This document shows, piece by piece, positions 1-64,000 of a stretch of DNA of 64,000 nucleotides. This stretch comes from Bacteroidia bacterium. Lineage in GTDB: Bacteria; Bacteroidota; Bacteroidia; Flavobacteriales; Flavobacteriaceae. The translations under genes were made by a program, and so were the position numbers. The notes beneath the pieces are model-generated. The model searched no databases. It was not told where the DNA came from and worked only from the letters and a program-made list of their open reading frames with translations. The stretch's first letter is position 1. Every line of letters starts with the position of its first letter. The stretch spans positions 1 through 64,000 of the forward strand of contig JAUIIU010000009.1 of assembly GCA_030431695.1 (NCBI GenBank), read 5' to 3'.

Positions 1-179
1 TCAAACCCAATGCCCTGAAACTGAATATAGAAAACTACCAGAAAAAGATGCTGGAGACCTGGGAAAGCATGCCGAACTACTTCATCACTTCCTCCAGCAA
101 AGGTTACGGCAGGGAACAACTGCTGGACTATATCGAAGCCGTCAATATGGAGCTAGCTGCTCTCGAACGAGGGCGATAA
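1..179 (+). CDS. engB: Ribosome biogenesis GTPase EngB (YihA/YsxC), C-terminal end only
   Basis: Open from the left edge in frame 3 and ending in TAA at 177-179; only the last 58 residues are present. The visible tail (W-E-S-M-P-N-Y-F-I-T-S-S-S-K-G-Y-G) matches the EngB C-terminus, where the SSxxxxG loop contributes to guanine recognition, followed by the closing helix. EngB is a GTPase required for large ribosomal subunit maturation in the cytoplasm. The gene is convergent with the next one and the two coding regions overlap by 38 bp. The family call rests on the tail alone, because the G1-G4 motifs lie outside the window. Confidence 0.75.
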   Translation, partial: KPNALKLNIENYQKKMLETWESMPNYFITSSSKGYGREQLLDYIEAVNMELAALERGR

Positions 180-507
180 GCGCTTCCACAGAATTGATCC
201 CATTGAATGTTTCTGAAGAAATAAAGACCTCCGGTCCGCTGTTGTCTATAATCATGGCGAGAGGCAGATCCTGCTCCGCCAACCAACCGAAACCGAACTC
301 TTCCAGGTATTCATCCTTGTGAAGAAATCGCATATCATAGCCGGAATTTTTTCTGAATTCCTTCCACTCGGTTCTTTCGGTAAAAGTTCCGAAAGTAAGT
401 TCACAAAGTTTGCAAGGGTAGGTCGACGGACTTACGATCTTGTGCATGGAATCAAGTGCTGCATTAACAGTACCCGAGTTGGCGTTATACACAAACACCA
501 GGGTCAT
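142..507 (-). CDS. Conserved hypothetical protein with N-terminal CxxC
   Basis: 121 residues, no signal peptide or membrane segment, so probably cytoplasmic. The N-terminal third is distinctive: a YNANSG stretch, a LDSMHK helix with His22, and a Cys32-x-x-Cys35 pair in TYPCKLCELTFG. These could form a metal or redox site, which is an inference. I recognise it as a family seen in Flavobacteriia but know no function. It follows gldC directly with a TAATG stop/start overlap at 507, so it is probably the last gene of a gldB-gldC-hypothetical operon. Its 3' end overlaps the convergent engB by 38 bp. Confidence 0.7.
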   Translation of the reverse strand: MTLVFVYNANSGTVNAALDSMHKIVSPSTYPCKLCELTFGTFTERTEWKEFRKNSGYDMRFLHKDEYLEEFGFGWLAEQDLPLAMIIDNSGPEVFISSETFNGINSVEALIALVREQLAPY

Positions 508-842
508 TAATCCTTCTTCAGCTCGAGCTTTTCAGCAAAATAATCGCAGAAATCCCGCATTGTCGCCGCCATCTTATCGTTTGCAGTGGCTCGCTCGAAA
601 GTATGCGACATAGCCATAAGGGTCTGGTGAAAAAATACGTTCATCTCGTCCAGCGGCATGTCCTTTGTCCACAGGTCGATACGAAGCGCTTCCTGCGCCT
701 GGTGATCCCAAACCGATAGCAGCATAGCCTTGGTCGGGCTGTTGTCTATGCCTCCGTCCGGTGCAGACCAGTTCAGTTTTTCGGGGATTCGATTTTCATC
801 CAGGCCTACATTTATCTTGATTTCTGAAGTATGTTTCGACAT
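507..842 (-). CDS. gldC: Gliding motility protein GldC
   Basis: 111 residues with no signal peptide. The opening SEIKINVGLDENRIPEKLNW and the later DMPLDEMNVFFHQTLMAM helix are typical of GldC, a small gliding-associated protein of Bacteroidota whose molecular role is unclear; in model flavobacteria its loss impairs rather than abolishes gliding. The ATG overlaps the gldB stop by one base (TAATG), and its own stop overlaps the next start the same way, so the three genes look translationally coupled. The gldB-gldC adjacency supports the call. Confidence 0.9.
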   Translation of the reverse strand: MSKHTSEIKINVGLDENRIPEKLNWSAPDGGIDNSPTKAMLLSVWDHQAQEALRIDLWTKDMPLDEMNVFFHQTLMAMSHTFERATANDKMAATMRDFCDYFAEKLELKKD

Positions 843-1798
843 TATCTTGCGGGTTTGTATTTTGAATTCTTGAATATCTCCTCAGGTGTTTTGATCATCA
901 GCTGCGGAACCGTGACGTCGTTGTTCGCCATGTACGCTCTTACGATCTGCCAACCGATGAATCGACCTATCATCCCGGGAGATTCGTTATCGATCTCCAG
1001 GTAGAATTTTGAAAATGGGGCCGGGTTAATGAACCGCCCGGACAATTTCGCATCGGTGCTGTACAGTAATTCGTTCTCGATGAAGTAACGCCAGATATCG
1101 GACTCATTGTCAAAGGCCCACTGCATCTCTTCTTCGGTATAACCCATTCGGTCCGCTTCCGAAGTTTCAGGAAGCCAGACATCTTTCAAATAGAGTTCTT
1201 TTCCGAAGTAAACCATTTGAGAGAGCAGATCACGATTCCTGGGCCTACTGATCAACTGACGGGCATATGAGGTTGCCACATCCGGCCCTATCTGAGATGG
1301 TTTTAGATTTTTAGATACATATTGTTTAATCCCCTGGTAGAATTCGTGCTCCTCACCCAGGTAGGTATCCAGCCCCAGGACCAGCAGGGTGTCTGCCACA
1401 ATAGCCTTATTCTGGTAATCGACATCCGAAGTAACCGTCACCACGGTTGGAGGCTCGAATTCGGGGAAATAGTATTCGACATGCTGAAACAAGGGCACCA
1501 GCTGGTCTTCCAACTCCGAATTGTCCGGAAACGCCTTTTCAACGGCATCGAACAGCTGTCGTTGCAGGCTGTCCTTCATCCTTCCCTCCCAAATGCTATC
1601 GTGGAATTGTTCGGGGAAGAACACAGGGAATTTCTGTTTGAGCGCAGGAAGGTCGGTTATGGTGGCCCTGGCAAATTCCTTATCGAATCTCAAAATTTCC
1701 ACATCCATGGGAATTGCCGCGATCTCCTTTTCAATCCTGTTCTTACTTGTGCAAGAGACTAGTAGCAATACCAGGATCAGTACGCCGAACATTCTCAT
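842..1798 (-). CDS. gldB: Gliding motility lipoprotein GldB
   Basis: The track ORF begins at a GTG (1828), but the ATG at 1798 places a classic lipoprotein signal at the N-terminus (MRMFGVLILVLLLVSC, lipobox LVSC), so I prefer it; this gives 318 residues. GldB is an essential gliding/type IX secretion lipoprotein of Bacteroidota acting in the envelope. The middle carries the conserved DTLLVLGLDTYLGEEHEFY segment, and ISRPRNRDLLSQMVYFGKELYL follows. It is the first gene of a tight operon with gldC, divergent from nadE across about 100 bp. Confidence 0.92.
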   Translation of the reverse strand: MRMFGVLILVLLLVSCTSKNRIEKEIAAIPMDVEILRFDKEFARATITDLPALKQKFPVFFPEQFHDSIWEGRMKDSLQRQLFDAVEKAFPDNSELEDQLVPLFQHVEYYFPEFEPPTVVTVTSDVDYQNKAIVADTLLVLGLDTYLGEEHEFYQGIKQYVSKNLKPSQIGPDVATSYARQLISRPRNRDLLSQMVYFGKELYLKDVWLPETSEADRMGYTEEEMQWAFDNESDIWRYFIENELLYSTDAKLSGRFINPAPFSKFYLEIDNESPGMIGRFIGWQIVRAYMANNDVTVPQLMIKTPEEIFKNSKYKPAR

Positions 1799-1844
1799 AT
1801 TACTGTCGTTTGCAATTCTTAACGCCACCGGCTTTTATAAATTT

Positions 1845-1863
1845 TACTTTTGAGTTACTTTTG
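1845..1863 (+). promoter_or_regulatory. Candidate nadE promoter, two TACTTTTG -7 boxes
   Basis: Two exact matches to the Bacteroidota -7 consensus TAnnTTTG (TACTTTTG at 1845-1852 and 1856-1863) lie 40-58 bp before the nadE ATG. I see no TTG at the usual -33 spacing for either, so which one is used cannot be told from sequence. Confidence 0.5.
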
Positions 1864-1902
1864 TGCGCAAAGGTACCATTATAAACGCAGATTCGCTTCA
1901 CT

Positions 1903-2694
1903 ATGCAAACCGAAAAAGTTATTGATCATATAGTAAACTGGCTTAGGGAATATGCCGAGAATGCAGGGATGAAGGGATTTGTGATCGGTGTTAGCGGCGG
2001 TATAGATTCGGCGGTGACCTCGGCTCTCTGCGCACGTACCGGCCTCGAACTCCTCTGCCTTGAAATGCCGATCCACCAGGCCTCCTCGCAAGTTAACAGG
2101 GCGATGAATCACATTGGCTGGCTGCAGGATAATCACGATAAGGTATCCATGATCCGGGTGAACCTGACCCCGGTATTCGACGGCCTTATCGAATCCTTGC
2201 CACCCGTTGAAGATGAAGAATCGCGTTTCATGGCACTGGCCAATACCAGGGCCCGTCTTCGAATGACCAGTCTCTACTATTTTGCGGCCCTGAAAAAATA
2301 CCTCGTAGCCGGAACAGGGAACAAAGTGGAAGATTTTGGTGTTGGATTCTTCACCAAATATGGAGACGGAGGTGTGGACCTGAGCCCTATTGCCGACCTG
2401 ATGAAAAGCGAGGTGTATGAGATAGGTCGCTTCCTGGGTGTGAACCAGGAGATATTAGACGCCGCCCCAACCGACGGTCTGTGGGGTGATAACAGGACGG
2501 ATGAGGACCAGATCGGGGCCAGCTATGACGAACTGGAATGGGCCATGAAAATGCAGGCCGAAGGTAAGGAAGCAACAGATTTTGAAGGCCGTGAACGAGA
2601 AGTGATGACCATCTACATACGTCTCAATTCGCTCAATCAGCACAAAATGATACCGATTCCGGTTTGTGAAATCCCCCTACATCTGAAAAATTAG
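1903..2694 (+). CDS. nadE: NAD+ synthetase (ammonia-dependent type)
   Basis: 263 residues. Catalyses the last step of NAD synthesis, ATP-dependent amidation of nicotinate adenine dinucleotide. The ATP-pyrophosphatase P-loop SGGIDSA is at residues 31-37; ARLRMTSLYYFAAL, GTGNKVEDFGVGFFTKYGDGGVDLSP and APTDGLWGDNRTDEDQIG are the family's substrate and active-site segments. There is no N-terminal glutaminase domain, so ammonia must come from elsewhere. The gene stands alone on the plus strand, divergent from gldB. Confidence 0.96.
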   Translation: MQTEKVIDHIVNWLREYAENAGMKGFVIGVSGGIDSAVTSALCARTGLELLCLEMPIHQASSQVNRAMNHIGWLQDNHDKVSMIRVNLTPVFDGLIESLPPVEDEESRFMALANTRARLRMTSLYYFAALKKYLVAGTGNKVEDFGVGFFTKYGDGGVDLSPIADLMKSEVYEIGRFLGVNQEILDAAPTDGLWGDNRTDEDQIGASYDELEWAMKMQAEGKEATDFEGREREVMTIYIRLNSLNQHKMIPIPVCEIPLHLKN

Positions 2695-2725
2695 GCACTT
2701 TCAACGAGTTTTTCCTACGTTGAAC

Positions 2726-2749
2726 GAAATTTCCTATGAAGGAAAATTC
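2726..2749 (+). terminator. Possible weak terminator after nadE
   Basis: A hairpin TTTCCT-atga-AGGAAA, extended on both sides past one A/A mismatch by GAA/TTC, is followed by a T-rich tract interrupted by C and A. It sits about 30 bp past the nadE stop. The stem is AT-rich and the T tract imperfect, so it could instead be an operator for the next gene. Confidence 0.35.
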
Positions 2750-2797
2750 TTTTCTTTAGTTTTGATTTGTAGTATTTCTATTACAAAAAACCTCACG

Positions 2798-2842
2798 CTT
2801 AAGACAATTACAATGTCTCTGTTGTCTTAAGTAATAAGACAA
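2798..2842 (+). promoter_or_regulatory. Perfect 10-bp inverted repeat plus third half-site before the LuxR-type regulator
   Basis: CTTAAGACAA (2798-2807) and TTGTCTTAAG (2822-2831) are exact reverse complements separated by 14 nt. A third copy of the half-site, TAAGACAA, lies at 2835-2842, eight bases before the ATG. This may be an autoregulatory operator or a hairpin over the translation start. No T tract follows, so it is not a terminator. Confidence 0.5.
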
Positions 2843-2850
2843 ATTTGGAC

Positions 2851-3483
2851 ATGAAGAAAATTTTTATTGCTGATCATCACCCGGTTACAAGAAAGGGGAT
2901 AGCTTGTATGCTGAAGAAGAACGATAATTTTGAGATTATCGGGAAAGCAAACAATGGTGATGAACTGTACAAGAGCTTACAGGAAGAAAAACCCGATATC
3001 CTGATCATGGAGATCGATATGCCCCACATTAACGGAATAAACGCATTGCGAGGCATCAAAACCGAATTCCCGGAAGTACGTGTCCTCATTTTCTCTACAC
3101 ATCCTGAAGAGATCTACGCACTGCGATCCATCAAATCAGGAGCCGCCGGTTACGTCCCCAAAACCGCTTCCACCAAAGTATTTTTAAAAGCACTCAAACA
3201 GATCGCCAAAGGAGGTATCTTCCTGAACGAAGACCTTACTTCCACCTTTACCAGCAGGAATGTTGGTGAGACCAGTGCGATCAGCCGTTACAAAAAGCTC
3301 AGCTCTCGCGAGATCGAAGTATTGAACCTCCTTTCCAGCGGAAAACGCAACAAGGATATTGCCAATGCTTTGAATATCAATGAGAAAACGGTAAGTACCT
3401 ATAAAACGAGGCTTTTAAAGAAATTGAAAGTGGACAACCTTGCCGACCTCATCCACCAGTCGCGCATGTTCCAGTTCGGGTAA
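2851..3483 (+). CDS. LuxR/NarL-family transcriptional regulator with atypical (Glu) receiver site
   Basis: 210 residues from the ATG (the track start six bases upstream is a TTG). An N-terminal CheY-like receiver is joined to a C-terminal LuxR helix-turn-helix (SSREIEVLNLLSSGKRNKDIA, then NEKTVSTYKTRLLKKL). The receiver departs from the phosphorylatable pattern: the site normally Asp in (M/L)D(I/L)xMP is Glu54 (IMEIDMP), and the usual Asp-Asp metal pair is Asp8-His9 (IADHHP). The switch Ser/Thr (FSTH) and the Lys (GYVPK) are kept. It therefore probably works without phosphorylation, or as a constitutive mimic. No kinase gene is adjacent. The promoter region holds a striking inverted repeat that could be its own operator. 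Confidence 0.88.
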   Translation: MKKIFIADHHPVTRKGIACMLKKNDNFEIIGKANNGDELYKSLQEEKPDILIMEIDMPHINGINALRGIKTEFPEVRVLIFSTHPEEIYALRSIKSGAAGYVPKTASTKVFLKALKQIAKGGIFLNEDLTSTFTSRNVGETSAISRYKKLSSREIEVLNLLSSGKRNKDIANALNINEKTVSTYKTRLLKKLKVDNLADLIHQSRMFQFG

Positions 3484-3484
3484 T

Positions 3485-5452
3485 TTATAACACCCTTCGT
3501 AGTTTAGCGGAAAGCACATCCCTGAGGATGGTGTAATCGGAGATATTTTCCATCACCGACTTATCCTCGTATTCCCCATCCTTTACCGGGCTTTTGGAGA
3601 GTTCTTCGATCTTGGACGTTACCAGGTGACGCCTTAGGTTGAGTATGGTTTCACTCACCATCTGTGAGATGGTATGCTTCTTTTCCTTCACATAGATATC
3701 CTTGCGCTCCCAGTCGTGAAGATTGTATTTCTCTTCTTCCATCAAGATATGGGTCACCGCCTCGGCCTTTTCCGGTTGTAACTGGTTTACCAGCAGATCG
3801 ATCTTCAGGTCCTGTTGCTGGTTCAGTTTTTCGATGATCTCATAATACAATTCCCTAAAATCCTCGTTCATAAATTCTATCTCGTCGTCCTGCAGGTCGA
3901 GGAAGATCTTTTCGAACACGCGTGTTTGATTCTTCTCCGGCACAAAGGTGATCTCCCCGGACTCATTGGTCTCGAGGATCAGGTCTTCAAATTCTTCTTC
4001 CACATTGCCGTATAACAACAATAATTCGATGATCTTCCGCTCCAGTTCGAACTGAACATCCACTTTGGAAGGTGTTTGCCTTTCAGCGGTTACCACCCCC
4101 ATGGTTTCCAGCGGAGGTTGCTGTTGCTTTTTCCTCCCGGCTTCTCTTCGTTCCTTCTGAAGTATTTGAGCCAGAGTATTGAAGAGTACTTCTTCGGAAA
4201 TGTCCATAATGCGGGCACATTCCTTGATATATACCTCCTGCTTGATCAGGTCCGGTATCTTCGAAATACTCACCACCATATCCCGAATGGTCTCTGCTTT
4301 TTTCAATGGATCATCCTTGGCTTCGGAGGCCAGTAGTGAAGCTTTGAAATTGATGAAATCGGTGGCGTTTTCTTCCAGGTAGGAATTCAGCGTATCCAGC
4401 GTATTCGCACGTGCAAAACTATCCGGGTCTTCTCCATCAGGGAAGGTACAGATCTTCACATTCATACCCTGTTCAAGGATCAGGTCCACACCACGTAGCG
4501 ATGCTCTCAAACCTGCAGGGTCACTGTCAAAGAGCACCGTGATATTCTTTGTGAGTCGGTTGATCAAACGTATCTGCTCCGGTGTAAGGGCTGTACCCGA
4601 GGATGACACCACGTTCTCGATCCCGGTCTGGTGAAACTGTATCACGTCTGTATATCCTTCCACAAGAAAGCAGTTGTCTTCCTTGGCGATAGCCTGCTTA
4701 GCCCTGAAAATCCCGTAGAGTACCTTGCTCTTGTGATAGATGTCACTTTCGGGGGAATTCAGGTATTTGGCCGCTTTCTTGTCGTTGGTAAGTATCCTCC
4801 CACCGAATCCGAGTACACGGCCACTCATACTTTTAATGGGAAACATAACTCTCCCCTTAAAACGGTCGAATTGCTTTTCCTCTTTTACAATGGTGAGTCC
4901 TGTTTTCTCCAGGAACTCCAGCTTATAGCCGTCCTTGATGGCCTTGTCGGTAAACGCGCTCCACTCATTGGGGGAATATCCCAGTTCGAACTTCCGGATC
5001 GTTTCTTCAGTAAAGCCGCGTTCTTTGAAGTATGTTAGCCCTATCGCCTTACCTTCCTCCGACTTGAACAGTGTATTCACAAAATAATCCCTGGCGTATT
5101 CACTAACCAGGTAGAGGCTTTCCCGTTCGTTGGCCAGTTGCTTCTGCTCGTCCGTCTGTTCGGTTTCTTCGATCTCGATGCCGTACTTCTTGGCCAGGTA
5201 GCGTATGGCTTCAGGATAAGTGAAGTGCTCGTGCTCCATCAGAAAAGCCACAACATTTCCTCCTTTTCCACTACTGAAATCCTTCCAGATCTGCTTGACA
5301 GGCGACACCATGAAACTGGGAGTGCGTTCATCGGTGAACGGGCTCAGGCCTTTGAAGTTGCTACCGGCCTTCTTCAATTGTACAAAATCACCGATCACCT
5401 CCTCGACGCGGGCGGTTTCGAATACATTGTCTATGGTGGTTTTTGAAATCAA
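3485..5452 (-). CDS. dnaG: DNA primase DnaG, zinc ligands absent
   Basis: 655 residues. Synthesises RNA primers at the replication fork together with DnaB. The TOPRIM core is intact: LVEGYTDV (catalytic Glu), LFDSDPAG (DxD) and DGEDPDSF. The N-terminal zinc-ribbon region aligns with the family (F-K-G-L-S-P-F-T-D-E-R-T-P-S-F, then IWKDFSSGKGGN), but all four expected ligands of the CPFH...CFGCG pattern are replaced (Cys to Ser, His to Thr, then Asp and Ser). The fold may persist without metal. From memory this looks like a flavobacterial trait rather than damage. The C-terminal helicase-binding region is long. It converges with the upstream regulator, with one base between the stops. Confidence 0.95.
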   Translation of the reverse strand: MISKTTIDNVFETARVEEVIGDFVQLKKAGSNFKGLSPFTDERTPSFMVSPVKQIWKDFSSGKGGNVVAFLMEHEHFTYPEAIRYLAKKYGIEIEETEQTDEQKQLANERESLYLVSEYARDYFVNTLFKSEEGKAIGLTYFKERGFTEETIRKFELGYSPNEWSAFTDKAIKDGYKLEFLEKTGLTIVKEEKQFDRFKGRVMFPIKSMSGRVLGFGGRILTNDKKAAKYLNSPESDIYHKSKVLYGIFRAKQAIAKEDNCFLVEGYTDVIQFHQTGIENVVSSSGTALTPEQIRLINRLTKNITVLFDSDPAGLRASLRGVDLILEQGMNVKICTFPDGEDPDSFARANTLDTLNSYLEENATDFINFKASLLASEAKDDPLKKAETIRDMVVSISKIPDLIKQEVYIKECARIMDISEEVLFNTLAQILQKERREAGRKKQQQPPLETMGVVTAERQTPSKVDVQFELERKIIELLLLYGNVEEEFEDLILETNESGEITFVPEKNQTRVFEKIFLDLQDDEIEFMNEDFRELYYEIIEKLNQQQDLKIDLLVNQLQPEKAEAVTHILMEEEKYNLHDWERKDIYVKEKKHTISQMVSETILNLRRHLVTSKIEELSKSPVKDGEYEDKSVMENISDYTILRDVLSAKLRRVL

Positions 5453-5505
5453 ATGAAGCGATTCAGCAGCCTATAAAAATACTATTATTTTTACTTTCTG
5501 AAGGT

Positions 5506-5533
5506 ACAAAAAAAGGCTCCCTCAGGAGCCTTT
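5506..5533 (-). terminator. Rho-independent terminator after the outer-membrane protein gene
   Basis: Stem AAAGGCTCC / GGAGCCTTT with a 4-nt loop. Read on the minus strand it is followed by a run of T residues and lies about 20 bp past the stop of the 5554-6612 gene. Confidence 0.85.
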
Positions 5534-5553
5534 CAGAATAAAACTGTATTTCA

Positions 5554-6612
5554 CTAATCCATATCGAAGCGCAAGCCAAGCGAGATGTTTCGCTGCTCGA
5601 CGGGATTATCCTTGAAGATGGTGTTGAGATCATACTTCACGTAAAGGGCCGTATCGCGCCAACCAAGATAAGCACTAAGCCCATATATGAAATTGTTCGC
5701 GTTGAAGTTGCCCTTCTGCTTCTCCTTGATCTCCTGCCCCATATCGTCGTATCGAAGTTTCTGTCTTGTTCCCAGTCGGAAACCTGCATAACCCCCTACT
5801 CCTAGTTTGATCTTCTTATGGGTCGAATAGCGGAAATAGGTATCCTTCTCGATCTTTTTTGAAGGTCCCACCTCAAAATGAACAGGGAACACCAGGTTGT
5901 CCACCCGGAATTTCGACTTGTCCAGTTCCAGCGGGTAGGTCATCAATTCGGTTTGCGATCCCGTATCCACAAAGTACTGGTTGTCTTCGGGTTTCAGACC
6001 ATTGAACTGGAAGGAGAATCCATACTTCACCCTCAGCCAGTTGCTTTCCTTAAAGACACGGGTCTTCCAGGCCCAGCCCAGTTCAGCAAAACGGCTACCA
6101 CCGAGTTTGTACATATCATCACCCAGTTCTCCGTCCACGATCACATTGTTCAAACCAAAGGCAAATACAAAATCGCTGGTTGTTCTGCGATCGTATTTAC
6201 GGGCCCTGCTATTCTTACCAATCCAGATAAAGGCATCATCGTCGTCTTCACCACCTATACGCAATACCAGCCGGTCCGTATCGTCATTGATCACGCCAAC
6301 GTCGTCGTTACGTTTCAGCAGTTCGATCTTGTTATCGATGATCGCCAGGCGATTCTCGATGTTCATGGCATGCTTTTCAGCTTCCCGTTGCTTAAGAGTA
6401 CTGGCCTCTTCCTCTGTGATCTCTCCCAGGTCCAAACGTTGGTTTATTCCTTCAACCGTAACCTTCAGTGCTTCTTTTTCTTCGGAAACCACGCGTTCCT
6501 TGGTCGCTTCAAGAACCTCGATCTTGTTCAGTATCTCTGTCTCCTGGGCCTGGGTTACGGCCATACTTAATACCCACACCGTGATTGCGGTGCATAACGT
6601 AATTAGTCTCAT
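5554..6612 (-). CDS. Outer-membrane beta-barrel protein with periplasmic coiled coil
   Basis: 352 residues: an N-terminal signal peptide ending VTQAQ, a charged helical stretch (about residues 25-100, rich in Glu/Lys with heptad-like spacing) likely to form a coiled coil, then alternating aromatic and polar strands ending in ISLGLRFDMD, a typical outer-membrane C-terminus. I do not recognise a named family. It is the third gene of a run with an ECF sigma factor and a membrane anti-sigma factor (50-bp gap to the latter), so it may be their target or a partner in envelope sensing. A strong terminator follows. Confidence 0.75.
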   Translation of the reverse strand: MRLITLCTAITVWVLSMAVTQAQETEILNKIEVLEATKERVVSEEKEALKVTVEGINQRLDLGEITEEEASTLKQREAEKHAMNIENRLAIIDNKIELLKRNDDVGVINDDTDRLVLRIGGEDDDDAFIWIGKNSRARKYDRRTTSDFVFAFGLNNVIVDGELGDDMYKLGGSRFAELGWAWKTRVFKESNWLRVKYGFSFQFNGLKPEDNQYFVDTGSQTELMTYPLELDKSKFRVDNLVFPVHFEVGPSKKIEKDTYFRYSTHKKIKLGVGGYAGFRLGTRQKLRYDDMGQEIKEKQKGNFNANNFIYGLSAYLGWRDTALYVKYDLNTIFKDNPVEQRNISLGLRFDMD

Positions 6613-6662
6613 AAATGTTCAGATTTAGTTCCGCCAGTGGCGGAGTGATTGATGAATAGTTG

Positions 6663-7472
6663 TTAATTGTTACGTTCGGCCACGGCGGTTCGGATCTTTT
6701 CGAAACTCTCGCCAAGGGCGTCGAATACCTTATCCCTGAAACTGCGTTCCAGTTCGAATTCCACGTCTTCCAGCAAGGCTGTGGCATCTACTTTGTTGGT
6801 TTCAGAGTTCAATATTCGCCTGTCACTGATCTCCCTCTGTGCCCGGGTGAGCAGGGCATCGATCTCTTCCGGTGTGACCGTACTGTTCGTTTTGATCCTG
6901 TTATTCACTTCAGCAACCACCTCGTCTATTTTACCCTTCACATAATCCTCATCATTCACAGGCTGCTCGTTGTTTTTTAGTTTTTCATTTTCAACTTTCG
7001 CGATGTGCTTTTGCTCAATATTCATTTCGGGAATGATCTCTTCAGGTAAAGCTGTTTTTTTCTTAACCTCCGACCTGGCAATGATAGATTTGTTCTCCTG
7101 AAATTCCTTTGTTCTTTGGTTCTCTTCGGAATTGGTCGATTCCACTGCTATTTCAGTTTCAGATCGCTGATTATCCCGGACGATCTCCTCGGGCGTTGGT
7201 ACAGTTTCGGTGTCGAACATTTCAGGTTCCACCTGCTCCTCCACGATCTCAATGCTTCCTGCATCATTGGCCGAATTCAGGAAAACTGATGCCAGGATCA
7301 GGATGCCGATGAAACTAGCTGCGATAGCGAACCAGGTATTTCTACCTATTCCTCTTTTCTTCTCTTCCTTCCCCAGCCTTGCCTCAAGCTTTGCCCATGC
7401 ATCAGCCGACGGATTGATCTCCCGCTCCTGCATTTTCTCCCTGATATGGTCTTCGATCTTATTGGGTGCCAT
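6663..7472 (-). CDS. Putative membrane-anchored anti-sigma factor
   Basis: 269 residues. A short cytoplasmic region (KIEDHIREKMQEREINPSADAWAKLEARL) resembles the sigma-binding helix of Bacteroidota anti-sigma proteins. One transmembrane helix follows (about residues 44-66, TWFAIAASFIGILILASVFL), then a long, charged, low-complexity extracytoplasmic part with little recognisable fold. Its start overlaps the sigma-factor stop by 14 bp, the usual coupling of an ECF sigma factor and its inhibitor. The role rests on topology and context; no ASD/ZAS zinc motif is visible. Confidence 0.7.
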   Translation of the reverse strand: MAPNKIEDHIREKMQEREINPSADAWAKLEARLGKEEKKRGIGRNTWFAIAASFIGILILASVFLNSANDAGSIEIVEEQVEPEMFDTETVPTPEEIVRDNQRSETEIAVESTNSEENQRTKEFQENKSIIARSEVKKKTALPEEIIPEMNIEQKHIAKVENEKLKNNEQPVNDEDYVKGKIDEVVAEVNNRIKTNSTVTPEEIDALLTRAQREISDRRILNSETNKVDATALLEDVEFELERSFRDKVFDALGESFEKIRTAVAERNN

Positions 7473-8025
7473 AATTAATAGTATTTTGTTTGGTGATCAT
7501 CGCCTGAAGCATGCTTCGGGCCTTCGATAGTTGCGATTTTGAAGTTCCTTCCGAAATCTGAAGTAACTCACTTATTTCGCTGTGTTTGTATCCGTCAACG
7601 ACATAAAGGACAAAAACAGTCTTGTAGCCGTCGGGCAAGGCGTCGATCAGTTTCTGAATTTCTTCAGCTTCCAGTTCAGAATCAATCTCAGCCGAATGTT
7701 CCAATGAGTTTTCTATCACCGACTCATCCTTGAAAAACAACTTTTTCTGCCTTCTCAGTTCCGAAAGGGATTCGTTTACCATGATCCTCCGTATCCAGCC
7801 TTCGAAACTCCCCTGCCCCGAATAGGTATCGATCTTTGTGAACACCTTGAAGAATCCGTTCAGCATCACCTCTTCAGCCAGGTCATTGTCCCGAAGGTAC
7901 TGCCGGCACACACTCATCATCCTTGGCGAGAACAACTCGAATAGTTCGTGTTGAGCTTTCCTGTTACCTTTCGAAACACTTTTTATCAGTGCCGAATAAT
8001 TCTTATGTAAGGAGACCAGTTTCAA
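7459..8025 (-). CDS. ECF-type RNA polymerase sigma factor
   Basis: 188 residues. Region 2 (AQHELFELFSPRMMSVCRQYL, DNDLAEEVMLNGFFKVFTKI) and region 4 (LIDALPDGYKTVFVLYVVDGYKHSEISELLQISEGTSKSQL) are clear, with no region 1 or 3, as in ECF sigma factors. The ORF appears to begin at TTG (8025): an in-frame TAG lies a few codons upstream with no ATG or GTG between, and the next ATG would cut into region 2. It heads a sigma / anti-sigma / outer-membrane-protein unit. The 229 bp upstream are AT-rich with no exact TAnnTTTG box, consistent with possible ECF autoregulation. Confidence 0.9.
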   Translation of the reverse strand: MKLVSLHKNYSALIKSVSKGNRKAQHELFELFSPRMMSVCRQYLRDNDLAEEVMLNGFFKVFTKIDTYSGQGSFEGWIRRIMVNESLSELRRQKKLFFKDESVIENSLEHSAEIDSELEAEEIQKLIDALPDGYKTVFVLYVVDGYKHSEISELLQISEGTSKSQLSKARSMLQAMITKQNTINYGTQ

Positions 8026-8254
8026 ATCGGGCTTCGCTAGTTGCTTCTATTTTTAAAAGACGGACATTTTTTTAAAAGGGTTGCCTGGGGGGTGAAAAAT
8101 TTTTACTTCTCAATTCCCTCACAGCGGCATAAATCACAAAATACAATGATTAAATCTCAAATAATAACCAAAGAGTCAAATACCAAAAATCGATCCAATT
8201 GAATATTGGTATTTATTTGATATTTGGAATTTGACTTTTGTTAATTAATTATAA

Positions 8255-9232
8255 CTATTTCTTCCTGTCGATCACGTAATTCACCATTAGTTCGAGGGAA
8301 TCCCTGTAGTCGGAACCGGGATAAGCTGAAAGGATCTCCAGGGCCTGACTTTGATATTCCTTCATTTTCTGAGTAGCGTATTCTAGTCCGCCGATCTGCT
8401 TAACGAAAGTGATCACCTCCTTCACCCTCTTGCGGTCCTTGTTGTGATTCTTGATGGAATTGATAAGCCATCTCCTGTCTTTGTCTGAAGTATTATTGAT
8501 GGCATAGATAAGCGGCAGGGTCATTTTCTTTTCCTTGATGTCGATCCCGGTAGGTTTCCCGATCTTCTCCTCCCCGTAGTCGAAGAGGTCGTCCTTGATC
8601 TGGAAGGCCATCCCTATAAGTTCCCCGAACTTCCGCATGCGCTCCACTTCCTCATCGGGAGCATTAACGGAGCGTGCACCCATGGCACAACAGGCGGCGA
8701 TAAGGGTAGCTGTTTTTTGCCGAATGATCTCGAAGTACACATCTTCGGTAATGTCCAGGGAGCGCGCCTTCTCTATCTGAAGCAGCTCGCCTTCGCTCAT
8801 CTCACGAACGGCCACTGAAATGATCTTCAGCAGGTCGAAATCGTCGTTGTCGATGGAAAGCAATAATCCCTTTGAAAGTAAATAATCCCCAACCAGCACA
8901 GCGATCTTGTTCTTCCACAATGCATTAATACTGAAAAACCCACGACGGCGGTTGCTGTCGTCCACCACGTCGTCATGCACCAGGGTAGCAGTATGGATCA
9001 ATTCGATAACCGATGCTCCCCTGTAGGTACGTTCGTTCACCTCGCCATTGTTTGTCATCTTCGCGATCAGGAAGACGAACATGGGTCGCATTTGCTTACC
9101 CTTTCTATTTACAACATAATGGGTGATCCTGTTCAGAAGGGAAACTTGTGAAGACATAGCCCCTGAGAACTTCTTCTCGAATAGTTCCATTTCATTCTCA
9201 ATAGGGAGTTTTATTTGAGAGGCTATTTTCAT
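8255..9232 (-). CDS. Polyprenyl (all-trans) diphosphate synthase
   Basis: 325 residues from the ATG at 9232 (the track start is a TTG). Prenyltransferase making long-chain isoprenoid diphosphates for menaquinone side chains. The first Asp-rich motif is in LVHDDVVDDSNRRRG and the second in FQIKDDLFDYG; GKQMRPM provides the early Lys/Arg site and GKPTGIDIKEKKMTLPLI the conserved segment after the second motif. Chain length cannot be judged from sequence here. It is separated from the sigma-factor operon by 229 bp and appears to be monocistronic. Confidence 0.9.
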   Translation of the reverse strand: MKIASQIKLPIENEMELFEKKFSGAMSSQVSLLNRITHYVVNRKGKQMRPMFVFLIAKMTNNGEVNERTYRGASVIELIHTATLVHDDVVDDSNRRRGFFSINALWKNKIAVLVGDYLLSKGLLLSIDNDDFDLLKIISVAVREMSEGELLQIEKARSLDITEDVYFEIIRQKTATLIAACCAMGARSVNAPDEEVERMRKFGELIGMAFQIKDDLFDYGEEKIGKPTGIDIKEKKMTLPLIYAINNTSDKDRRWLINSIKNHNKDRKRVKEVITFVKQIGGLEYATQKMKEYQSQALEILSAYPGSDYRDSLELMVNYVIDRKK

Positions 9233-9345
9233 TGGATACAAATGTAAAAACGATTTGTCATTGACCCATATCGAATAACTAATTAATTTGAACCAGTTTT
9301 TTCCCTATAATATCGTTTTTTTACAGTTTTTAGAAGATTGTTCTT

Positions 9346-9353
9346 TATATTTA
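9346..9353 (+). promoter_or_regulatory. Candidate -7 box (TATATTTA) for the T9SS cargo gene
   Basis: One mismatch to TAnnTTTG, 45 bp before the ATG, in a very AT-rich 150-bp region. No TTG is seen at -33 spacing. Confidence 0.35.
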
Positions 9354-9397
9354 CAGCAATTATCAATGAATGCTTAATTTAATTAATATTTAATCTT

Positions 9398-10246
9398 ATG
9401 AAAAAAATTACTATGCTTGCTGCATTGTTTGCAGTATTTTCAATGAATGCTCAAATTTTCTTCGACGATTTTAATGCTGAGCCTACAGATGCAATTGTTT
9501 ACACAAATTGGGATTCTATAGATCAGGACGGAGATGGAAACTTCTGGGAAGTTGCTGATATGTTGACTTACGCAACTGGTAACGCCCCGGCTCACCCAAT
9601 GCAATCTCAAGCCGCTGACTCAGACTCCTGGGAAGGGACTGCATTTACACCTGACAACTATTTGATCACTAAAGATCCTATCGATTTGACGAATGTTACT
9701 GGTACAACCATTAACTACGTGGTAGGTTCGTATCAAACAAATGGTTCATTTATTGCCGACAAATACTCTGTGTATCTGACGACTTCTAATGATCCTACTG
9801 TTATCGAGACTGAAACTCCGATCACAACAAGAACAGTTGGAGATGATGCTCCATGTGACCAGGCGGATGGATCAGCTTCTGCTGCTTCGATCTCTCTAGA
9901 TGCCTCTGCATTTGATGGAATGGTGGTTTACCTTACTTTCCGTCACTACGACACTGTTGATGAGAACTCTGTTATTATCGATGATGTTGAAGTAGATGGT
10001 GTACTTTCAGTTGGTGATGAGAGCTTCAACAACTTCAACTACTTTATCGCTAACAATGTATTGAACCTAACGGCTTCTACATCTATGGACAGTGTTATCA
10101 TTCACAACGTGATTGGACAGCAAGTGATGGACCGTCAGTTGTCTTCAACTTCTGAAGCAATTGATATTTCAGCTCTTAAATCTGGAATCTATCTTGCTAC
10201 TGTTTCTATCGAAGGAGCACGTAAGACAATCAAGTTTGTAAGATAA
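9398..10246 (+). CDS. Secreted protein, choice-of-anchor-J-like domain with T9SS sorting domain
   Basis: 282 residues. The signal peptide ends SMNAQ. The body resembles cleaved-adhesin / choice-of-anchor J jelly-roll domains (FDDFN...WDSIDQDGDGNFWEVAD, later FRHYDTVDENSVIIDDVEVDG), which commonly bind glycans or proteins. The last 70 residues (NVLNLTASTSMDSVIIHNVIGQQVMDRQLSS...LKSGIYLATVSIEGARKTIKFVR) are a type A T9SS sorting domain, so it should be exported by the gliding-linked machinery and attached to or released from the surface. Codon choice looks more A/T-rich than in the neighbours. It is monocistronic with a strong terminator. Confidence 0.88.
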   Translation: MKKITMLAALFAVFSMNAQIFFDDFNAEPTDAIVYTNWDSIDQDGDGNFWEVADMLTYATGNAPAHPMQSQAADSDSWEGTAFTPDNYLITKDPIDLTNVTGTTINYVVGSYQTNGSFIADKYSVYLTTSNDPTVIETETPITTRTVGDDAPCDQADGSASAASISLDASAFDGMVVYLTFRHYDTVDENSVIIDDVEVDGVLSVGDESFNNFNYFIANNVLNLTASTSMDSVIIHNVIGQQVMDRQLSSTSEAIDISALKSGIYLATVSIEGARKTIKFVR

Positions 10247-10265
10247 TCTTCTGAACTAGTATAAC

Positions 10266-10293
10266 AAAAAAGCGGCCATTGGCCGCTTTTTTT
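10266..10293. terminator. Bidirectional rho-independent terminator
   Basis: Perfect stem AAAAAAGCGGCC / GGCCGCTTTTTT with a 3-nt loop, flanked by A and T runs. It lies between the convergent T9SS cargo gene and rlmN and can serve both. Confidence 0.93.
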
Positions 10294-10298
10294 ATTTC

Positions 10299-11339
10299 TT
10301 AGGATTTGTTCGCCAGCTGCCCGCAGGCTGCATCTATGTCCTTTCCCCGGCTTCTCCTTACAGTCACAGGTATTCTTTGTGACTCCAACCCACCAATGTA
10401 CCTGTCTATCGCCTCGTCACTGGCTTGCTGGAACTGCCCATCGTCTATTGGATTATATTCGATAAGATTTACTTTACAAGGCACATACTTACAGAACTGG
10501 ATAAGAGCCTTGATATCGGCATCAGAATCATTTACGTCCTTCCAAACCACATACTCGTAGGTAATCCGACGGTTTGTCTTTTCGTACCAGTATTCCAGTG
10601 CTTCCCTCAGATCTGTAAGTGTGAATTGTTTCGCAAATGGCATGATCTGTTCTCTCGTTTCCTGTATGGCTGAATGAAGGGAGACCGCCAGGTTAAACTT
10701 TACCTCGTCATCGGCCAGTTTACGGATCATTTTAGGTACTCCGGAAGTGGAAAGCGTAATTCGCTTTGGGGACATGCCTAATCCTTCATCGGAAGTGATC
10801 ATTTCGATGGATTTCAATACATTCTTATAATTCATCAGGGGTTCCCCCATGCCCATAAAGACAATATTAGACAAACGCCGGTTGTGATACAGGCGGCTCT
10901 CGCGGTCGATCGCTACTACCTGGTCGTAGATCTCGTCCGGATTCAGGTTGCGCATTCGTTTCAGCCTGGCCGTAGCACAGAACTTACAATCCAGGCTGCA
11001 ACCTACCTGGGAAGACACGCAGGCCGTGGTTCGGGATTCCGTAGGGATCAAAACCGACTCAACCACAAAGCCATCATGTAATCTAACTGCATTCTTGATG
11101 GTACCATCGCTGCTTTTCTGAAGGCTGTCCACCTGGATATGGTTGATCACAAAACGTTCTTCCAGCCTGGACCGGGTGGCTTTGGAGATATTCGTCATAT
11201 CCTCGAAACTGTGTACACCTTTGTTCCATAGCCATTCATACACCTGGTCACCACGGAATTTCTTATCGCCTATTCCGACGAAGAATTCCTGCAGTTCCTC
11301 TTTGGACAGTGCCCTTATATCTCTCTTTTCCGAAGTCAT
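10299..11339 (-). CDS. rlmN: 23S rRNA (adenine-C2)-methyltransferase RlmN
   Basis: 346 residues from the ATG at 11339 (MTSEKRDIRALSKEEL); the 12 extra track residues are untypical. A radical-SAM enzyme that methylates A2503 of 23S rRNA and, in many bacteria, A37 of certain tRNAs. The cluster is CSLDCKFCATA (CxxxCxxC). VFMGMGEPLMNYKNV, the catalytic Cys in RRSRGKDIDAACGQL and the methyl-carrying Cys in TTACVSSQVGC are all present. It is monocistronic, sharing the bidirectional terminator downstream. Confidence 0.95.
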   Translation of the reverse strand: MTSEKRDIRALSKEELQEFFVGIGDKKFRGDQVYEWLWNKGVHSFEDMTNISKATRSRLEERFVINHIQVDSLQKSSDGTIKNAVRLHDGFVVESVLIPTESRTTACVSSQVGCSLDCKFCATARLKRMRNLNPDEIYDQVVAIDRESRLYHNRRLSNIVFMGMGEPLMNYKNVLKSIEMITSDEGLGMSPKRITLSTSGVPKMIRKLADDEVKFNLAVSLHSAIQETREQIMPFAKQFTLTDLREALEYWYEKTNRRITYEYVVWKDVNDSDADIKALIQFCKYVPCKVNLIEYNPIDDGQFQQASDEAIDRYIGGLESQRIPVTVRRSRGKDIDAACGQLANKS

Positions 11340-11413
11340 GAGGTTGCAAAAATACCCAATAATTATATACTCCACTTCAGAAGTGAATAATCAAACAGAA
11401 AAATATGATGAAT

Positions 11414-13069
11414 CTAACGGTTAATGATGATCTTCTTGGTAATATCAGATCCACTGTCCTCGTCGATCAGGTGAAGGAAGTATACGCCACGAGAGTAAGG
11501 CTCCACGTTGATAGTGTTCATGGTGCTCGACATTGAACCGCTGGCCAGCATCTGACCGGTAAGGGTATAGAAACGGTAGACCAGGTTTGGGTACCTTGAA
11601 TTCTCAACAGTGATCAGTGATGAAGCCGGGTTAGGGTAGATCCTCAATTGGCCGGTCAGCTCGTTATCCTGCACACTAAGGATGTTCTGCATCGTATTTT
11701 CGGTGGTCTGTCCTGTGTTGAGCGGATCCAACCATTCTAATAATCTACTGGCGGGACCAGCCCCGGTATTCCAGGATACACCAAACCTGCCGTAAATATC
11801 GTAGTCGTCATTGTTCTGAGTGCCAACACAAAAGGATTCGCCGGCATACAACTGCCCGATCACCCGACCGTCCTGGTTGAACAAGGGTGAACCGGAAGAA
11901 CCACTTTCGGTAGTTCCTATTTCCCAACCGTTACCGTTACCTACGGAAACACCTTTGATAAGCCAAACTTCAGTGCCGTTTGCATTCTCCCGAACTGCTC
12001 CGCTATCGTCGCGACACACCTTCATGATATCGCCGTTGGGGTGATGGATACCCACCTCGTATTCCGGCAGATCATCTGTATTATCCCATCCCGCAAAAGC
12101 CACATCCCAGGTTCCCGGGATCTCACTGTACAATTCCACCAGGGCAAAATCACTCAATGTATTCTTCGCTCTCAATTGCGCACCGCTCATCGTAAAGTTG
12201 GTTTGAATATCACCACTATCTCCTTCAGTACCGCAGACAGGGTTCGGACTTACCCAGTTAAAACGAACAGACCATAAGCCGGGATCACTGTTCTCAAGGC
12301 AATGATTACCGGTAAGCAAATAAGGGGTTTTATCCCTTGCAGTATTGTTCATCAGCACGGCCGAACACAGGAATCCATTTCCCAGATTCAGCAAAGCAAC
12401 CGCTTTTTTCACCAGGTCTTTCTTTTCATCAAAATCTGCTCCTATCGGGCAATTGACATCGTAGTTGCAATCTCCCGAATCGTTGATGCCCCTGGTTCCA
12501 TCTACATAGGAATTTACTTTTCCCATCCGATAGCCATGTATCAGGCCTTCGACTAACAAATTAGCATCTTCCGTCACGTTCTTTGGCTGGAAATACTCGA
12601 TCCAGATGATTTCACCTTCCACAAACCAGGCCCCGAGCCTCATGTTCGGGGTGTTGGAATCCTGGGTGTAGGCTCTTGAAACATCCGAGCGGTCATCACT
12701 GAAGAAATGCAGTTTTGCACCACCGGGCAGGTAGAATTTTTCAAAATTGATACTGAGATTGATCGCTTCAGGGGAGCGAATGGCAAGCTGCCATACCTTG
12801 TCGCCGTTAGGTAGTACCGTAAGAGTCCCTAATTCCTGAACATCAATAGCTATGTCGCGCTCTATCCCGTAACGCCATGGCATACTTTTATCGCGATCGT
12901 TTATCGCATCCTGCTGATGGATCAACTCAAGATCCAGCCGCGGAAGTTCGATCGGACTCACAGCTCGCAGATCGTGCTCCCAACTCACGGGCAAATTGTT
13001 CTGACCCTCCTGCGGAAATACAGCCAGCGTGATGAAAAAAAGAAAAAAGTAGAGTAGAACTTTTTTCAT
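11414..13069 (-). CDS. Secreted trypsin-like (lysyl-endopeptidase-type) serine protease with T9SS sorting domain
   Basis: 551 residues: signal peptide (FFLFFITLAVFP), a propeptide-like N-terminal third, then an S1-fold catalytic domain with His in LLTGNHCLE, Asp in LSDFALVEL and the Ser in ESGSSGSPLFN. Paired Cys residues (NYDVNCPIG, GFLCSAV, NPVCGTEGD) suggest disulfides as in Achromobacter lysyl endopeptidase. The C-terminal 75 residues (LRIYPNPASSLITVEN...GVYFLHLIDEDSGSDITKKIIINR) form a T9SS sorting domain. It probably acts as an extracellular or surface protease for nutrient scavenging. Cleavage specificity cannot be fixed by eye. Confidence 0.88.
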   Translation of the reverse strand: MKKVLLYFFLFFITLAVFPQEGQNNLPVSWEHDLRAVSPIELPRLDLELIHQQDAINDRDKSMPWRYGIERDIAIDVQELGTLTVLPNGDKVWQLAIRSPEAINLSINFEKFYLPGGAKLHFFSDDRSDVSRAYTQDSNTPNMRLGAWFVEGEIIWIEYFQPKNVTEDANLLVEGLIHGYRMGKVNSYVDGTRGINDSGDCNYDVNCPIGADFDEKKDLVKKAVALLNLGNGFLCSAVLMNNTARDKTPYLLTGNHCLENSDPGLWSVRFNWVSPNPVCGTEGDSGDIQTNFTMSGAQLRAKNTLSDFALVELYSEIPGTWDVAFAGWDNTDDLPEYEVGIHHPNGDIMKVCRDDSGAVRENANGTEVWLIKGVSVGNGNGWEIGTTESGSSGSPLFNQDGRVIGQLYAGESFCVGTQNNDDYDIYGRFGVSWNTGAGPASRLLEWLDPLNTGQTTENTMQNILSVQDNELTGQLRIYPNPASSLITVENSRYPNLVYRFYTLTGQMLASGSMSSTMNTINVEPYSRGVYFLHLIDEDSGSDITKKIIINR

Positions 13070-13150
13070 ATAAACTATTGATTGGTTGTGCTCTAAGTAT
13101 ACTAAAGTACCTCTTTATTTTGATTTTTGAAAATTGTTACTACAGAATAC

Positions 13151-13176
13151 AAAAAAACCCGGTAAATACCGGGTTT
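13151..13176 (-). terminator. Rho-independent terminator after queA
   Basis: Stem AAAACCCGGT / ACCGGGTTTT with a 4-nt loop; on the minus strand it is followed by a T run, 8 bp past the queA stop. Confidence 0.88.
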
Positions 13177-13183
13177 TGAGCTT

Positions 13184-14233
13184 TTAGATGATGAGCATCG
13201 CATCGCCATAGGAATAGAACCTGTATTTCTCCTTTATGGCCTCTGCATAGGCTTCCTTGATGAATTCATGGCCCGCGAAGGCAGCAACCATCATCAGCAG
13301 CGTGGATTTAGGTGTATGGAAATTGGTAACCATACTATTCGCTATGCTGAAATCGTATGGAGGAAAGATGAACTTATTGGTCCAGCCGCTGTACGAATTC
13401 AGGGTATTGTTTGACGAAACAGAGCTTTCAAGGGCTCGCATTACCGTAGTTCCTACCGAGCACACACGGCGCTTCTGCTTTATCCCTGTATTGATGATAT
13501 CTACAGCGTCCTGCGGGATGATGATCTCTTCCGAGTCCATCTTGTGTTTCGAGAGGTCTTCCACTTCCACCGGGCTGAAGGTACCCAGACCCACGTGCAG
13601 GGTCAATTCGGCGAAATTCACCCCTTTGATCTCAAGTCGTTTCAGCAAGTGTTTTGAAAAATGAAGTCCCGCGGTAGGGGCCGCAACGGCTCCTTCGTTC
13701 TTTGCAAATATAGTTTGGTAACGTTCGGCATCCTCGGGTTCTACCTCCCTTTTGATGTATTTAGGCAATGGCGTCTCCCCAAGTTCGGTGAGTTTATTTC
13801 TGAATTCCTCGTAGGAACCATCAAACAAGAAACGCAATGTCCGCCCCCTGGAGGTTGTATTGTCTATCACTTCGGCCACTAAAGACTCGTCTTCTCCGAA
13901 ATACAGTTTATTCCCGATACGGATCTTTCTTGCAGGGTCCACAAGCACATCCCACAAACGGGTTTCAGGATTTAACTCTCTCAACAGGAAAACCTCGATA
14001 CGAGCACCGGTCTTTTCTTTATTCCCGAACAGACGGGCAGGAAATACCTTGGTGTTGTTCAATACCAGCACATCGTCCTCCTCGAAATAATCGATCATAT
14101 CCTTGAACATCTTGTGCTCGATGGTCTGCTCTTTTCGGTCGAGAACCATTAGCCTGGCTTCATCCCTATTAGTTGCAGGATATTCGGCCAGTAGTTCGGC
14201 AGGTAAGTTAAAGTTGAAGTTGGAGAGTTTCAT
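13184..14233 (-). CDS. queA: S-adenosylmethionine:tRNA ribosyltransferase-isomerase
   Basis: 349 residues from the second ATG ([20 protein letters not shown]); an ATG two codons upstream is also possible. It converts preQ1-modified tRNA to epoxyqueuosine in queuosine synthesis, using SAM as ribosyl donor. Family landmarks are [33 protein letters not shown] and [10 protein letters not shown]. It lies downstream of aroA with a 78-bp gap on the same strand and ends in a strong terminator. Confidence 0.95.
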
Positions 14234-14311
14234 TCCCATAAGTAAGCGGATTTATTGTCAAAAGCTGCAAATATACAATCTCAGGACAGGGGTTGTCAAG
14301 TAAAAGGGGAT

Positions 14312-15550
14312 TTATCTTTGGAATTCACAACGGATACCCACCCTGGCAAGGTCTTCCCAGAAATCGGGATAGGATTTCGTAACCACCATTGGATCTGCGA
14401 TATTCAAATTTGTGATCAGTGCCAGGGGTGCGAAGGCCATGGCCATGCGGTGATCGTGGTACGTATCAATGGTTACTTCAGAATTAATTTTCCCCGAAGG
14501 ATACAGGTGAAGTGTGTCTTCGGTGATATCGACGGTCGCACCTAATTTTTCCAATTCCTTTTTCAGTGCCTCCAGCCGGTCCGTTTCCTTAATCTTCAGA
14601 GTGTGCAGTCCCGAAAGTTCACATTCGATCCCCAGTCCGAAACAAGTCACCGCTATGGTTTGAGCGATATCCGGCGTTTTATTGAGATCCAGTTGTATTT
14701 TTTCTGAAGGAATGATACCTGAACGTGACAGTTCGATAGACCCTTCCGAAGGATCAAAACTGGTTGAAACACCAAGAGATTCATATATTCGCACCAGCGC
14801 CGAATCTCCCTGCAGGCTATTGCTGCGATAGCTTTTAAGCCTCACCGAAAGCCCCTCGGATAGTGCCACCAGGCTGTAATAATATGAGGCAGAGCTCCAG
14901 TCGGATTCTACTGTAAGTGTACAGGGAGCAACAGATCTTAGCGGTGGGATCACCACCTTGTTTTCAGAAAAAACCACCTCGCAACCCGATTCCCGCACCA
15001 GGTTTGCGGTCATCTGAATATAAGGCCTTGAGGTTACGGCACCTTCAAGGTTTATCTCGAGACCATCGAGGAGAGAGCTCCCAATTAGCATCAGTGCCGA
15101 AATGTACTGGCTGCTTGTTCCTGCAGCTATATTCAGGCTGGCCGATCGAAGTTCCGCACCACGGATCTCCAGGGGTGGAAACCCCTCCGATCCGTGATAA
15201 GTGATGTTAGCACCCAGTTCCCGGAGTGCATCCACCAGGATAGAGATGGGTCGCTCTTTCATCCTTGTGCTTCCGGTAAGAATCACCTTTCGTCCGGGTT
15301 GACCTGCAAAGTAGGCTGTTAGGAATCGCATAGCCGTCCCGGCATGGTGAATATCAACCACCTCCAGATCTTCCGAAAGGGCCTTTTGTAATATCCGCGT
15401 GTCATCGCTGTTCGAGATATTCTCTATGCTGATGGCGGGATAGAGCGCCCGGAGAATGAGCAGCCTGTTAGATTCACTCTTAGATCCCGTAACACGGATC
15501 ACGGGAATTGGTTGTCTAAGATCACGGCTATTGTATAGTCTAGCGATCAT
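14312..15550 (-). CDS. aroA: 3-phosphoshikimate 1-carboxyvinyltransferase (EPSP synthase)
   Basis: 412 residues from the ATG at 15550, which overlaps the preceding gene's stop by 11 bp; the upstream track start is less likely. It joins phosphoenolpyruvate to shikimate 3-phosphate in the aromatic pathway that also feeds the DAHP synthase/pheA genes near 27 kb. Seen: GSKSESNRLLILRAL (substrate loop), HHAGTAMRFLTAYFA, TGSTRMKERPISILVDALRELGA and KIKETDRLEALKKELEKLGA near the C-terminus. The N-terminal loop GSKSESNR differs from the usual K-S-x-S-x-R spacing but keeps its Lys, Ser and Arg. The gene is translationally coupled to the small membrane protein upstream. Confidence 0.93.
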   Translation of the reverse strand: MIARLYNSRDLRQPIPVIRVTGSKSESNRLLILRALYPAISIENISNSDDTRILQKALSEDLEVVDIHHAGTAMRFLTAYFAGQPGRKVILTGSTRMKERPISILVDALRELGANITYHGSEGFPPLEIRGAELRSASLNIAAGTSSQYISALMLIGSSLLDGLEINLEGAVTSRPYIQMTANLVRESGCEVVFSENKVVIPPLRSVAPCTLTVESDWSSASYYYSLVALSEGLSVRLKSYRSNSLQGDSALVRIYESLGVSTSFDPSEGSIELSRSGIIPSEKIQLDLNKTPDIAQTIAVTCFGLGIECELSGLHTLKIKETDRLEALKKELEKLGATVDITEDTLHLYPSGKINSEVTIDTYHDHRMAMAFAPLALITNLNIADPMVVTKSYPDFWEDLARVGIRCEFQR

Positions 15551-15788
15551 TCTTCTGGTCTTCCTTCTTGAGTCGGGCACTGAATTTACCATAGGTCACA
15601 AAGAAACCATAGACGAGGCCGGCCCCTACTACGCCCAGGATAAAGAGCAGTGGATTTTGTTCAGTAAGAAAAGCCATTGAGAAGCGTTCTATCGCCCATT
15701 TGACGATGATGAACAGCACGGCAAAGGCCAGGGCCAGTGATACTACCGATTTCCAGAAACCGGGGGTTGAAATTACTCGTTTGAACAT
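15540..15788 (-). CDS. Small two-helix membrane protein
   Basis: 82 residues with two likely transmembrane helices (SVVSLALAFAVLFIIVKWAI and LLFILGVVGAGLVYGFFVTYG) and a basic/acidic tail. It belongs to no family I can name; the same arrangement between a MazG-like gene and aroA seems common in flavobacteria (from memory). It overlaps both neighbours (one base with the MazG-like stop, 11 bp with aroA), so it is part of that operon. Function unknown. Confidence 0.75.
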   Translation of the reverse strand: MFKRVISTPGFWKSVVSLALAFAVLFIIVKWAIERFSMAFLTEQNPLLFILGVVGAGLVYGFFVTYGKFSARLKKEDQKNDR

Positions 15789-16114
15789 TATAGTAGTTTT
15801 TGGTTTCCGTGATGTCGATCGTGATCGCGATCGGCTTTTTTATTCAGCTTGTTGTAAAAGGCTTTTTCCAGGTCGATGCCCGTTTGATTGGCAAGACAAA
15901 GCACAACAAATACCACATCGGCCAGTTCCTCTCCCAGGTCCTTCTCCCTGTCGCTTTCCTTTTCACTTTGTTCACCGTATCTGCGGGCGATGATCCTGGC
16001 GACCTCCCCTACTTCCTCGGTGAGCTGTGCCATATTGGTAAGTTCGTTGAAATATCGGACACCATGGTTCGCGATCCATTCATCAACCGCCAGTTGTGCG
16101 TTGTTGATATTCAT
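15788..16114 (-). CDS. MazG-like nucleotide pyrophosphohydrolase
   Basis: 108 residues, a single MazG-type all-alpha NTP pyrophosphatase domain. The metal-binding signature is present as EEVGEVARII followed by LGEELADVVFVVLCLAN (E-x-x-E ... E-x-x-D). Such short homologues hydrolyse (d)NTPs to monophosphates and are thought to clean damaged nucleotides. The C-terminus is rich in His/Asp/Lys (KKADRDHDRHHGNQK). The stop shares a base with the next start. It follows the DUF3857 cluster by only 3 bp, so it may be cotranscribed. Confidence 0.85.
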   Translation of the reverse strand: MNINNAQLAVDEWIANHGVRYFNELTNMAQLTEEVGEVARIIARRYGEQSEKESDREKDLGEELADVVFVVLCLANQTGIDLEKAFYNKLNKKADRDHDRHHGNQKLL

Positions 16115-16117
16115 ACT

Positions 16118-18139
16118 CTAGATTTTAGTTAATACAACCTTCTCTTTCTCCTTTTCCGCGATCTGATCGAAAAAAGCACGGACGTATTCATAGTCTGCCG
16201 GTACCACGATCGGGGAATTCAGGTCTAAGGTAACGGAAAGTTGTAACATTTCGGGATTCACCTGCTGTAACAAATAGGTATATTTCCCAAGGCCATTAGC
16301 CAGGTTCGCTTGTGCACCTTCGGGTATTGATGTTACCTCGTAACCTTCAGGTACTTTTATATTTACAGTATATTTTTCCGATTTAGGATATTCAAAGAAG
16401 ATAGGATAATTTCTCTCTTCACTACTGAAAGGATGCTGATAGTGCCCCATAAATAGCATTGGAGACAGATACAGGTTATTATCGATCTTTTCTACTAGTG
16501 AACCCGAACTTGCTTTGAAACTCAGGCTCATATTCGGCTTAAGATTGTCGTGGTCTTTGGGTTGGTATTCTGAGATCTCGAGGTCATAGCCATTGGATTT
16601 AACAGCTTCCTTCAGCTCTTCAACGCCCGAACCTGAGTAAGTGGAGCGGTAGTTTTTCGCATAATGACCGGTAAATCGCTCTCGTACCACGGCCTCAACA
16701 TTATCGCCCACGATTTCTGCCTGCATATAGATCATCTTCTTTGAAACGAATCCAGGGTATAATCCAACACTGGCGGATGTTCCATCGGGCCTGATCAATC
16801 TTCCTTCCCAGTTCATAGCCCTTTTCGGCAATAGGTTGATATCGGAGAATGGGTCGGTGGCGTCCAGCAGGTACAATTTACCATTGAATTCAACCGAAGC
16901 GATCACATAATTGAAGCCGTGTCGGGTAGGAAATAATGGTATTCCATTGCTCTTCGTACTTACCAATACAGGGTTGGCCTGTAAATTGACGCTTCGGAGC
17001 ATTGATACCAGCATCAGATTTATATCGGCGCAATTCCCCGTTCCTTCCTCATAAGCTTTCTTCACCCCTTTCGATGGATAATAGCTCAGGTATCTGTCCC
17101 AGGTCACCTTACTTTTAACCAGGTTGAAGATCACTGCCATTTTCTTGAGTGGATCATCAATCCCTGAAAGAGCTGTTGCAAGGTCTGCTTCGTAGTAGTT
17201 CTTTCTGTTCAGTTGATTTACGAATGCATCATTCTCATAAATACTCCTCGTAACTGCTTCCCAGGTTGTGGAATAAGACCTGGGGTTCTCACCAGGCCAG
17301 TTAACCATCGCTAATTCCCAAATAGCTTTAGCCTTATAGTTGTTAAGGTTATCCACCATTTCCTCCTCTGCGAGTGGAGGAATATTGCTTTCATCCAGAG
17401 TATGGATATTCTCTTTATAAGTAACGGTTCGATCTTCCTTGGTACTGCTATCCTTATTGTGGCGTTCCAAGGTACCCAGGCCACTTCGCCCTCTAAGGTT
17501 GATTTCCACATCTTTTGAGTCCTTATTGAATTGATAGCTGATCCCACTTTGCGGATTGCTGTAGTTCTGGTATATGAAATATTCCGGGAACCTAACCTCA
17601 ACAAGCTGTTTCCTGATCGGGATGGTATATTGCAAATCAATATCATCGATACTGTAGAATGGTGAAGCGATCTTGTATTCGTATTCGATCACACATCCCG
17701 GTTTTATGTTTGGCATGGTGAATTTATTGACTGTTCGATAGTCACTTACCTGTTCTTCAAAAAGATCCCTGCTACTGAATTTGGTCTTATCCACCGAACC
17801 ATTCTCCAGGTTGTAGGTCGTTCCTTTGACAGAGGTGATCTCTTCCCTGTCCGAACCGGAATTATAGGTATTTATGCTTTTAGTGGCCCATTCGAATCCT
17901 TCCTGGTTATAAATCTTTACTCTTTCGAACACTTCAGTATACAAGGTGAAGCCAACACCTTGCTTGTATTCATAATAAGTCTGGTGTTCCCGATACAATA
18001 CGGTTGCCGTGGCTTCGGGGTATTGCGGATTTGATTTTTCCTGGAGTTCAGACTTAGACACTTTTCCAAACTTATAGGTTTGTGCTGAAGCTACTGTAAA
18101 AAGGGACAGTAGTAAAATAGTGATGATGGTTGATCTCAT
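16118..18139 (-). CDS. DUF3857/transglutaminase-fold secreted protein, catalytic triad intact (paralog 1)
   Basis: 673 residues: signal peptide (ending TVASAQ), an N-terminal DUF3857 beta domain (about 40-250), a papain-like transglutaminase core (about 320-430) and a C-terminal DUF3858-like beta region. The catalytic residues appear intact: Cys370 in GTGNCADINL, His407 in FPTRHGFNYV, Asp426 in LYLLDATDPF. Substrate unknown; transglutaminase-fold proteins of this type can crosslink, hydrolyse or bind peptides in the periplasm. It is the last of four tandem paralogs. It is most similar to the fourth, which shares the opening TYKFGKVSKSELQ/DYKFGKISKAELE but has lost the catalytic Cys. Confidence 0.85.
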   Translation of the reverse strand: MRSTIITILLLSLFTVASAQTYKFGKVSKSELQEKSNPQYPEATATVLYREHQTYYEYKQGVGFTLYTEVFERVKIYNQEGFEWATKSINTYNSGSDREEITSVKGTTYNLENGSVDKTKFSSRDLFEEQVSDYRTVNKFTMPNIKPGCVIEYEYKIASPFYSIDDIDLQYTIPIRKQLVEVRFPEYFIYQNYSNPQSGISYQFNKDSKDVEINLRGRSGLGTLERHNKDSSTKEDRTVTYKENIHTLDESNIPPLAEEEMVDNLNNYKAKAIWELAMVNWPGENPRSYSTTWEAVTRSIYENDAFVNQLNRKNYYEADLATALSGIDDPLKKMAVIFNLVKSKVTWDRYLSYYPSKGVKKAYEEGTGNCADINLMLVSMLRSVNLQANPVLVSTKSNGIPLFPTRHGFNYVIASVEFNGKLYLLDATDPFSDINLLPKRAMNWEGRLIRPDGTSASVGLYPGFVSKKMIYMQAEIVGDNVEAVVRERFTGHYAKNYRSTYSGSGVEELKEAVKSNGYDLEISEYQPKDHDNLKPNMSLSFKASSGSLVEKIDNNLYLSPMLFMGHYQHPFSSEERNYPIFFEYPKSEKYTVNIKVPEGYEVTSIPEGAQANLANGLGKYTYLLQQVNPEMLQLSVTLDLNSPIVVPADYEYVRAFFDQIAEKEKEKVVLTKI

Positions 18140-18144
18140 TAGGT

Positions 18145-19992
18145 CTATTCTTTTATTAAAACTATTTTGGATTTTGAAACATTTGCGTATTCGTTGTAGA
18201 GTCCCTTCAGTCCCTCGTAATATTCCGGTGGCATAAGGCTTTCGTTAATTCTGATGGTAAGTGAAATCTGCACTTTTTCGTTTTGCTGCGAACTTTTGAA
18301 AGTAAGTTCACCCATACCATCTTCCATGACCACTTTTTTCGATTCCGGAAGGCTCTCTACCTTGTATCCTTCAGGAATGCTGAAATTTATTATGAAGGTC
18401 TGAATATAGGGATGCTCCAGGTCGACAGGATATAGCCTGTCAATTTCATTGTACCTGTTCTCCTCGAGGTCACAATGAAGCAATGGTTGAAAGTACAGGC
18501 GATCATCTATTTGCTCAATATAGTCCTGGTAGGTGAAATCGTAGTCGATCTTTATAGGTTTGGGTGCGTTCTCGAAATCGGTTTTCTTCAGATTATCCAA
18601 AGTGAACAATGCCCTTCGATCCATAGTCTCCTTATAGGATTCCTCCCGGTTATCACCATATCTCTCCCGGTGGATCCATGCGTAGTAACCCGTGATCTGT
18701 TTCTTAACCGAACCACGCACAGCAAACTCTTCGGTATCAATATCGGCGGAGATCAACAGTGTGTTTCGGGAGTGTTTTTTGATGCGCGTTGGGTAGTTGA
18801 TGGAACTGCCATCCTCTTTAACGATAAATCCGTTTCCATTTATGTAACTCAGGGGCAATTCGCCGAATCCAAGATCCTTCCTACTGGCATCAAGCAAATA
18901 CATTTCACCGTCAATATCCACTGCTACAGCTACTGTGTTAAATGCGCGTAACCTGGGATACATAACCCAGCCCCAGGACTTGGTTGCGATCAGCATGGGA
19001 TTGGCGTCCAGGCCAGCCGAACGCAACATAGCGGTCATCAGAAGGTTAATATCACCACTATTCCCTTCTTTATCCACATAGACTTTTCGAATACTCTCAC
19101 TACCCCTGCTGTATGTTTTGTCCCAGGTCATTACCCGTTTCACATACGCATCGATCAACTGGGCTTTTTTTAATGGATCTGTTTCACCACCAAGTACTTC
19201 TTCTATATCCTTTTTATAGAAATATTGCCCTCTTTTTAACTGCCCGCCAAACCATTCCAATTTGTTCAGGTATACTGCGAGATATGTCCAGGTATATTTT
19301 CGATAACGCGTTTGCCCAAACAGCTCTATGATCAATTGGCCCCTGTGGTTGTTCACATTGGTAACGAACTCTTCTCGGCGCAATGCGGGAATATCGGTTC
19401 CGGTAAACAAGTAGTTGTAATCGGTCTCGATCTTCTGAATCGGTAGTGATACAAAGGGATTCTCCTGTATGTCCAGAGCGGCTTTGTCCGGGTTGTTAAC
19501 ATTGATCCTCAATTTCTTTATAGGTATAAAGTGCTGGGTGTATAAATTGTAGAACCCGATGAACGGAACGGTGTATTTAATTTCAATGATGGATCCTTCC
19601 TGCACATTGGGAAAGGTTATCTTTCGAATTTCCTCGTCCTCCGAAACCTTATCAACAAAAATATTCTCGGCTGTTACACTAGTCTTTTTTATTGCCCCGT
19701 TATCCAGCGTAAATGTTGTAGCTTCCAGCGCCCTTACGTTTTCATACGGAATGTCCCATTTGGCGTATTCAAAACCCTCCGAGGTATATATTTTAACTCT
19801 TTCGTGTACCTTCAAGGACCGTCCGTAATCGAGTTCAATTCCTTTATACAGAAGTACTGCATCAGCTTCAGTGAAAATAGGATCGCTTTGTTGTTTCAGG
19901 TCTTCCAGGGTCACATCGCCAAATTCGATCTTCTGGGACCAGCTTTGAACGGTTCCGAATAAAATGAATAAAATCAGTAAGATCTGTCTCAT
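18145..19992 (-). CDS. DUF3857/transglutaminase-fold protein, catalytic residues lost (paralog 2)
   Basis: 615 residues with signal peptide (FILFGTVQSWSQ) and the same domain order as its neighbours. The catalytic Cys is Ser312 (EGNSGDINLLMTAML aligned with GTGNCADINLMLVSML) and the His position is Arg349 (YPRLRAFNTV against FPTRHGFNYV). The Asp-containing LYLLDAS is kept. The frame and the rest of the fold are preserved over the full length, so this is a pseudoenzyme rather than a decaying gene. Its start overlaps the stop of paralog 3 by 4 bp (ATGA), indicating tight coupling with a paralog that keeps its Cys. Confidence 0.85.
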   Translation of the reverse strand: MRQILLILFILFGTVQSWSQKIEFGDVTLEDLKQQSDPIFTEADAVLLYKGIELDYGRSLKVHERVKIYTSEGFEYAKWDIPYENVRALEATTFTLDNGAIKKTSVTAENIFVDKVSEDEEIRKITFPNVQEGSIIEIKYTVPFIGFYNLYTQHFIPIKKLRINVNNPDKAALDIQENPFVSLPIQKIETDYNYLFTGTDIPALRREEFVTNVNNHRGQLIIELFGQTRYRKYTWTYLAVYLNKLEWFGGQLKRGQYFYKKDIEEVLGGETDPLKKAQLIDAYVKRVMTWDKTYSRGSESIRKVYVDKEGNSGDINLLMTAMLRSAGLDANPMLIATKSWGWVMYPRLRAFNTVAVAVDIDGEMYLLDASRKDLGFGELPLSYINGNGFIVKEDGSSINYPTRIKKHSRNTLLISADIDTEEFAVRGSVKKQITGYYAWIHRERYGDNREESYKETMDRRALFTLDNLKKTDFENAPKPIKIDYDFTYQDYIEQIDDRLYFQPLLHCDLEENRYNEIDRLYPVDLEHPYIQTFIINFSIPEGYKVESLPESKKVVMEDGMGELTFKSSQQNEKVQISLTIRINESLMPPEYYEGLKGLYNEYANVSKSKIVLIKE

Positions 19993-21899
19993 TTTTTAAT
20001 CAAGACGATTTTAGATCTGTCGAGCTTCGCAACTTGCTTAATAAACTCTACATATTCATTGAATGCTTCTTTGGGATAACGCCCGGAATTAACTACGAAT
20101 TCACGTTTGTACAAATATTTGTCTGGCGTGATTTCAGTGATAGTGGCTTTGTAAGTACCAAATTTCGAGTTAAGCTCGATCGGTTTGAAAGCAGACTCTA
20201 TCTCAAAACTTTGCGGGATGTGCCATTCGATCTCATCGCGTTCGGTGAAACCACGACGTATCACTACGGGTTGAGTTCGTTTCTTACTCTTGGAGGGTAT
20301 ATCTTCAATACGCCTGAAAATATTCGGGTTTAGTAGTATTCGACTACCAGCCTTAGACAAATAGCCGGAAGTTTCAAAGCGCAATGACTCTTCGAACACC
20401 ACATTTTCTTTATCGTTATTGAATTCTATATCGTTAAGGCTAAGATCGTTCAAATGGGACCATGAATGCTTGTAGGAAGAATCCAATTCATCGCTTTTGG
20501 CATTCATCAGACGGTAGCGATAATTATATTCGATGCCTGAAGATGCTTGTTCGACCTTGCCCGACACTACCAGGGATTCCTGAAGTGTGACTTGTCCTGA
20601 AATGGCCTCCAGGTTATCCTCAGGCCCGTATTCATGGGTTTGTGTCATCACACCGCCTTCGGGAGTGATCATAAGGGCTTTTCGATTGTCGGTATGAACC
20701 CCGAGATAATTGAATGGAATATCCTGGCTGGTACATTCAAGAAACACCAATTCATCATCCAGGGGCACGGTAAGAATCACATGATTGCCCTGAATGGCCA
20801 CAAAATCCTCGATGAGATCCCTACCGTTCACACCTGCATTTACAATTGTGTAGTACGATTCAATACCCTGGCTCTCAAGAAGCGCTCTTGTATAATTTGT
20901 CAATCCCTTACAATCTCCATAACCCAACCTATCCACCTCTTCTGCACGTGTTGGTTGCCAGCCACCTATCCCCACCTGAACACTAATGTAACGTGTCTTG
21001 GATTGCATATACTCATAAATCGTTCGCACCTTCTCTCTTGTATCTGAAATATCATTTACCAACTGGTCTACCTTGGCCAGGGTCGCCGGGGATAAATTCC
21101 TTCTGCCTGTAAGTAATTGCCGCTCCTGCCATAATCCGAAATCCCTCCAATCGCGAATACTTGCCTTTACACCTCTGAGTTCAAAGTTCATAGGTGCTAT
21201 TCTCACGAAAGGCATATACTCGGTAAAATGAGGCCCCATTGGCTCATGATCGATGGCCGGAATATTTTCCACCGTATATTTTAACATCGTCGGCGTCTCG
21301 GTAGTCTGAACATTGAATTCTTCCAGGTTGAATGCCTTAACTGTAAGTGGAATACTATTGGGGTTCCGAAGTTCATAGGTAGATTGCTCCGTACTCACCC
21401 TGTAATAAGGCATGGGGTCCCACCATGGGAGAAAACCCGTAGATTTAGTTCGTTTACTCGAAATGAACTCAAAGGTAAACGGGTAGAACGCCGGAGTGTA
21501 TTCCAACACCATTGCCCTGTCATCCGAATACAGGTTAATACCCGAAACACTGATATCGACAAAATCCTTCTTCTTATATTTCTTTATAAGTTTTCCATGT
21601 TTATCATACACATTGGCCGAAATATCCTGAATACTGGAGCTATTATCGTATTGGACCGCGGGCTGGATCGTAGTAAGTCCTCGCTTGTTGAACACGGTTA
21701 CAACAACCCTATTGGTGATCTGCATTTTATCCACCTGGTCCAATTCAACGATCGCTTGCTGCGTTCGTATCACCGCGTTCGCATTCTTTCGCATATCCGC
21801 ACTTATAGCATCAACCGAATAATCCCGCTGTGCTTTCACCGGCAACAGGCCGATGATCAGAACGACCATCGCTACAATAAAATTCCGAAGCATTTTCAT
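19989..21899 (-). CDS. DUF3857/transglutaminase-fold secreted protein, Cys/His present (paralog 3)
   Basis: 636 residues, signal peptide ending PVKAQ. It is the most divergent of the four and closest to the widespread DUF3857 form: WWDPMPYYRVSTEQSTYELRNP in the N-terminal domain, then VGIGGWQPTRAEEVDRLGYGDCKGLTNYTRALL with Cys330 and GNHVILTVPL with His373. The third catalytic position is Glu in FLECTSQ rather than the Asp of paralog 1. Probably periplasmic. The 4-bp overlap with paralog 2 and 17-bp gap from paralog 4 argue for one transcript. Confidence 0.85.
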   Translation of the reverse strand: MKMLRNFIVAMVVLIIGLLPVKAQRDYSVDAISADMRKNANAVIRTQQAIVELDQVDKMQITNRVVVTVFNKRGLTTIQPAVQYDNSSSIQDISANVYDKHGKLIKKYKKKDFVDISVSGINLYSDDRAMVLEYTPAFYPFTFEFISSKRTKSTGFLPWWDPMPYYRVSTEQSTYELRNPNSIPLTVKAFNLEEFNVQTTETPTMLKYTVENIPAIDHEPMGPHFTEYMPFVRIAPMNFELRGVKASIRDWRDFGLWQERQLLTGRRNLSPATLAKVDQLVNDISDTREKVRTIYEYMQSKTRYISVQVGIGGWQPTRAEEVDRLGYGDCKGLTNYTRALLESQGIESYYTIVNAGVNGRDLIEDFVAIQGNHVILTVPLDDELVFLECTSQDIPFNYLGVHTDNRKALMITPEGGVMTQTHEYGPEDNLEAISGQVTLQESLVVSGKVEQASSGIEYNYRYRLMNAKSDELDSSYKHSWSHLNDLSLNDIEFNNDKENVVFEESLRFETSGYLSKAGSRILLNPNIFRRIEDIPSKSKKRTQPVVIRRGFTERDEIEWHIPQSFEIESAFKPIELNSKFGTYKATITEITPDKYLYKREFVVNSGRYPKEAFNEYVEFIKQVAKLDRSKIVLIKK

Positions 21900-21916
21900 T
21901 TTAGCTATATTGATTC

Positions 21917-23935
21917 TTACAGTTTAGATAAAACGATCTTTTCTTTTTCTTTCTCTACAAAGAATTGATAAAACTCTTTTACGTCAGAATAATCTTCAGG
22001 CCCCATAAAATGTGCGTTAATGCGGAATTCTCCCATAATGGAAATCTTGCCATTACGCTCGGAGACTAAGTATTTAAACGCCAATTTATTATCCCCCATT
22101 TGTAAATTGGCACTCTCAGGCAAACTAGTCACTTTATACCCGTCCGGAATAGCAATGTTCACAATGTATCTGAACTTTTTCGGAGTTCCAAAATCTATGG
22201 GAAATTTCCGCTCCTCTTTGTTAAATGGGTTTTCCTTTGTAGCCAGGAAAGTCAGCGGAGTTATGTACAGATTTTCATCGATGTTTTCCGAGTAGACATC
22301 GGTTTTGAACGTATAGTCAATTTTGAGTGGTTCATAAGGATTTGTCAGATTACTAAACTCAAGGTCCGTTATTTCTACATTTTCTATGGATTCGGAGAAT
22401 TTGAGGTCGCGGTCTTTTTCATTGAGTCCGCTATATTCCTTTCGATTCTGCATGGCAAAATATCCAGTTGACTGGGATTTCATAGTTCCCGTGATCAAGC
22501 CATCTGAACTAAGCATCAAATCGCCCATAAATGCTTCCGACGCTTGTGTATCAGACTGAAGTGCGACCCAGTTCGAAGTTCCGTCCTCACGTACGATCCT
22601 TCCCTGCCAGTTCAGAAGATAATCTTCCAATACATCCGCCTGTCCATCTTTGTTACATGCGTCGAACAAAAGCACCCCTTGAGATGTCTCAACACCAGCC
22701 ACAACGTAATTAAAACCCGAATGGGTAGGTAAGATCGGTATACCATGCGATTTAGTACTAATTAAAACCGGATTCGCATTCAAACCTATTTTACGGAACA
22801 TGGCTGTTAGAGTTAGATTGATATCGGCGGTATTACCTATACCTTCTTCATATGCCTTGTTCACGTTGGATTCAGAAAATATTCCAACATACTTGTTCCA
22901 GGTCATTTTATTTTTAAGAAATTCATAGATTCGGTACATCTTGTCAACATCACTACTCACACCTGAAGTTACCTGGCGAAGATCATCTTCAAAGTAGTTC
23001 GATTTTGCAAGCTGATCGCCAAAATCACTGTCCTTATAAATGGTTTCACATACCGACTCCCAGGTCGAACTGAAATCATCTATCCTTCCGGAGGGGTGTC
23101 GAATATAAGTAAGTTCAAATAGTATTGAAGATGCATAATTTTCTATGTTTCCCGAGTAGGCTTCTTCAATAAGTGGAGGGATATCAACAAGGTTCAAGTT
23201 TGAAATGTTTGCTCGGTAATCCGTCTGACTTACTCCCGATGAATTAGAAATACCGCCTAACCTGGCATTATTTGCAGTAGTATAATGCTCTGTTATGGTC
23301 CTATTTGCAGTCTCCTTTTCGATCGAAAACGGAATCCACCCTCGCTGATGTTGCTCGTAATTGAAATATTCGGGTGCTTCAAACCTAAATTTTACATTGT
23401 CAACAGGGATGAATTCCTGGAATTTATATGCCTCAATATTTCCCAGGAAAGGTGATCGTATCTTGTATTTATATTCAATAATACACCCTTCTTCCAAGGC
23501 TGGCATGGTGAATTTGGTTCTCAATGTATATTTGGTTAATTCTTCTTCGAAAATGCCATCATTCTTCAACTTGACCTCTTTGACCTTACCTCCCTGTAAC
23601 AGGTATGTATACCCTTTCAAAGTAACCAAATGATCCCTATTTGATTTCTTATTTGACCGTCGAAGGTCGATAGCCCCAGTCGCCCACTCATATCCTTCCT
23701 GGCTGTAAATCTTTATCCGTTCGTGAACTTCTGTATAAAGTACATATCCATGCTCTTTACTATAATCGATCTTTGCTGCTACTTCACGGTATAGTATAGC
23801 TGCATCGGATTCAGGGTACTTAGGATGTGTATTTTGCTCCAGTTCGGCTTTGGATATTTTGCCAAACTTATAGTCTTGGGACATTGAGGCATGGATGGCG
23901 CAGAGAAATAAAACACTGATTAGAATTTGTTTCAT
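21917..23935 (-). CDS. DUF3857/transglutaminase-fold protein, catalytic residues lost (paralog 4)
   Basis: 672 residues, signal peptide ending ASMSQ, first gene of the four-paralog run. Co-linear with paralog 1 from end to end, but the catalytic Cys is Thr369 (GIGNTADINLTLTAMF) and the His position is Ser406 (LPTHSGFNYV, with a His one residue earlier). Asp is kept in LLFDACNKDG. The frame is intact through both domains, so the protein is likely made as a non-catalytic partner. Base composition is visibly more A/T-rich than in the flanking housekeeping genes. Confidence 0.85.
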   Translation of the reverse strand: MKQILISVLFLCAIHASMSQDYKFGKISKAELEQNTHPKYPESDAAILYREVAAKIDYSKEHGYVLYTEVHERIKIYSQEGYEWATGAIDLRRSNKKSNRDHLVTLKGYTYLLQGGKVKEVKLKNDGIFEEELTKYTLRTKFTMPALEEGCIIEYKYKIRSPFLGNIEAYKFQEFIPVDNVKFRFEAPEYFNYEQHQRGWIPFSIEKETANRTITEHYTTANNARLGGISNSSGVSQTDYRANISNLNLVDIPPLIEEAYSGNIENYASSILFELTYIRHPSGRIDDFSSTWESVCETIYKDSDFGDQLAKSNYFEDDLRQVTSGVSSDVDKMYRIYEFLKNKMTWNKYVGIFSESNVNKAYEEGIGNTADINLTLTAMFRKIGLNANPVLISTKSHGIPILPTHSGFNYVVAGVETSQGVLLFDACNKDGQADVLEDYLLNWQGRIVREDGTSNWVALQSDTQASEAFMGDLMLSSDGLITGTMKSQSTGYFAMQNRKEYSGLNEKDRDLKFSESIENVEITDLEFSNLTNPYEPLKIDYTFKTDVYSENIDENLYITPLTFLATKENPFNKEERKFPIDFGTPKKFRYIVNIAIPDGYKVTSLPESANLQMGDNKLAFKYLVSERNGKISIMGEFRINAHFMGPEDYSDVKEFYQFFVEKEKEKIVLSKL

Positions 23936-23985
23936 AAAATTAATGTCTTGAAATAGACTTTATTATAATTCAAGGGGAGAAGGAG

Positions 23986-24015
23986 CAAAGTAAAGATTAT
24001 GTTGGTAGCTGACAA
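23986..24015 (-). promoter_or_regulatory. Candidate promoter of the DUF3857 cluster
   Basis: On the minus strand a TTG (24015-24013), a 19-nt spacer and TTACTTTG (23993-23986), one mismatch from TAnnTTTG, lie about 50 bp upstream of the first paralog. Confidence 0.4.
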
Positions 24016-24030
24016 ATGATTTTAATCAGA

Positions 24031-24483
24031 TTATTCACGCTGCCTGGAATCAATGATAATAGTAACCGGCCCATCGTTGAGAAGGGATACATCCATCATA
24101 GCCCCAAATTCCCCCGTATATACTTTCTTACCCAGCAATCCTTCCATTTCACTTACAAACGAATTGTACAGCGGAATGGCGGTCTCCGGCCTGGCAGCCT
24201 TGATAAAAGAAGGCCGGTTGCCTTTTTTGGTGCTCGCATATAAAGTAAACTGACTCACTACAATCATATCTCCTCCAGAATCAGAGATGCTGTTATTCAT
24301 AGCACCCTGTGCATCGGAAAAGACCCTGAGCCTGGCAATCTTCCCGGCCAGCCAGGAGATATCTTCGGAATTGTCCTCGGCTTCTATTCCCAGCAATACC
24401 AGGAATCCCGGGCCAATACTTGAAATGGTTGTATTTTCTACAGTTACTGAAGCCTCTTTTACTCTTTGAATTACTGCTCTCAT
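24031..24483 (-). CDS. dtd: D-aminoacyl-tRNA deacylase
   Basis: 150 residues, full family length. Removes D-amino acids (and glycine mischarged on tRNA-Ala) from tRNA. Both signature segments are present: the SQFTL of MIVVSQFTLYAS and a GP-containing motif in LLNDGPVTIIID (NxGPxT type). MRAVIQRVKEASVTV is the canonical N-terminus. It sits 6 bp after rsgA in the same direction, so the two are cotranscribed. Confidence 0.95.
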   Translation of the reverse strand: MRAVIQRVKEASVTVENTTISSIGPGFLVLLGIEAEDNSEDISWLAGKIARLRVFSDAQGAMNNSISDSGGDMIVVSQFTLYASTKKGNRPSFIKAARPETAIPLYNSFVSEMEGLLGKKVYTGEFGAMMDVSLLNDGPVTIIIDSRQRE

Positions 24484-24489
24484 GATATT

Positions 24490-25419
24490 CTATCGATATG
24501 AATCTTCTTCCCCGGACATGATCTGCAAATAGCTCTTGTACCTGGACCAGGCAATCTCCTCATTCTCCAATGCCGCCTTTACCGCACACTTTGGCTCTTC
24601 CAGGTGAAGACAATTATTGAACTTACAATCTTGTTTCAATCGGAAGAATTCGGGGAAATAGTCGCCCAACTCCTCATCGTCCATTTCAACCACACCGAAT
24701 CCTCGGATCCCGGGCGTATCAATGATCTTTGCCCCGAACGACAGGTCGTACATCTCGGCAAAAGTAGTGGTGTGTTGTCCCTGCTGATGTTGTTCCGAGA
24801 TTTCGGAGGTCTTAAGATCCAGTCCGGGTTCCAGTGTATTGATCAGTGTTGATTTCCCAACACCACTATGTCCGGAAAACATACACACTTTACCTTCCAT
24901 CAGCGACTTGACCTTTTGTATGTTAAGTCCTGTCTTCGCCGAGATCCCCAGGCAGGTATACCCTATCTTCCGATATACGGAAGCCAGGTATTTCACTTCC
25001 ATCAGTTCTTCTTCCGAACAACTATCCACTTTGTTGAACAGTAATACAGCTTCTATATCGTACGCTTCTGCAGTGACCAGGAATCGGTCTATGAAAGTGG
25101 TGAAAGTAACAGGATTATTCAGGGTAACCAGAAGAAAGGCAATGTCGATATTGGCCGCGATGATATGGGTTTGTTTCGACAGTTTTACCGAACGGCGAAT
25201 AATATAATTATCCCTTTCATCTATGCTATGAATGATCCCAATGGTCTCGTCTCCTTTTGTCTCCACGTCGAAATACACCCGGTCACCTACCGCCACGGGA
25301 TTCGTACTTTTAATGCCTTCGATCCTGAACTTACCCTTGATCCGGCATTCGTAGAATTTCCCGTTATCGGTTTTTACCGTGTACCAGCTTCCAGTTGATT
25401 TATAAACCGTTCCCTTCAT
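24490..25419 (-). CDS. rsgA: Ribosome small-subunit-dependent GTPase RsgA
   Basis: 309 residues from the ATG at 25419 (the track start is an upstream TTG). An OB domain at the N-terminus (KGTVYKSTGSWYTVKTD), then a circularly permuted GTPase: G4 as LLFNKVDSC, G5 in GISAKTG, G1 as GHSGVGKSTLIN, G3 as DTPGIRGFG. The C-terminal zinc finger has Cys-x4-Cys-His-x5-Cys (CKFNNCLHLEEPKC). Acts in late maturation of the 30S subunit. First gene of an rsgA-dtd pair. Confidence 0.96.
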   Translation of the reverse strand: MKGTVYKSTGSWYTVKTDNGKFYECRIKGKFRIEGIKSTNPVAVGDRVYFDVETKGDETIGIIHSIDERDNYIIRRSVKLSKQTHIIAANIDIAFLLVTLNNPVTFTTFIDRFLVTAEAYDIEAVLLFNKVDSCSEEELMEVKYLASVYRKIGYTCLGISAKTGLNIQKVKSLMEGKVCMFSGHSGVGKSTLINTLEPGLDLKTSEISEQHQQGQHTTTFAEMYDLSFGAKIIDTPGIRGFGVVEMDDEELGDYFPEFFRLKQDCKFNNCLHLEEPKCAVKAALENEEIAWSRYKSYLQIMSGEEDSYR

Positions 25420-25466
25420 TTCCTGCAAAATTCAGAAAATAAAAATAAACGACCGTATAATTCCTT

Positions 25467-25474
25467 TATATTTG
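25467..25474 (+). promoter_or_regulatory. -7 box TATATTTG
   Basis: Exact match to TAnnTTTG, 24 bp before the ATG of the 25499 gene; no TTG at -33 spacing. Confidence 0.6.
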
Positions 25475-25498
25475 ACCCTCACGTAAAAAACACTTCGA

Positions 25499-25957
25499 AT
25501 GAAAAAATTTTTAATTACCCTTTTTGCTATTTTCACTTTTATCCAGGTAAACAATGCTCAAACCTACGAGTTCCAAATTGTAACCGTTGTCGAATCTATA
25601 GTTCCAAACGGCCTGGGCCGGTCCAGGATGGTAAGCGCCAACGAGGTTCGGGACTATGCAGAATTCACCTCTACTCGTACCGAGGAAGACAACTCGCGAA
25701 ACAAATCGAAGCGCGGGGATATACGAGTGAAAGGTTTCGACGAAACCAAATTACTGAACTTCTACAACCTTGGTGGAATCCGATTTCAGAATATTGCTGC
25801 CAATGACGCAATCGTGATGTCCAAGTTGAACACCATGGCCGCAGATGGTTGGGAGTTATTCTGGATCAACAGTGGTGTTGAGAGTGAAGGTGGAAAGGGT
25901 GATGGAAACGGTATCTTCATTACGCGCTACACTTTCAGGAGGGCAGTCGCCAACTAA
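25499..25957 (+). CDS. Small secreted hypothetical protein
   Basis: 152 residues with a clear signal peptide (MKKFLITLFAIFTFIQVNNAQ) and no lipobox, so periplasmic or secreted. The body is polar with one notable segment, LNTMAADGWELFWINSGVES, which recalls the tMxxxGWElv motif of small DUF4177-type domains; that is only a resemblance. Not otherwise recognised. It is monocistronic with its own -7 box and a strong terminator, between the divergent rsgA and convergent aromatic operons. Confidence 0.75.
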   Translation: MKKFLITLFAIFTFIQVNNAQTYEFQIVTVVESIVPNGLGRSRMVSANEVRDYAEFTSTRTEEDNSRNKSKRGDIRVKGFDETKLLNFYNLGGIRFQNIAANDAIVMSKLNTMAADGWELFWINSGVESEGGKGDGNGIFITRYTFRRAVAN

Positions 25958-25980
25958 TAGAAATAGAATGCACAACATAG

Positions 25981-26003
25981 GCCCGCTGTACGCGGGCTTT
26001 TTT
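25981..26003 (+). terminator. Rho-independent terminator
   Basis: GCCCGC / GCGGGC stem, 5-nt loop, then six T residues. It ends the 25499 gene; the T run reaches the stop codon of the convergent DAHP synthase gene. Confidence 0.9.
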
Positions 26004-27084
26004 ATTCACTGATCACTTTTTTCTGGTGGTTAATGGATTCCTGGTGGATCGCCTTATAAATACGCAGCACAAATTCTTCACTCAGCTTCTGTTCCTCTCC
26101 CTGTAATATCATCTTACCAAGGATCTCGTTCCATCTCTTGGTCTGCAATATAGCCACATTATTATCTTTTTTCAGCTGCCCGATCTCATCGGAGATCTTC
26201 ATTCGCTTCCCAAGGATCTCAAGTAATTTATGGTCCACTACATCGATCTTGGTACGCAGCGTTGCGAGTTTATTCCTGAATTCCAGAGCATCACTTTCCT
26301 CTTTTCGAATGCGTAGGTCGATAGTGATCTGGTCCAGCGTCTCAGGTGTGATCTGCTGCGCAGCATCGCTCCAGGCATTGTCCGGATCGTTGTGAGTCTC
26401 GATCATCAGTCCGTCGTAGTTCAGGTCCAGTGCGGTCTGGCACAGATCAAATATAATATCCCTTCGTCCTGCGATATGCGACGGATCCAGTATCAGCGGT
26501 AGATCCGGGAACCGATTCTGAAGGTCGATCGGGATCTGCCATTCCGGGTTATTCCGGTAGCGGGTCTTCTCGTAGGTTGAAAACCCCCTGTGTATCACCC
26601 CCAGGTTATCGATATCGGCCTTGTGAAAACGTTCCACGGCTCCAAGCCACAGGGCCAGGTCGGGGTTTACGGGGTTTTTGATCAGTACGGGCTTATCGGT
26701 TCCCCTCAGGGCTTCTGCTATTTCCTGTACTATAAAAGGTGACACCGTGGTCCTCGCCCCGATCCAGAAAATGTCCACATCGTGTTTTTGCGCCAGGTCT
26801 ACATGTGTCGGACTGGCTACCTCAGTAGTGATCATCATCCCTGTTTCTTCCTTGGCTCTTTGCAGCCATTTGAGTCCGAGAGCACCCACTCCCTCAAAAT
26901 TCCCGGGTCGTGTACGCGGTTTCCAGATCCCCGCACGCAATACTGTGGCATCCGTGTCTTTTAGCTGATGTGCGATATTTAGTACCTGTTCCTCCGTTTC
27001 GGCACTACAGGGTCCGGCGATCACCAATGGGTGTGGCAGACTCATATTGTCCAGCCAGGTTCGTAGCTCTTTCTTATTTTCCAT
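26002..27084 (-). CDS. Bifunctional DAHP synthase / chorismate mutase
   Basis: 360 residues from the ATG at 27084, which overlaps the pheA stop by 11 bp; the longer track start would run into pheA. The N-terminal 250 residues are a KDOPS-like (type I beta) DAHP synthase: VIAGPCSAETEEQV, RAGIWKPRTRPGNFEGVG, LIKNPVN and LILDPSHIAGRRD. The C-terminal 100 residues are an AroQ-type chorismate mutase (RNKLATLRTKIDVVDHKLLEILGKR). It thus links entry to the shikimate pathway with its branch to prephenate. The DAHP synthase lacks an ACT domain; in such fusions the mutase domain often serves as the regulatory site. Expressed behind the Phe attenuator. Confidence 0.93.
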   Translation of the reverse strand: MENKKELRTWLDNMSLPHPLVIAGPCSAETEEQVLNIAHQLKDTDATVLRAGIWKPRTRPGNFEGVGALGLKWLQRAKEETGMMITTEVASPTHVDLAQKHDVDIFWIGARTTVSPFIVQEIAEALRGTDKPVLIKNPVNPDLALWLGAVERFHKADIDNLGVIHRGFSTYEKTRYRNNPEWQIPIDLQNRFPDLPLILDPSHIAGRRDIIFDLCQTALDLNYDGLMIETHNDPDNAWSDAAQQITPETLDQITIDLRIRKEESDALEFRNKLATLRTKIDVVDHKLLEILGKRMKISDEIGQLKKDNNVAILQTKRWNEILGKMILQGEEQKLSEEFVLRIYKAIHQESINHQKKVISE

Positions 27085-27943
27085 CGTGTACGACATTTGT
27101 GAGTTCACTGGGCGCATTCTCCTTGTTCTGGGTATATGCACCTACGACCTTCAGTTCTTTTACCTGTTCGGCCAGGGCTTTTATGGCATTGTAGAAATTC
27201 TTTGAATCATCAAAAGTAAGATCCACGAAGAAAGCATAGCGCCACGGCACTCCAAGTACTGGCAACGACTGTATCTTTGTGAGATTAATGTTGTGTTCGG
27301 CCAGCAATTGTAAAGCCCTGCTCAATGTACCCACTTCACTTCCCAGTTGAAATTTGATGGTGGCCTTGTTCGGTACTTTTTTACTGAAACTATCCCCTCT
27401 TTTCCCAATAAGCACAAAGCGAGTCTCGTTTTCTTTTATATCCTGGATGTTGCTGTCCAGTATCTTCAGACCGTAGCGATCGGCGACCTGTTTTCCTGCT
27501 ATGGCCGCTACTCCCTGGATATTGTTCTCCCGAATTCGTTTTGCTTCGGAAGCGGTATCCTTGCCTTCGATGATCTTGAACTGCGGTGGGAATTTCCGAA
27601 GGTAATCCTTACACTGAAGAAGAGCAACCGGATGTGAATGCACCTCAAAGATATCGATAATGGACTCCGTCTCAAGCGCCATCAGGTACATCTGGATATT
27701 CAGGAAGACCTCGTCGAAGATCTCGAAGGTATCCGCATCGATTAGATTGTAATTTGGCAGGATGGATCCGGCAATCGTGTTCTCGATGGCGAGAACCCCA
27801 TAATCTGCCTTCCCGTCTTTTACTCGCTGAGTCACATGATCGAATGCCTCGCATTTAACGAGTTCCACCTCCATGTTCGGAAATAATTTTTGTACGGCTT
27901 CGTCGTGGAATGATCCTTCTATTCCCTGAATTGCAACTTTCAT
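27074..27943 (-). CDS. pheA: Prephenate dehydratase
   Basis: 289 residues. The N-terminal periplasmic-binding-protein-like catalytic domain has IQGIEGSFHDEAVQ, ADYGVLAIENTIAGSI and the conserved TRF of NETRFVLIGKR; a C-terminal ACT domain begins at GSEVGTLSRALQLLAEHNINLTKIQSLP. The ACT signature ESRP, linked to Phe feedback, reads QSLP here. Makes phenylpyruvate from prephenate. First structural gene of the operon, about 70 nt downstream of an aromatic leader peptide and 20 nt after an attenuator hairpin. Confidence 0.94.
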   Translation of the reverse strand: MKVAIQGIEGSFHDEAVQKLFPNMEVELVKCEAFDHVTQRVKDGKADYGVLAIENTIAGSILPNYNLIDADTFEIFDEVFLNIQMYLMALETESIIDIFEVHSHPVALLQCKDYLRKFPPQFKIIEGKDTASEAKRIRENNIQGVAAIAGKQVADRYGLKILDSNIQDIKENETRFVLIGKRGDSFSKKVPNKATIKFQLGSEVGTLSRALQLLAEHNINLTKIQSLPVLGVPWRYAFFVDLTFDDSKNFYNAIKALAEQVKELKVVGAYTQNKENAPSELTNVVHDGK

Positions 27944-27963
27944 AATCTTTAGTTTTGATCCAT

Positions 27964-27990
27964 AAAAAAACCCGGAAGCTTATTCCGGGT
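27964..27990 (-). terminator. Attenuator terminator of the pheA operon
   Basis: Stem ACCCGGAA / TTCCGGGT with a 5-nt loop and seven T residues on the minus strand, between the leader peptide and pheA. An upstream segment inside the leader ORF (GGAAGACTCCGGGT, 28036-28023) can pair with ACCCGG and CTTCC of this hairpin, giving a mutually exclusive antiterminator. Confidence 0.88.
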
Positions 27991-28012
27991 CATAAATGTC
28001 GTTATTGCATCA

Positions 28013-28084
28013 TTACATAGAAACCCGGAGTCTTCCTGGAAAATAGAAAAACCAAAAGTTAAAATATGTAGCGAATGTGTTCAT
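28013..28084 (-). CDS. Phenylalanine leader peptide of the pheA operon
   Basis: A 23-codon ORF missed by the track. The peptide begins MNTFATYFNFWFFYF and ends in TAA at 28015-28013. Six Phe, two Tyr and one Trp fall within residues 4-15. The codons after the aromatic block (PGRLRVSM) overlap the strand that can form the antiterminator. This is the layout of ribosome-mediated attenuation: stalling on Phe codons would free the antiterminator strand, while translation to the stop would cover it and allow termination. A promoter-like element sits just upstream. Confidence 0.85.
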   Translation of the reverse strand: MNTFATYFNFWFFYFPGRLRVSM

Positions 28085-28101
28085 TGTTGTAATTATACTT
28101 G

Positions 28102-28130
28102 CTAAAGTAAACATTTCGGAACAACAACAA
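28102..28130 (-). promoter_or_regulatory. Candidate promoter of the pheA leader transcript
   Basis: On the minus strand TTG (28130-28128), 18-nt spacer and TACTTTAG (28109-28102), one mismatch from TAnnTTTG; 18 nt before the leader ATG. It is back-to-back with the gldA promoter. Confidence 0.55.
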
Positions 28131-28136
28131 AATCTT

Positions 28137-28165
28137 TTGGACGTTTTTTTATTTGTGTACTTTTA
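28137..28165 (+). promoter_or_regulatory. Candidate gldA promoter
   Basis: TTG (28137-28139), 18-nt spacer and TACTTTTA (28158-28165), one mismatch from TAnnTTTG, 14 bp before the gldA ATG. The -33 elements of this and the divergent pheA leader promoter are only 6 bp apart. Confidence 0.5.
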
Positions 28166-28179
28166 TCACCACTAAGATC

Positions 28180-29079
28180 ATGTCAATATCTGTTTCCAAC
28201 ATATCTAAGACATACGGTTCGCAGAAAGCGTTAGACCAGGTGTCCTTCAACTTATCCAAAGGTGAGATCGTGGGTTTCCTGGGGCCCAATGGCGCCGGAA
28301 AGTCCACCCTCATGAAAATCCTCACCACCTACCTTTTACCTACTGAAGGTGAGGCCGAAGTGAATGGTTTTTCAATTATTACCGAAGCCGGGGGAGTTCA
28401 GAAAAGTGTTGGCTATCTGCCCGAACACAACCCGCTATACCTGGATATGTACGTTAGGGAATACCTGAAATTCAACGCTTCAATCTACAAGGTTAGTAAA
28501 GACGAGATCGAAAGGATCATCCGGAACACCGGGCTCACCCCCGAGGCCCATAAAAAGATAGGGGCTCTTTCGAAAGGATACCGGCAGCGTGTAGGGCTTG
28601 CTTCCGCCTTATTACACGATCCTGATGTCTTGATACTGGACGAGCCAACTACGGGGCTGGACCCGAATCAACTGGTGGAGATCAGGGAACTTATCAAATC
28701 GGTTGGAAAAGAGAAGACCGTTCTTTTGTCCACTCACATCATGCAGGAAGTGGAAGCCATATGTGACCGCGTGATCATTATCCACCACGGAAAGATAGTT
28801 ATGGATAAGAAGCTTTCAGAATTAAAAACCGGGAAGCAACAGATCGTTGAAGTGGAATTCGATTACAGGGTTGAGACCGTCGCCCTTGAGAAGCTCGATA
28901 AGGTAAGCAAGGTGGAAAACCCAAACGGATTCCTTTATCATATCTATTTCGATACAGATGAAGATATGCGGGCCAAAGTGTTCGACTTCGCCCACGACAA
29001 TGAATTGAAGATACTTCAACTTCACCAGAAGAATACCACCCTGGAGAAATTATTCTCGGAAATGACTACTGAAAAATAA
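28180..29079 (+). CDS. gldA: Gliding motility ABC transporter ATP-binding subunit GldA
   Basis: 299 residues from the ATG at 28180 (MSISVSNISKTYG). Walker A GPNGAGKST, Q-loop region in YLPEHNPLY, signature LSKGYRQRVGLASALL and Walker B VLILDEPTTGLDP followed by the switch His in LSTHIMQEVE. The C-terminal 80 residues form the DUF4162-like extension of this family. GldA is thought to work with the membrane proteins GldF and GldG, which are not in the window. Assignment to GldA rather than a generic ABC ATPase rests on overall similarity as I remember it and on the gliding background. Confidence 0.8.
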   Translation: MSISVSNISKTYGSQKALDQVSFNLSKGEIVGFLGPNGAGKSTLMKILTTYLLPTEGEAEVNGFSIITEAGGVQKSVGYLPEHNPLYLDMYVREYLKFNASIYKVSKDEIERIIRNTGLTPEAHKKIGALSKGYRQRVGLASALLHDPDVLILDEPTTGLDPNQLVEIRELIKSVGKEKTVLLSTHIMQEVEAICDRVIIIHHGKIVMDKKLSELKTGKQQIVEVEFDYRVETVALEKLDKVSKVENPNGFLYHIYFDTDEDMRAKVFDFAHDNELKILQLHQKNTTLEKLFSEMTTEK

Positions 29080-29818
29080 GCGTACCGGTGTAGAATTCCT
29101 CTATTTCTACTATCGGAGGCCGGTTTAAGGCTATGATATCACCAATTCCACGTATCTGTCCCCTGATGGATTGCTGAGGATTACAAATGATCTTATTGGT
29201 ACTTCGCTGAAAGACATTGATGTTGTTAACGATAAGATCCCCGGCTTCCATCCTGGGGTCGCCGTCGTCAAAACGTATACCCATATACTGCGCCCTTCCT
29301 CTTAAAAAGAACTTGGACAGGCCATTGGACTGAACACGAAGTAAGACCACATCGAGGTCCAGGTCGAAATCACCATCGTGGTGATACACCTCCAGGTTTT
29401 CAGGATCATTGGAGATCAAACTCAATTCGCTCCAACCCAATGTTCCCTGGCTTTTTACCGTTAGACCGGAACTACTCCTAATCTCCTTTATATCGGGGCT
29501 GGAAACAAAGACCTTGGTGATGTCGTAATCGCGAACATAGTTACAACTATTCCTGTCGCTCACTTTCAGGGTGCTGTCTTCAACGACCACCTGTACCTCC
29601 TCAATGAGGTTCGCACCTGTCTGTACCCGCACGCTCTGCCGATTACCATGCTGAACTATAAGCTGTACCCGCTCCCAAACCTGTATCTTTTTGAACAATG
29701 GCACATCGAACTCCTCCTGGACCAATTCGCCGGAATCCTGGAAGCAATCCCAGGCTTTCTCCGAATCGCATCCCAGGTACAATACCGATAATATTACTAT
29801 TAAAACGATCTTCTTCAT
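29066..29818 (-). CDS. GIN-domain (DUF2807) lipoprotein, copy 1
   Basis: 250 residues from the ATG at 29818; a GTG two codons upstream would overlap the preceding stop. Lipoprotein signal MKKIVLIVILSVLYLGC with Cys at the lipobox. The rest is a beta-helical GIN/DUF2807-like domain: FDVPLFKKIQVWERVQLIVQHG, VQTGANLIEEVQV, ENLEVYHHDGDFDLDLDVVLLRVQSNGLSKFFLRGRA. Function unknown; such domains are seen as cell-surface modules. It is the last gene of a duplicated [PagL-like, GIN lipoprotein] cassette. Its 3' end overlaps gldA's by 14 bp, convergently. Confidence 0.8.
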   Translation of the reverse strand: MKKIVLIVILSVLYLGCDSEKAWDCFQDSGELVQEEFDVPLFKKIQVWERVQLIVQHGNRQSVRVQTGANLIEEVQVVVEDSTLKVSDRNSCNYVRDYDITKVFVSSPDIKEIRSSSGLTVKSQGTLGWSELSLISNDPENLEVYHHDGDFDLDLDVVLLRVQSNGLSKFFLRGRAQYMGIRFDDGDPRMEAGDLIVNNINVFQRSTNKIICNPQQSIRGQIRGIGDIIALNRPPIVEIEEFYTGTLIFQ

Positions 29819-29823
29819 ACTCA

Positions 29824-30933
29824 CTAGATTCTCACACCTATTCCGAATTCAACTGCCTCTGCTTTCGCCCAGTGGGCCTTTACTGTGACCACCCCGAAAA
29901 ATTGATCATTAAAGAAATACCTTTTTATCCCAAGACGGTTATAGATCCTGTTCTCGAATTCGTACGGCCAATATACATAATATCCAAGCTGAGACACAAA
30001 GGCTGCCTTTCCAAACCTCAATTCATGCCCGATAAATGCTCCTACCCTCCTATAATCCTCATCACCTGTAAGGCCGTCTCCAGGGAAGGCAGCTACACGA
30101 TAGCGGATCAATTCGATCAGGAAGTTGGAGAAGAAAAAATCAACCCCCACCTGAAAAGTACTTTTATAATTGATACGCTTATCCGCAAAGAAACTGAACG
30201 TATAGAATGGAAATTGGCCCAGGCCATTCACATCGGCTTCGTTCTTTCCTGTTCGGATCACAGCATTATAACTTATCCTTTCCTTGTAATTAGTGCTTCG
30301 CCATGACCCTACCGGGATATAAGTCGGGAAGGAGATCGCATCGGGCTGGTAGCTCAATCCGACATTAAAAAAAAGCGTGTTCGTACTGTTGTTAGGCGCC
30401 TTGAAATTGGCATTGGAATAGTGCATCACACCGAAACCGGCCTGCACCCCCAATCCATCAACCAATCGCTCCTTGACGTAGTTCACCATCATATAGGTTG
30501 AACTGAGAAAATGACTTCCGTAGGCATTGTTCTGGTAATTGGTCTCGGGGTCGTAAGGATTGGTGTTATAAGCGATACCCTGCCCCATGGTAACCCGTAT
30601 GTTCCGTTTTAGAAAATACCAGTTGAAATGCCCGTAAAGCCCGAAGTTCTTTCCCAAATAAGGATTTTTCATGTCCTGGTATGAAAAGGTGAAGCCCCAG
30701 TCCGGGTAATTCCATCTTGCCTCGGGTTCATTCCAACCATAGGTCTTTCGGTTGTACTGTATCACCAGGCCTATGGGATGATCTGTGATCAGGTGGGAAA
30801 TGTCCGGATTGTGTTCGAGTATACTACCGGTAAAGGTATTTACCTCTATAGCAAATGGGAAGGTTTCGCGCTGCTGGGCGACGGAGAATTGACAAAGAAG
30901 AAGGATGATGATTAGGCAACGAAAATTCCTCAT
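29824..30933 (-). CDS. PagL-like lipid A deacylase / acyloxyacyl hydrolase family, copy 1
   Basis: 369 residues with signal peptide (LIIILLLCQFSVAQ) and an outer-membrane barrel pattern ending VEFGIGVRI. The segment GVMHYSNANFKAPNNSTNTLFFNVGLSY matches the PagL active-site region, in which His and Ser of HxSN act with a downstream acidic residue to remove the 3-O acyl chain of lipid A. It is about twice PagL's length, as in the Bacteroidota acyloxyacyl-hydrolase group, so the substrate is uncertain. Copy 2 lies at 31712-32803; each copy is followed by a GIN lipoprotein gene. Confidence 0.75.
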   Translation of the reverse strand: MRNFRCLIIILLLCQFSVAQQRETFPFAIEVNTFTGSILEHNPDISHLITDHPIGLVIQYNRKTYGWNEPEARWNYPDWGFTFSYQDMKNPYLGKNFGLYGHFNWYFLKRNIRVTMGQGIAYNTNPYDPETNYQNNAYGSHFLSSTYMMVNYVKERLVDGLGVQAGFGVMHYSNANFKAPNNSTNTLFFNVGLSYQPDAISFPTYIPVGSWRSTNYKERISYNAVIRTGKNEADVNGLGQFPFYTFSFFADKRINYKSTFQVGVDFFFSNFLIELIRYRVAAFPGDGLTGDEDYRRVGAFIGHELRFGKAAFVSQLGYYVYWPYEFENRIYNRLGIKRYFFNDQFFGVVTVKAHWAKAEAVEFGIGVRI

Positions 30934-30960
30934 TTTTTCATAGAATCGTGTAAAGATACA

Positions 30961-31710
30961 CTAATCTTCAAATATTAACCGACCTGTATAAAACGTCTCA
31001 ACTTCCACTATATCGGGCCTGTTTACGGCTATGATATCCCCGGTTCCGCGAATGGAACCACGAAGGCTGTGTACAGGGTTAACCCTCATGATGTTAGCGC
31101 TTCTTTGAAACACCTTCAAATCCCCAACTTCAAAATTTGCCCCTTCAAAAAGCGGGACCTCATCGGTGAATCGTATTTCCGCTTCTGTTGCCCTGCCCCG
31201 AATAAAGAATCTACTGAACCCATTAGCCGCCACCAGGAGGTTCTCACAGTCCAGGTGAAGGTTGAAATCACCGCTTTTCTTTGGGTCATCCGGACCGGCA
31301 GAAGTGTCACTCCTGAGTTCCAGTTCAGTAAAATTCAACACTCCCTCTCCTCTCACTTCTCCCGTCGATGCGTTGCGGATCTCTTTAAGATCAGGGACCG
31401 TCACCATGGCAATGATCGGGTCGTAATCCCTAACCAGTTCACAATTGTTATCGCTCCGTACCACAAGAGTGTTCCCGATTACCTCAACGGAAATATCAGT
31501 GAACAAATTGCCTCCCGCTTCTACCTGAACTAAGTTTATATCACCCTGACTTAACCTCAAATTCACATTATCCTCGATTCGGATCTTGGAAAAACCGGGA
31601 ACTTCAAATGTTCGTGTCTCCCTGCTCCCATTGGTCTGAAAACAATCGGCTGCGTCCTCGCTATTGCAGGATACACAAATAATGACAAGAAGTATAAATA
31701 TTCTTTTCAT
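30961..31710 (-). CDS. GIN-domain (DUF2807) lipoprotein, copy 2
   Basis: 249 residues, lipoprotein signal MKRIFILLVIICVSC. Clearly paralogous to copy 1 along its length: DCFQTNGS/DCFQDSGE after the lipobox, EAGGNLFTDISVEV/QTGANLIEEVQVVV, CELVRDYDPI/CNYVRDYDIT, NGFSRFFIRGRA/NGLSKFFLRGRA, and a shared end RGTGDIIAVNRPDIVEVETFYTGRLIF. The shared Cys pair after the lipobox and at NxC suggests a conserved disulfide. It starts 1 bp after the stop of PagL-like copy 2. Confidence 0.8.
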   Translation of the reverse strand: MKRIFILLVIICVSCNSEDAADCFQTNGSRETRTFEVPGFSKIRIEDNVNLRLSQGDINLVQVEAGGNLFTDISVEVIGNTLVVRSDNNCELVRDYDPIIAMVTVPDLKEIRNASTGEVRGEGVLNFTELELRSDTSAGPDDPKKSGDFNLHLDCENLLVAANGFSRFFIRGRATEAEIRFTDEVPLFEGANFEVGDLKVFQRSANIMRVNPVHSLRGSIRGTGDIIAVNRPDIVEVETFYTGRLIFED

Positions 31711-31711
31711 G

Positions 31712-32803
31712 TTAAATTCTTAATCCAACACCAAACTCTATCGCTTCGGCATTAAAGGAATGCGACTTGATTGCCGCGCTCCCAAACCAATGGTCATTGA
31801 TATAATACTTTGCACCTACCCGGGAGTATGTTCTGCTTTCATACTTGTAAGGATAATAGATATAATAACCCAACTGGGTTTCTATTCCCAGGTCACCTAT
31901 ACGGAATTCATGCCCGGCAAACAGCCCAACTCGCTTGTGATCCGTATCCGGGTCGATATTGCGTTGCGGGAAGGCTATGGAGATGTACTCGATCTCCTTT
32001 TTCAGAAATTCAGAAAAGAAGATCTCGGCACCAAGTTGAATACTGCTCTTGTAGTTCAGGCGCTTGTCTGCATAAACAGAGAATACATAAAATGGCTGCT
32101 GTCCGAGGCTATAATAATCACTACTATTAATCCCGGCACGAAACAGCAAGTTCAAATGTATAGGTTCGCTCACTTTTTCGTCCTCGAATACGGTATATTC
32201 ATGAGGCTCTTCGCTTGTCGGACTATACGACAGCCCGGCATTGAAGGTCACGATATTAGTGCCGGAATTAGGTGCTTTCAGGCTCCCATTGGAACTGTGA
32301 ACCAATGCCACGCCGAGTTTCAAACCAAAATCATTGAACAGTTGTTGTTCAATATATGAAAATCCGATGGTGGTGGAAAAGATGAAGCTACTACCATAGG
32401 AGATATTCTTTGGGTTGGCGGACAGGTCGAACGGGTTGGTATTGAATCCAAATCCTTCCGCGATCTGTAACTGTAGTTTTCGGTTCAGAAAGTAAAAATT
32501 ATAATGTCCAAGCAGGGCGTAATTCTCACCCAGAACCTCATTGTTGAAGTCTGTAATTTGGAATGTGAACCCCCAGTCGGGATAGTTGTATTCCCGCTGC
32601 CATCGCTTACTGCCAAAGGTTTTGTTACTGTATGTTATACTGAAAACACCGGGATGCGCAGAAACGAGGTGCGCTACATTCTTATTGTGACGCAACAGGG
32701 TTCCATAGCCATACGACAGCTCAAATATCCTGCTGTTTTCCGACTGTTCCTGGGCGCACGCAATGTTCGCTGCAAGCAGTAAAATGATGATCATCCTGCA
32801 CAT
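31712..32803 (-). CDS. PagL-like lipid A deacylase / acyloxyacyl hydrolase family, copy 2
   Basis: 363 residues, signal peptide ending IACAQ (an in-frame ATG three codons downstream is an alternative start). The PagL-type motif is VHSSNGSLKAPNSGTNIVTFNAGLSY. The barrel and the end EAIEFGVGLRI match copy 1, as do RHNKNVAHLVSAHP/EHNPDISHLITDHP and KRLNYKSSIQLGAEIFFSEFL/KRINYKSTFQVGVDFFFSNFL. First gene of the duplicated cassette, about 20 bp from the dehydratase gene upstream. Substrate unverified. Confidence 0.75.
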   Translation of the reverse strand: MCRMIIILLLAANIACAQEQSENSRIFELSYGYGTLLRHNKNVAHLVSAHPGVFSITYSNKTFGSKRWQREYNYPDWGFTFQITDFNNEVLGENYALLGHYNFYFLNRKLQLQIAEGFGFNTNPFDLSANPKNISYGSSFIFSTTIGFSYIEQQLFNDFGLKLGVALVHSSNGSLKAPNSGTNIVTFNAGLSYSPTSEEPHEYTVFEDEKVSEPIHLNLLFRAGINSSDYYSLGQQPFYVFSVYADKRLNYKSSIQLGAEIFFSEFLKKEIEYISIAFPQRNIDPDTDHKRVGLFAGHEFRIGDLGIETQLGYYIYYPYKYESRTYSRVGAKYYINDHWFGSAAIKSHSFNAEAIEFGVGLRI

Positions 32804-32825
32804 GCCGCAAAATTAAACGAATTTG

Positions 32826-33782
32826 CTATCCGACAAAGGGTAAATTGGTAAGATCGACGTTTCCGCCCGATAAGATCACGCCTGTTTTTTTCCCGGCGAA
32901 TTTTTCTTTTTCTGAAAGCAGGGCGGCGAAGGCGACCGCACTTGACGGTTCAACCACTATCTTCATGCGCTCCCACATAAGTTTTAATGCTGAAATGATC
33001 TGGGATTCCGATACACGGATGATCTCCGGAACCAAATTCTGAATGATCGGAAAGTTCACGTCTCCCAGCTGTGTCCGAAGGCCATCAGCCACAGTTTTAG
33101 TAGTTTCGTTGGATTCGATCCTGCCCGACCTGAGTGATCTCCAGGCATCATCGGCTTCCAGGGGCTCACCCCCGATCACAGCACATCCTGCTCCGAAGAA
33201 ATGAGCAGCAAGGGCCGTTCCGGCGATCAGTCCCCCTCCCCCAATTGGGGAGATGATATAATCGAGATCAGGTCGTTCTTCAAGTAATTCCATGGCAGCG
33301 GTCGCGTTGCCCATGATTACCTCAATCTGGTTGGACGGATGAAGGAAGGTCGCTCCTTTAGATCTTTGAATCTCTTCAGCGGCAGCCTCACGGGCTTTTA
33401 GCGTGGGTTCACTTTCGGTGATACGACCACCGTACTGACGCACTGCCGCTTTCTTTACTGCAGGTGCGTTAGACGGCATCACGATATAGGCGTCTACACC
33501 CAGGTTGCGGGCCGCCAGGGCGACCGCTTGTCCGAAATTACCGGAAGAATGTGTTACTACACCTGCGTGTCTCTCTGCCTCGGAAAGGCTGAGGATGGCA
33601 TTTTGTGCCCCGCGCATCTTAAATGCACCCATCCTCTGAAAATTCTCGCATTTGAAGAAAACTTCCGCATTGGCAAGTTCATTCAGCAAGCTGGAACTAA
33701 GGACAGGGGTTTGGTGAATATACGGCCTGATCGCCCTGTGTACCTCAAGGAGTTCTTCTTTGGATGGAAGTACAAGCTTCAT
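32826..33782 (-). CDS. PLP-dependent threonine/serine dehydratase (serine-racemase-like)
   Basis: 318 residues from the ATG at 33782 (MKLVLPSKEELLEVHRAI). Fold-type II PLP enzyme: PLP-Lys in GAFKMRGAQ, substrate loop HSSGNFGQAVA, phosphate loop PIGGGGLIAGTALA, and Ser near the pyridine nitrogen in ILSGGNVDL. It has no C-terminal ACT regulatory domain, so it resembles the short catabolic dehydratase / serine racemase group rather than biosynthetic IlvA. It lies 25 bp after cysH, probably cotranscribed. Racemase, Thr deaminase and hydroxyaspartate dehydratase activities cannot be told apart by eye. Confidence 0.82.
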   Translation of the reverse strand: MKLVLPSKEELLEVHRAIRPYIHQTPVLSSSLLNELANAEVFFKCENFQRMGAFKMRGAQNAILSLSEAERHAGVVTHSSGNFGQAVALAARNLGVDAYIVMPSNAPAVKKAAVRQYGGRITESEPTLKAREAAAEEIQRSKGATFLHPSNQIEVIMGNATAAMELLEERPDLDYIISPIGGGGLIAGTALAAHFFGAGCAVIGGEPLEADDAWRSLRSGRIESNETTKTVADGLRTQLGDVNFPIIQNLVPEIIRVSESQIISALKLMWERMKIVVEPSSAVAFAALLSEKEKFAGKKTGVILSGGNVDLTNLPFVG

Positions 33783-33807
33783 CCGATAAAAATAGCTAAA
33801 ATTAATT

Positions 33808-34431
33808 CTACAGGTGAATCCCGCATTCACGTTTTTCCAGTGCTTTTACAGGATCGAAATAGTTCGACTCCATCGGTAGTGCGTGCTGGTCGAGATAAGC
33901 CGTCATCTCCTGGTCGTCAAAGTAATAGAACGGACTCACCTTCAGGATCCCTTCCGAAGTGAAACTAAGAATATCCAACTCGTCCCTGAAAGCCGTTTGG
34001 CCTTTTCGCAGGTTGGTGAACCACACATCCGGGCGATGTTTTTCCAGTGCTCTTCGGAATGGTTCCAGTTTTACCTTTTCCGAGAAAACCTTGTGCTTGG
34101 GGTTGCCAATATCCGGCCTTCCAAGAGTGTTATCCAGATATGCGGTAGTGTATTTCGGCGTGAAGATCTCGATATTGAGATGTAATCTTTCGATCAGGGA
34201 ATTGGCATGGTGATAGGTGTCGTCGGTATTGTACCCCGTATCACACCAGATCACTTTAACATCCGGTCTCGAGGAGGTTACCGCATACAACAATGCTGCG
34301 GAAAACGGCCCGAAACTGGTCGTTACCAGGGGTTGTTCGGCTAATTCAACAGCAAATGAGATTATCTCATGTGGATCTTCGTACCTGAGATTGTTATTGA
34401 AATTCTGAATATTCTGTGGGGTGATCTTCAT
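33808..34431 (-). CDS. cysH: Phosphoadenylyl/adenylyl-sulfate reductase
   Basis: 207 residues. Reduces (P)APS to sulfite in assimilatory sulfate reduction. PP-loop-type fold: LVTTSFGPFSAALLYAV, VIWCDTGYNTDDTYHHA, and the catalytic C-terminal KRECGIHL. The extra Cys pairs that bind a 4Fe-4S cluster in the APS-specific group are absent, which favours PAPS as substrate. A -7 box and palindrome lie directly upstream, just downstream of an Rrf2-type regulator gene in the same direction. Confidence 0.9.
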   Translation of the reverse strand: MKITPQNIQNFNNNLRYEDPHEIISFAVELAEQPLVTTSFGPFSAALLYAVTSSRPDVKVIWCDTGYNTDDTYHHANSLIERLHLNIEIFTPKYTTAYLDNTLGRPDIGNPKHKVFSEKVKLEPFRRALEKHRPDVWFTNLRKGQTAFRDELDILSFTSEGILKVSPFYYFDDQEMTAYLDQHALPMESNYFDPVKALEKRECGIHL

Positions 34432-34445
34432 TATAACACTTTAAT

Positions 34446-34475
34446 CCTATAGATTTAATAGGTTTTGCAAAAATA
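34446..34475 (-). promoter_or_regulatory. cysH promoter with overlapping palindromic operator
   Basis: On the minus strand an exact -7 box TATTTTTG (34475-34468) is followed 5 nt later by CCTAT-taaatct-ATAGG (34462-34446), an inverted repeat with a 7-nt AT-rich spacer. It would cover the transcription start, fitting repression. The Rrf2-type regulator immediately upstream is the natural candidate to bind it. Confidence 0.6.
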
Positions 34476-34503
34476 CGATATTCTTTTTTATTAATTATCA
34501 CGT

Positions 34504-34911
34504 TCAAATCAGATCGGCCAGGGTGGTATTTTCAAAGATCTTCAGTGTATTGTCCCTCACCTGTATCATCAGGTTGTGAACACTGCAGCTCTCTTCATCC
34601 GGGCAGTCGTCACATTTTTCGTAAAAATTAAGGCTAACGCAGGGTACCATGGCGATCGGGCCTTCAAGGATACGATAAACCGCCGCAATGGGGATTTCCG
34701 ACGCATCCTTCATAAGGTAATACCCCCCGCCCTTTCCTTTTTTGGAGCCTAAATAACCTGCCTTTCTAAGGATCAGCAGTATGGTTTCAAGAAATTTGTG
34801 CGAAATATTCTCCGACTCGGCGATCGCCGAGATCTGAACCGGCCTGTTGGATTCCTGCCTCGCCAGGAAGGTCAGTGCTTTGAGTCCGTATTTGGTCTTA
34901 CGAGAAAGCAT
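34504..34911 (-). CDS. Rrf2-family transcriptional regulator
   Basis: 135 residues. Winged helix-turn-helix typical of Rrf2 proteins: KTKYGLKALTFLA, ISAIAESENISHKFLETILLILRKAGYLGSKKGKGGGYYL. A Cys-rich C-terminal part (VPCVSLNFYEKCDDCPDEESC) could hold an Fe-S cluster as in IscR/NsrR, but the Cys spacing is not the IscR pattern. Being next to cysH, it may control sulfur assimilation like CymR; this is inferred from context and from the palindrome at the cysH promoter. Confidence 0.85.
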   Translation of the reverse strand: MLSRKTKYGLKALTFLARQESNRPVQISAIAESENISHKFLETILLILRKAGYLGSKKGKGGGYYLMKDASEIPIAAVYRILEGPIAMVPCVSLNFYEKCDDCPDEESCSVHNLMIQVRDNTLKIFENTTLADLI

Positions 34912-34962
34912 GAACGATTGTTAGTATAAAGATATGATTTATATGAAAAATAGCAGCCGACA

Positions 34963-35919
34963 TCAGAACAATTGTTTGGCAATTGCCCTGATATTATCAC
35001 TTTTTCCCATGGAATAATAATGCAGGAACGGAACACCTGCATCCACCAATTCCTTGCTTTGCCGAATGCACCATTCGATACCAACTTCGCGAATCTGTTT
35101 GTTATCCCCACATTTCAGCACTTCACGAATAAGTTCTTCAGGCAGTTCGGTATTGAAGCGATGCGGTATCATATTCAGTTGCTTTTTGGTGGAAATCGGC
35201 TTCAACCCAGGTATGATTGGAGCTGTGATCCCTTCGGAACGGCATTTATCCACGAAATTGAAGTACTTCTTATTATCGAAGAACATCTGCGTTACGATAT
35301 AGCTGGCACCGTTCTTAAGTTTTTTCTTCAGAAAGTGAATATCGCTGTCCATATTAGGCGCTTCTATATGCTTTTCAGGGTAGCCGGCTACACCTATACA
35401 GAAGTCGGTATTTGCCTGGTTCTGAATCTCCTCGTCCAGGTATTCCCCGCGATTCAGGGATTCGATCTGCTGAACCAGTTCGTTGGCGTAATTATGCCCT
35501 TCTTTTTCTGGTGTGAAGTAAGTTTCTGTCTTTACCGCGTCCCCCCGAAGGGCCATCACATTATCTATTCCGAGGAAATCCAGATCGATAAGGAAATTCT
35601 CAGTGTCCTCCCTGGTGAAACCCCCACAAAGGATATGCGGTATTGCATCCACCTGGTATTTATTCTGAATAGCCGCACAGATCCCAACGGTTCCCGGCCT
35701 TTTCCGCACTACTTTTTTCTGAAGCAGCCCGTTCTCAAGCTCCTTGTAGACATATTCCTCACGGTGGTAGGTGACATCGATGAAAGGAGGTTTGAATTCC
35801 ATTAACGGATCGATACTGTCGAAAATAGATTGAATGTTCTCCCCTTTTAAGGGTGGGAGAATCTCAAAGGAGAATTGCGTTCTTCCTTTTGCGTTGGCAA
35901 TATGTTCAGTAACTTTCAT
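34963..35919 (-). CDS. metF: 5,10-methylenetetrahydrofolate reductase
   Basis: 318 residues, TIM-barrel flavoprotein producing 5-methyl-THF for methionine synthase. SFEILPPLKGE carries the catalytic Glu; DVTYHREE, HILCGGFTREDTENFLIDLDFLGIDNVMALRGD and SYIVTQMFFDN are characteristic. It starts immediately after the metH stop (no gap) and is the last gene of the SAM-riboswitch operon. Confidence 0.95.
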   Translation of the reverse strand: MKVTEHIANAKGRTQFSFEILPPLKGENIQSIFDSIDPLMEFKPPFIDVTYHREEYVYKELENGLLQKKVVRKRPGTVGICAAIQNKYQVDAIPHILCGGFTREDTENFLIDLDFLGIDNVMALRGDAVKTETYFTPEKEGHNYANELVQQIESLNRGEYLDEEIQNQANTDFCIGVAGYPEKHIEAPNMDSDIHFLKKKLKNGASYIVTQMFFDNKKYFNFVDKCRSEGITAPIIPGLKPISTKKQLNMIPHRFNTELPEELIREVLKCGDNKQIREVGIEWCIRQSKELVDAGVPFLHYYSMGKSDNIRAIAKQLF

Positions 35920-38601
35920 CTAGTGTGCTAAATTTGGTTGCAGCCACTTCATGGCTTTTTCTACGGAAATCCCCTTGCGTTCCGCGTAATCGATCACCTG
36001 ATCTTCCCTGATCTTTCCCACGCCGAAATATTTGGCCTCGGGATTACCAAAATAATAACCCGAAACAGATGCAGCCGGCCACATGGCAAGGCTTTCGGTA
36101 AGGGATACTCCAATTGCTTCTTCAACGTTCAGGATCTCCCAGATGGTTTCCTTCTCCAAATGATCCGGACAGGCCGGATAACCCGGTGCCGGACGGATCC
36201 CAAGATAGGATTCGCTTATAAGTTCTTCATTGGAAAGATGCTCATCATTAGCATATCCCCAATATTCTGTTCGCACCTTTTCGTGCAGGTATTCCGCAAA
36301 TGCCTCTGCCAGCCTGTCGGCCAGCGCCTTAAGCATGATACTACTGTAATCATCATGTTCAGCGCGGAATATTTCGGTCATTTCCTGTTCCCCAAAACCG
36401 GCTGAAACACAAAAGCAGCCTATATGATCCCGGAATCCGCCTGATTTAGGTGCGACGAAATCGGCCAATGCCAGGTTCGGTCTTCCTGCTGCCTTACGGG
36501 ATTGCTGCCGCAGGGTCCTGAAATAGTTTTTATTTCCTTCGGAACCAACCAAAACCTCGATATCATCCTCATTGACGGAATTTGCCTCGAATAACCCAAA
36601 AACCGCTCTCGCTTTCAATGTCCCGTTCGAAACGATCTCCGAAAGCATAGAACGTGCATCGGTGTATAGTTCTGTGGCATGTTTTCCAACAACCGCATCT
36701 TCCAGTATGCCGGGGAATTTGCCGTGAAGATCCCAGCTTCTGAAGAATGGGGTCCAGTCGATATAGTCCAGTAAATCTTCCAGCGACTGGTCTTCGATCA
36801 GGTGAATTCCGGGTTTGGCCGGTGACGGGGTATCCGCCGTCCATTTTAGTTGCAGTTTGTTCTTCCTGGCCTCCTCCAGGCTGAGGAATTCCTTTTTTTG
36901 CTGACGATCGAGGAATCGCTGCCGGAAATCCTTGTAGTCTTTCTTCAGGTCTGCTTTGAAGTCCAGTTTTTTGTCCTTCTGGAGCAAATCGCCTACTACC
37001 GTCACAGCCCTCGAGGCATCGTTTACATGAACCACGGCGCTCTTGTATTCGGGGTCGATCTTCACCGCGGTATGCGCCTTACTTGTAGTGGCCCCGCCTA
37101 TCAGTAACGGAACCTCGAATTGCTGACGCTGCATTTCCTTCGCCAGGAAGACCATTTCATCCAGGGAAGGAGTGATCAAACCACTCAACCCGATGATATC
37201 CACCTGTTCTTCCTTTGCTGCGGCTATGATACGTTCCGGGGGAACCATCACACCCAGATCCACGATCTCGTAGTTGTTGCATGCCAGAACCACCGAAACG
37301 ATATTCTTCCCGATATCGTGTACGTCGCCTTTGACTGTAGCCATAAGTATCTTGCCGTTAGATCGCACCGTATCGTCCTTATCAGCTTCAATGAAGGGCA
37401 GCAGGTAAGCCACGGCTTTCTTCATCACCCTGGCCGATTTCACCACCTGGGGTAGGAACATTTTTCCACTTCCGAAGAGATCACCCACTACATTCATTCC
37501 ATTCATCAAATGCCCTTCGATAACCGCTATCGGTTTGTCCACGACCAGCCTGGCTTCCTCCACATCCTGGGTAATAAAGCTATCGATCCCTTTCACCAGG
37601 GCCCGGGTGATCCGGTCCTGAAGTGGTTCGTTCCGCCAGGACAGATCGGCCGTCTTCTCCCTGCGTTCTCCCTTAACCGATTCCGCAAAATCAAGCAGCC
37701 GTTCCGTGGCATCCGGTCGACGGTCCAGGATCACATCCTCCACATGTTCGAGTAGATCCCCGGGGATGTCGTCGTACACTTCCAGCATAGCCGGGTTCAC
37801 GATCCCTATATTCATCCCGGCCTGTATGGCGTGGTATAGGAAAACGGAGTGCATGGCTTCGCGAACAATATCATTTCCCCTGAAGCTAAAGGATACATTG
37901 CTCACCCCGCCGCTTACACTGCAATGCGGTAAATGTGTACGGACCCATCGGGTTCCTTCTATAAAATCTACAGCATTCCGACGGTGTTCTTCCATCCCGG
38001 TAGCGACCGGGAAGATATTCAGGTCGAAGATGATATCCTCCGGCGGGAATTTGACCTTTTCAGTCAGTATATCGTAGGACCTTTTGGCTATCTCAATCCT
38101 GCGTTCCAGGTTATCGGCCTGTCCAACTTCGTCGAAGGCCATCACAATCACAGCCGCCCCATACCTTCGGATCAGATTGGCCTGGCGCAGGAATTCTTCT
38201 TCACCTTCCTTCAGACTGATTGAATTCACCACACATTTTCCCTGGACAACCTGCAGTCCGGCTTCAATGATCTCCCACTTCGAGCTGTCGATCATTATAG
38301 GAACCCGGGCAATATCGGGCTCGGCAACGATGAGATTCAGGAATTTCACCATAGCCTGTTTTCCGTCGATAAGACCATCATCCATGTTCACATCGATGAT
38401 CTGTGCTCCTCCTTCCACCTGGTGTCTCGCAATATCCAGTGCCTCTTCAAATCTTTCTTCCTTGATCAACCTGAGGAACTTTCGGGATCCGGCCACATTG
38501 GTTCGTTCACCTACATTGATGAAATTACTCTCCGGGGTGATCACCAGTGGTTCCAGCCCGGACAATTTAAGGGGTCGTGTATTTCCTATCGTTTGGCTCA
38601 T
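35920..38601 (-). CDS. metH: Cobalamin-dependent methionine synthase, C-terminal part (pterin, B12 and activation domains)
   Basis: 893 residues. It lacks the N-terminal homocysteine domain, which is a separate gene 7 bp upstream. Domains in order: pterin-binding ([15 protein letters not shown], about 20-290), B12 cap, Rossmann B12 domain with [13 protein letters not shown] (DxHxxG lower-ligand motif) and [14 protein letters not shown], then the AdoMet activation domain ([23 protein letters not shown]). Together the two proteins should remethylate homocysteine with methyl-THF. Presence of the activation domain implies normal reductive repair by a flavodoxin-type partner. Cobalamin is required. 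Confidence 0.95.
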
Positions 38602-38608
38602 TCAGTTT

Positions 38609-39619
38609 TTAGACGGATTGTAAGTTCTTCGGAATGGGCCGAGGTTTGTATTGAGCAGCTAGTTCGGCGATCGCCTTAATGTGGTCTGGCGTGGTCCCAC
38701 AGCAGCCACCAACAATGTTCACCAGGTCCTTTTCCAGGTATTCCCTGATCTGTGCGGCCATCTGTTCCGGGGTTTCGTCGTATTCCCCGAAAGCATTGGG
38801 CAAACCGGCATTCGGATAGGCCGATACAGCAAAATCCGTTCTGTGCGCTATCACTTCAAGATGTGGTGTAAGTTGTTTTGCTCCCAGCGCGCAATTAAAC
38901 CCAATACTCACAAGAGGAAGGTGCGATACTGAAATAAAGAAGGCTTCCGCAGTCTGACCGGACAAGGTGCGTCCCGAGGCATCCGTGATCGTACCGCTCA
39001 CCATGATCGGTATGTCGGTTTTTCGCTCTTCGCGGAGTTCCTCAATTGCGAACAAGGCCGCCTTCGCATTCAGGGTATCAAAGATGGTTTCCACCAGGAG
39101 TACATCCACACCACCATCCAGCAAAGCGGTTGCCTGTTGCTTGTAAGCGATCCGAAGTTCATCAAAAGAAACCGCCCTGAAACCAGGATCGTTCACATCC
39201 GGCGAAAGACTGGCCGTTTTGTTGGTTGGTCCAATGGCCCCGGCTACAAATCTTGGTTTCTCAGGTTGTTTTTTACTGAATTCATCCGCCACCCGGCGAG
39301 CGATCTTTGCCGATTCGAAATTCAGTTCATACACCAGTTCCTCCATATCGTAATCGGACATGGCTATCGTAGTACCGGAAAATGTATTGGTTTCAACAAT
39401 ATCGGCCCCTGCTTCAAAATATTTTCGGTGAACTTCGGCAATGGCCTGTGGTTGGGTGATGGACAACAGGTCGTTATTTCCTTTCACCGGTTTGTGAAAA
39501 TCGCGAAATCGTTCGCCACGAAAATCCTCTTCAGTAAAATTATATCGCTGAAGCATGGTTCCCATAGCGCCGTCCAGCACCAGAATCCGTTTTGTCAATT
39601 CCCGAATTAATAAACTCAT
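38609..39619 (-). CDS. Homocysteine S-methyltransferase subunit of split methionine synthase
   Basis: 336 residues corresponding to the first domain of full-length Met[26 protein letters not shown] is the canonical MetH start; zinc ligands are in GFNCALG and [14 protein letters not shown]. Because the B12/pterin part is the next gene, the two must assemble, as in other split MetH systems. Its start overlaps the osmC-like stop by 4 bp (ATGA). A stand-alone betaine/SMM-type methyltransferase is less likely given the context. Confidence 0.92.
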
Positions 39620-40035
39620 ACCTCTTCGCCATTCACTAATACCGTGTAGGTAACATCCACTGCCCCTTCCAGGGTGATCGAAACCGAACAGTATTTATCA
39701 AAACTCAGCTGGGCAGCTCTCTCGGCCTTGGCCGGATCAATTTTTCCTTCCAGGTATATGGAAACATGAATGGATTCAAAGGGTTTTGCCTGCCGCACTT
39801 CCTTGCGCTTACCTTCAACCTCGATTTGGTAGGCTGTAATTTCCTGACGCTGTTTTTTCAGTATGGAAATAATGTCAATAGCATTACAGCCTCCTACTGC
39901 CATCAGCAGCAATTCCATAGGGCTGGCCCCGTTTACTTCATCATTTACCTTGCTGTCGATATGCACAGCCACTCCGGAATTCCCTTTTGCTTCGAAAAGG
40001 AAGTCGTCGTTGATCCTGTCCAGTGTTACTTTCAT
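39616..40035 (-). CDS. OsmC-family protein
   Basis: 139 residues of the OsmC/Ohr fold. The [20 protein letters not shown] helix holds one conserved Cys, and a second reactive Cys is in [15 protein letters not shown]. Members reduce organic hydroperoxides using these two Cys residues. Its placement between proC and the split metH in a SAM-riboswitch operon suggests a link to thiol metabolism or oxidative protection of it, which is inference. Overlaps the next gene by 4 bp. Confidence 0.88.
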
Positions 40036-40046
40036 ATATTTCTGAA

Positions 40047-40841
40047 TTATTTTTCAATTTTTTCGAAGGAGGTCACAATCCCTCGTATCAATGCCGAACT
40101 GAACCCATGGTGCTCCATTTCGTTCAGTCCTTCTATCGTACATCCTTTGGGCGTAGTTACCTTGTCGATCTCCTGCTCGGGGTGTGCGCCGTTCTCGATC
40201 AGTAATTTCGAAGCACCGTTGACAGTTTGATTAACGATAAAACTCGCAACCTTCGAACTAAAACCGATCTGTATCCCACCCTGTACCATGGCTCGCATGA
40301 ATCGCAGAACATAGGCGATCCCACAGGCGCCGAGTACCGTAGCTGCTTCCATCAACTCCTCTTCAATGAACTGAATCTCTCCAATCCCGTCGAACATCTG
40401 GCGGATCGTATCATTGATCTTTTCATCGGAGGTATTTCCGCAGATACAGGTCAGGGATTCGTTCACAAATGCTGCCGTATTAGGCATTGCCCGGAAAATG
40501 TGTAGCTCTGGGGAGGTCGCCTGCCCGATTTCCTCAATGGTAACACCGGTAGCAAGTGAAACCAGTATATGCTTCCCTGGAACGAATTCGTCCCTCACCT
40601 CCGATAATACGGAAAGAATATTGTGCGGCTTCAGCGCCACCAGGACCAGGTCCGACTCCCGGATCGCCTTTCGGTTATCCGAAGTCAGCTTCACGTCTCT
40701 TTCGGCAAAGGCCTTTAATGCATCCAGGTTCCTGCGGGTAACGGTGATGTTTTTCGCAGCCGTGTACTTCCCGTCCAGCAGTCCTTCAAGAATCGCTATT
40801 CCTAAATTTCCACATCCGATGATCGCTACCTTTCTTTCCAT
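40047..40841 (-). CDS. proC: Pyrroline-5-carboxylate reductase
   Basis: 264 residues. NAD(P)H-dependent last step of proline synthesis. Rossmann motif IIGCGNLGIAILEGLL; ILVSLATGVTIEEI, RAMPNTAAFVNESLTCICGN and the C-terminal KVTTPKGCTIEGLNEME match ProC signatures (the last normally reads SPGGTT). It lies inside the methionine operon, 6 bp after the homoserine dehydrogenase and 11 bp before osmC, an unusual location for a proline gene. Possibly it reduces a related imine, but nothing in the sequence proves that. Confidence 0.88.
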   Translation of the reverse strand: MERKVAIIGCGNLGIAILEGLLDGKYTAAKNITVTRRNLDALKAFAERDVKLTSDNRKAIRESDLVLVALKPHNILSVLSEVRDEFVPGKHILVSLATGVTIEEIGQATSPELHIFRAMPNTAAFVNESLTCICGNTSDEKINDTIRQMFDGIGEIQFIEEELMEAATVLGACGIAYVLRFMRAMVQGGIQIGFSSKVASFIVNQTVNGASKLLIENGAHPEQEIDKVTTPKGCTIEGLNEMEHHGFSSALIRGIVTSFEKIEK

Positions 40842-40847
40842 ATCGTA

Positions 40848-41990
40848 CTATTTTAATTTATCACCAAGGCGGAGAATATCTCCCAGTACCCCCCTGGCCG
40901 TCACAACTCCACCCGCACCGGCGCCTTTGATGACTATTGGATGCTGGGCGTAGTTCTCGGTGTAGATCTCGAACAGCGAATCACTTCCGCCAAGCTGTCC
41001 GATCATACTATCGCGGGGTACAGAAACCAAATTTACATTGAGATTTCCGCCTTTCACATGAGAAAGATCACCATTTAGATCGCCTATATATCGAAGTACA
41101 TGACCTTTCTTCTGGTTCTTCCGCCTGATGTGAAACCCAACGTCCAGTTCGTCCAGCCTTTTAAAAAATTCTTCCGGAGGGACAGATCGAAGATGGTTCG
41201 GGATCAGGTTTTCAATATTCACATAGGAAAACTCATGATGAAGTTCCAGTTCCCTGGCTAAAATTAGCAATTTTCTTCCCACATCATTTCCGCAGAGATC
41301 TTCGCGCGGATCAGGCTCGGTGAGTCCAAGCCGAACAGCACGTTTCACCACTGTGGAAAACAATTCTTCTTTTTCAGAATAGGTATTAAAAATATAGCTC
41401 AGGGAACCGGAAAAAACGCCTCGGATCCTGGTGATGTTCTCACCCGAGTGATGAAGCAACTTAATAGTATCGATCAATGGCAGTCCGGCACCTACATTCG
41501 TCTCGTACAAATACTCCTTTCCATGCTCTTCCAACAGCGATCGTAGCCCCCGGTAATGAGCCAGCTCCTTTGTATTGCTGTGTTTATTCGACGATACCAG
41601 GTTGAAACCTGCCTTCACAAGATCGGGGTAATTATCCACAAAATCTTCACTGCAGGTATTATCGACGGCGATCAGGTTGCCAAGATTATTCCGTCGGGCA
41701 AATGCGATCACCTCATGTACCTTCCAATTCTTCCCTTTCGATCCCAGCTCCTTCCGCCATTCGGAGGTCAATCCTTCCGACTTCATAACAGCGTGTTTTG
41801 AGTTCGCAATGGCGAATACATTCAGGATGATATCCTTCCGGTTCGCTATTGATTCGGCAGAGGCAAGGACCTGGTCCAGGAGTGTGCCACCTACGTTTCC
41901 ACAACCAAAGACCGCCAGGTTGATCCTTGTTTTCTTCAATCGCTGGAGGTCTATCAGCGAGCTCGCTTTTTCTGTTAGCCGTACACTCAT
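40848..41990 (-). CDS. Homoserine dehydrogenase (monofunctional, methionine-branch copy)
   Basis: 380 residues from the ATG at 41990, one base after the metB-like stop; the track's longer start runs through that gene. NAD(P)-binding motif NLAVFGCGNVGGTLLDQVL, catalytic region NVGAGLPLIDTIKLLHHSGENITRIRGVFSGSLSYIFN and C-terminal IVIKGAGAGGVVTARGVLGDIL. It resembles the dehydrogenase half of the thrA product at 45726 but lacks the kinase and ACT domains. Being under the SAM riboswitch, it likely supplies homoserine to methionine independently of threonine control. Confidence 0.92.
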   Translation of the reverse strand: MSVRLTEKASSLIDLQRLKKTRINLAVFGCGNVGGTLLDQVLASAESIANRKDIILNVFAIANSKHAVMKSEGLTSEWRKELGSKGKNWKVHEVIAFARRNNLGNLIAVDNTCSEDFVDNYPDLVKAGFNLVSSNKHSNTKELAHYRGLRSLLEEHGKEYLYETNVGAGLPLIDTIKLLHHSGENITRIRGVFSGSLSYIFNTYSEKEELFSTVVKRAVRLGLTEPDPREDLCGNDVGRKLLILARELELHHEFSYVNIENLIPNHLRSVPPEEFFKRLDELDVGFHIRRKNQKKGHVLRYIGDLNGDLSHVKGGNLNVNLVSVPRDSMIGQLGGSDSLFEIYTENYAQHPIVIKGAGAGGVVTARGVLGDILRLGDKLK

Positions 41991-41991
41991 C

Positions 41992-43161
41992 CTAGGCCAG
42001 TTTAAGATCCTTCTCAGTTTTAACTCTCTCGAAGGCGTTTGCCAGGTCGGCCAGCAGGTCTTCAACATCTTCGATCCCACAGGAAAGTCTCACCAACGAA
42101 TCTTGAACACCAGCCCGAAGTCTTTTTTCCCTCGGGATGGATGCATGGGTCATTTGCGCCGGGTGACAAAGCAAACTTTTCACCCCACCCAGGCTTTCAG
42201 CAAGTTTGAAATAGTTCGTAGCCGTTACGAAGTTATTCGCCGCGGACGTGGTATCATCTTTCAAACTGAACGACACCACGCCTCCATAATATCCTTTTTG
42301 CTGCTTGGTGGCAATATGATGGTTCTTGTGGGATTCCAGGCCAGGGTAATACACTTTGTCCACCTCGGGATGTTCCCGGAGGAACTCCGCAATTTTCTGC
42401 GCGTTGTCACTTTGTTTTTTATACCGAAGCGATAATGTTTCGATACCTCGGATAGTGAGAAAGCAGTCCCAGGGACCCAGTACTCCCCCGGAAGCATTCT
42501 GGATGAATTTGATCTTTTCCGAAAGCTCGGGTGTCGAGGTGACGACAAGGCCCGCAACCAGGTCGGAATGACCACCGATATACTTGGTCCCGCTGTGTAT
42601 CACCAGATCCGCGCCTAACGCAATAGGATTCTGTCCTACAGGGCTGGCAAAGGTATTGTCAACCACTAAGTATGCGCCCACACTTTTGGCGATGCTGGCA
42701 ATTTCACGAATATCCGAAACTTTCAAGGTTGGATTGGTGGGGGATTCCAGCCAGATTAGTTTTGTTTTGCCTGAAACAGCTTTGCCTACATTTTCGACCT
42801 CGGTGGTGTCCACATACTGAATTTTGATCCCCAGCTTCTCGTAAACGTGGGTGAACAGCCTGTACGCACCTCCGTAAATATCGTCTACCGCGATGATCTC
42901 ATCACCCGAACTCAGGAGTTTCAATACCGAATCGATAGCCGCCAGCCCGGTCGCAAAGGCAAAACCGGAGTGGCCGCCTTCCAATTCGGCGATAACGTCT
43001 TCCAGCACCTTGCGGGTAGGGTTGTTGGATCGGGCATAGTCGAAGCCTTTGTTCACCCCCGGTGCTTCCTGGATAAATGTTGATGTTTGGTACACCGGCA
43101 CCGAAATGGCACCGGTTAGCGGATCACTTGGGATCGCATGGATAATTTTTGTTGCACTCAT
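41992..43161 (-). CDS. PLP-dependent trans-sulfuration enzyme (cystathionine gamma-synthase / O-acylhomoserine sulfhydrylase type)
   Basis: 389 residues, fold-type I PLP enzyme of the Cys/Met metabolism family. DYARSNNPTRKVLEDVIAELEGG, LVVDNTFASPVGQNPIALGADLVIHSGTKYIGGHSDLVAG (PLP-Lys in SGTKYIGGH) and GGVKSLLCHPAQMTHA are the family hallmarks. Position as first gene behind a SAM-I riboswitch supports synthesis (MetB or MetZ) rather than cystathionine lysis, though gamma-synthase and lyase are hard to tell apart by motif. Confidence 0.85.
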   Translation of the reverse strand: MSATKIIHAIPSDPLTGAISVPVYQTSTFIQEAPGVNKGFDYARSNNPTRKVLEDVIAELEGGHSGFAFATGLAAIDSVLKLLSSGDEIIAVDDIYGGAYRLFTHVYEKLGIKIQYVDTTEVENVGKAVSGKTKLIWLESPTNPTLKVSDIREIASIAKSVGAYLVVDNTFASPVGQNPIALGADLVIHSGTKYIGGHSDLVAGLVVTSTPELSEKIKFIQNASGGVLGPWDCFLTIRGIETLSLRYKKQSDNAQKIAEFLREHPEVDKVYYPGLESHKNHHIATKQQKGYYGGVVSFSLKDDTTSAANNFVTATNYFKLAESLGGVKSLLCHPAQMTHASIPREKRLRAGVQDSLVRLSCGIEDVEDLLADLANAFERVKTEKDLKLA

Positions 43162-43251
43162 TTTTCTTGTTTTTGAGTTAATAATGAATTAAGTCAAAAG
43201 TCAAAATGCACCCGAAGGTGTATTTACCAGAAAAATGTTATAAGAAATACT

Positions 43252-43382
43252 GAGACGGCAGGATGTGCTGTCTCGTTGTTATCTATCATCGGCCGAAGCC
43301 GTGTAGAATTTAGCACCTTCTTTCAGGAGAAAGGGTTGCTAAGGTTTCATCGGGTCTATTCCCTCCACCTTTCTTGATAACA
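43252..43382 (-). promoter_or_regulatory. SAM-I (S-box) riboswitch upstream of the methionine operon
   Basis: On the minus strand the SAM-I core is plain: TGTTATC (P1), AAGAAAGGTGGAGGGA, GACCCGATGAAACC, TTAGCAACC, GGTGCTAAATTC and the closing GATAACA (43283-43277), which pairs perfectly with the first strand. The aptamer spans 43382-43277. A hairpin GAGACaGCA...TGCcGTCTC (43274-43252) follows without a T run, so control could be by translation or by a non-canonical terminator; the ATG is about 90 nt further on. It would shut down the metB-like to metF operon when SAM is plentiful. Confidence 0.93.
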
Positions 43383-43411
43383 TTTCAGTAAAAGTTTGAA
43401 CTTTATGGCTA

Positions 43412-43443
43412 CAAAGATTGGGAAACAGTTTCGACTTCTCCAA
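43412..43443 (-). promoter_or_regulatory. Candidate promoter of the riboswitch operon
   Basis: TTG (43443-43441), 21-nt spacer, AATCTTTG (43419-43412; one mismatch from TAnnTTTG). Transcription would begin shortly before the aptamer. Confidence 0.45.
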
Positions 43444-43491
43444 ATAAATTTCGCAATAATTTTTTTAAACCAGAAAAATCAACTACTACAA

Positions 43492-44799
43492 TTACCTACC
43501 TAACAGACTGTCTTTCAGCTCCGTGTATGATGATATCTTGTGAGCCACTTTGGTCTTGTGCACAATGTTCTCGATCGAGTCCGGCAGAACGATCCTCGGC
43601 ACTATTTCCTTCGGAATGACATCTAGGAACTTCACCGGGTGTGCGGTTTCGAGGAAAACTCCCACGCCATCGAAACCACTATCCGCCATATGATCCTTCA
43701 ATGCGGAATACCCGATGGCACCATGCGGATCGGCGATATATCCGAAGGTATCATACAGATATCGCATCGTCGACCTGGTCTGATCATCGGTGTAGCTATA
43801 CCCGCTCAGATTAGCCCGCAATTTGTCGATATCGTGATCGTACAATTCTTCGATCCGTATAAAATTACTGGGCGCCGCCACATCCATAGCATTAGAGATG
43901 GTAGGGATGGTATCCTTTGTATCAAAGGAACCGGTTCGCAGGTAATTCGGGACTACGTCATTGGCATTAGTCCCTGTAACGAAGTGAGCCACTGGCAGTC
44001 CCATCTTCTGCGCCATCATCCCGGCACAAATGTTTCCGAAGTTCCCACTGGGCACAGAGAATACTATGGGTTTCCCGAGTTGCTGAAGTCTTTTATACGC
44101 ACTGAAGTAGTAGAACATCTGCGGGAGCCAGCGAGCCACATTGATACTATTTGCTGAGGTAAGGTTTACTTTCCCTTCAAAATCCTTGTCTAGAAATGCT
44201 TTCTTAACCATGGCCTGGCAATCGTCGAAACTACCTTCAACTTCCAGGGCCGAAATATTCTTCCCAAGTGTAGTAAGTTGCTTTTCCTGAATGTCGCTAA
44301 CCTTTCCGGAGGGATACAGAATGACCACCTCAACACCTTCCACTTCGTAAAATCCGTTTGCCACGGCACCTCCCGTATCCCCGGAAGTCGCCACGAGAAC
44401 TGTTACATTTTCCGAAGTCGATTTCATACTGTTGAAATACCCCAGGCAACGGGCCATGAACCTCGCACCCACATCCTTGAACGCCAGCGTCGGACCATGA
44501 AACAATTCCAGCGAATACACATCGGGTTCAACCTGTACCAGCGGAAATTCGAACGTAAGTACCTCCTCGACTATCCGCCTGAGAACGTCCTTCGGGATAT
44601 CATCCGACACAAATTGCTCGATAACAGCAAAAGCGATCTGGCTGTCGGATCTATTTTCCATGTCATTGAAAAATGATTCCGGAAGTGGCTGAATCGAATT
44701 TGGAAAATACAACCCCCTGTCCGGTGCAAGTCCGCGAACCACCGCCTCCCGGAAGCTGACATCCGGCGCCTTTCTATTTAAACTGAAATATTTCATCAA
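43492..44799 (-). CDS. thrC: Threonine synthase
   Basis: 435 residues; tandem ATGs at 44799 and 44796. PLP-dependent conversion of phosphohomoserine to threonine. N-terminal family motif APDVSFREAVVRGLAPDRGLYFP; PLP-Lys in GPTLAFKDVGARF; VATSGDTGGAVANGFY and VPSGNFGNICAGMMA follow. Its start overlaps the thrB stop (ATGA type). Last gene of thrA-thrB-thrC; no hairpin terminator is evident in the gap before the SAM-I leader. Confidence 0.96.
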   Translation of the reverse strand: MMKYFSLNRKAPDVSFREAVVRGLAPDRGLYFPNSIQPLPESFFNDMENRSDSQIAFAVIEQFVSDDIPKDVLRRIVEEVLTFEFPLVQVEPDVYSLELFHGPTLAFKDVGARFMARCLGYFNSMKSTSENVTVLVATSGDTGGAVANGFYEVEGVEVVILYPSGKVSDIQEKQLTTLGKNISALEVEGSFDDCQAMVKKAFLDKDFEGKVNLTSANSINVARWLPQMFYYFSAYKRLQQLGKPIVFSVPSGNFGNICAGMMAQKMGLPVAHFVTGTNANDVVPNYLRTGSFDTKDTIPTISNAMDVAAPSNFIRIEELYDHDIDKLRANLSGYSYTDDQTRSTMRYLYDTFGYIADPHGAIGYSALKDHMADSGFDGVGVFLETAHPVKFLDVIPKEIVPRIVLPDSIENIVHKTKVAHKISSYTELKDSLLGR

Positions 44800-45722
44800 C
44801 TGTCTATTTCCTTTACACCTGCATTTCCTATCCCCGATACGTACAACTGGTAGTCGATGCCTGTCGAACTGTATAGCTTATCAAAGGCCATTGCCACTTC
44901 GGAAGCGATATTTTCTCCCTTTGAAAACGCGAACACCGACGGCCCGGAACCCGATATCCCGCAACCTAGTGCACCGGCCGCTCGAGCCACTTTCCTGAGT
45001 TTTTCGAAATGAGGGATAAATACTTTCCGGTATGGTTCGGCAACATGATCTACCAATGACCTGCCGATCAGTTCGTAATCATTTGTGTATAGTCCTGAGA
45101 TCAGACCACCCACATTCGCCCATTGCGCTACCGCCGTTTGAACAGGTATTTGTTCGGGCAGTACCTTTCGAGCTTCTTCCGTACTCACCTCGATCTGTGG
45201 ATGGATCACAGTGGCATATAGTTTCGGAGGTGTGGGGATGGATACGACTTCCAGCGGGTCGTAACTCCTGATAAGCACGAATCCCCCATAGAGTGCAGCC
45301 GCTACATTATCGGCGATCTGCGACCCACAGGCTGCTTCCTCACCCAGCATGGCAAAGCGAAGCAGTTCCAGTTCAGAATAAACATCTCCCAACAACCTGT
45401 TGACTGCAAAGGCCGCTCCTGCGCTACTCGCAGCACTGCTGCCAAGCCCGCTACCAGGTTTGTATTTTTTATGGATCTCCATTTCGACGCCAAAATCGGC
45501 ATGGCTATCGGCCAGCATGGCTAATGCCACCACTCCTGCCGCATTCTTCTTCGCTTCAAAGGGTAGGCTTGCGCCGGTGATCTCGGTTATTTTCACCTTC
45601 TTTTTAGAGGTACGTCGGAAATACATCTCGTCACCCAAAGTACCCAAGGCAAAGGCCATGGCATCATATCCACAACTTACGTTGGCTACCGTGGCCGGTG
45701 AGAAAATCCTAATTTCGTCCAT
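44796..45722 (-). CDS. thrB: Homoserine kinase
   Basis: 308 residues, GHMP kinase fold. The phosphate loop is KKYKPGSGLGSSAASSAGAAFAVN (PxxxGLGSSAA) and the C-terminal GHMP motif is AAGALGCGISGSGPSVFAFS. Phosphorylates homoserine in the threonine branch. Three bases separate it from thrA, and it overlaps thrC. Confidence 0.96.
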   Translation of the reverse strand: MDEIRIFSPATVANVSCGYDAMAFALGTLGDEMYFRRTSKKKVKITEITGASLPFEAKKNAAGVVALAMLADSHADFGVEMEIHKKYKPGSGLGSSAASSAGAAFAVNRLLGDVYSELELLRFAMLGEEAACGSQIADNVAAALYGGFVLIRSYDPLEVVSIPTPPKLYATVIHPQIEVSTEEARKVLPEQIPVQTAVAQWANVGGLISGLYTNDYELIGRSLVDHVAEPYRKVFIPHFEKLRKVARAAGALGCGISGSGPSVFAFSKGENIASEVAMAFDKLYSSTGIDYQLYVSGIGNAGVKEIDS

Positions 45723-45725
45723 ACG

Positions 45726-48164
45726 TTATTTTTTACCCAGGCTGATGATATCCCCGAACAAGCCAGATGCCGTCACTTCTGCGCCTGCTCCGGCTCCTTT
45801 GATGATCAGTGGTTGATCCACGTAGCGATCGGTGTAAAATAAAACAATATTGTCCTTGCCGTCCAGGTTGTAGAAGGGATGGTCCGGAGCTACCTGCTGC
45901 AACCCAACACTGGCCTTACCTTCATTGAATTCGGCTACATACTTGAGGCGATTTCCCTTCTCAGTCGCCTCGCGATAGATTGTATCGAAATGACCGGCCT
46001 CCGATCTCAGGGTCTCGTAAAAATCGTCCACTGTATCTGCTTCAAGCGATGCCTTCGGAAGGAAAGAGACATTTTCTATATCTTCCATATCGATCTCGTG
46101 TCCGCTTTCACGGGCGAGGATAAGGATCTTGCGTGCCACATCCACCCCACTGAGGTCGATGCGGGGATCGGGCTCGGTATAGCCTTCTTCCCGGGCCTGT
46201 TTCACAACATCAAAGAAGGTGGAATTCTCATCGAAGTTGTTGAAAACGAAGTTCAAGCTGCCGGAAAGTACCGCCTGTATCGAAGTGATGCTGTCTCCTG
46301 AATTTATAAGGTTGTTCAGGGTGTTAATGACAGGAAGTCCGGCACCGACATTGGTTTCGAACAGGAAGGACGAATTATACTTTCGTGCGAGTCTCTTCAG
46401 CTCGCTGTAATTGTTGTATTCGGAAGAGCAGGCGATCTTGTTACAGGCGATGATCGAGATGTTCTCCCTCAAATAATCCGCATATGTGCCGGCTACACCC
46501 GAATTTGCCGTAATATCGATAAAGATACTGTTCTGAAGGTTGAGCTCCCGGATGGTATTGAACCATTCCCCGGTATCTTTAGGCTCCCCGTTTTCGAGCA
46601 AGTTTTGCCAGTCCCCGAGGTCCAGGCCATGCTCGTCAAAGACCATCTTTCGGGAATTGCTCAAGCCTACCACCCGGACTTTCAGGTACAAATGGTCGTA
46701 CAAATGCTTTTGCTGTTGCCGAATTTGGTCCAGCAGTCGTTTACCCACATTCCCAACACCAACAATAAACAAGTTGAGCGAACGAACCTGACGTTCAAAG
46801 AACCTGTAATGTAGTGTGTTCAGTGCCTTTTTCACGTCCCTGGCATCAATAACCGCAGAAATGTTCCTTTCCGAAGCACCCTGGGCGATCGCCCTGATAT
46901 TGACGTTGTTCTTACCTAGAATACTGAACATCTTACCACTGGTCCCTGGCTGACTTTTCATATTATCACCAATCACCGCAATGATGGCCTGGTTATTCTC
47001 TATTGAAGCTTTGTCGATCTTACCCAATGAATTCTCGTAGGCGAATTCGGCATTGATGGCTTCAGCAGCACGTTCGGCATCGGCAGATTGAACCGCTATA
47101 CAAATGGAGTGTTCCGAAGATGCCTGGGTGATCAGGATAACGTTGATTTTCTCCCCGGACAGTGCTTCGAACAACCTCTTGCTCGAGCCAGGAATTCCAA
47201 CCATCCAGGTACCTTCCAGCGTAAGTAAGGAAATATCCGGAAGATGACTGATCCCTTTCACGGCACCCTTTTCAGGGTCTCCATCGTTGTTGATCAATGT
47301 ACCCGGGGCGTCGGGTTTGAAGGTGTTTTTGATCAGTATTGGAATGTTCTTGTCCAACACCGGTCTGATGGTTGGCGGGTAAAGCACTTTTGCCCCGAAA
47401 TGCGATAACTCCATCGCTTCGTGATAGGAGATCTCTTCCAGCGGAAAGGCCTGCTTTACGAGCTTCGGATTCGCCGTGAACATACCGCTGACATCCGTCC
47501 AGATCTCAAGTGCTTCCGCTCGCAGAGCCGCGGCGAATATTGCTGCGGTATAGTCGGATCCTCCCCTGCCAAGCGTTGTAGTTTCACCGTCCGCACTTCT
47601 GGAAATAAAACCGGGCGCGATCGTAAGTGCCGACTTACTTTCGGCAAAGTATTCCCTGATAGTATTTCCCGTAAGTTCAGGATCCACCTGTGCACAGGTG
47701 TATGAATTGTCCGTAATGATCAGGTCGCGACTATCCACCCTGGCCACAGAAGCGATTTCCTGTTTGGCGTATTCAGCAATGATAAATGATGATAACAGTT
47801 CACCAAAACCAAGCACCTTATCGCGGGTCTTATCTGAAAACTCATTGATGAGAAAAATTCCCTGGTAGATCTTTTGGAGTTCGGAAAGCCCTTCATTCAC
47901 GTAGGCTATGGCTTCTTCCGATAAATTCAACTCGGCTGCCGTCTCCAGGTGTCGTCGAGAGATCGATTCCCAAAGATCCATGTAGTTTTCCTCTCGTGCA
48001 TTGGCCTTTTCACCGGCACGCTGTAAAAGATCGGTGACGCCACCGAGTGCTGAAACCACAGCTATTACAGGGCCTTTCGCCGATTTCGACCTTAGAATAT
48101 CAACCACCAAACGGATATTTTCCGAACTGGCCACAGAAGTTCCTCCGAATTTTAATATACGCAC
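45726..48164 (-). CDS. thrA: Bifunctional aspartokinase I / homoserine dehydrogenase I
   Basis: 812 residues, starting at GTG (GTGCGTATATTAAAATTC encodes MRILKF). N-terminal aspartokinase: KFGGTSVASSENIR, APGFISRSADGETTTLGRGGSDYTAA. Central tandem ACT domains (about 315-455) are the usual Thr-feedback site. The C-terminal homoserine dehydrogenase has LFIVGVGNVGKRLLDQI, FETNVGAGLPVINTLNNLI and LIIKGAGAGAEVTASGLFGDII. It supplies homoserine and starts the threonine operon; a second, monofunctional homoserine dehydrogenase lies in the methionine operon. Confidence 0.96.
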   Translation of the reverse strand: MRILKFGGTSVASSENIRLVVDILRSKSAKGPVIAVVSALGGVTDLLQRAGEKANAREENYMDLWESISRRHLETAAELNLSEEAIAYVNEGLSELQKIYQGIFLINEFSDKTRDKVLGFGELLSSFIIAEYAKQEIASVARVDSRDLIITDNSYTCAQVDPELTGNTIREYFAESKSALTIAPGFISRSADGETTTLGRGGSDYTAAIFAAALRAEALEIWTDVSGMFTANPKLVKQAFPLEEISYHEAMELSHFGAKVLYPPTIRPVLDKNIPILIKNTFKPDAPGTLINNDGDPEKGAVKGISHLPDISLLTLEGTWMVGIPGSSKRLFEALSGEKINVILITQASSEHSICIAVQSADAERAAEAINAEFAYENSLGKIDKASIENNQAIIAVIGDNMKSQPGTSGKMFSILGKNNVNIRAIAQGASERNISAVIDARDVKKALNTLHYRFFERQVRSLNLFIVGVGNVGKRLLDQIRQQQKHLYDHLYLKVRVVGLSNSRKMVFDEHGLDLGDWQNLLENGEPKDTGEWFNTIRELNLQNSIFIDITANSGVAGTYADYLRENISIIACNKIACSSEYNNYSELKRLARKYNSSFLFETNVGAGLPVINTLNNLINSGDSITSIQAVLSGSLNFVFNNFDENSTFFDVVKQAREEGYTEPDPRIDLSGVDVARKILILARESGHEIDMEDIENVSFLPKASLEADTVDDFYETLRSEAGHFDTIYREATEKGNRLKYVAEFNEGKASVGLQQVAPDHPFYNLDGKDNIVLFYTDRYVDQPLIIKGAGAGAEVTASGLFGDIISLGKK

Positions 48165-48208
48165 AGGATACGATTTAGAAAGTTGAAGCTGTAAGTATAC
48201 TAATTTCT

Positions 48209-48235
48209 TCAGGAAATACTGATGATAGTGGTCAT
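48209..48235 (-). CDS. Possible threonine/isoleucine leader peptide before thrA
   Basis: An 8-codon ORF, MTTIISIS, 45 nt before the thrA GTG. Thr and Ile make up five of its eight residues, which recalls the thr operon leaders of other bacteria. However, no terminator with a T run follows it; a short CAGGCCTG-based hairpin plus T run precedes it instead. Weak, kept as a candidate only. Confidence 0.3.
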   Translation of the reverse strand: MTTIISIS

Positions 48236-48273
48236 ATTCTGAAAAAAAGCCAGGCCTGACTCCCGCTCTTTAT

Positions 48274-48281
48274 TAAATTTG
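48274..48281 (+). promoter_or_regulatory. -7 box TAAATTTG
   Basis: Exact TAnnTTTG match, 33 bp before the ATG of the 48315 gene; divergent from thrA. Confidence 0.5.
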
Positions 48282-48314
48282 AAATTTTACTATTTTTCGG
48301 AAAAATTGAACCAC

Positions 48315-48848
48315 ATGAAACGTAAGCACTGTCTAATTCTTGCAGCATTAATATCTTTTTTTACCATCAAAGCCCAGGAGGAGGCCCCGGGGGTCTTTCC
48401 GCAGGATTTCTTCGGAATATACACCGGCACCCTGCAAGTTGAATCTGAAAGCGGTTCGCAAGAATATGCCATGGAATTTCACCTTAAGCCAACCGACACA
48501 GTTGGAAAGTATCACTATACCCTCGTCTACGGGGAAGGGGATATGCGGCAGGAGCGCAAGTACACCCTTGTAGAAGAGGACGCGGAAAACGGGAAGTTCT
48601 ATGTGGACGAAAACAATGGCATCATCCTGGACGACAAGGCCGTTGGAAATCGATTGTATTCCGTGTTCGAGGTGCAGGGCAACCTGCTCACCACTTTTAT
48701 GACCTTTCACGAAGATCACCTGGTCTTCGAGATCACCGTCGCCAGGAAGGAAAAGAAACGCGTCACCCATGCCGATAACGAGCAAAAAACCGAAGTGATC
48801 TCCTACCCGATAACTACCGTTCAGCGGGCCATTCTAAAAAAGCAATAA
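48315..48848 (+). CDS. Secreted hypothetical protein
   Basis: 177 residues from the ATG at 48315; the track start 12 codons earlier would place charged residues before the signal peptide and lies upstream of where a transcript from the -7 box would likely begin. Signal peptide MKRKHCLILAALISFFTIKAQ without lipobox. The rest looks like a single beta domain (DFFGIYTGTLQVESE..., AMEFHLKPTDTVGKYHYTLVYGEGDMRQERKYTLVEED). No family recognised. Alone between divergent thrA and downstream metK. Confidence 0.7.
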   Translation: MKRKHCLILAALISFFTIKAQEEAPGVFPQDFFGIYTGTLQVESESGSQEYAMEFHLKPTDTVGKYHYTLVYGEGDMRQERKYTLVEEDAENGKFYVDENNGIILDDKAVGNRLYSVFEVQGNLLTTFMTFHEDHLVFEITVARKEKKRVTHADNEQKTEVISYPITTVQRAILKKQ

Positions 48849-48873
48849 ACTTTTTATATACTGTGGATTTATG

Positions 48874-48881
48874 TACATTTG
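48874..48881 (+). promoter_or_regulatory. metK promoter -7 box TACATTTG
   Basis: Exact TAnnTTTG match, about 10 nt before the riboswitch P1 strand; no clear TTG at -33. Confidence 0.6.
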
Positions 48882-48891
48882 TGCGCTCGAA

Positions 48892-48975
48892 GAGGAAAGA
48901 TTTGACTGATTGCAACCTCGCTAAAAAATGCTAAAGGCAGTGTAAACTTCCTTCCACAGGTTCGTCAAATCTTCC
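48892..48975 (+). promoter_or_regulatory. SAM-II/SAM-V-type pseudoknot riboswitch with sequestering strand upstream of metK
   Basis: GAGG / CCTC form P1 around a loop AAAGATTTGACTGATTGCAA, followed by GCTAAAAAATGCTAAAGG. The GATTTGA...ATTGCAA...TAAA...GCTAAAG series is the SAM-II/SAM-V pattern, in which the 3' tail pairs back into the loop. GTCAAATCTTCC (48964-48975) is complementary, apart from one bulged A, to GGAAAGATTTGAC (48894-48906) in P1/L1. It can therefore compete with the pseudoknot as an alternative structure about 30 nt before the metK ATG. Assignment between the two related classes is uncertain. Confidence 0.75.
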
Positions 48976-49003
48976 CCAGAGAATTTAAACATTAAATAGA
49001 CCT

Positions 49004-50260
49004 ATGCCGTATTTATTTACTTCGGAAAGTGTCTCGGAAGGACACCCGGACAAAGTCGCAGACCAGATCAGTGATGCGCTTATCGACAATTTCCTGGCTT
49101 TCGACCCGCAGTCGAAAGTTGCCTGTGAAACATTGGTTACCACCGGGCAGGTGGTCCTCGCCGGTGAAGTGAAGTCGAATATCTACCTGGACGTACAGAA
49201 AATAGCCCGAGACGTAATCAACCGAATCGGTTATACCAAGGGTGAGTACCAGTTCGACGGTAGTTCCTGTGGCGTGCTTTCGGCCATTCATGAACAGTCC
49301 GAAGATATCAACCGGGGTGTCGACCGCGCCACCAAGGAAGAACAAGGCGCCGGCGACCAGGGCATGATGTTCGGATATGCAACCAGGGAAACAGACGACT
49401 ATATGCCGTTGGCACTGGATCTTTCGCACAAGATACTCAAGGAACTTGCAGACCTCCGCAGGGAGCATGACGAGATCACCTATCTGCGCCCCGATTCCAA
49501 GGCACAAGTGACCATAGAATACAACGACGACAACAAACCTATTCGAATCGATTCTATAGTAGTTTCTACGCAGCACGACGATTTCGACCCGGATGAAGCC
49601 CGAATGCTGGAAAAGATCAAGAGCGATATCATTGGCATATTGATCCCGAGGGTGAAATCGCAGCTAAAATCCGAGATACAGGCGCTGTTCAACGATAATA
49701 TAAAGTATCACATCAACCCTACTGGTAAGTTCGTAATTGGTGGTCCGCATGGTGACACAGGGCTGACCGGCAGAAAGATCATCGTAGACACCTACGGTGG
49801 TAAAGGAGCACATGGTGGTGGGGCCTTCAGTGGGAAGGATCCCAGCAAGGTAGATCGATCGGCGGCTTATGCCACCCGGCATATTGCCAAGAATATGGTG
49901 GCAGCAGGTATTTGCGATGAGATACTGGTACAGGTTTCCTACGCCATCGGGGTAGTTGAACCAATGGGGATCTTTGTGGATACCTACGGTACTTCAAAAG
50001 TGAATATGACCGACGGCCAGATCGCCGCCAAGATCACCGAGATCTTTGATATGCGTCCTTCGGCAATTGAGGAGCGACTCAAACTGCGACAGCCGATGTA
50101 TTCGGAAACTGCAGCTTATGGACATATGGGGAGGAAGAACGAGATCGTTCATAAAACCTTCAAAACCCCCGACAATACTGAGACTACCCTTGCGGTTGAA
50201 TTATTCACCTGGGAGAAACTGGATTATGTGGACAAGGTGAAGGCGGCTTTTGGGGTGTAG
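49004..50260 (+). CDS. metK: S-adenosylmethionine synthetase
   Basis: 418 residues. Makes SAM from methionine and [28 protein letters not shown] is the N-terminal signature, [12 protein letters not shown] the ATP motif, [21 protein letters not shown] and [19 protein letters not shown] the later conserved blocks. Monocistronic behind its own SAM-sensing leader. The following 240 bp hold degenerate tandem repeats. Confidence 0.97.
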
Positions 50261-50372
50261 GTTCGGTGTTCAGGGTTCAGTGTTCATTGTTTATTGTTTA
50301 TGGTGAATGCGTAATGTTCAACTCTTAGAATAGAACATTCCCCTTCGGTCTTCCGATTCCTGACACCGGACC

Positions 50373-50404
50373 CTTCGACACTTCGACACTTCGACACTTC
50401 GACA
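50373..50404. repeat. Tandem repeat, 8-bp unit CTTCGACA x4
   Basis: Four exact consecutive copies of CTTCGACA, in the gap between metK and the response regulator. Preceded (50261-50340) by loosely repeated GTTCAGTGTTCA-like sequence. Confidence 0.9.
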
Positions 50405-50468
50405 AGCTCAGTGCATCGCAAGCTCAGTGCATCGCAAGCTCAGTGCATCGCAGGCTAATTGTATCACA
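50405..50468. repeat. Tandem repeat, 16-bp unit AGCTCAGTGCATCGCA x3 plus a degenerate copy
   Basis: Three exact 16-bp copies (50405-50452) and a diverged fourth (50453-50468). The junction CTTCGACAAGCTCAGTG resembles a short repeat seen dispersed in many bacterial genomes (from memory). No spacers, so not a CRISPR. Confidence 0.88.
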
Positions 50469-50499
50469 GGCTCAGGGTATTGAATCGGACAACTGTTAT

Positions 50500-51150
50500 C
50501 TAAATAATGTTATGCCTTTTCGCCTTCTGGACGGCTTCGATCTTGCTGTGTACCTGAAGCTTTTTATAGATATTCTCAATATGTTTCCTAACTGTGCTGG
50601 GTGAAAGAAACAGGTTCTCGGCGATCACCGTATAGCTCAGACCTTTACTCAATTGCTCAAGCACCTCGACCTCGCGTTTGGACAAAGAGATCTCTTCCTG
50701 GTCACGAGGGTTGTCAATATTGATCGGGTTACGAAGTAATTTCAGGGTTTTAAGGGCAATGGAAGGGTTCATGGCCGCACCACCATTCATGGTCTCTTTA
50801 ATGCCGTTGTACAGCTCGTCCGGATTGATCTCCTTCAGCAAATAACCATCGGCCCCTGCTTTTATCGCGTTAAAAATATTCTCGTCATTGTCGAAAGCAG
50901 TGAGCATGATGATCTTGATCTGAGGATACTTTTGCTTCACCACCTGGGTAGTTTCTATCCCATTCAACACGGGCATTTCAATATCCATGAGAATGATATC
51001 GAGGTTATGGTTCTCCCCCAGCCGTTCCAGCAGTTCGCTTCCGTTCAAGGCCGTGGCTTTCACCGTGATATCTTCAAAGAAGGACAACTTTTCCCTGATC
51101 GCGTGGATCAGAAAGCTGTTATCATCAACTATGGCAATCTTCAGATTCAT
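50500..51150 (-). CDS. LuxR/NarL-family response regulator of the island
   Basis: 216 residues. The receiver is canonical: acidic pair in AIVDDNSF, phospho-acceptor Asp in IILMDIEMP, switch Thr in IIMLTAFD, Lys in GYLLKEIN. A C-terminal LuxR helix-turn-helix follows (LSKREVEVLEQLSKGLSYTVIAENLFLSPSTVRKHIENIYKKL). It is the only regulator among two histidine kinases and three envelope proteins, all sharing the same promoter palindrome, including its own (51204-51221). It is therefore the likely binder and an autoregulated activator. Confidence 0.92.
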   Translation of the reverse strand: MNLKIAIVDDNSFLIHAIREKLSFFEDITVKATALNGSELLERLGENHNLDIILMDIEMPVLNGIETTQVVKQKYPQIKIIMLTAFDNDENIFNAIKAGADGYLLKEINPDELYNGIKETMNGGAAMNPSIALKTLKLLRNPINIDNPRDQEEISLSKREVEVLEQLSKGLSYTVIAENLFLSPSTVRKHIENIYKKLQVHSKIEAVQKAKRHNII

Positions 51151-51173
51151 ATTCAGAATAAATTCTAATTCTA

Positions 51174-51221
51174 TAAAACTACACTGTTTATTTCGAATTA
51201 ACCATACGACAGCTGCCCTAT
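51174..51221 (-). promoter_or_regulatory. Island operator-promoter 1 (response regulator gene)
   Basis: Minus strand: palindrome ATAGGGCAGCTGTCGTAT (51221-51204), exactly 22 nt, then -7 box TAGTTTTA (51181-51174; TAnnTTTG with a final A). 23 nt remain to the ATG. The palindrome overlaps the stop codon of the upstream kinase gene. There is no TTG at -33; the palindrome occupies that position. Confidence 0.75.
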
Positions 51222-53182
51222 TCTGCCAAAACGCCTTGATTCACAGGAAAACGAACCAGTATACGAGTACCCCTGTTAACTTCGGAATCGATCTCGAACG
51301 CTCCACCCAGATCGGAAGCCCGTTTTTTCATATTGTTGATCCCGTTGCCCATTTCTGATGAATCCGTTCGAAACCCAACACCATTATCCTCGATCTCCAC
51401 CCTGTAATTGGAATCTTGCTTATCCATACGAACGTCGATTCGATCGGCTTCGGAATATTTCATCGCGTTATTCACACCTTCCTGGATGATCCTGTAAATG
51501 TTCATCCCCTTGGTCGATTCGAAGGTTTCGTTCATTTCTAGCCCTTCGGAAAGTGAAAAATTGAAATTGGTATTTTTGTTCGCCCATTGCGCCTTTTCGA
51601 TGAAATTAATGATCCTCGACTGCAGGTCTTCCATGGTGATGCCATTCTTATTCATCGCCCAAATGGTGTCCCTGAGCTCGTAAATGGTTTTTCCGGTGAA
51701 ATCACTTATCCCCATCAGGCGGGATTCGAGATCCTTGCCCATATCCTTGAATCCGTACTTGAGGTTGTCCAGGCTGGAAATGATGAAAGTTAGTTGGGCT
51801 CCTATGTTGTCGTGCAGATCCCTGGATATCCGGAGTCGCTGCTCCTGGAGTCGGTTCTGAGTTTCGATCTTTGAAAGGGCGGCCTTTAATTCACCTTCTT
51901 TCCTCAATTGCCTGTTCCTCAATTTTTGTTGGTTGTAGAACAAATACCCTATCAGGGCCAATACGAACGCCAGGCCAAAACCGCCAAAGATCATGTAGTT
52001 CTTCTTTTCCACTTCCAGCTCTTTTTCGGCCAGTTCGGCACGTTGTGTCATGATCTCTTTTTCCTTCTTCTCCGATTCGTATTTGGTCTCCATTTCAACA
52101 ATGGACTCTGTCTTTTCCTTCGAAAACAAGCTGTCTCTACCCTTTGCATAGCGGTTTGAGTATTCCAGTGCCGCCCGATAATTCCCCCTTTTTTCTTCCG
52201 CTTTAGACAGTTCTTTCAACGCTTTTACTTCGAACTCCATAAAACCATTGTCCACAGCAACCTGAAGGGCTTTATTCAGAACCTCAGCACCTTTGGCGGC
52301 ATCCCCTTGTTTGGTCATCAGAGCGCCCAGACCGATCCTGGCATTCGACAATTCATAGAGATTGTTGTCCTCCTCGAACAACCCGATCGATTCTCTGTAC
52401 AATTGATCGGCCCGGGTATAATCTTTCAGGCTATCCCTGGCAATTGCCATATTGACCATCATATAAGGCACATATCTGTTGTAACCCAGGCTGCGATAAC
52501 CTTCCATCGCTTTTTCCAAATAACCGATGGACTCCTGGTATTTCTCCAGACTCAACAGGACAGAACCTATATTCCCCGTAGTGATCACGATTCCAAAGTC
52601 CGACTCATTTTCCTCGTATATCCGCAGCGCCTTTTCGTAGTACTCAAGAACCTTTTCATACTCTTTCTGCTTCTTGTAAACAATGCCGATATTAACGAGC
52701 ACCATGGGTACTTTACTATAATCTGTGGCCTTTTCTTCGTAGATCTCCAGGGCGCGGAAATAATGTGAGATCGCACTGGAGTATTCCCCTTTCTCGTCGT
52801 AAATGATTCCCAGGTTATTGAAGGTGTCGGCCATACCCAGGCTGTCCTTTAAGTGCATCTTCAAATCAAGACTTCTTTCGTGGTAGATTTTTGCACTATC
52901 CAGCTCACCCCTGGCCTGGAAGACACTGGCCTTGCTGTTATAGGCGGAGGCGATCGCCTGGTCGTCCTTTAGTTTCCCGGATTCCAAAATCGCCCTATCG
53001 GCAAAATAATCCGCACTATCCAAATCGCGGTTCTTGTAATTCCAGGAAAGCTCGTTCAGGGTTTTTACCAGGTCCATGCCGGTTTGTGTCTCGGACACAT
53101 TCCGTAAACTGTCAATGGGGTTCTGAGCCAATGCAACTGTTGTGCACGACAAGAAAATGAGGAGTCTTACGTATTTATACAT
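51218..53182 (-). CDS. TPR-containing sensor histidine kinase 1 (HisKA_3 type)
   Basis: 654 residues: signal peptide (LIFLSCTTVALAQ), about eight tetratricopeptide repeats (residues 50-350, e.g. MADTFNNLGIIYDEKGEYSSAISHYFRALEIYEE), a coiled coil, one transmembrane helix (YMIFGGFGLAFVLALIGYLFY), then a dimerisation domain with the phospho-His in RLRISRDLHDNIGAQL and a HATPase_c domain (NNAMKYSEA, VEIDNGVGF-like EDNGVGFRTD, GNGINNMKKRA). HisKA_3 kinases pair with LuxR-type regulators such as the downstream gene. The TPR part should face the periplasm. Paralogous to the kinase at 53488-55515. Its start overlaps the 80-residue gene by 8 bp. Confidence 0.92.
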   Translation of the reverse strand: MYKYVRLLIFLSCTTVALAQNPIDSLRNVSETQTGMDLVKTLNELSWNYKNRDLDSADYFADRAILESGKLKDDQAIASAYNSKASVFQARGELDSAKIYHERSLDLKMHLKDSLGMADTFNNLGIIYDEKGEYSSAISHYFRALEIYEEKATDYSKVPMVLVNIGIVYKKQKEYEKVLEYYEKALRIYEENESDFGIVITTGNIGSVLLSLEKYQESIGYLEKAMEGYRSLGYNRYVPYMMVNMAIARDSLKDYTRADQLYRESIGLFEEDNNLYELSNARIGLGALMTKQGDAAKGAEVLNKALQVAVDNGFMEFEVKALKELSKAEEKRGNYRAALEYSNRYAKGRDSLFSKEKTESIVEMETKYESEKKEKEIMTQRAELAEKELEVEKKNYMIFGGFGLAFVLALIGYLFYNQQKLRNRQLRKEGELKAALSKIETQNRLQEQRLRISRDLHDNIGAQLTFIISSLDNLKYGFKDMGKDLESRLMGISDFTGKTIYELRDTIWAMNKNGITMEDLQSRIINFIEKAQWANKNTNFNFSLSEGLEMNETFESTKGMNIYRIIQEGVNNAMKYSEADRIDVRMDKQDSNYRVEIEDNGVGFRTDSSEMGNGINNMKKRASDLGGAFEIDSEVNRGTRILVRFPVNQGVLAE

Positions 53183-53417
53183 CTATAGATATACCAGGTT
53201 GTACAATCAGCGATTGCTGCAGGTTGTATGCGAGAAAATCGTAACTATCAAGCCCGGACACCCGCTTATTGATCTGAGAGCGATTGGTTTCATAGTTAGA
53301 ATTCATACGCATCATCTCTGTATTGTGATCGGCAACCAGCTTCCTGATATTTCGGAAATGCACCAGCAACACCGCGACAATAATGGAGACAAAAGTACAA
53401 ACTAGAATTTCGGTCAT
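53175..53417 (-). CDS. Small membrane protein, part of the signalling island
   Basis: 80 residues: one N-terminal transmembrane helix (ILVCTFVSIIVAVLLVHF) followed by a polar helical tail (RNIRKLVADHNTEMMRMNSNYETNRSQINKR). No family recognised. Support for a real gene: it overlaps the kinase 1 start by 8 bp in the same direction, and a promoter with the island palindrome lies exactly where expected (53438-53485). It may be an accessory sensor or kinase partner, by position only. Confidence 0.65.
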   Translation of the reverse strand: MTEILVCTFVSIIVAVLLVHFRNIRKLVADHNTEMMRMNSNYETNRSQINKRVSGLDSYDFLAYNLQQSLIVQPGISIDV

Positions 53418-53437
53418 ATTCCTGGTGGTTGAATAAA

Positions 53438-53485
53438 TAAAATTACTTTATTCGCACATATTCCACCATAGGGCAATCGCCTTAT
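53438..53485 (-). promoter_or_regulatory. Island operator-promoter 2 (small membrane protein and kinase 1)
   Basis: Minus strand: ATAAGGCGATTGCCCTAT (53485-53468), 22-nt spacer, -7 box TAATTTTA (53445-53438), then 20 nt to the ATG. Sits 2 bp from the stop of kinase 2, so it gives kinase 1 its own transcript. Confidence 0.75.
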
Positions 53486-53487
53486 TT

Positions 53488-55515
53488 TTATTCTGAATTC
53501 AATATCAACTCAACCCGTGTCCCGGATCCGGAATCACTGCGAATATCGAACTTTGCGTTGATATCCCGAGCTCTTTTCTTCATATTGTTCAGGCCGTTAC
53601 CATAACGCTCTTTATCATTAACATCAAACCCCTTTCCATTGTCCGAAATACTGATCCTGTACGCCTCATCACTTTCAGAAATATCCACTTTGATCATGTT
53701 CCCTTCGGAATACTTCAGTGCATTGTTCACCGCTTCCTGTATGATCCTGTAGAGATTCATTCCAACTATTGAAGTAAAGGTATGGTCCTTCAGCATGTTT
53801 TCAGAAATACTGAAATCGAAACTCACATCCGAACTACTCACCCTGGCCTTTTCAATAAAATTAGAGATCCGGACCTGCAGATCCTCTAGCGTGATATTAT
53901 TCTTGTTCATCGCCCAGATGGTATCGCGCAGCTCGTAGATGGTATCGGTAGTGAATTCACTGATGCCGCTTAGTTTGTTTTTTACGGTGTCTGAAGTATC
54001 CTTCAATCCGAATTTCAGATTATCCACGGAAGAGATGATAAAAGTAAGCTGGGAACCGATATTGTCGTGCAGGTCCCTGGAGATACGAAGTCGCTGCTCC
54101 TGAAGCTTGTTCTGCGTCTCGATCCGCGCCAGTGCGGTCTGAAGTTCGGCTTCCTTCCTTAGTTGCCTGTTCTTCAGCTTTTGCTGGTTGTAGAACAAGT
54201 AACCGATCAGTCCCAGAACGATCGCCAATCCAAATCCCCCGAAGATCAGGGCATTCTTTTTCCTTACCTCGAGTTCCTTTTCGGCCAGGTTGGCCCTGGT
54301 CTCTGCAAGATCGTGTTCTTTGCGTTCGGTCTCGTATTTCACCATGGCGTCTCGAATGGCAACCTGTTTGGATTCGCCCAGGATGCTGTCGTTATACGTC
54401 CGGTAAAGCTTATAATTGGCAATTGCCGAACGGTAATCTCCCAGGCTTTCATGGGCTTCGGAAAGGCTCAGGTATACGGCGCTGATATCGTCCAGTCGGC
54501 CATCTTCAAGTGTATTTTCCAGCACCTCGTTCAGGATAGTGACCGCCTGTTGCGGCCTGTTGGTCTTGGAGTAACAGATCCCAAGGTTCCTTCGAAGTGA
54601 AAAGACCTCGAAATCATTTCGCCTGGCCTGTTTCGCAATGTCTAGCGCCTGATTGATCTCGGCGATGGCCTCGTCGTATCGTTCTTCGGCTATCAAGAGA
54701 TTTGCATTGGATTTGGACACCTGGAATTGGATCATATCCAGCTTATAGTCGTTGACTACCTTTTGCGCAAGGCGATTGTACTCCCTGGCCTTTTCGTACT
54801 TCTCGTCCTCTATGGCGTAACCAGCCAGTTTCACATAGGCACTCACCATATCGTCGGGGTAGTTCGTATTGCCCAATGCCAGGTCGAGCGACCGCTCTGC
54901 GAACTCCCGGGCTAGTTCAGGTTCATCGATCTGCCTGTATAATTCAGAAATATTGATATAAAGTTGAACCTTGATATACAGGTATTGGGTAGTATCTACA
55001 TTCTTAACCGCCTGCAGCATATTGTCGATGGCCGCCTTGTAATTTCCCTGGATCTGGTGGACATTGGCAATATTATTCTTCGAGATCAGTACGCCTATGC
55101 TGTCACCATCCTTTGCGTAGAGGGAGTCGGCCTGGGCAAAATGGTACAGGGCCGAATCCATCTTCTCCATATAGTAGTAGGTCTCGGCGATCTCGCTATG
55201 CCCGTCCGGCAAGAGCGCATTTTGGCCCGATTCCAGGAGAAATTTCCGCGACTTCCTAAAATAGTATCGCGCACTGTCGTAATCCCGAATCCGTGTTTTT
55301 TGCTGAATGAGTTTGGTGAGGAAAATCCCTTTCTGGTAATCATCGTTGATCTCCTCGGCCAGTTTGATCCCCTTATGAAGGTAATACTGAGCACTATCCG
55401 GCTGGGCGGTATAGTTCCTGGTGGCGTACAGAAGGATACTATCGATACTGACCTCCTTCTGCGCGAACAGTAAAGAAGGAACGATTAAAATGACGAAGAG
55501 GAGTATTCGTTTCAT
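53488..55515 (-). CDS. TPR-containing sensor histidine kinase 2 (HisKA_3 type)
   Basis: 675 residues: signal peptide (LFVILIVPSLLFAQ), TPR-rich periplasmic region (about 50-390), coiled coil, transmembrane helix (ALIFGGFGLAIVLGLIGYLFY), HisKA_3 box RLRISRDLHDNIGSQL and HATPase_c (ALKYSEGN, ISDNGKGFDVND, GNGLNNMKKRA). The cytoplasmic half is nearly the same as in kinase 1, while the TPR half differs more, so the two may sense different inputs but signal through one regulator. Own operator-promoter upstream. Confidence 0.92.
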   Translation of the reverse strand: MKRILLFVILIVPSLLFAQKEVSIDSILLYATRNYTAQPDSAQYYLHKGIKLAEEINDDYQKGIFLTKLIQQKTRIRDYDSARYYFRKSRKFLLESGQNALLPDGHSEIAETYYYMEKMDSALYHFAQADSLYAKDGDSIGVLISKNNIANVHQIQGNYKAAIDNMLQAVKNVDTTQYLYIKVQLYINISELYRQIDEPELAREFAERSLDLALGNTNYPDDMVSAYVKLAGYAIEDEKYEKAREYNRLAQKVVNDYKLDMIQFQVSKSNANLLIAEERYDEAIAEINQALDIAKQARRNDFEVFSLRRNLGICYSKTNRPQQAVTILNEVLENTLEDGRLDDISAVYLSLSEAHESLGDYRSAIANYKLYRTYNDSILGESKQVAIRDAMVKYETERKEHDLAETRANLAEKELEVRKKNALIFGGFGLAIVLGLIGYLFYNQQKLKNRQLRKEAELQTALARIETQNKLQEQRLRISRDLHDNIGSQLTFIISSVDNLKFGLKDTSDTVKNKLSGISEFTTDTIYELRDTIWAMNKNNITLEDLQVRISNFIEKARVSSSDVSFDFSISENMLKDHTFTSIVGMNLYRIIQEAVNNALKYSEGNMIKVDISESDEAYRISISDNGKGFDVNDKERYGNGLNNMKKRARDINAKFDIRSDSGSGTRVELILNSE

Positions 55516-55582
55516 TATACGATTATAAGCAATAATATTCTATTTCATTGGCGTCATGCTAAGGACGATTCCTAAAAGTACT

Positions 55583-55630
55583 CAAATTACCAAAAAATGA
55601 CCTTTGACGGAAATACGGCAATTGCCCTAG
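55583..55630 (-). promoter_or_regulatory. Island operator-promoter 3 (kinase 2)
   Basis: Minus strand: CTAGGGCAATTGCCGTAT (55630-55613), 22-nt spacer, then GTAATTTG (55590-55583), the weakest -7 match of the five (its TTTG keeps the same register). The leader to the ATG is longer here, about 67 nt. Confidence 0.65.
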
Positions 55631-55640
55631 TTTCTTCATA

Positions 55641-55671
55641 AAAACAAAAAACCCCATACGAAATGGGGTTT
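55641..55671 (-). terminator. Rho-independent terminator after the beta-propeller gene
   Basis: Stem AAACCCCAT / ATGGGGTTT with 5-nt loop, followed on the minus strand by TTTTGTTTTT. It lies about 55 bp past the stop. Confidence 0.82.
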
Positions 55672-55726
55672 AAATGCGCTGTAAACACTCCTCAATATTT
55701 ACAAGCGGTGTAACTTGGCTAGTCAG

Positions 55727-57586
55727 TTACTTCTTAAGGTCGTAAGCGAATATTGAATTATTATCGGCCTTGTAATAAAGGATCCCGCCAAATTCATCTA
55801 CTTCGTACTCAGGTTTTTTATCTTTCAGCACGATCTCTTTCTCGAGGGCTCCCGTATCCTTGTTCAGTTTAACAAGTCCAACACCCTCATCTAGTTTTGT
55901 CAATATGAATTGCGCATTCTCCGTTGCGGCCGTCGCCTTGAATCGTCTTAGCATTTCCGCTACCGAAGCTCCGGTCGCCATGGCCATGGAGTCTCCCAGG
56001 TCCGCATAAGCTTCTCCCTTTGAGGTATAGTAGCCCAACCTGTTCCTGTTGCGGTTTGCTTCGGCGTAGGCTGCTGTCGCTGTCGCCGCGGATGCTACTG
56101 CGGTTATACCCATGATGATCGCACCAACTGCACTTTTTCCGGGTGCACGGTAATATTCATGCCAGTTCGCAGTTCCGCCCCAGTCCAGCATCATCATATT
56201 CTGGTCGCTGCTAAGCAGTATCCCGCCATCGCGAACTTCAATATCGGTAGGGCTCTCTTTTCCATCGAATTTCGATTCTGCCAGGGTAGATACATCACCC
56301 GTAGCGGCATCCACGCTGAAGAGATCCTCGTCTGCACTGATCAGGTAGCGACTGTTCTTCTCGTCGTAAGCCGAAGCCACGGCATCAGCGCGCTTATATT
56401 TCAGTGGTTTCTTCCATACCTGGTCACCTGTGTTCAGGTTAACGATATTGGCGTCTTCCGAAGTGATATAGATCAATCCCTGGTCTGTATTTGCCATCGT
56501 AAGAATGTTCTCTCCTGTCTTTAAAGGTTTCTTGAACAAGGTATTCCCGTCGAAAGATATCTTGTTGATACCTCCTTCGTAGATTCCGAATAGGATACCG
56601 TCGTCCATGATGTAGAAATGCTGCACATAGCCTTTGGTCTTAGGTGCCTTTTCCCAAAGGTCCTCACCATTACTGGCGCTCAGGAACCCGATCTTGGACT
56701 CAGCCTTGGCACTGGCCAGCTTTGCAAGCCCCGATTTCCCGGAGTTGTCCACGTTACTTACTATTGCCAGTCCCTGTGGCAGGATCTCGAAGTTCACAAC
56801 ATGTCCTTTTACCTTATGAGGGTCGCTCCACAACAAACTGCCATTGGTACCGATCTTGTGTACCCTGGTATTGGAACCATTGGCCGTGGTCTCGAAGCCA
56901 TAGATCTCCTTCTCGGTCTCGTCGGCTACCATCCACTTGATATCGTCTACCTTAACAGACCAATCGATCGCTCCGCCGTTGATATTAACCTTTTTCAGGG
57001 TTTTAGTCGTAGGCAGAATAAGACCATCTTTCAGAAGTAGTGGTCGTCCGCTTACTGTTTCGGAACCTTTCATCGTAAAATAATGCTCCTGCTCCCCAGA
57101 ATCCAGGTCGTAGATGGCAACAGCATTGGCGTATTTTTCTGAAGCTTTCCTTTGTCCGCTAACTACTAGCTTGTTCTGTGGCATCATCACATCACAGGTC
57201 CAGACCAGCTTCCAGCCGTTGTCTTCGGTGCTGAAGAGTTTTTTTCCGGACATATAGTCGATCACCGCTTTCTTGGTGGTCATCGCTCCAAAACCGGTTT
57301 GCCCCACCACCAGGTATGGCGCATTGGGTACAAAGAATAGCTCCTCGGGTTTCACCCTTCCATAATCCCTGAAATTGAAAAGAAGGTCGTTGCTACCGGG
57401 TTTTATTCCTACCAGCCCATCGTTGGTTGCCACAACCATGGTGCCTCCCTGGGTAAGGGTCATTTCGTTTATCTTTCCTCCTACATCGTAGCGAAAATCA
57501 GGGGCTTCCGCTCGTTGTCCTATGGCCATGGTGCTGAGGAAGAACACTAGTCCGGCCAGTCGTTTAATCTCTGTTGAAAGTTTCAT
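55727..57586 (-). CDS. PQQ-like beta-propeller protein
   Basis: 619 residues with signal peptide (FFLSTMAIGQ). About residues 30-460 form repeated beta-propeller blades of the PQQ/BamB type (GLVGIKPGSNDLLF, NLNTGDQVWKKPLKY, SVDAATGDVST). A hydrophobic alpha stretch follows (GAIIMGITAVASAATATAAYAEA), then a final blade-like region (GVGLVKLNKDTGALEKEI, FGGILYYKADNNSIFAYDL). No enzymatic residues can be assigned; it probably acts as a periplasmic binding or scaffold protein. Its promoter carries the island palindrome, so it is a likely target of the regulator at 50500. Confidence 0.82.
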   Translation of the reverse strand: MKLSTEIKRLAGLVFFLSTMAIGQRAEAPDFRYDVGGKINEMTLTQGGTMVVATNDGLVGIKPGSNDLLFNFRDYGRVKPEELFFVPNAPYLVVGQTGFGAMTTKKAVIDYMSGKKLFSTEDNGWKLVWTCDVMMPQNKLVVSGQRKASEKYANAVAIYDLDSGEQEHYFTMKGSETVSGRPLLLKDGLILPTTKTLKKVNINGGAIDWSVKVDDIKWMVADETEKEIYGFETTANGSNTRVHKIGTNGSLLWSDPHKVKGHVVNFEILPQGLAIVSNVDNSGKSGLAKLASAKAESKIGFLSASNGEDLWEKAPKTKGYVQHFYIMDDGILFGIYEGGINKISFDGNTLFKKPLKTGENILTMANTDQGLIYITSEDANIVNLNTGDQVWKKPLKYKRADAVASAYDEKNSRYLISADEDLFSVDAATGDVSTLAESKFDGKESPTDIEVRDGGILLSSDQNMMMLDWGGTANWHEYYRAPGKSAVGAIIMGITAVASAATATAAYAEANRNRNRLGYYTSKGEAYADLGDSMAMATGASVAEMLRRFKATAATENAQFILTKLDEGVGLVKLNKDTGALEKEIVLKDKKPEYEVDEFGGILYYKADNNSIFAYDLKK

Positions 57587-57609
57587 AATCGTGGTTTTAA
57601 TTTGTATTC

Positions 57610-57657
57610 CAAAGATGTATCAAACCCCTTCGTCATTCAATAGGGCAATTGCCGTAT
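57610..57657 (-). promoter_or_regulatory. Island operator-promoter 4 (beta-propeller gene)
   Basis: Minus strand: ATACGGCAATTGCCCTAT (57657-57640), 22-nt spacer, CATCTTTG (57617-57610), 23 nt to the ATG. The -7 box is identical to that of operator 5. Confidence 0.8.
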
Positions 57658-57674
57658 TCTTTTACACCGACAAA

Positions 57675-57713
57675 TAAAAAACCGGAAGCGCTGCAATATG
57701 CTTTGCTCCCGGT
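57675..57713 (-). terminator. Rho-independent terminator after the lipoprotein gene
   Basis: Minus strand ACCGGGAGC / GCTTCCGGT (9 bp with one G-T wobble), 15-nt loop, then six T residues; about 50 bp past the stop. Confidence 0.78.
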
Positions 57714-57762
57714 CCACGTAAAAACCTCAACATGGAGATTTTCTTCAATCCATCTATAGTGT

Positions 57763-58302
57763 TTAATCGATTGAAACTTTAAAACTACCCTGGGTGATCA
57801 TCTTTGAGGTCATATCCTGGGCGTTGTATCCTTCGAAAGAGAAAGTTCCCTCCAGTTTGCCGTCGGCATCTACTGTGATCACGATCTCACCAGGTGCTAT
57901 CCCTGCAGCTGAAGTAGCCAGGTTAGACGCCCATACGTTGGCCGACTGTCCCGCCAACTCCCCATACTGGATCTGGTTCGGGTTTGTTAGGTTATCACCT
58001 GTTTTATAGGTGTCCGGCCCTGTGTATCCGATAATGTTGAAATTGATAAAATCACCACTATTCGTGCTCCCCTGGGCAGTAACTACGGTCATACCGTTAG
58101 CAGTGGATTTTGTGGCACCAATCAAGGTTGCCGGGTCTGTGGACGCAGTGAAATCGGCACCGTCAATTTTAGCGGTGAACGATTCTCCTCCTCCATTACC
58201 TTGCTGATTGTTGGTTCCATTGTCATCGTCCGAACTACATGCTGTGAGCACCAAAGACAGGCAAACGAACATATAGCAGATTGATCTTTTTAAGCTTTTC
58301 AT
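57763..58302 (-). CDS. Island lipoprotein
   Basis: 179 residues with a lipoprotein signal (MFVCLSLVLTACSSDDD, lipobox LTAC), an Asp/Asn/Gly-rich linker typical of surface-exported Bacteroidota lipoproteins (SSDDDN after the Cys), and one beta domain (FTAKIDGADFTASTDPATLIGATK, VTAQGSTNSGDFINFNIIGYTGPDTYKTG). The layout resembles the DUF6252-like lipoproteins of flavobacteria, by impression only. Its promoter holds the island palindrome; a terminator follows. Confidence 0.78.
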   Translation of the reverse strand: MKSLKRSICYMFVCLSLVLTACSSDDDNGTNNQQGNGGGESFTAKIDGADFTASTDPATLIGATKSTANGMTVVTAQGSTNSGDFINFNIIGYTGPDTYKTGDNLTNPNQIQYGELAGQSANVWASNLATSAAGIAPGEIVITVDADGKLEGTFSFEGYNAQDMTSKMITQGSFKVSID

Positions 58303-58331
58303 AATTGTTGGGTTTAGTAATTGAACTGTGA

Positions 58332-58379
58332 CAAAGATGCCTTATAACCCAACGCTACTCAATACGGCAATTGACGTAT
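58332..58379 (-). promoter_or_regulatory. Island operator-promoter 5 (lipoprotein gene)
   Basis: Minus strand: ATACGTCAATTGCCGTAT (58379-58362), 22-nt spacer, CATCTTTG (58339-58332), 29 nt to the ATG. The palindrome lies 2 bp beyond the GSCFA gene stop. Confidence 0.8.
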
Positions 58380-58381
58380 AA

Positions 58382-59332
58382 TTAAAAACGGATGTGTGGA
58401 AAACGAGTCGTAATGGCAGCTATTCGTTTCTGAAGTTGTTCCTGGAAATCCATATTTTCCCGGCTTTCAGGGTGGAACGGTCGGTGTGCAAGCCCCGCCT
58501 GTATCCCGGCGATCTCCTTTTGAACTTCCGATGTGGACGGATCGATCCATACCCTTGAGAACCGATCCCAGATCACCTCCACGGCCGTGCTGTTAAGGTG
58601 AAGCATATCTTCGGAATAAAACCGATAATCACGCAGTTCGTCCATCATAAGTTCGTAGGAAGGAAAATAACGTACAGGCCCCTTGCGGGAATCGAGGTAT
58701 TGGTGAATTCCCGCAACAAGATGAGCCTTGCTCCTCATATTCTCAACGTAACCATCCTTGAGATGACGCACAGGAGAAACAGTGAATACGATCTCGCAGG
58801 CCGGATTTACATCATGAATACTTTCGCAGATCTTCTCACAGGTTTCTGTTACTTCGGAAACAGATAGAAGTTCTTTTCTGAACCTGTTTTGAGGGATCTT
58901 ATGACAGTTGGCCACGATCTCCCCGGATTCCGTAAAACGATACCCCCAGGCCGTTCCAAAGGTGATCAGAAGATGTGTTGTACTTTCGATATATGCTGAA
59001 AGCGAATCCAGGGTTGCATTCAGCAAGTTGAGGTAATCTTCTGCCTGGACATGGGTGAGCAGCGAATGAACCTCCAGGCAATGCCAGTTGCCGTTCTGTT
59101 CGAAGATATCTTCCGAAGTGAACTTCTGCTTCTCTATCGCTCTTCCGATGAGTCGCTCAAGCGCCACAGGGTGAAAAATGATCCCGAAGGGATTCTGCAG
59201 TTGCTGAAACTTGAAATACTCGAGCTTACCACTGATGTGTTCTGTAAAACAGCTACCCAAAAGCAGCGTTCTCGAATGGTAATCGATCTGATTCCCTTCC
59301 GAAGTAAAAGGTATTTGTGTCTGAAGTTTCAT
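58382..59332 (-). CDS. GSCFA-family protein
   Basis: 316 residues. The naming motif is present as LLLGSCFTEHISGKLEYFKF, followed by QNPFGIIFHPVAL, LLITFGTAWGYRF and IVFTVSPVRHLKDG, a GDSL/SGNH-like arrangement with Ser (GSCF) and a late D-x-x-H-like region (SEDMLHLNSTAVEVIW). Possibly an esterase or acyltransferase; no substrate known. It starts 2 bp after alaS and is probably cotranscribed with it. Confidence 0.85.
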   Translation of the reverse strand: MKLQTQIPFTSEGNQIDYHSRTLLLGSCFTEHISGKLEYFKFQQLQNPFGIIFHPVALERLIGRAIEKQKFTSEDIFEQNGNWHCLEVHSLLTHVQAEDYLNLLNATLDSLSAYIESTTHLLITFGTAWGYRFTESGEIVANCHKIPQNRFRKELLSVSEVTETCEKICESIHDVNPACEIVFTVSPVRHLKDGYVENMRSKAHLVAGIHQYLDSRKGPVRYFPSYELMMDELRDYRFYSEDMLHLNSTAVEVIWDRFSRVWIDPSTSEVQKEIAGIQAGLAHRPFHPESRENMDFQEQLQKRIAAITTRFPHIRF

Positions 59333-59334
59333 GA

Positions 59335-61947
59335 CTATTCCAGGTACGAACGTGCGGCCGCCAGGGCGTCGGCAATCCCACCCGGATTCTTACCCCCTGC
59401 GGTAGCAAAGAATGGCTGTCCGCCACCTCCACCTTGTATGTGCTTACCGAGTTCCCTCACGATGGTCCCGGCGTTCAGTCCATTGGATTCCACCAAGTCC
59501 TTAGAAATATAGCAGGCCAGGAGCGCTTTCCCTTCCACTTCGGAACCCAGCAACAGGAACAGCTTGTCCACCTCGCCACCCAATTCAAAGGCAAGGTCTT
59601 TCATGCCCCCGGCATCCAGTTCCACCTGCCGCGAGATGAACTGTACCCCATTGATCTCTTCCAACTCCTTTTTAAGGTCGCCTTTCAAATCCTTTGCTTT
59701 GTCCTTCAGCAATTGCTGTAGTTGTTTCTGAAGCGCATTATTCTCCTCCTGCATCTTCTCGATGGCAGCCAGCGGATCCTTGGTGTTGTTCAGGGCCTTC
59801 TGAAGCTGTTTATAGGCTTCGCTTCGCTCCACGAAGTAGTTCTTCGCGGCATCTCCCGTTATGGCCTCTATCCTCCTCACACCCGCTGCAACAGCACTTT
59901 CCGAAGTAATAATGAAGTGCCAGACATCACTTGTATTGTTCACGTGGGTTCCACCGCACAGTTCCATGGAATCCCCGAATTTGATAGCCCTCACCGTATC
60001 GCCGTACTTCTCCCCGAACAAGGCCAGAGCTCCTTCATCGATCGCTTTCTGGTAAGGGATGTTCCTTCGCTCTTCCAGTTGAATACTCTCACGTATCCGC
60101 GCATTCACAAAATCCTCCACCTGGTGAAGTTCTTCGTCGGTCATCTTACTGAAATGTGAGAAATCGAAGCGCAGGTAACGACTGTGTACCATGGAACCCT
60201 TCTGCGCCACGTGCTCTCCGAGGATATTGCGCAGCGCCTGGTGCAACAAGTGCGTAGCCGAATGGTTGGAAGCTGTTCGGGCGCGTTGCTTTGCATCTAC
60301 CACAGCCCTGAAACTACCTTCGGGATTGCGAGGCAGGTTCTTCACAAAATGTATGATCAGGTTGTTCTCTTTCTTGGTATCCACCACATAGACCACTTCG
60401 CCATTTGTGGCTTCAAGGTAGCCTTTATCCCCTACCTGTCCCCCGCCTTCAGCGTAAAAAGGCGTCAGGTTGAAGACCAATTGGTAGAGTTCGCCTTCTT
60501 TCTGACTCTCGGTCTTCCTGTATCGTGTGATCTTAACATCGGCTTCAAGGGCATCATAACCAATGAATTCTTCTTCGGAATCATCCGACAGTACCACCCA
60601 ATCCCCTGTTTCCACCTTTCCGGCGGCACGGGAGCGTTCTTTTTGTTTCTGAAGTTCAGCTTCGAACTCAGCCTCATTGAACCGATAACCGCGTTCTCGC
60701 AGGATCAAGCCGGTAAGGTCTTTCGGGAATCCGAAGGTATCGTACAATTCGAATACCTTCTGGCCCGATATCTCTTTGGTTGCAGCGCCACCTATCATAT
60801 TTTCCAGCAGCACCAGCCCCTGGTCCAGTGTACGCAGGAAGGATTGTTCCTCTTCCCGGATCACGTTGATGATCAGGTTCTTTTCGCTAACCAATTCCGG
60901 GAAGGCCTCCCCCATTTGTTTGACGAGAGTATCCGTGAGTCTGAAGATAAAAGGTTCTTTCTTGTCGAGGAAAGTGAAACCATAGCGGATCGCCCGTCTC
61001 AATATTCTTCGGATCACATAACCCGCTCCCGAATTGGAAGGCAATTGCCCATCGGCAATAGAAAACGCTACGGCCCGAACGTGATCGGCGATCACACGAA
61101 TGGCGATATCTGCTTTTTCATCGATTCCGTATTTTACCGAGCTGATGGTTTCTATCTCCCTGATCAAAGGGGTGAACACATCCGTATCGTAGTTGCTTTG
61201 TTTTTTCTGAAGCACCATACACAGGCGTTCGAAGCCCATCCCGGTATCGACGTGTTGTGCAGGCAGTTTCTCCAGGCTGCCGTCTGCCTTTCGGTTGTAT
61301 TGCATGAACACCAGGTTCCAGATCTCGACCACCTGCGGGTGATCCTTGTTGACCAGTTCGGAACCGGGTAGTTTTGCCCTTTCTTCTTCGGAACGAATAT
61401 CCACATGGATCTCGCTACACGGGCCGCAGGGCCCCTGGTCTCCCATCTCCCAGAAATTGTCTCCTTTGGAACCATTCAGGATTCGTTCTTCGGAAATATA
61501 CTGTTTCCAGTAGTCGTAGGCATCCTGATCACGCTCCAGTCCTTCTTCGGCATCCCCTTCGAATATTGTGACGTACAACTGGTCCTTATCAATTCCGAAG
61601 ACATCCGTGAGCAATTCCCATGCCCATGCGATAGCCTCTTTTTTGAAATAGTTCCCAAAACTCCAGTTCCCCAGCATTTCGAACATGGTGTGGTGGTAGG
61701 TATCCATACCTACTTCTTCCAGGTCGTTGTGTTTCCCACTTACGCGAAGACACTTTTGTGTATCGGCTACCCGTTCGTTCTTTGGAACACTATTCCCCAG
61801 GAAATATTCCTTGAACTGGTTCATCCCCGCATTGGTGAACATCAGCGTAGGATCGTCCTTGATGACCATAGGTGCAGAGGGAACGATCTCATGTGATTTC
61901 GACTCGAAGAATTCTAAGAATTTGGAACGGATTTCCCTGGATTTCAT
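59335..61947 (-). CDS. alaS: Alanyl-tRNA synthetase
   Basis: 870 residues. Class II core at the N-terminus ([54 protein letters not shown]), tRNA-recognition region, editing domain with [11 protein letters not shown] (HxxxH) and the Cys of MELCGGTHV, and a C-terminal DHHA1/C-Ala domain with the Gly-rich [21 protein letters not shown]. Charges tRNA-Ala and clears mischarged products; dtd elsewhere in the window gives a second proofreading layer. Confidence 0.97.
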
Positions 61948-61999
61948 AATAGTGTTATTTGGCGGGCTTAGTGATAATTACTATCCGCAAAACAATTTC

Positions 62000-62007
62000 T
62001 ATATTTG
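62000..62007 (+). promoter_or_regulatory. -7 box TATATTTG before the M23 peptidase gene
   Basis: Exact TAnnTTTG match 61 bp upstream of the ATG; no TTG at -33 spacing. Confidence 0.55.
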
Positions 62008-62068
62008 CAAAGCGTTAGGTAAAAGTTAGCACTACCCTTCAACGAGCAAAAATAAGTTTTTTTAACGT

Positions 62069-63046
62069 ATGTCTAAGGTTAAATATTACTACGATAGCGA
62101 AACCCTGTCGTACAGGAAAATTGAGGCAAAAAAGGGGCGAAGGATCGGTATTTTTGCACTTAGCATATTGGGGATGTTCTTAAGTGGATTCCTGCTCCTG
62201 CTCGTGTATATCAACTTACCTTATATTGAAACTCCCAAAGAAAAAGAGCTGAAGCGTGAACTCGCGAATCTCGAACTTCAATATGAATTGCTGAACAAGA
62301 AAATGGACCAGGCCGAAGTGGTGTTGTCCGATATGGCCGAGCGCGACAACAACCTCTACCGGGTGTATTTTGAAGCCAATCCAATACCAGAGGAGCAACG
62401 GAAGGCCGGTTTCGGTGGTATCAACCGATACAAGGACCTCGAGGGTTTTGACAATTCGAAATTGATCATCAGTTCCAGTCGCCGACTCGATATCCTCACC
62501 AAGCAGATCGTGGTTCAGTCGCGATCACTGGATGAGATTGCCAAGATGGCCGAGGAGAAGGAGAAATTGCTCGCGGCGATTCCGGCAATTCAGCCCGTAA
62601 GAAACGAAGACCTCACGCGTATGGCCTCTGGATTCGGTTACCGAACCGATCCTTTTACGAAAGCGCGTAAGTTCCACTGGGGTATGGATTTCACGGCGCG
62701 TCGTGGTACGCCCGTCTATGCGTCCGGGGACGGAGTGGTGAGCAGGGCCGACAATACAGCTTCGGGCTACGGGAAACACATACGTATCGATCACGGGTAC
62801 GGTTATGAGAGCCTGTACGCCCATCTCTTCAATTACAATGTGCGAAAGGGACAGCGGGTAAAACGTGGTGACCTCATCGGCTTTGTGGGTAGTACGGGAA
62901 GGAGTGAAGCACCTCACCTGCACTACGAGATCTTTAAGGATGGAGAACGGATCAACCCGATCAATTTCTATTACGGAAACCTGAGTCCGGAAGAATTCGC
63001 CACCATGCTCGAATTGTCACAACAGGAAAACCAATCACTAGACTAA
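62069..63046 (+). CDS. M23-family metallopeptidase (LytM-type), membrane-anchored
   Basis: 325 residues: short cytoplasmic tail, transmembrane helix (about 28-50, FALSILGMFLSGFLLLLVYI), a coiled coil (ELKRELANLELQYELLNKKMDQ), and a C-terminal LytM/M23 domain. Zinc ligands are visible: His and Asp in FHWGMDFT, His in YAHLF and the HxH of APHLHYEI. Predicted peptidoglycan endopeptidase in the periplasm, or an activator of one. Its stop overlaps the next start by one base (TAATG). Confidence 0.93.
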   Translation: MSKVKYYYDSETLSYRKIEAKKGRRIGIFALSILGMFLSGFLLLLVYINLPYIETPKEKELKRELANLELQYELLNKKMDQAEVVLSDMAERDNNLYRVYFEANPIPEEQRKAGFGGINRYKDLEGFDNSKLIISSSRRLDILTKQIVVQSRSLDEIAKMAEEKEKLLAAIPAIQPVRNEDLTRMASGFGYRTDPFTKARKFHWGMDFTARRGTPVYASGDGVVSRADNTASGYGKHIRIDHGYGYESLYAHLFNYNVRKGQRVKRGDLIGFVGSTGRSEAPHLHYEIFKDGERINPINFYYGNLSPEEFATMLELSQQENQSLD

Positions 63047-63375
63047 TGCATGTTGAACTGCCCGAAAAACGATACTACGGAATAGGCGAAGTCGCCAGGG
63101 CATTCGATGTGAATACTTCACTTATACGTTTCTGGGAGAAGGAATTCGACATTCTTCAGCCTAAGAAGAATGCCAAGGGAAACCGCAAATTCACACAGGA
63201 GGACATAAAGAACCTGGAGCTGATCTATTATCTCGTAAAGGAGCGTGGTTTTACCCTGGAAGGTGCGAAAATTCATCTCAAAGAAAACAAGAAGAGAACG
63301 CTCGACAACTATGAGATAATTCGTAAATTAGAAACGGTGAAAGCCGAACTGCTGAAAATAAAAGATCAACTTTAA
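63046..63375 (+). CDS. MerR-family transcriptional regulator
   Basis: 109 residues: MerR winged helix-turn-helix (YYGIGEVARAFDVNTSLIRFWEKEF, NRKFTQEDIKNLELIYYLVKERGFTLEGAKIHL) followed by a short dimerisation helix; no effector domain or metal-binding Cys. Coupled to the M23 gene upstream and 11 bp before lemA. Target unknown. Confidence 0.9.
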   Translation: MHVELPEKRYYGIGEVARAFDVNTSLIRFWEKEFDILQPKKNAKGNRKFTQEDIKNLELIYYLVKERGFTLEGAKIHLKENKKRTLDNYEIIRKLETVKAELLKIKDQL

Positions 63376-63386
63376 AACACACTATC

Positions 63387-63974
63387 ATGAAAAAATGGCT
63401 ACCTGTAATCATCATTGTGGGGCTTTTGGTCGTAGGCGGAATTTATGTCACCGGCCTCAACAACTCCCTGGTGGATCTGGACGAAAAGGCTTCTGCACAG
63501 TGGGGGAATGTTGAAAGTTCCTACCAGCGCCGGGCCGACCTGATCCCAAATATCGTAAGCACAGCCAAGGGTTATGCCGAATTCGAACAGGAAACGCTCA
63601 CCATGGTCATCGAAGCGCGCAGCAAGGCTACGGCGGTAACCATCGATCCCTCGAATATCACCCCCGAACAGCTTCAGCAGTTCCAGGAGGTACAGGGCGG
63701 ACTTACATCAGCACTGGCACGTTTGCTGGCTGTTTTTGAGCGTTATCCCGACCTGAAGGCCAATGAGAACTTCAAGGAGCTCATCAATGAGCTGGAGCGA
63801 ACAGAAAACCGTATCAACGTGGAACGGAACCGCTACAACGAGACGGTTCAACCATATAACGCGAAGATCAAGAAGATACCAGCCAATCTGTTTGCAGGTA
63901 TGCTGGGCTTTGATGAGCGGGCTTATTTCGAAGCGGAAGAAGGGTCGGAAAAGGCACCGGTTGTCGAATTTTAA
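63387..63974 (+). CDS. lemA: LemA family protein
   Basis: 195 residues. N-terminal membrane helix (LPVIIIVGLLVVGGIYVTGL), then the LemA helical bundle: LVDLDEKASAQWGNVESSYQRRADLIPNIV, LTSALARLLAVFERYPDLKANENFKELINELERTENRINVERNRYNETVQPYN, the most conserved stretch of the family. Role unclear; usually next to TPM-domain protein genes, whose start appears to follow. Confidence 0.95.
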   Translation: MKKWLPVIIIVGLLVVGGIYVTGLNNSLVDLDEKASAQWGNVESSYQRRADLIPNIVSTAKGYAEFEQETLTMVIEARSKATAVTIDPSNITPEQLQQFQEVQGGLTSALARLLAVFERYPDLKANENFKELINELERTENRINVERNRYNETVQPYNAKIKKIPANLFAGMLGFDERAYFEAEEGSEKAPVVEF

Positions 63975-63984
63975 CTGAACTGGT

Positions 63985-64000
63985 ATGTCGAAATTAGAAG
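63985..64000 (+). CDS. Start of next gene, probably a TPM-domain protein
   Basis: ATG followed by codons for SKLE, 10 bp after the lemA stop and running off the window. The opening and the position after lemA suggest a TPM-domain (phosphatase-like) protein; five codons cannot prove it. Confidence 0.4.

Follow-up and report, generated by a model that had tools for sequence, protein, structure and literature searches.

A NarL/LuxR-type response regulator encoded in the 64-kb window (the whole stretch of DNA analysed here) very probably binds an 18-bp palindrome repeated across its target promoters, through which it would activate its own gene, two TPR kinases, a lipoprotein, a beta-propeller protein and distant units. 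The computation established the sites, their geometry, their conservation and their link to the regulator; the regulatory role is read from these sequences. The features are listed in Table 1.

Table 1. Genes, putative operators and promoter boxes of the island, with positions in the window
Feature	Positions	Strand	Basis
Response regulator, receiver + GerE/LuxR-type HTH, helix SPSTVRKHIENIYKKLQVH	50500..51150	-	Pfam Response_reg, GerE
-7 box TAGTTTTA, regulator promoter	51174..51181	-	22-nt spacing; R1 match 51175-51221
Operator 1 (feedback: regulator gene)	51204..51221	-	Window matches, 22-nt spacing; other loci with homologous sites upstream of this gene
Sensor kinase 1: TPRs, HisKA_3 + HATPase_c	51218..53182	-	Pfam
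Small membrane protein, 80 aa	53175..53417	-	Relatives in many loci
-7 box TAATTTTA	53438..53445	-	22-nt spacing from Operator 2
Operator 2 (feedback: small membrane protein + kinase 1)	53468..53485	-	Window matches, spacing, 48-nt model
Sensor kinase 2: TPR, HisKA_3, HATPase_c	53488..55515	-	Pfam
-7 box GTAATTTG	55583..55590	-	22-nt spacing from Operator 3
Operator 3 (kinase 2)	55613..55630	-	Window matches, spacing, 48-nt model
Exported beta-propeller protein, PQQ_2/BamB-like repeats	55727..57586	-	Pfam
-7 box CATCTTTG of propeller promoter	57610..57617	-	22-nt spacing from Operator 4
Operator 4 (output: propeller), TTG with its last T	57640..57657	-	E 7.2e-9, genome's best
DUF6252 lipoprotein	57763..58302	-	Pfam DUF6252; lipobox-like LTAC by eye
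-7 box CATCTTTG of lipoprotein promoter	58332..58339	-	22-nt spacing from Operator 5
Operator 5 (output: lipoprotein), TTG with its last T	58362..58379	-	Window matches, spacing, 48-nt model
GSCFA protein, conserved upstream neighbour	58382..59332	-	Pfam

Putative palindromic operators in the window

The preliminary description had proposed five palindromes of one geometry, and all five 18-mers were present at the positions in Table 1, with 0–3 mismatches against the consensus. Five matches in the window compare with 0.05 expected from dinucleotide shuffles, and none of 100 shuffles reached five. Each palindrome is symmetric at 7–8 of its 9 base pairs. With a matrix built from the five sites, these scored 23.5–30.2, and the next-best place in the 64 kb scored 10. 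Exactly 22 nt separate the palindrome from its -7-like box in 5/5 cases, as had been claimed, and every site lies upstream of the gene assigned to it, its outer end 68–115 nt from the ATG. The site of the regulator gene is the weakest in the window (E 0.015 with a 48-nt model). The further claim that no TTG -33 element is present failed at two of the five sites (57640 and 58362), which are adjoined by a TTG composed of the palindrome's last T and the next two bases (TAT-tga).

In sigma-A promoters of Bacteroidota, the -7 box is clear and the -33 element elusive (PMC7366714), and the sigma-A box of F. psychrophilum was placed at -12/-5 (PMC9723704). With the latter placement and predicted starts, the palindrome centre falls at about -43.5; together with the constant 22 nt, this lies within the class II-type range (centre -40 to -45, invariant phase). 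The site position fits direct activation.

Genes of the island

The regulator matched PF00072 and PF00196 above cut-off, the domain pair of NarL/FixJ (LuxR-HTH) regulators, and is proposed as the operator-binding activator. Both kinases carry HisKA_3 (HPK7-type) and HATPase_c domains above cut-off. Judged by eye, kinase 1 has a signal peptide and one transmembrane segment. The small membrane protein had no match in Pfam or NCBIfam. The AlphaFold model of the beta-propeller protein (mean pLDDT 78.9) is dominated by beta strands, and a fold search for a functional lead was set aside as it returned just generic tandem propellers with low TM-scores. No operator was seen before the GSCFA gene in 71/71 cases examined.

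Conservation of the element across loci

Palindrome geometry was constant across genera, and site and regulator co-occurred. The propeller-based set comprised 81 loci carrying the beta-propeller gene (80 plus the window) and contained 188 sites, against 1 in reversed sequence; every regulator-bearing locus (66/66) had at least one geometry-correct site. At the propeller homologues of L062, L086, L087 and L091, which lack this regulator, no geometry-correct site was found. Operator absence in 28 of the 81 loci, suggested by the matrix, was discarded, since wherever the regulator is present the upstream DNA shows a drifted operator of the same geometry. A second set of 44 further loci, chosen by the regulator alone, gave 103 sites against 1 in the control; 41 of these loci had sites, as did 29 of the 32 not seen before, and none was found in L243 (an 8-kb stretch), L265 and L266.

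At 145 of the 163 sites from the 80 loci and the window, the TTT of the -7 box stood exactly in its fixed position; it was one base off in 9 more, and a histogram of TTT[GA] over 164 sites placed 133 at one position, with 8 and 2 at its neighbours. Exact spacing was kept least well at regulator promoters (25/39). The profile of 161 sites reads TASGGCA-NN-TGCCSTA, a 7-2-7 inverted repeat as described for NarL (PMC7419079). The operator of the drifted clade is less symmetric; its core drifts, and neither the outer ATAnG...CnTAT nor the spacing changes. On this comparison of sequences, the operator-promoter element is ancient.

These patterns bear on whether the palindrome belongs to a promoter of an alternative sigma factor, to a terminator or to another RNA hairpin. 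Palindromes are able to form hairpins, and some sites overlap the end of an upstream ORF, as Operator 1 (51204-51221) does with the final 4 nt of the kinase-1 ORF. Yet the palindrome stands upstream of a TAnnTTTG-type sigma-A box, a drifting core within a constant frame does not suit such an element, a hairpin or terminator would not need a fixed distance to the -7 box, and the element tracks the presence of the regulator. These readings are barely credible and were dropped.

Link between regulator and operator

The regulator was found in 14 of 60 genomes, and the 48-nt model matched at E<0.001 in 11 of the 14; in the other three (G015, G021 and G035), a drifted operator precedes the genes for the lipoprotein and the regulator. 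Among the 46 genomes that were regulator-negative at the chosen cut-off, the model matched in one, G049, which encodes a 49%-identical regulator with the helix SPYTVRKHIENIYGKLQVH. G033 and G034 carry the regulator and sites without a detectable propeller gene. A plasmid search with the regulator, which was not retained, gave distant relatives only (best 45% among the matches listed).

Another DNA-binding protein might read the palindrome, the linked regulator being merely one of its targets; we infer the binding of the palindrome by this regulator, and a first look in the window's genus found 32–42 regulator-like candidates per genome. Against this, regulator and site almost always occur together, whether or not the propeller gene is there; G049 retains helix and sites despite so low an identity; and in one locus (L089, below) each of two regulators lies beside an operator type of its own. 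Together these findings make another reader of the palindrome quite improbable. Co-occurrence, constant geometry, the two-regulator locus and site position support the initial proposal that the regulator works at every one of the five sites, including that of its own gene. The kinases are only its presumed partners, because the tblastn hits in L020 (21.9 kb), which has the regulator, include no homologue of the kinases.

Two promoter types

A TTG adjoined the site in 60/65 lipoprotein and propeller promoters, compared with 9/51 regulator and small-membrane-protein promoters. Output promoters have the TTG and CAnnTTTG, and feedback promoters mostly have no TTG and TAnnTTTA, a difference that is new relative to the preliminary description.

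The palindrome could also be a repressor operator through which this regulator or another blocks sigma-A promoters: a site adjoining the -33 region could obstruct polymerase, and the TTG and good -7 box of the output promoters might function unaided. Simple repression would not need a 22-nt phase kept across genera (133/164 at one position), however, and weaker boxes, mostly without a TTG, as at the feedback promoters, are what dependence on an activator would predict. Neither the -7 box nor the start is overlapped by any of the sites, and a regulator repressing itself and its own kinases would yield homeostasis, not induction. We consider repression unlikely and favour activation.

Covariation of recognition helix and operator

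The shift of the operator core from GGCAATTGCC to about GTAATTCATC parallels a shift of the recognition helix from SPST to SxGT, with GGCA in 160 of 248 half-sites paired with SPST helices vs 6 of 110 paired with SxGT helices. Locus L089 encodes two paralogous regulators, STGT lying beside ATACGCAATTCGTCGTAT and SPST beside two ATAGGGCAATTGCCTTAT sites. The simple rule is broken by 9 of 67 regulators; in addition, L241 pairs an STGT helix with half-sites of the GGCA type. A tree-based test left 1 independent pair on well-supported branches, at which a sign test is powerless, and the correlation is phylogenetically confounded. Across the family, the regulator seems to have evolved in step with its site. 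We lean slightly towards a combined picture for Flavobacteriaceae, in which a near-rigid family-wide geometry, a co-changing helix and operator core (GGCA with SPST; GTAA/GATG or GTCA/GACA with SxGT), a two-code paralogue locus and two promoter grades would let one operator set envelope products and amplification separately.

Genome-wide specificity and candidate distant targets

In the genome-wide scan, specificity held for the full 48-nt element and not for the core alone. The core 10-mer GGCAATTGCC occurred at 18 places in the genome, two inside kinase genes, and was rejected as a marker. A loose 18-mer (<=2 mismatches) gave barely more matches than the same pattern reversed in the majority of 10 genomes (14 vs 8 in G000) and was replaced by the 48-nt sequence model for genome searches. 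A regulon of five units, as first described, proved too small, with three further sites in this genome outside the island. The best reading is that the regulon would reach at least three distant exported-protein units. A partial match at G000:C86 (14.8 bits) was attributed to chance. Conservation of the candidate distant targets is limited: the protease and the TPR protein each occur in 2/14 regulator-bearing genomes, and in these genomes both sites are retained wherever the gene is. Homologues of the small barrel protein occur in 9/14, with a good site in two (G000 and G005) and a poor one in G035.

Proposed mechanism and comparison with known systems

In the mechanism that we infer, two kinases, whose TPRs are predicted to lie on the outer side of the inner membrane, would sense an envelope signal and pass phosphate to one regulator. 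The phosphorylated dimer would bind ATAsGGCAATTGCCsTAT as two 7-bp half-sites (TASGGCA) with 2 bp between and, from about -43.5, recruit sigma-A RNA polymerase to promoters with the -7 box 22 nt further. Through feedback promoters it would switch on its own gene and the unit of the small membrane protein and kinase 1, and through output promoters the genes of the beta-propeller protein and the DUF6252 lipoprotein; kinase 2 and three or more distant units for exported proteins would likewise be activated. The outcome would be a self-amplifying envelope response.

The system resembles NarX/NarL of E. coli in its NarL-type regulator and its two inverted 7-bp half-sites separated by 2 bp. The NarL half-site is TACYYMT. 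Unlike NarL, the system described here has the half-site TASGGCA, a Bacteroidota sigma-A promoter and TPR sensors, and its regulator and kinase genes carry their own copies of the site, unlike those of NarX/NarL. The regulator scored 134.3 bits with the NCBIfam NarL model, far below the cut-off of 250. For NarL, one 7-2-7 site that abuts -35 or lies just upstream of it can be enough for activation (PMC7419079). Precedent promoters are yeaR-yoaG and ogt.

FimS of Porphyromonas gingivalis FimS/FimR is the best NCBIfam model for kinase 1, but both kinases fall short of its required 600 bits, kinase 1 scoring 119.4 and kinase 2 scoring 61, and the targets here differ. FimR, also from Bacteroidota, binds and activates a target promoter, and the terms 'consensus' and 'inverted repeat' are absent from the main text of that paper (PMC1974823). 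LuxR-type class II activators likewise have a palindrome adjoining -33/-35 in fixed phase and a GerE-type HTH. Their lux box lies near -42.5. The present system differs from them in its receiver domain and kinases, with no small-molecule domain, and in its operator sequence. The VraSR/LiaRS envelope-stress systems combine a NarL-type regulator, autoregulation and envelope targets, to which the proposed system would correspond; it differs in its predicted periplasmic TPR kinases, the lack of a recognised LiaF-type partner and its Gram-negative exported targets.

Significance

No description of this regulon was found in the open-access papers searched, most subscription papers lying outside them. 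Activator-promoter architecture is little defined in Bacteroidota, and the 188 sites in 81 loci and 103 in 44 loci form a large natural promoter set with variants of operator, spacing, -33 and -7, and a predicted regulator for all. Locus L089, with two regulators and two operators, is a ready test of specificity. In Flavobacteriaceae, a family important in the sea, the proposed regulon would assign common control to uncharacterised exported proteins: the DUF6252 lipoprotein, the propeller, MORN-repeat proteins and a papain-like protease unit.

Operators and genes of the island

The preliminary description had placed five 18-bp palindromes ahead of the island genes, which lie on the minus strand. 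These positions were confirmed: with three mismatches at most allowed, five matches occur where 0.05 would be expected, and exactly 22 nt separate each palindrome from its -7-like box. The claimed absence of a TTG -33 element did not hold throughout, as a TTG is formed at the palindrome edge in two of the five (57640 and 58362). With a symmetric matrix built from these same five sites, they scored 23.5–30.2 and the rest of the window at most 10. Exact GGCAATTGCC cores within both kinase ORFs have low matrix scores and are probably a coding coincidence. Between the regulator end and a converging gene, which by eye we take to be metK-like, lie tandem CTTCGACA and GCAAGCTCAGTGCATC-like units that look like a flavobacterial intergenic repeat.

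Features of the island and distant operators of the same genome
Feature	Position	Operator	Character
Converging gene	49004-50260		
Tandem units	50389-50475		
Response regulator	50500..51150	51204-51221	receiver and GerE domains
Small membrane protein		53468-53485 (with kinase 1)	80 aa, without family
Sensor kinase 1		53468-53485	TPR and HisKA_3
Sensor kinase 2		55613-55630	TPR and HisKA_3
GGCAATTGCC cores in kinase ORFs	52439-52448; 54418-54427		
Propeller protein	55727..57586	57640-57657	PQQ_2-type
Lipoprotein	57763..58302	58362-58379	DUF6252
GSCFA gene	58382..59332		upstream neighbour of operator-bearing genes
Protease	contig C74	L147 3633-3650	papain-like (C1 + DUF4384), then 1092-aa WD40-like protein
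Small barrel	contig C14		outer membrane
TPR protein	contig C3		

Conservation of the operator

A search with the propeller protein collected 80 loci, almost all of which bear the label of Flavobacteriaceae or of one of its genera and in which the gene order GSCFA–lipoprotein–propeller–kinase(s)–regulator was mostly preserved. The window's matrix reached at least 16 at 159 places in 1.55 Mb of these loci, compared with one in Markov-simulated sequence. The island comparison proposed earlier showed that palindrome and 22-nt spacing are largely kept across related loci. The profile of 161 distinct sites presented fixed columns for the palindrome, a TTG-like edge and the -7 box. Of 163 sites, 145 had the TTT of the -7 box exactly in position and nine had it shifted by one base.

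No matrix match was obtained in 28 of the 81 loci (the 80 and the window). Upstream DNA of the regulator-holding loci among these carried a drifted operator, ATACGTAATTCATCGTAT or a near form, at the same 22-nt spacing. When the outer pattern was relaxed to ATAnG-N8-CnTAT together with the box, all 66 regulator-bearing loci had at least one site, and 188 sites were found over all 81 loci versus one in reversed sequences. Fifteen loci lacked a regulator recognised at ≥60% identity; ten of them had sites, most being contigs that end short of the regulator's place. The same pattern gave no site in the other five, of which L062, L086, L087 and L091 hold a propeller homologue and no regulator of the window's kind, and L096 is a 4-kb contig with cut ends. 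In L020 the regulator (12050-12700) immediately follows the propeller gene; no kinase homologue was found among the tblastn matches there, and this regulator is possibly an orphan.

The regulator is carried by 52 of 199 genomes of the family (53 matches). The 44 matches not already collected formed a second set, chosen by regulator, in which 41 loci had a site (103 sites versus one in reversed sequence). Of these 44 loci, 32 were previously unseen, and 29 of the 32 had sites.

Among 60 searched genomes (the window's own and relatives), 14 carry the regulator. A 48-nt sequence model trained on 76 sites matched at E < 0.001 in 11 of these 14 versus one of the 46 others; some matches in the window's genus follow from how the model was made, its training set having included the same or related loci. 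In the remaining three regulator genomes (G015, G021, G035), the lipoprotein and regulator genes are preceded by the drifted form of the operator. The propeller was not detectable in G033 and G034, which still hold regulator and sites. The single exception among the 46 others, G049, belongs to a different family of the order and encodes a 49%-identical regulator with an unchanged recognition-helix motif; on its contig C1, perfect or near-perfect GGCA palindromes lie at 1507048 and 2319411 (L157, L158) in the same 22-nt geometry. The operator code may therefore be older than the Flavobacteriaceae.

Extent of the predicted regulon

In the proposed full-genome scan, performed with the 48-nt model, three further sites ranked together with the five of the island at ≥17.8 bits. 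The three distant sites lie 65–72 nt (outer end to ATG) before exported-protein genes; the protease and TPR sites are each kept in the sole other searched genome with that gene. The protease palindrome is perfect (9/9) and was found in G018 too. In related loci, a single similarity cluster comprises 21 proteins that have a site ahead of them; the member scanned has MORN repeats. This exported family (L017 11998-13422 and 20 relatives elsewhere) has its own operator in many species and is absent from the window's island. A site also precedes a T9SS-type FG-GAP protein in G033.

Predicted recognition of the palindrome

GGCA half-sites accompany SPST-helix regulators in 160 of 248 cases and SxGT-helix regulators in six of 110, the latter being mostly paired with GTAA/GATG or GTCA/GACA. 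The simple helix–operator rule is broken by nine of 67 regulators, and independent switches on their tree are too few to prove covariation. More telling for the regulator as the putative reader of the palindrome is L089, where two paralogous kinase–regulator cassettes with different helices and operators stand side by side (14310-14954 and 20411-21058): the STGT regulator lies next to ATACGCAATTCGTCGTAT and the SPST regulator next to two ATAGGGCAATTGCCTTAT sites, a natural specificity split as judged from sequence. In the second set, the site of L257 (SPGT helix) is of the drifted type, a hint that the third helix residue is important; L241 (STGT helix) has GGCA sites, contrary to the rule.

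Promoter architecture and proposed mechanism

The protein classes and operator format are already known; no description of the regulon, operator, two promoter grades or operator–helix drift was found in the open-access literature searched. PMC9723704 places the sigma-A box of F. psychrophilum at -12 to -5, and therefore the palindrome centre would fall at about -43.5. NarL activates from one 7-2-7 site that adjoins the -35 or lies immediately upstream of it (PMC7419079). The rigid phase, the site beside the -33 region and the poor core elements of feedback promoters point to direct activation, in which the regulator would act from a site adjoining the -33 region.

The promoters appear to fall into two grades. 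Of 65 output promoters (lipoprotein, propeller), 60 carry TTG at the edge of the operator and 63 a TTTG box. Among 51 feedback promoters (regulator, small membrane protein), TTG occurs in 9 and TTTG in 2, TTTA being commoner (23). Given these two grades, output and feedback levels may be set separately through one operator. As the kinases and regulator would be autoregulated, self-amplification of the system is predicted.
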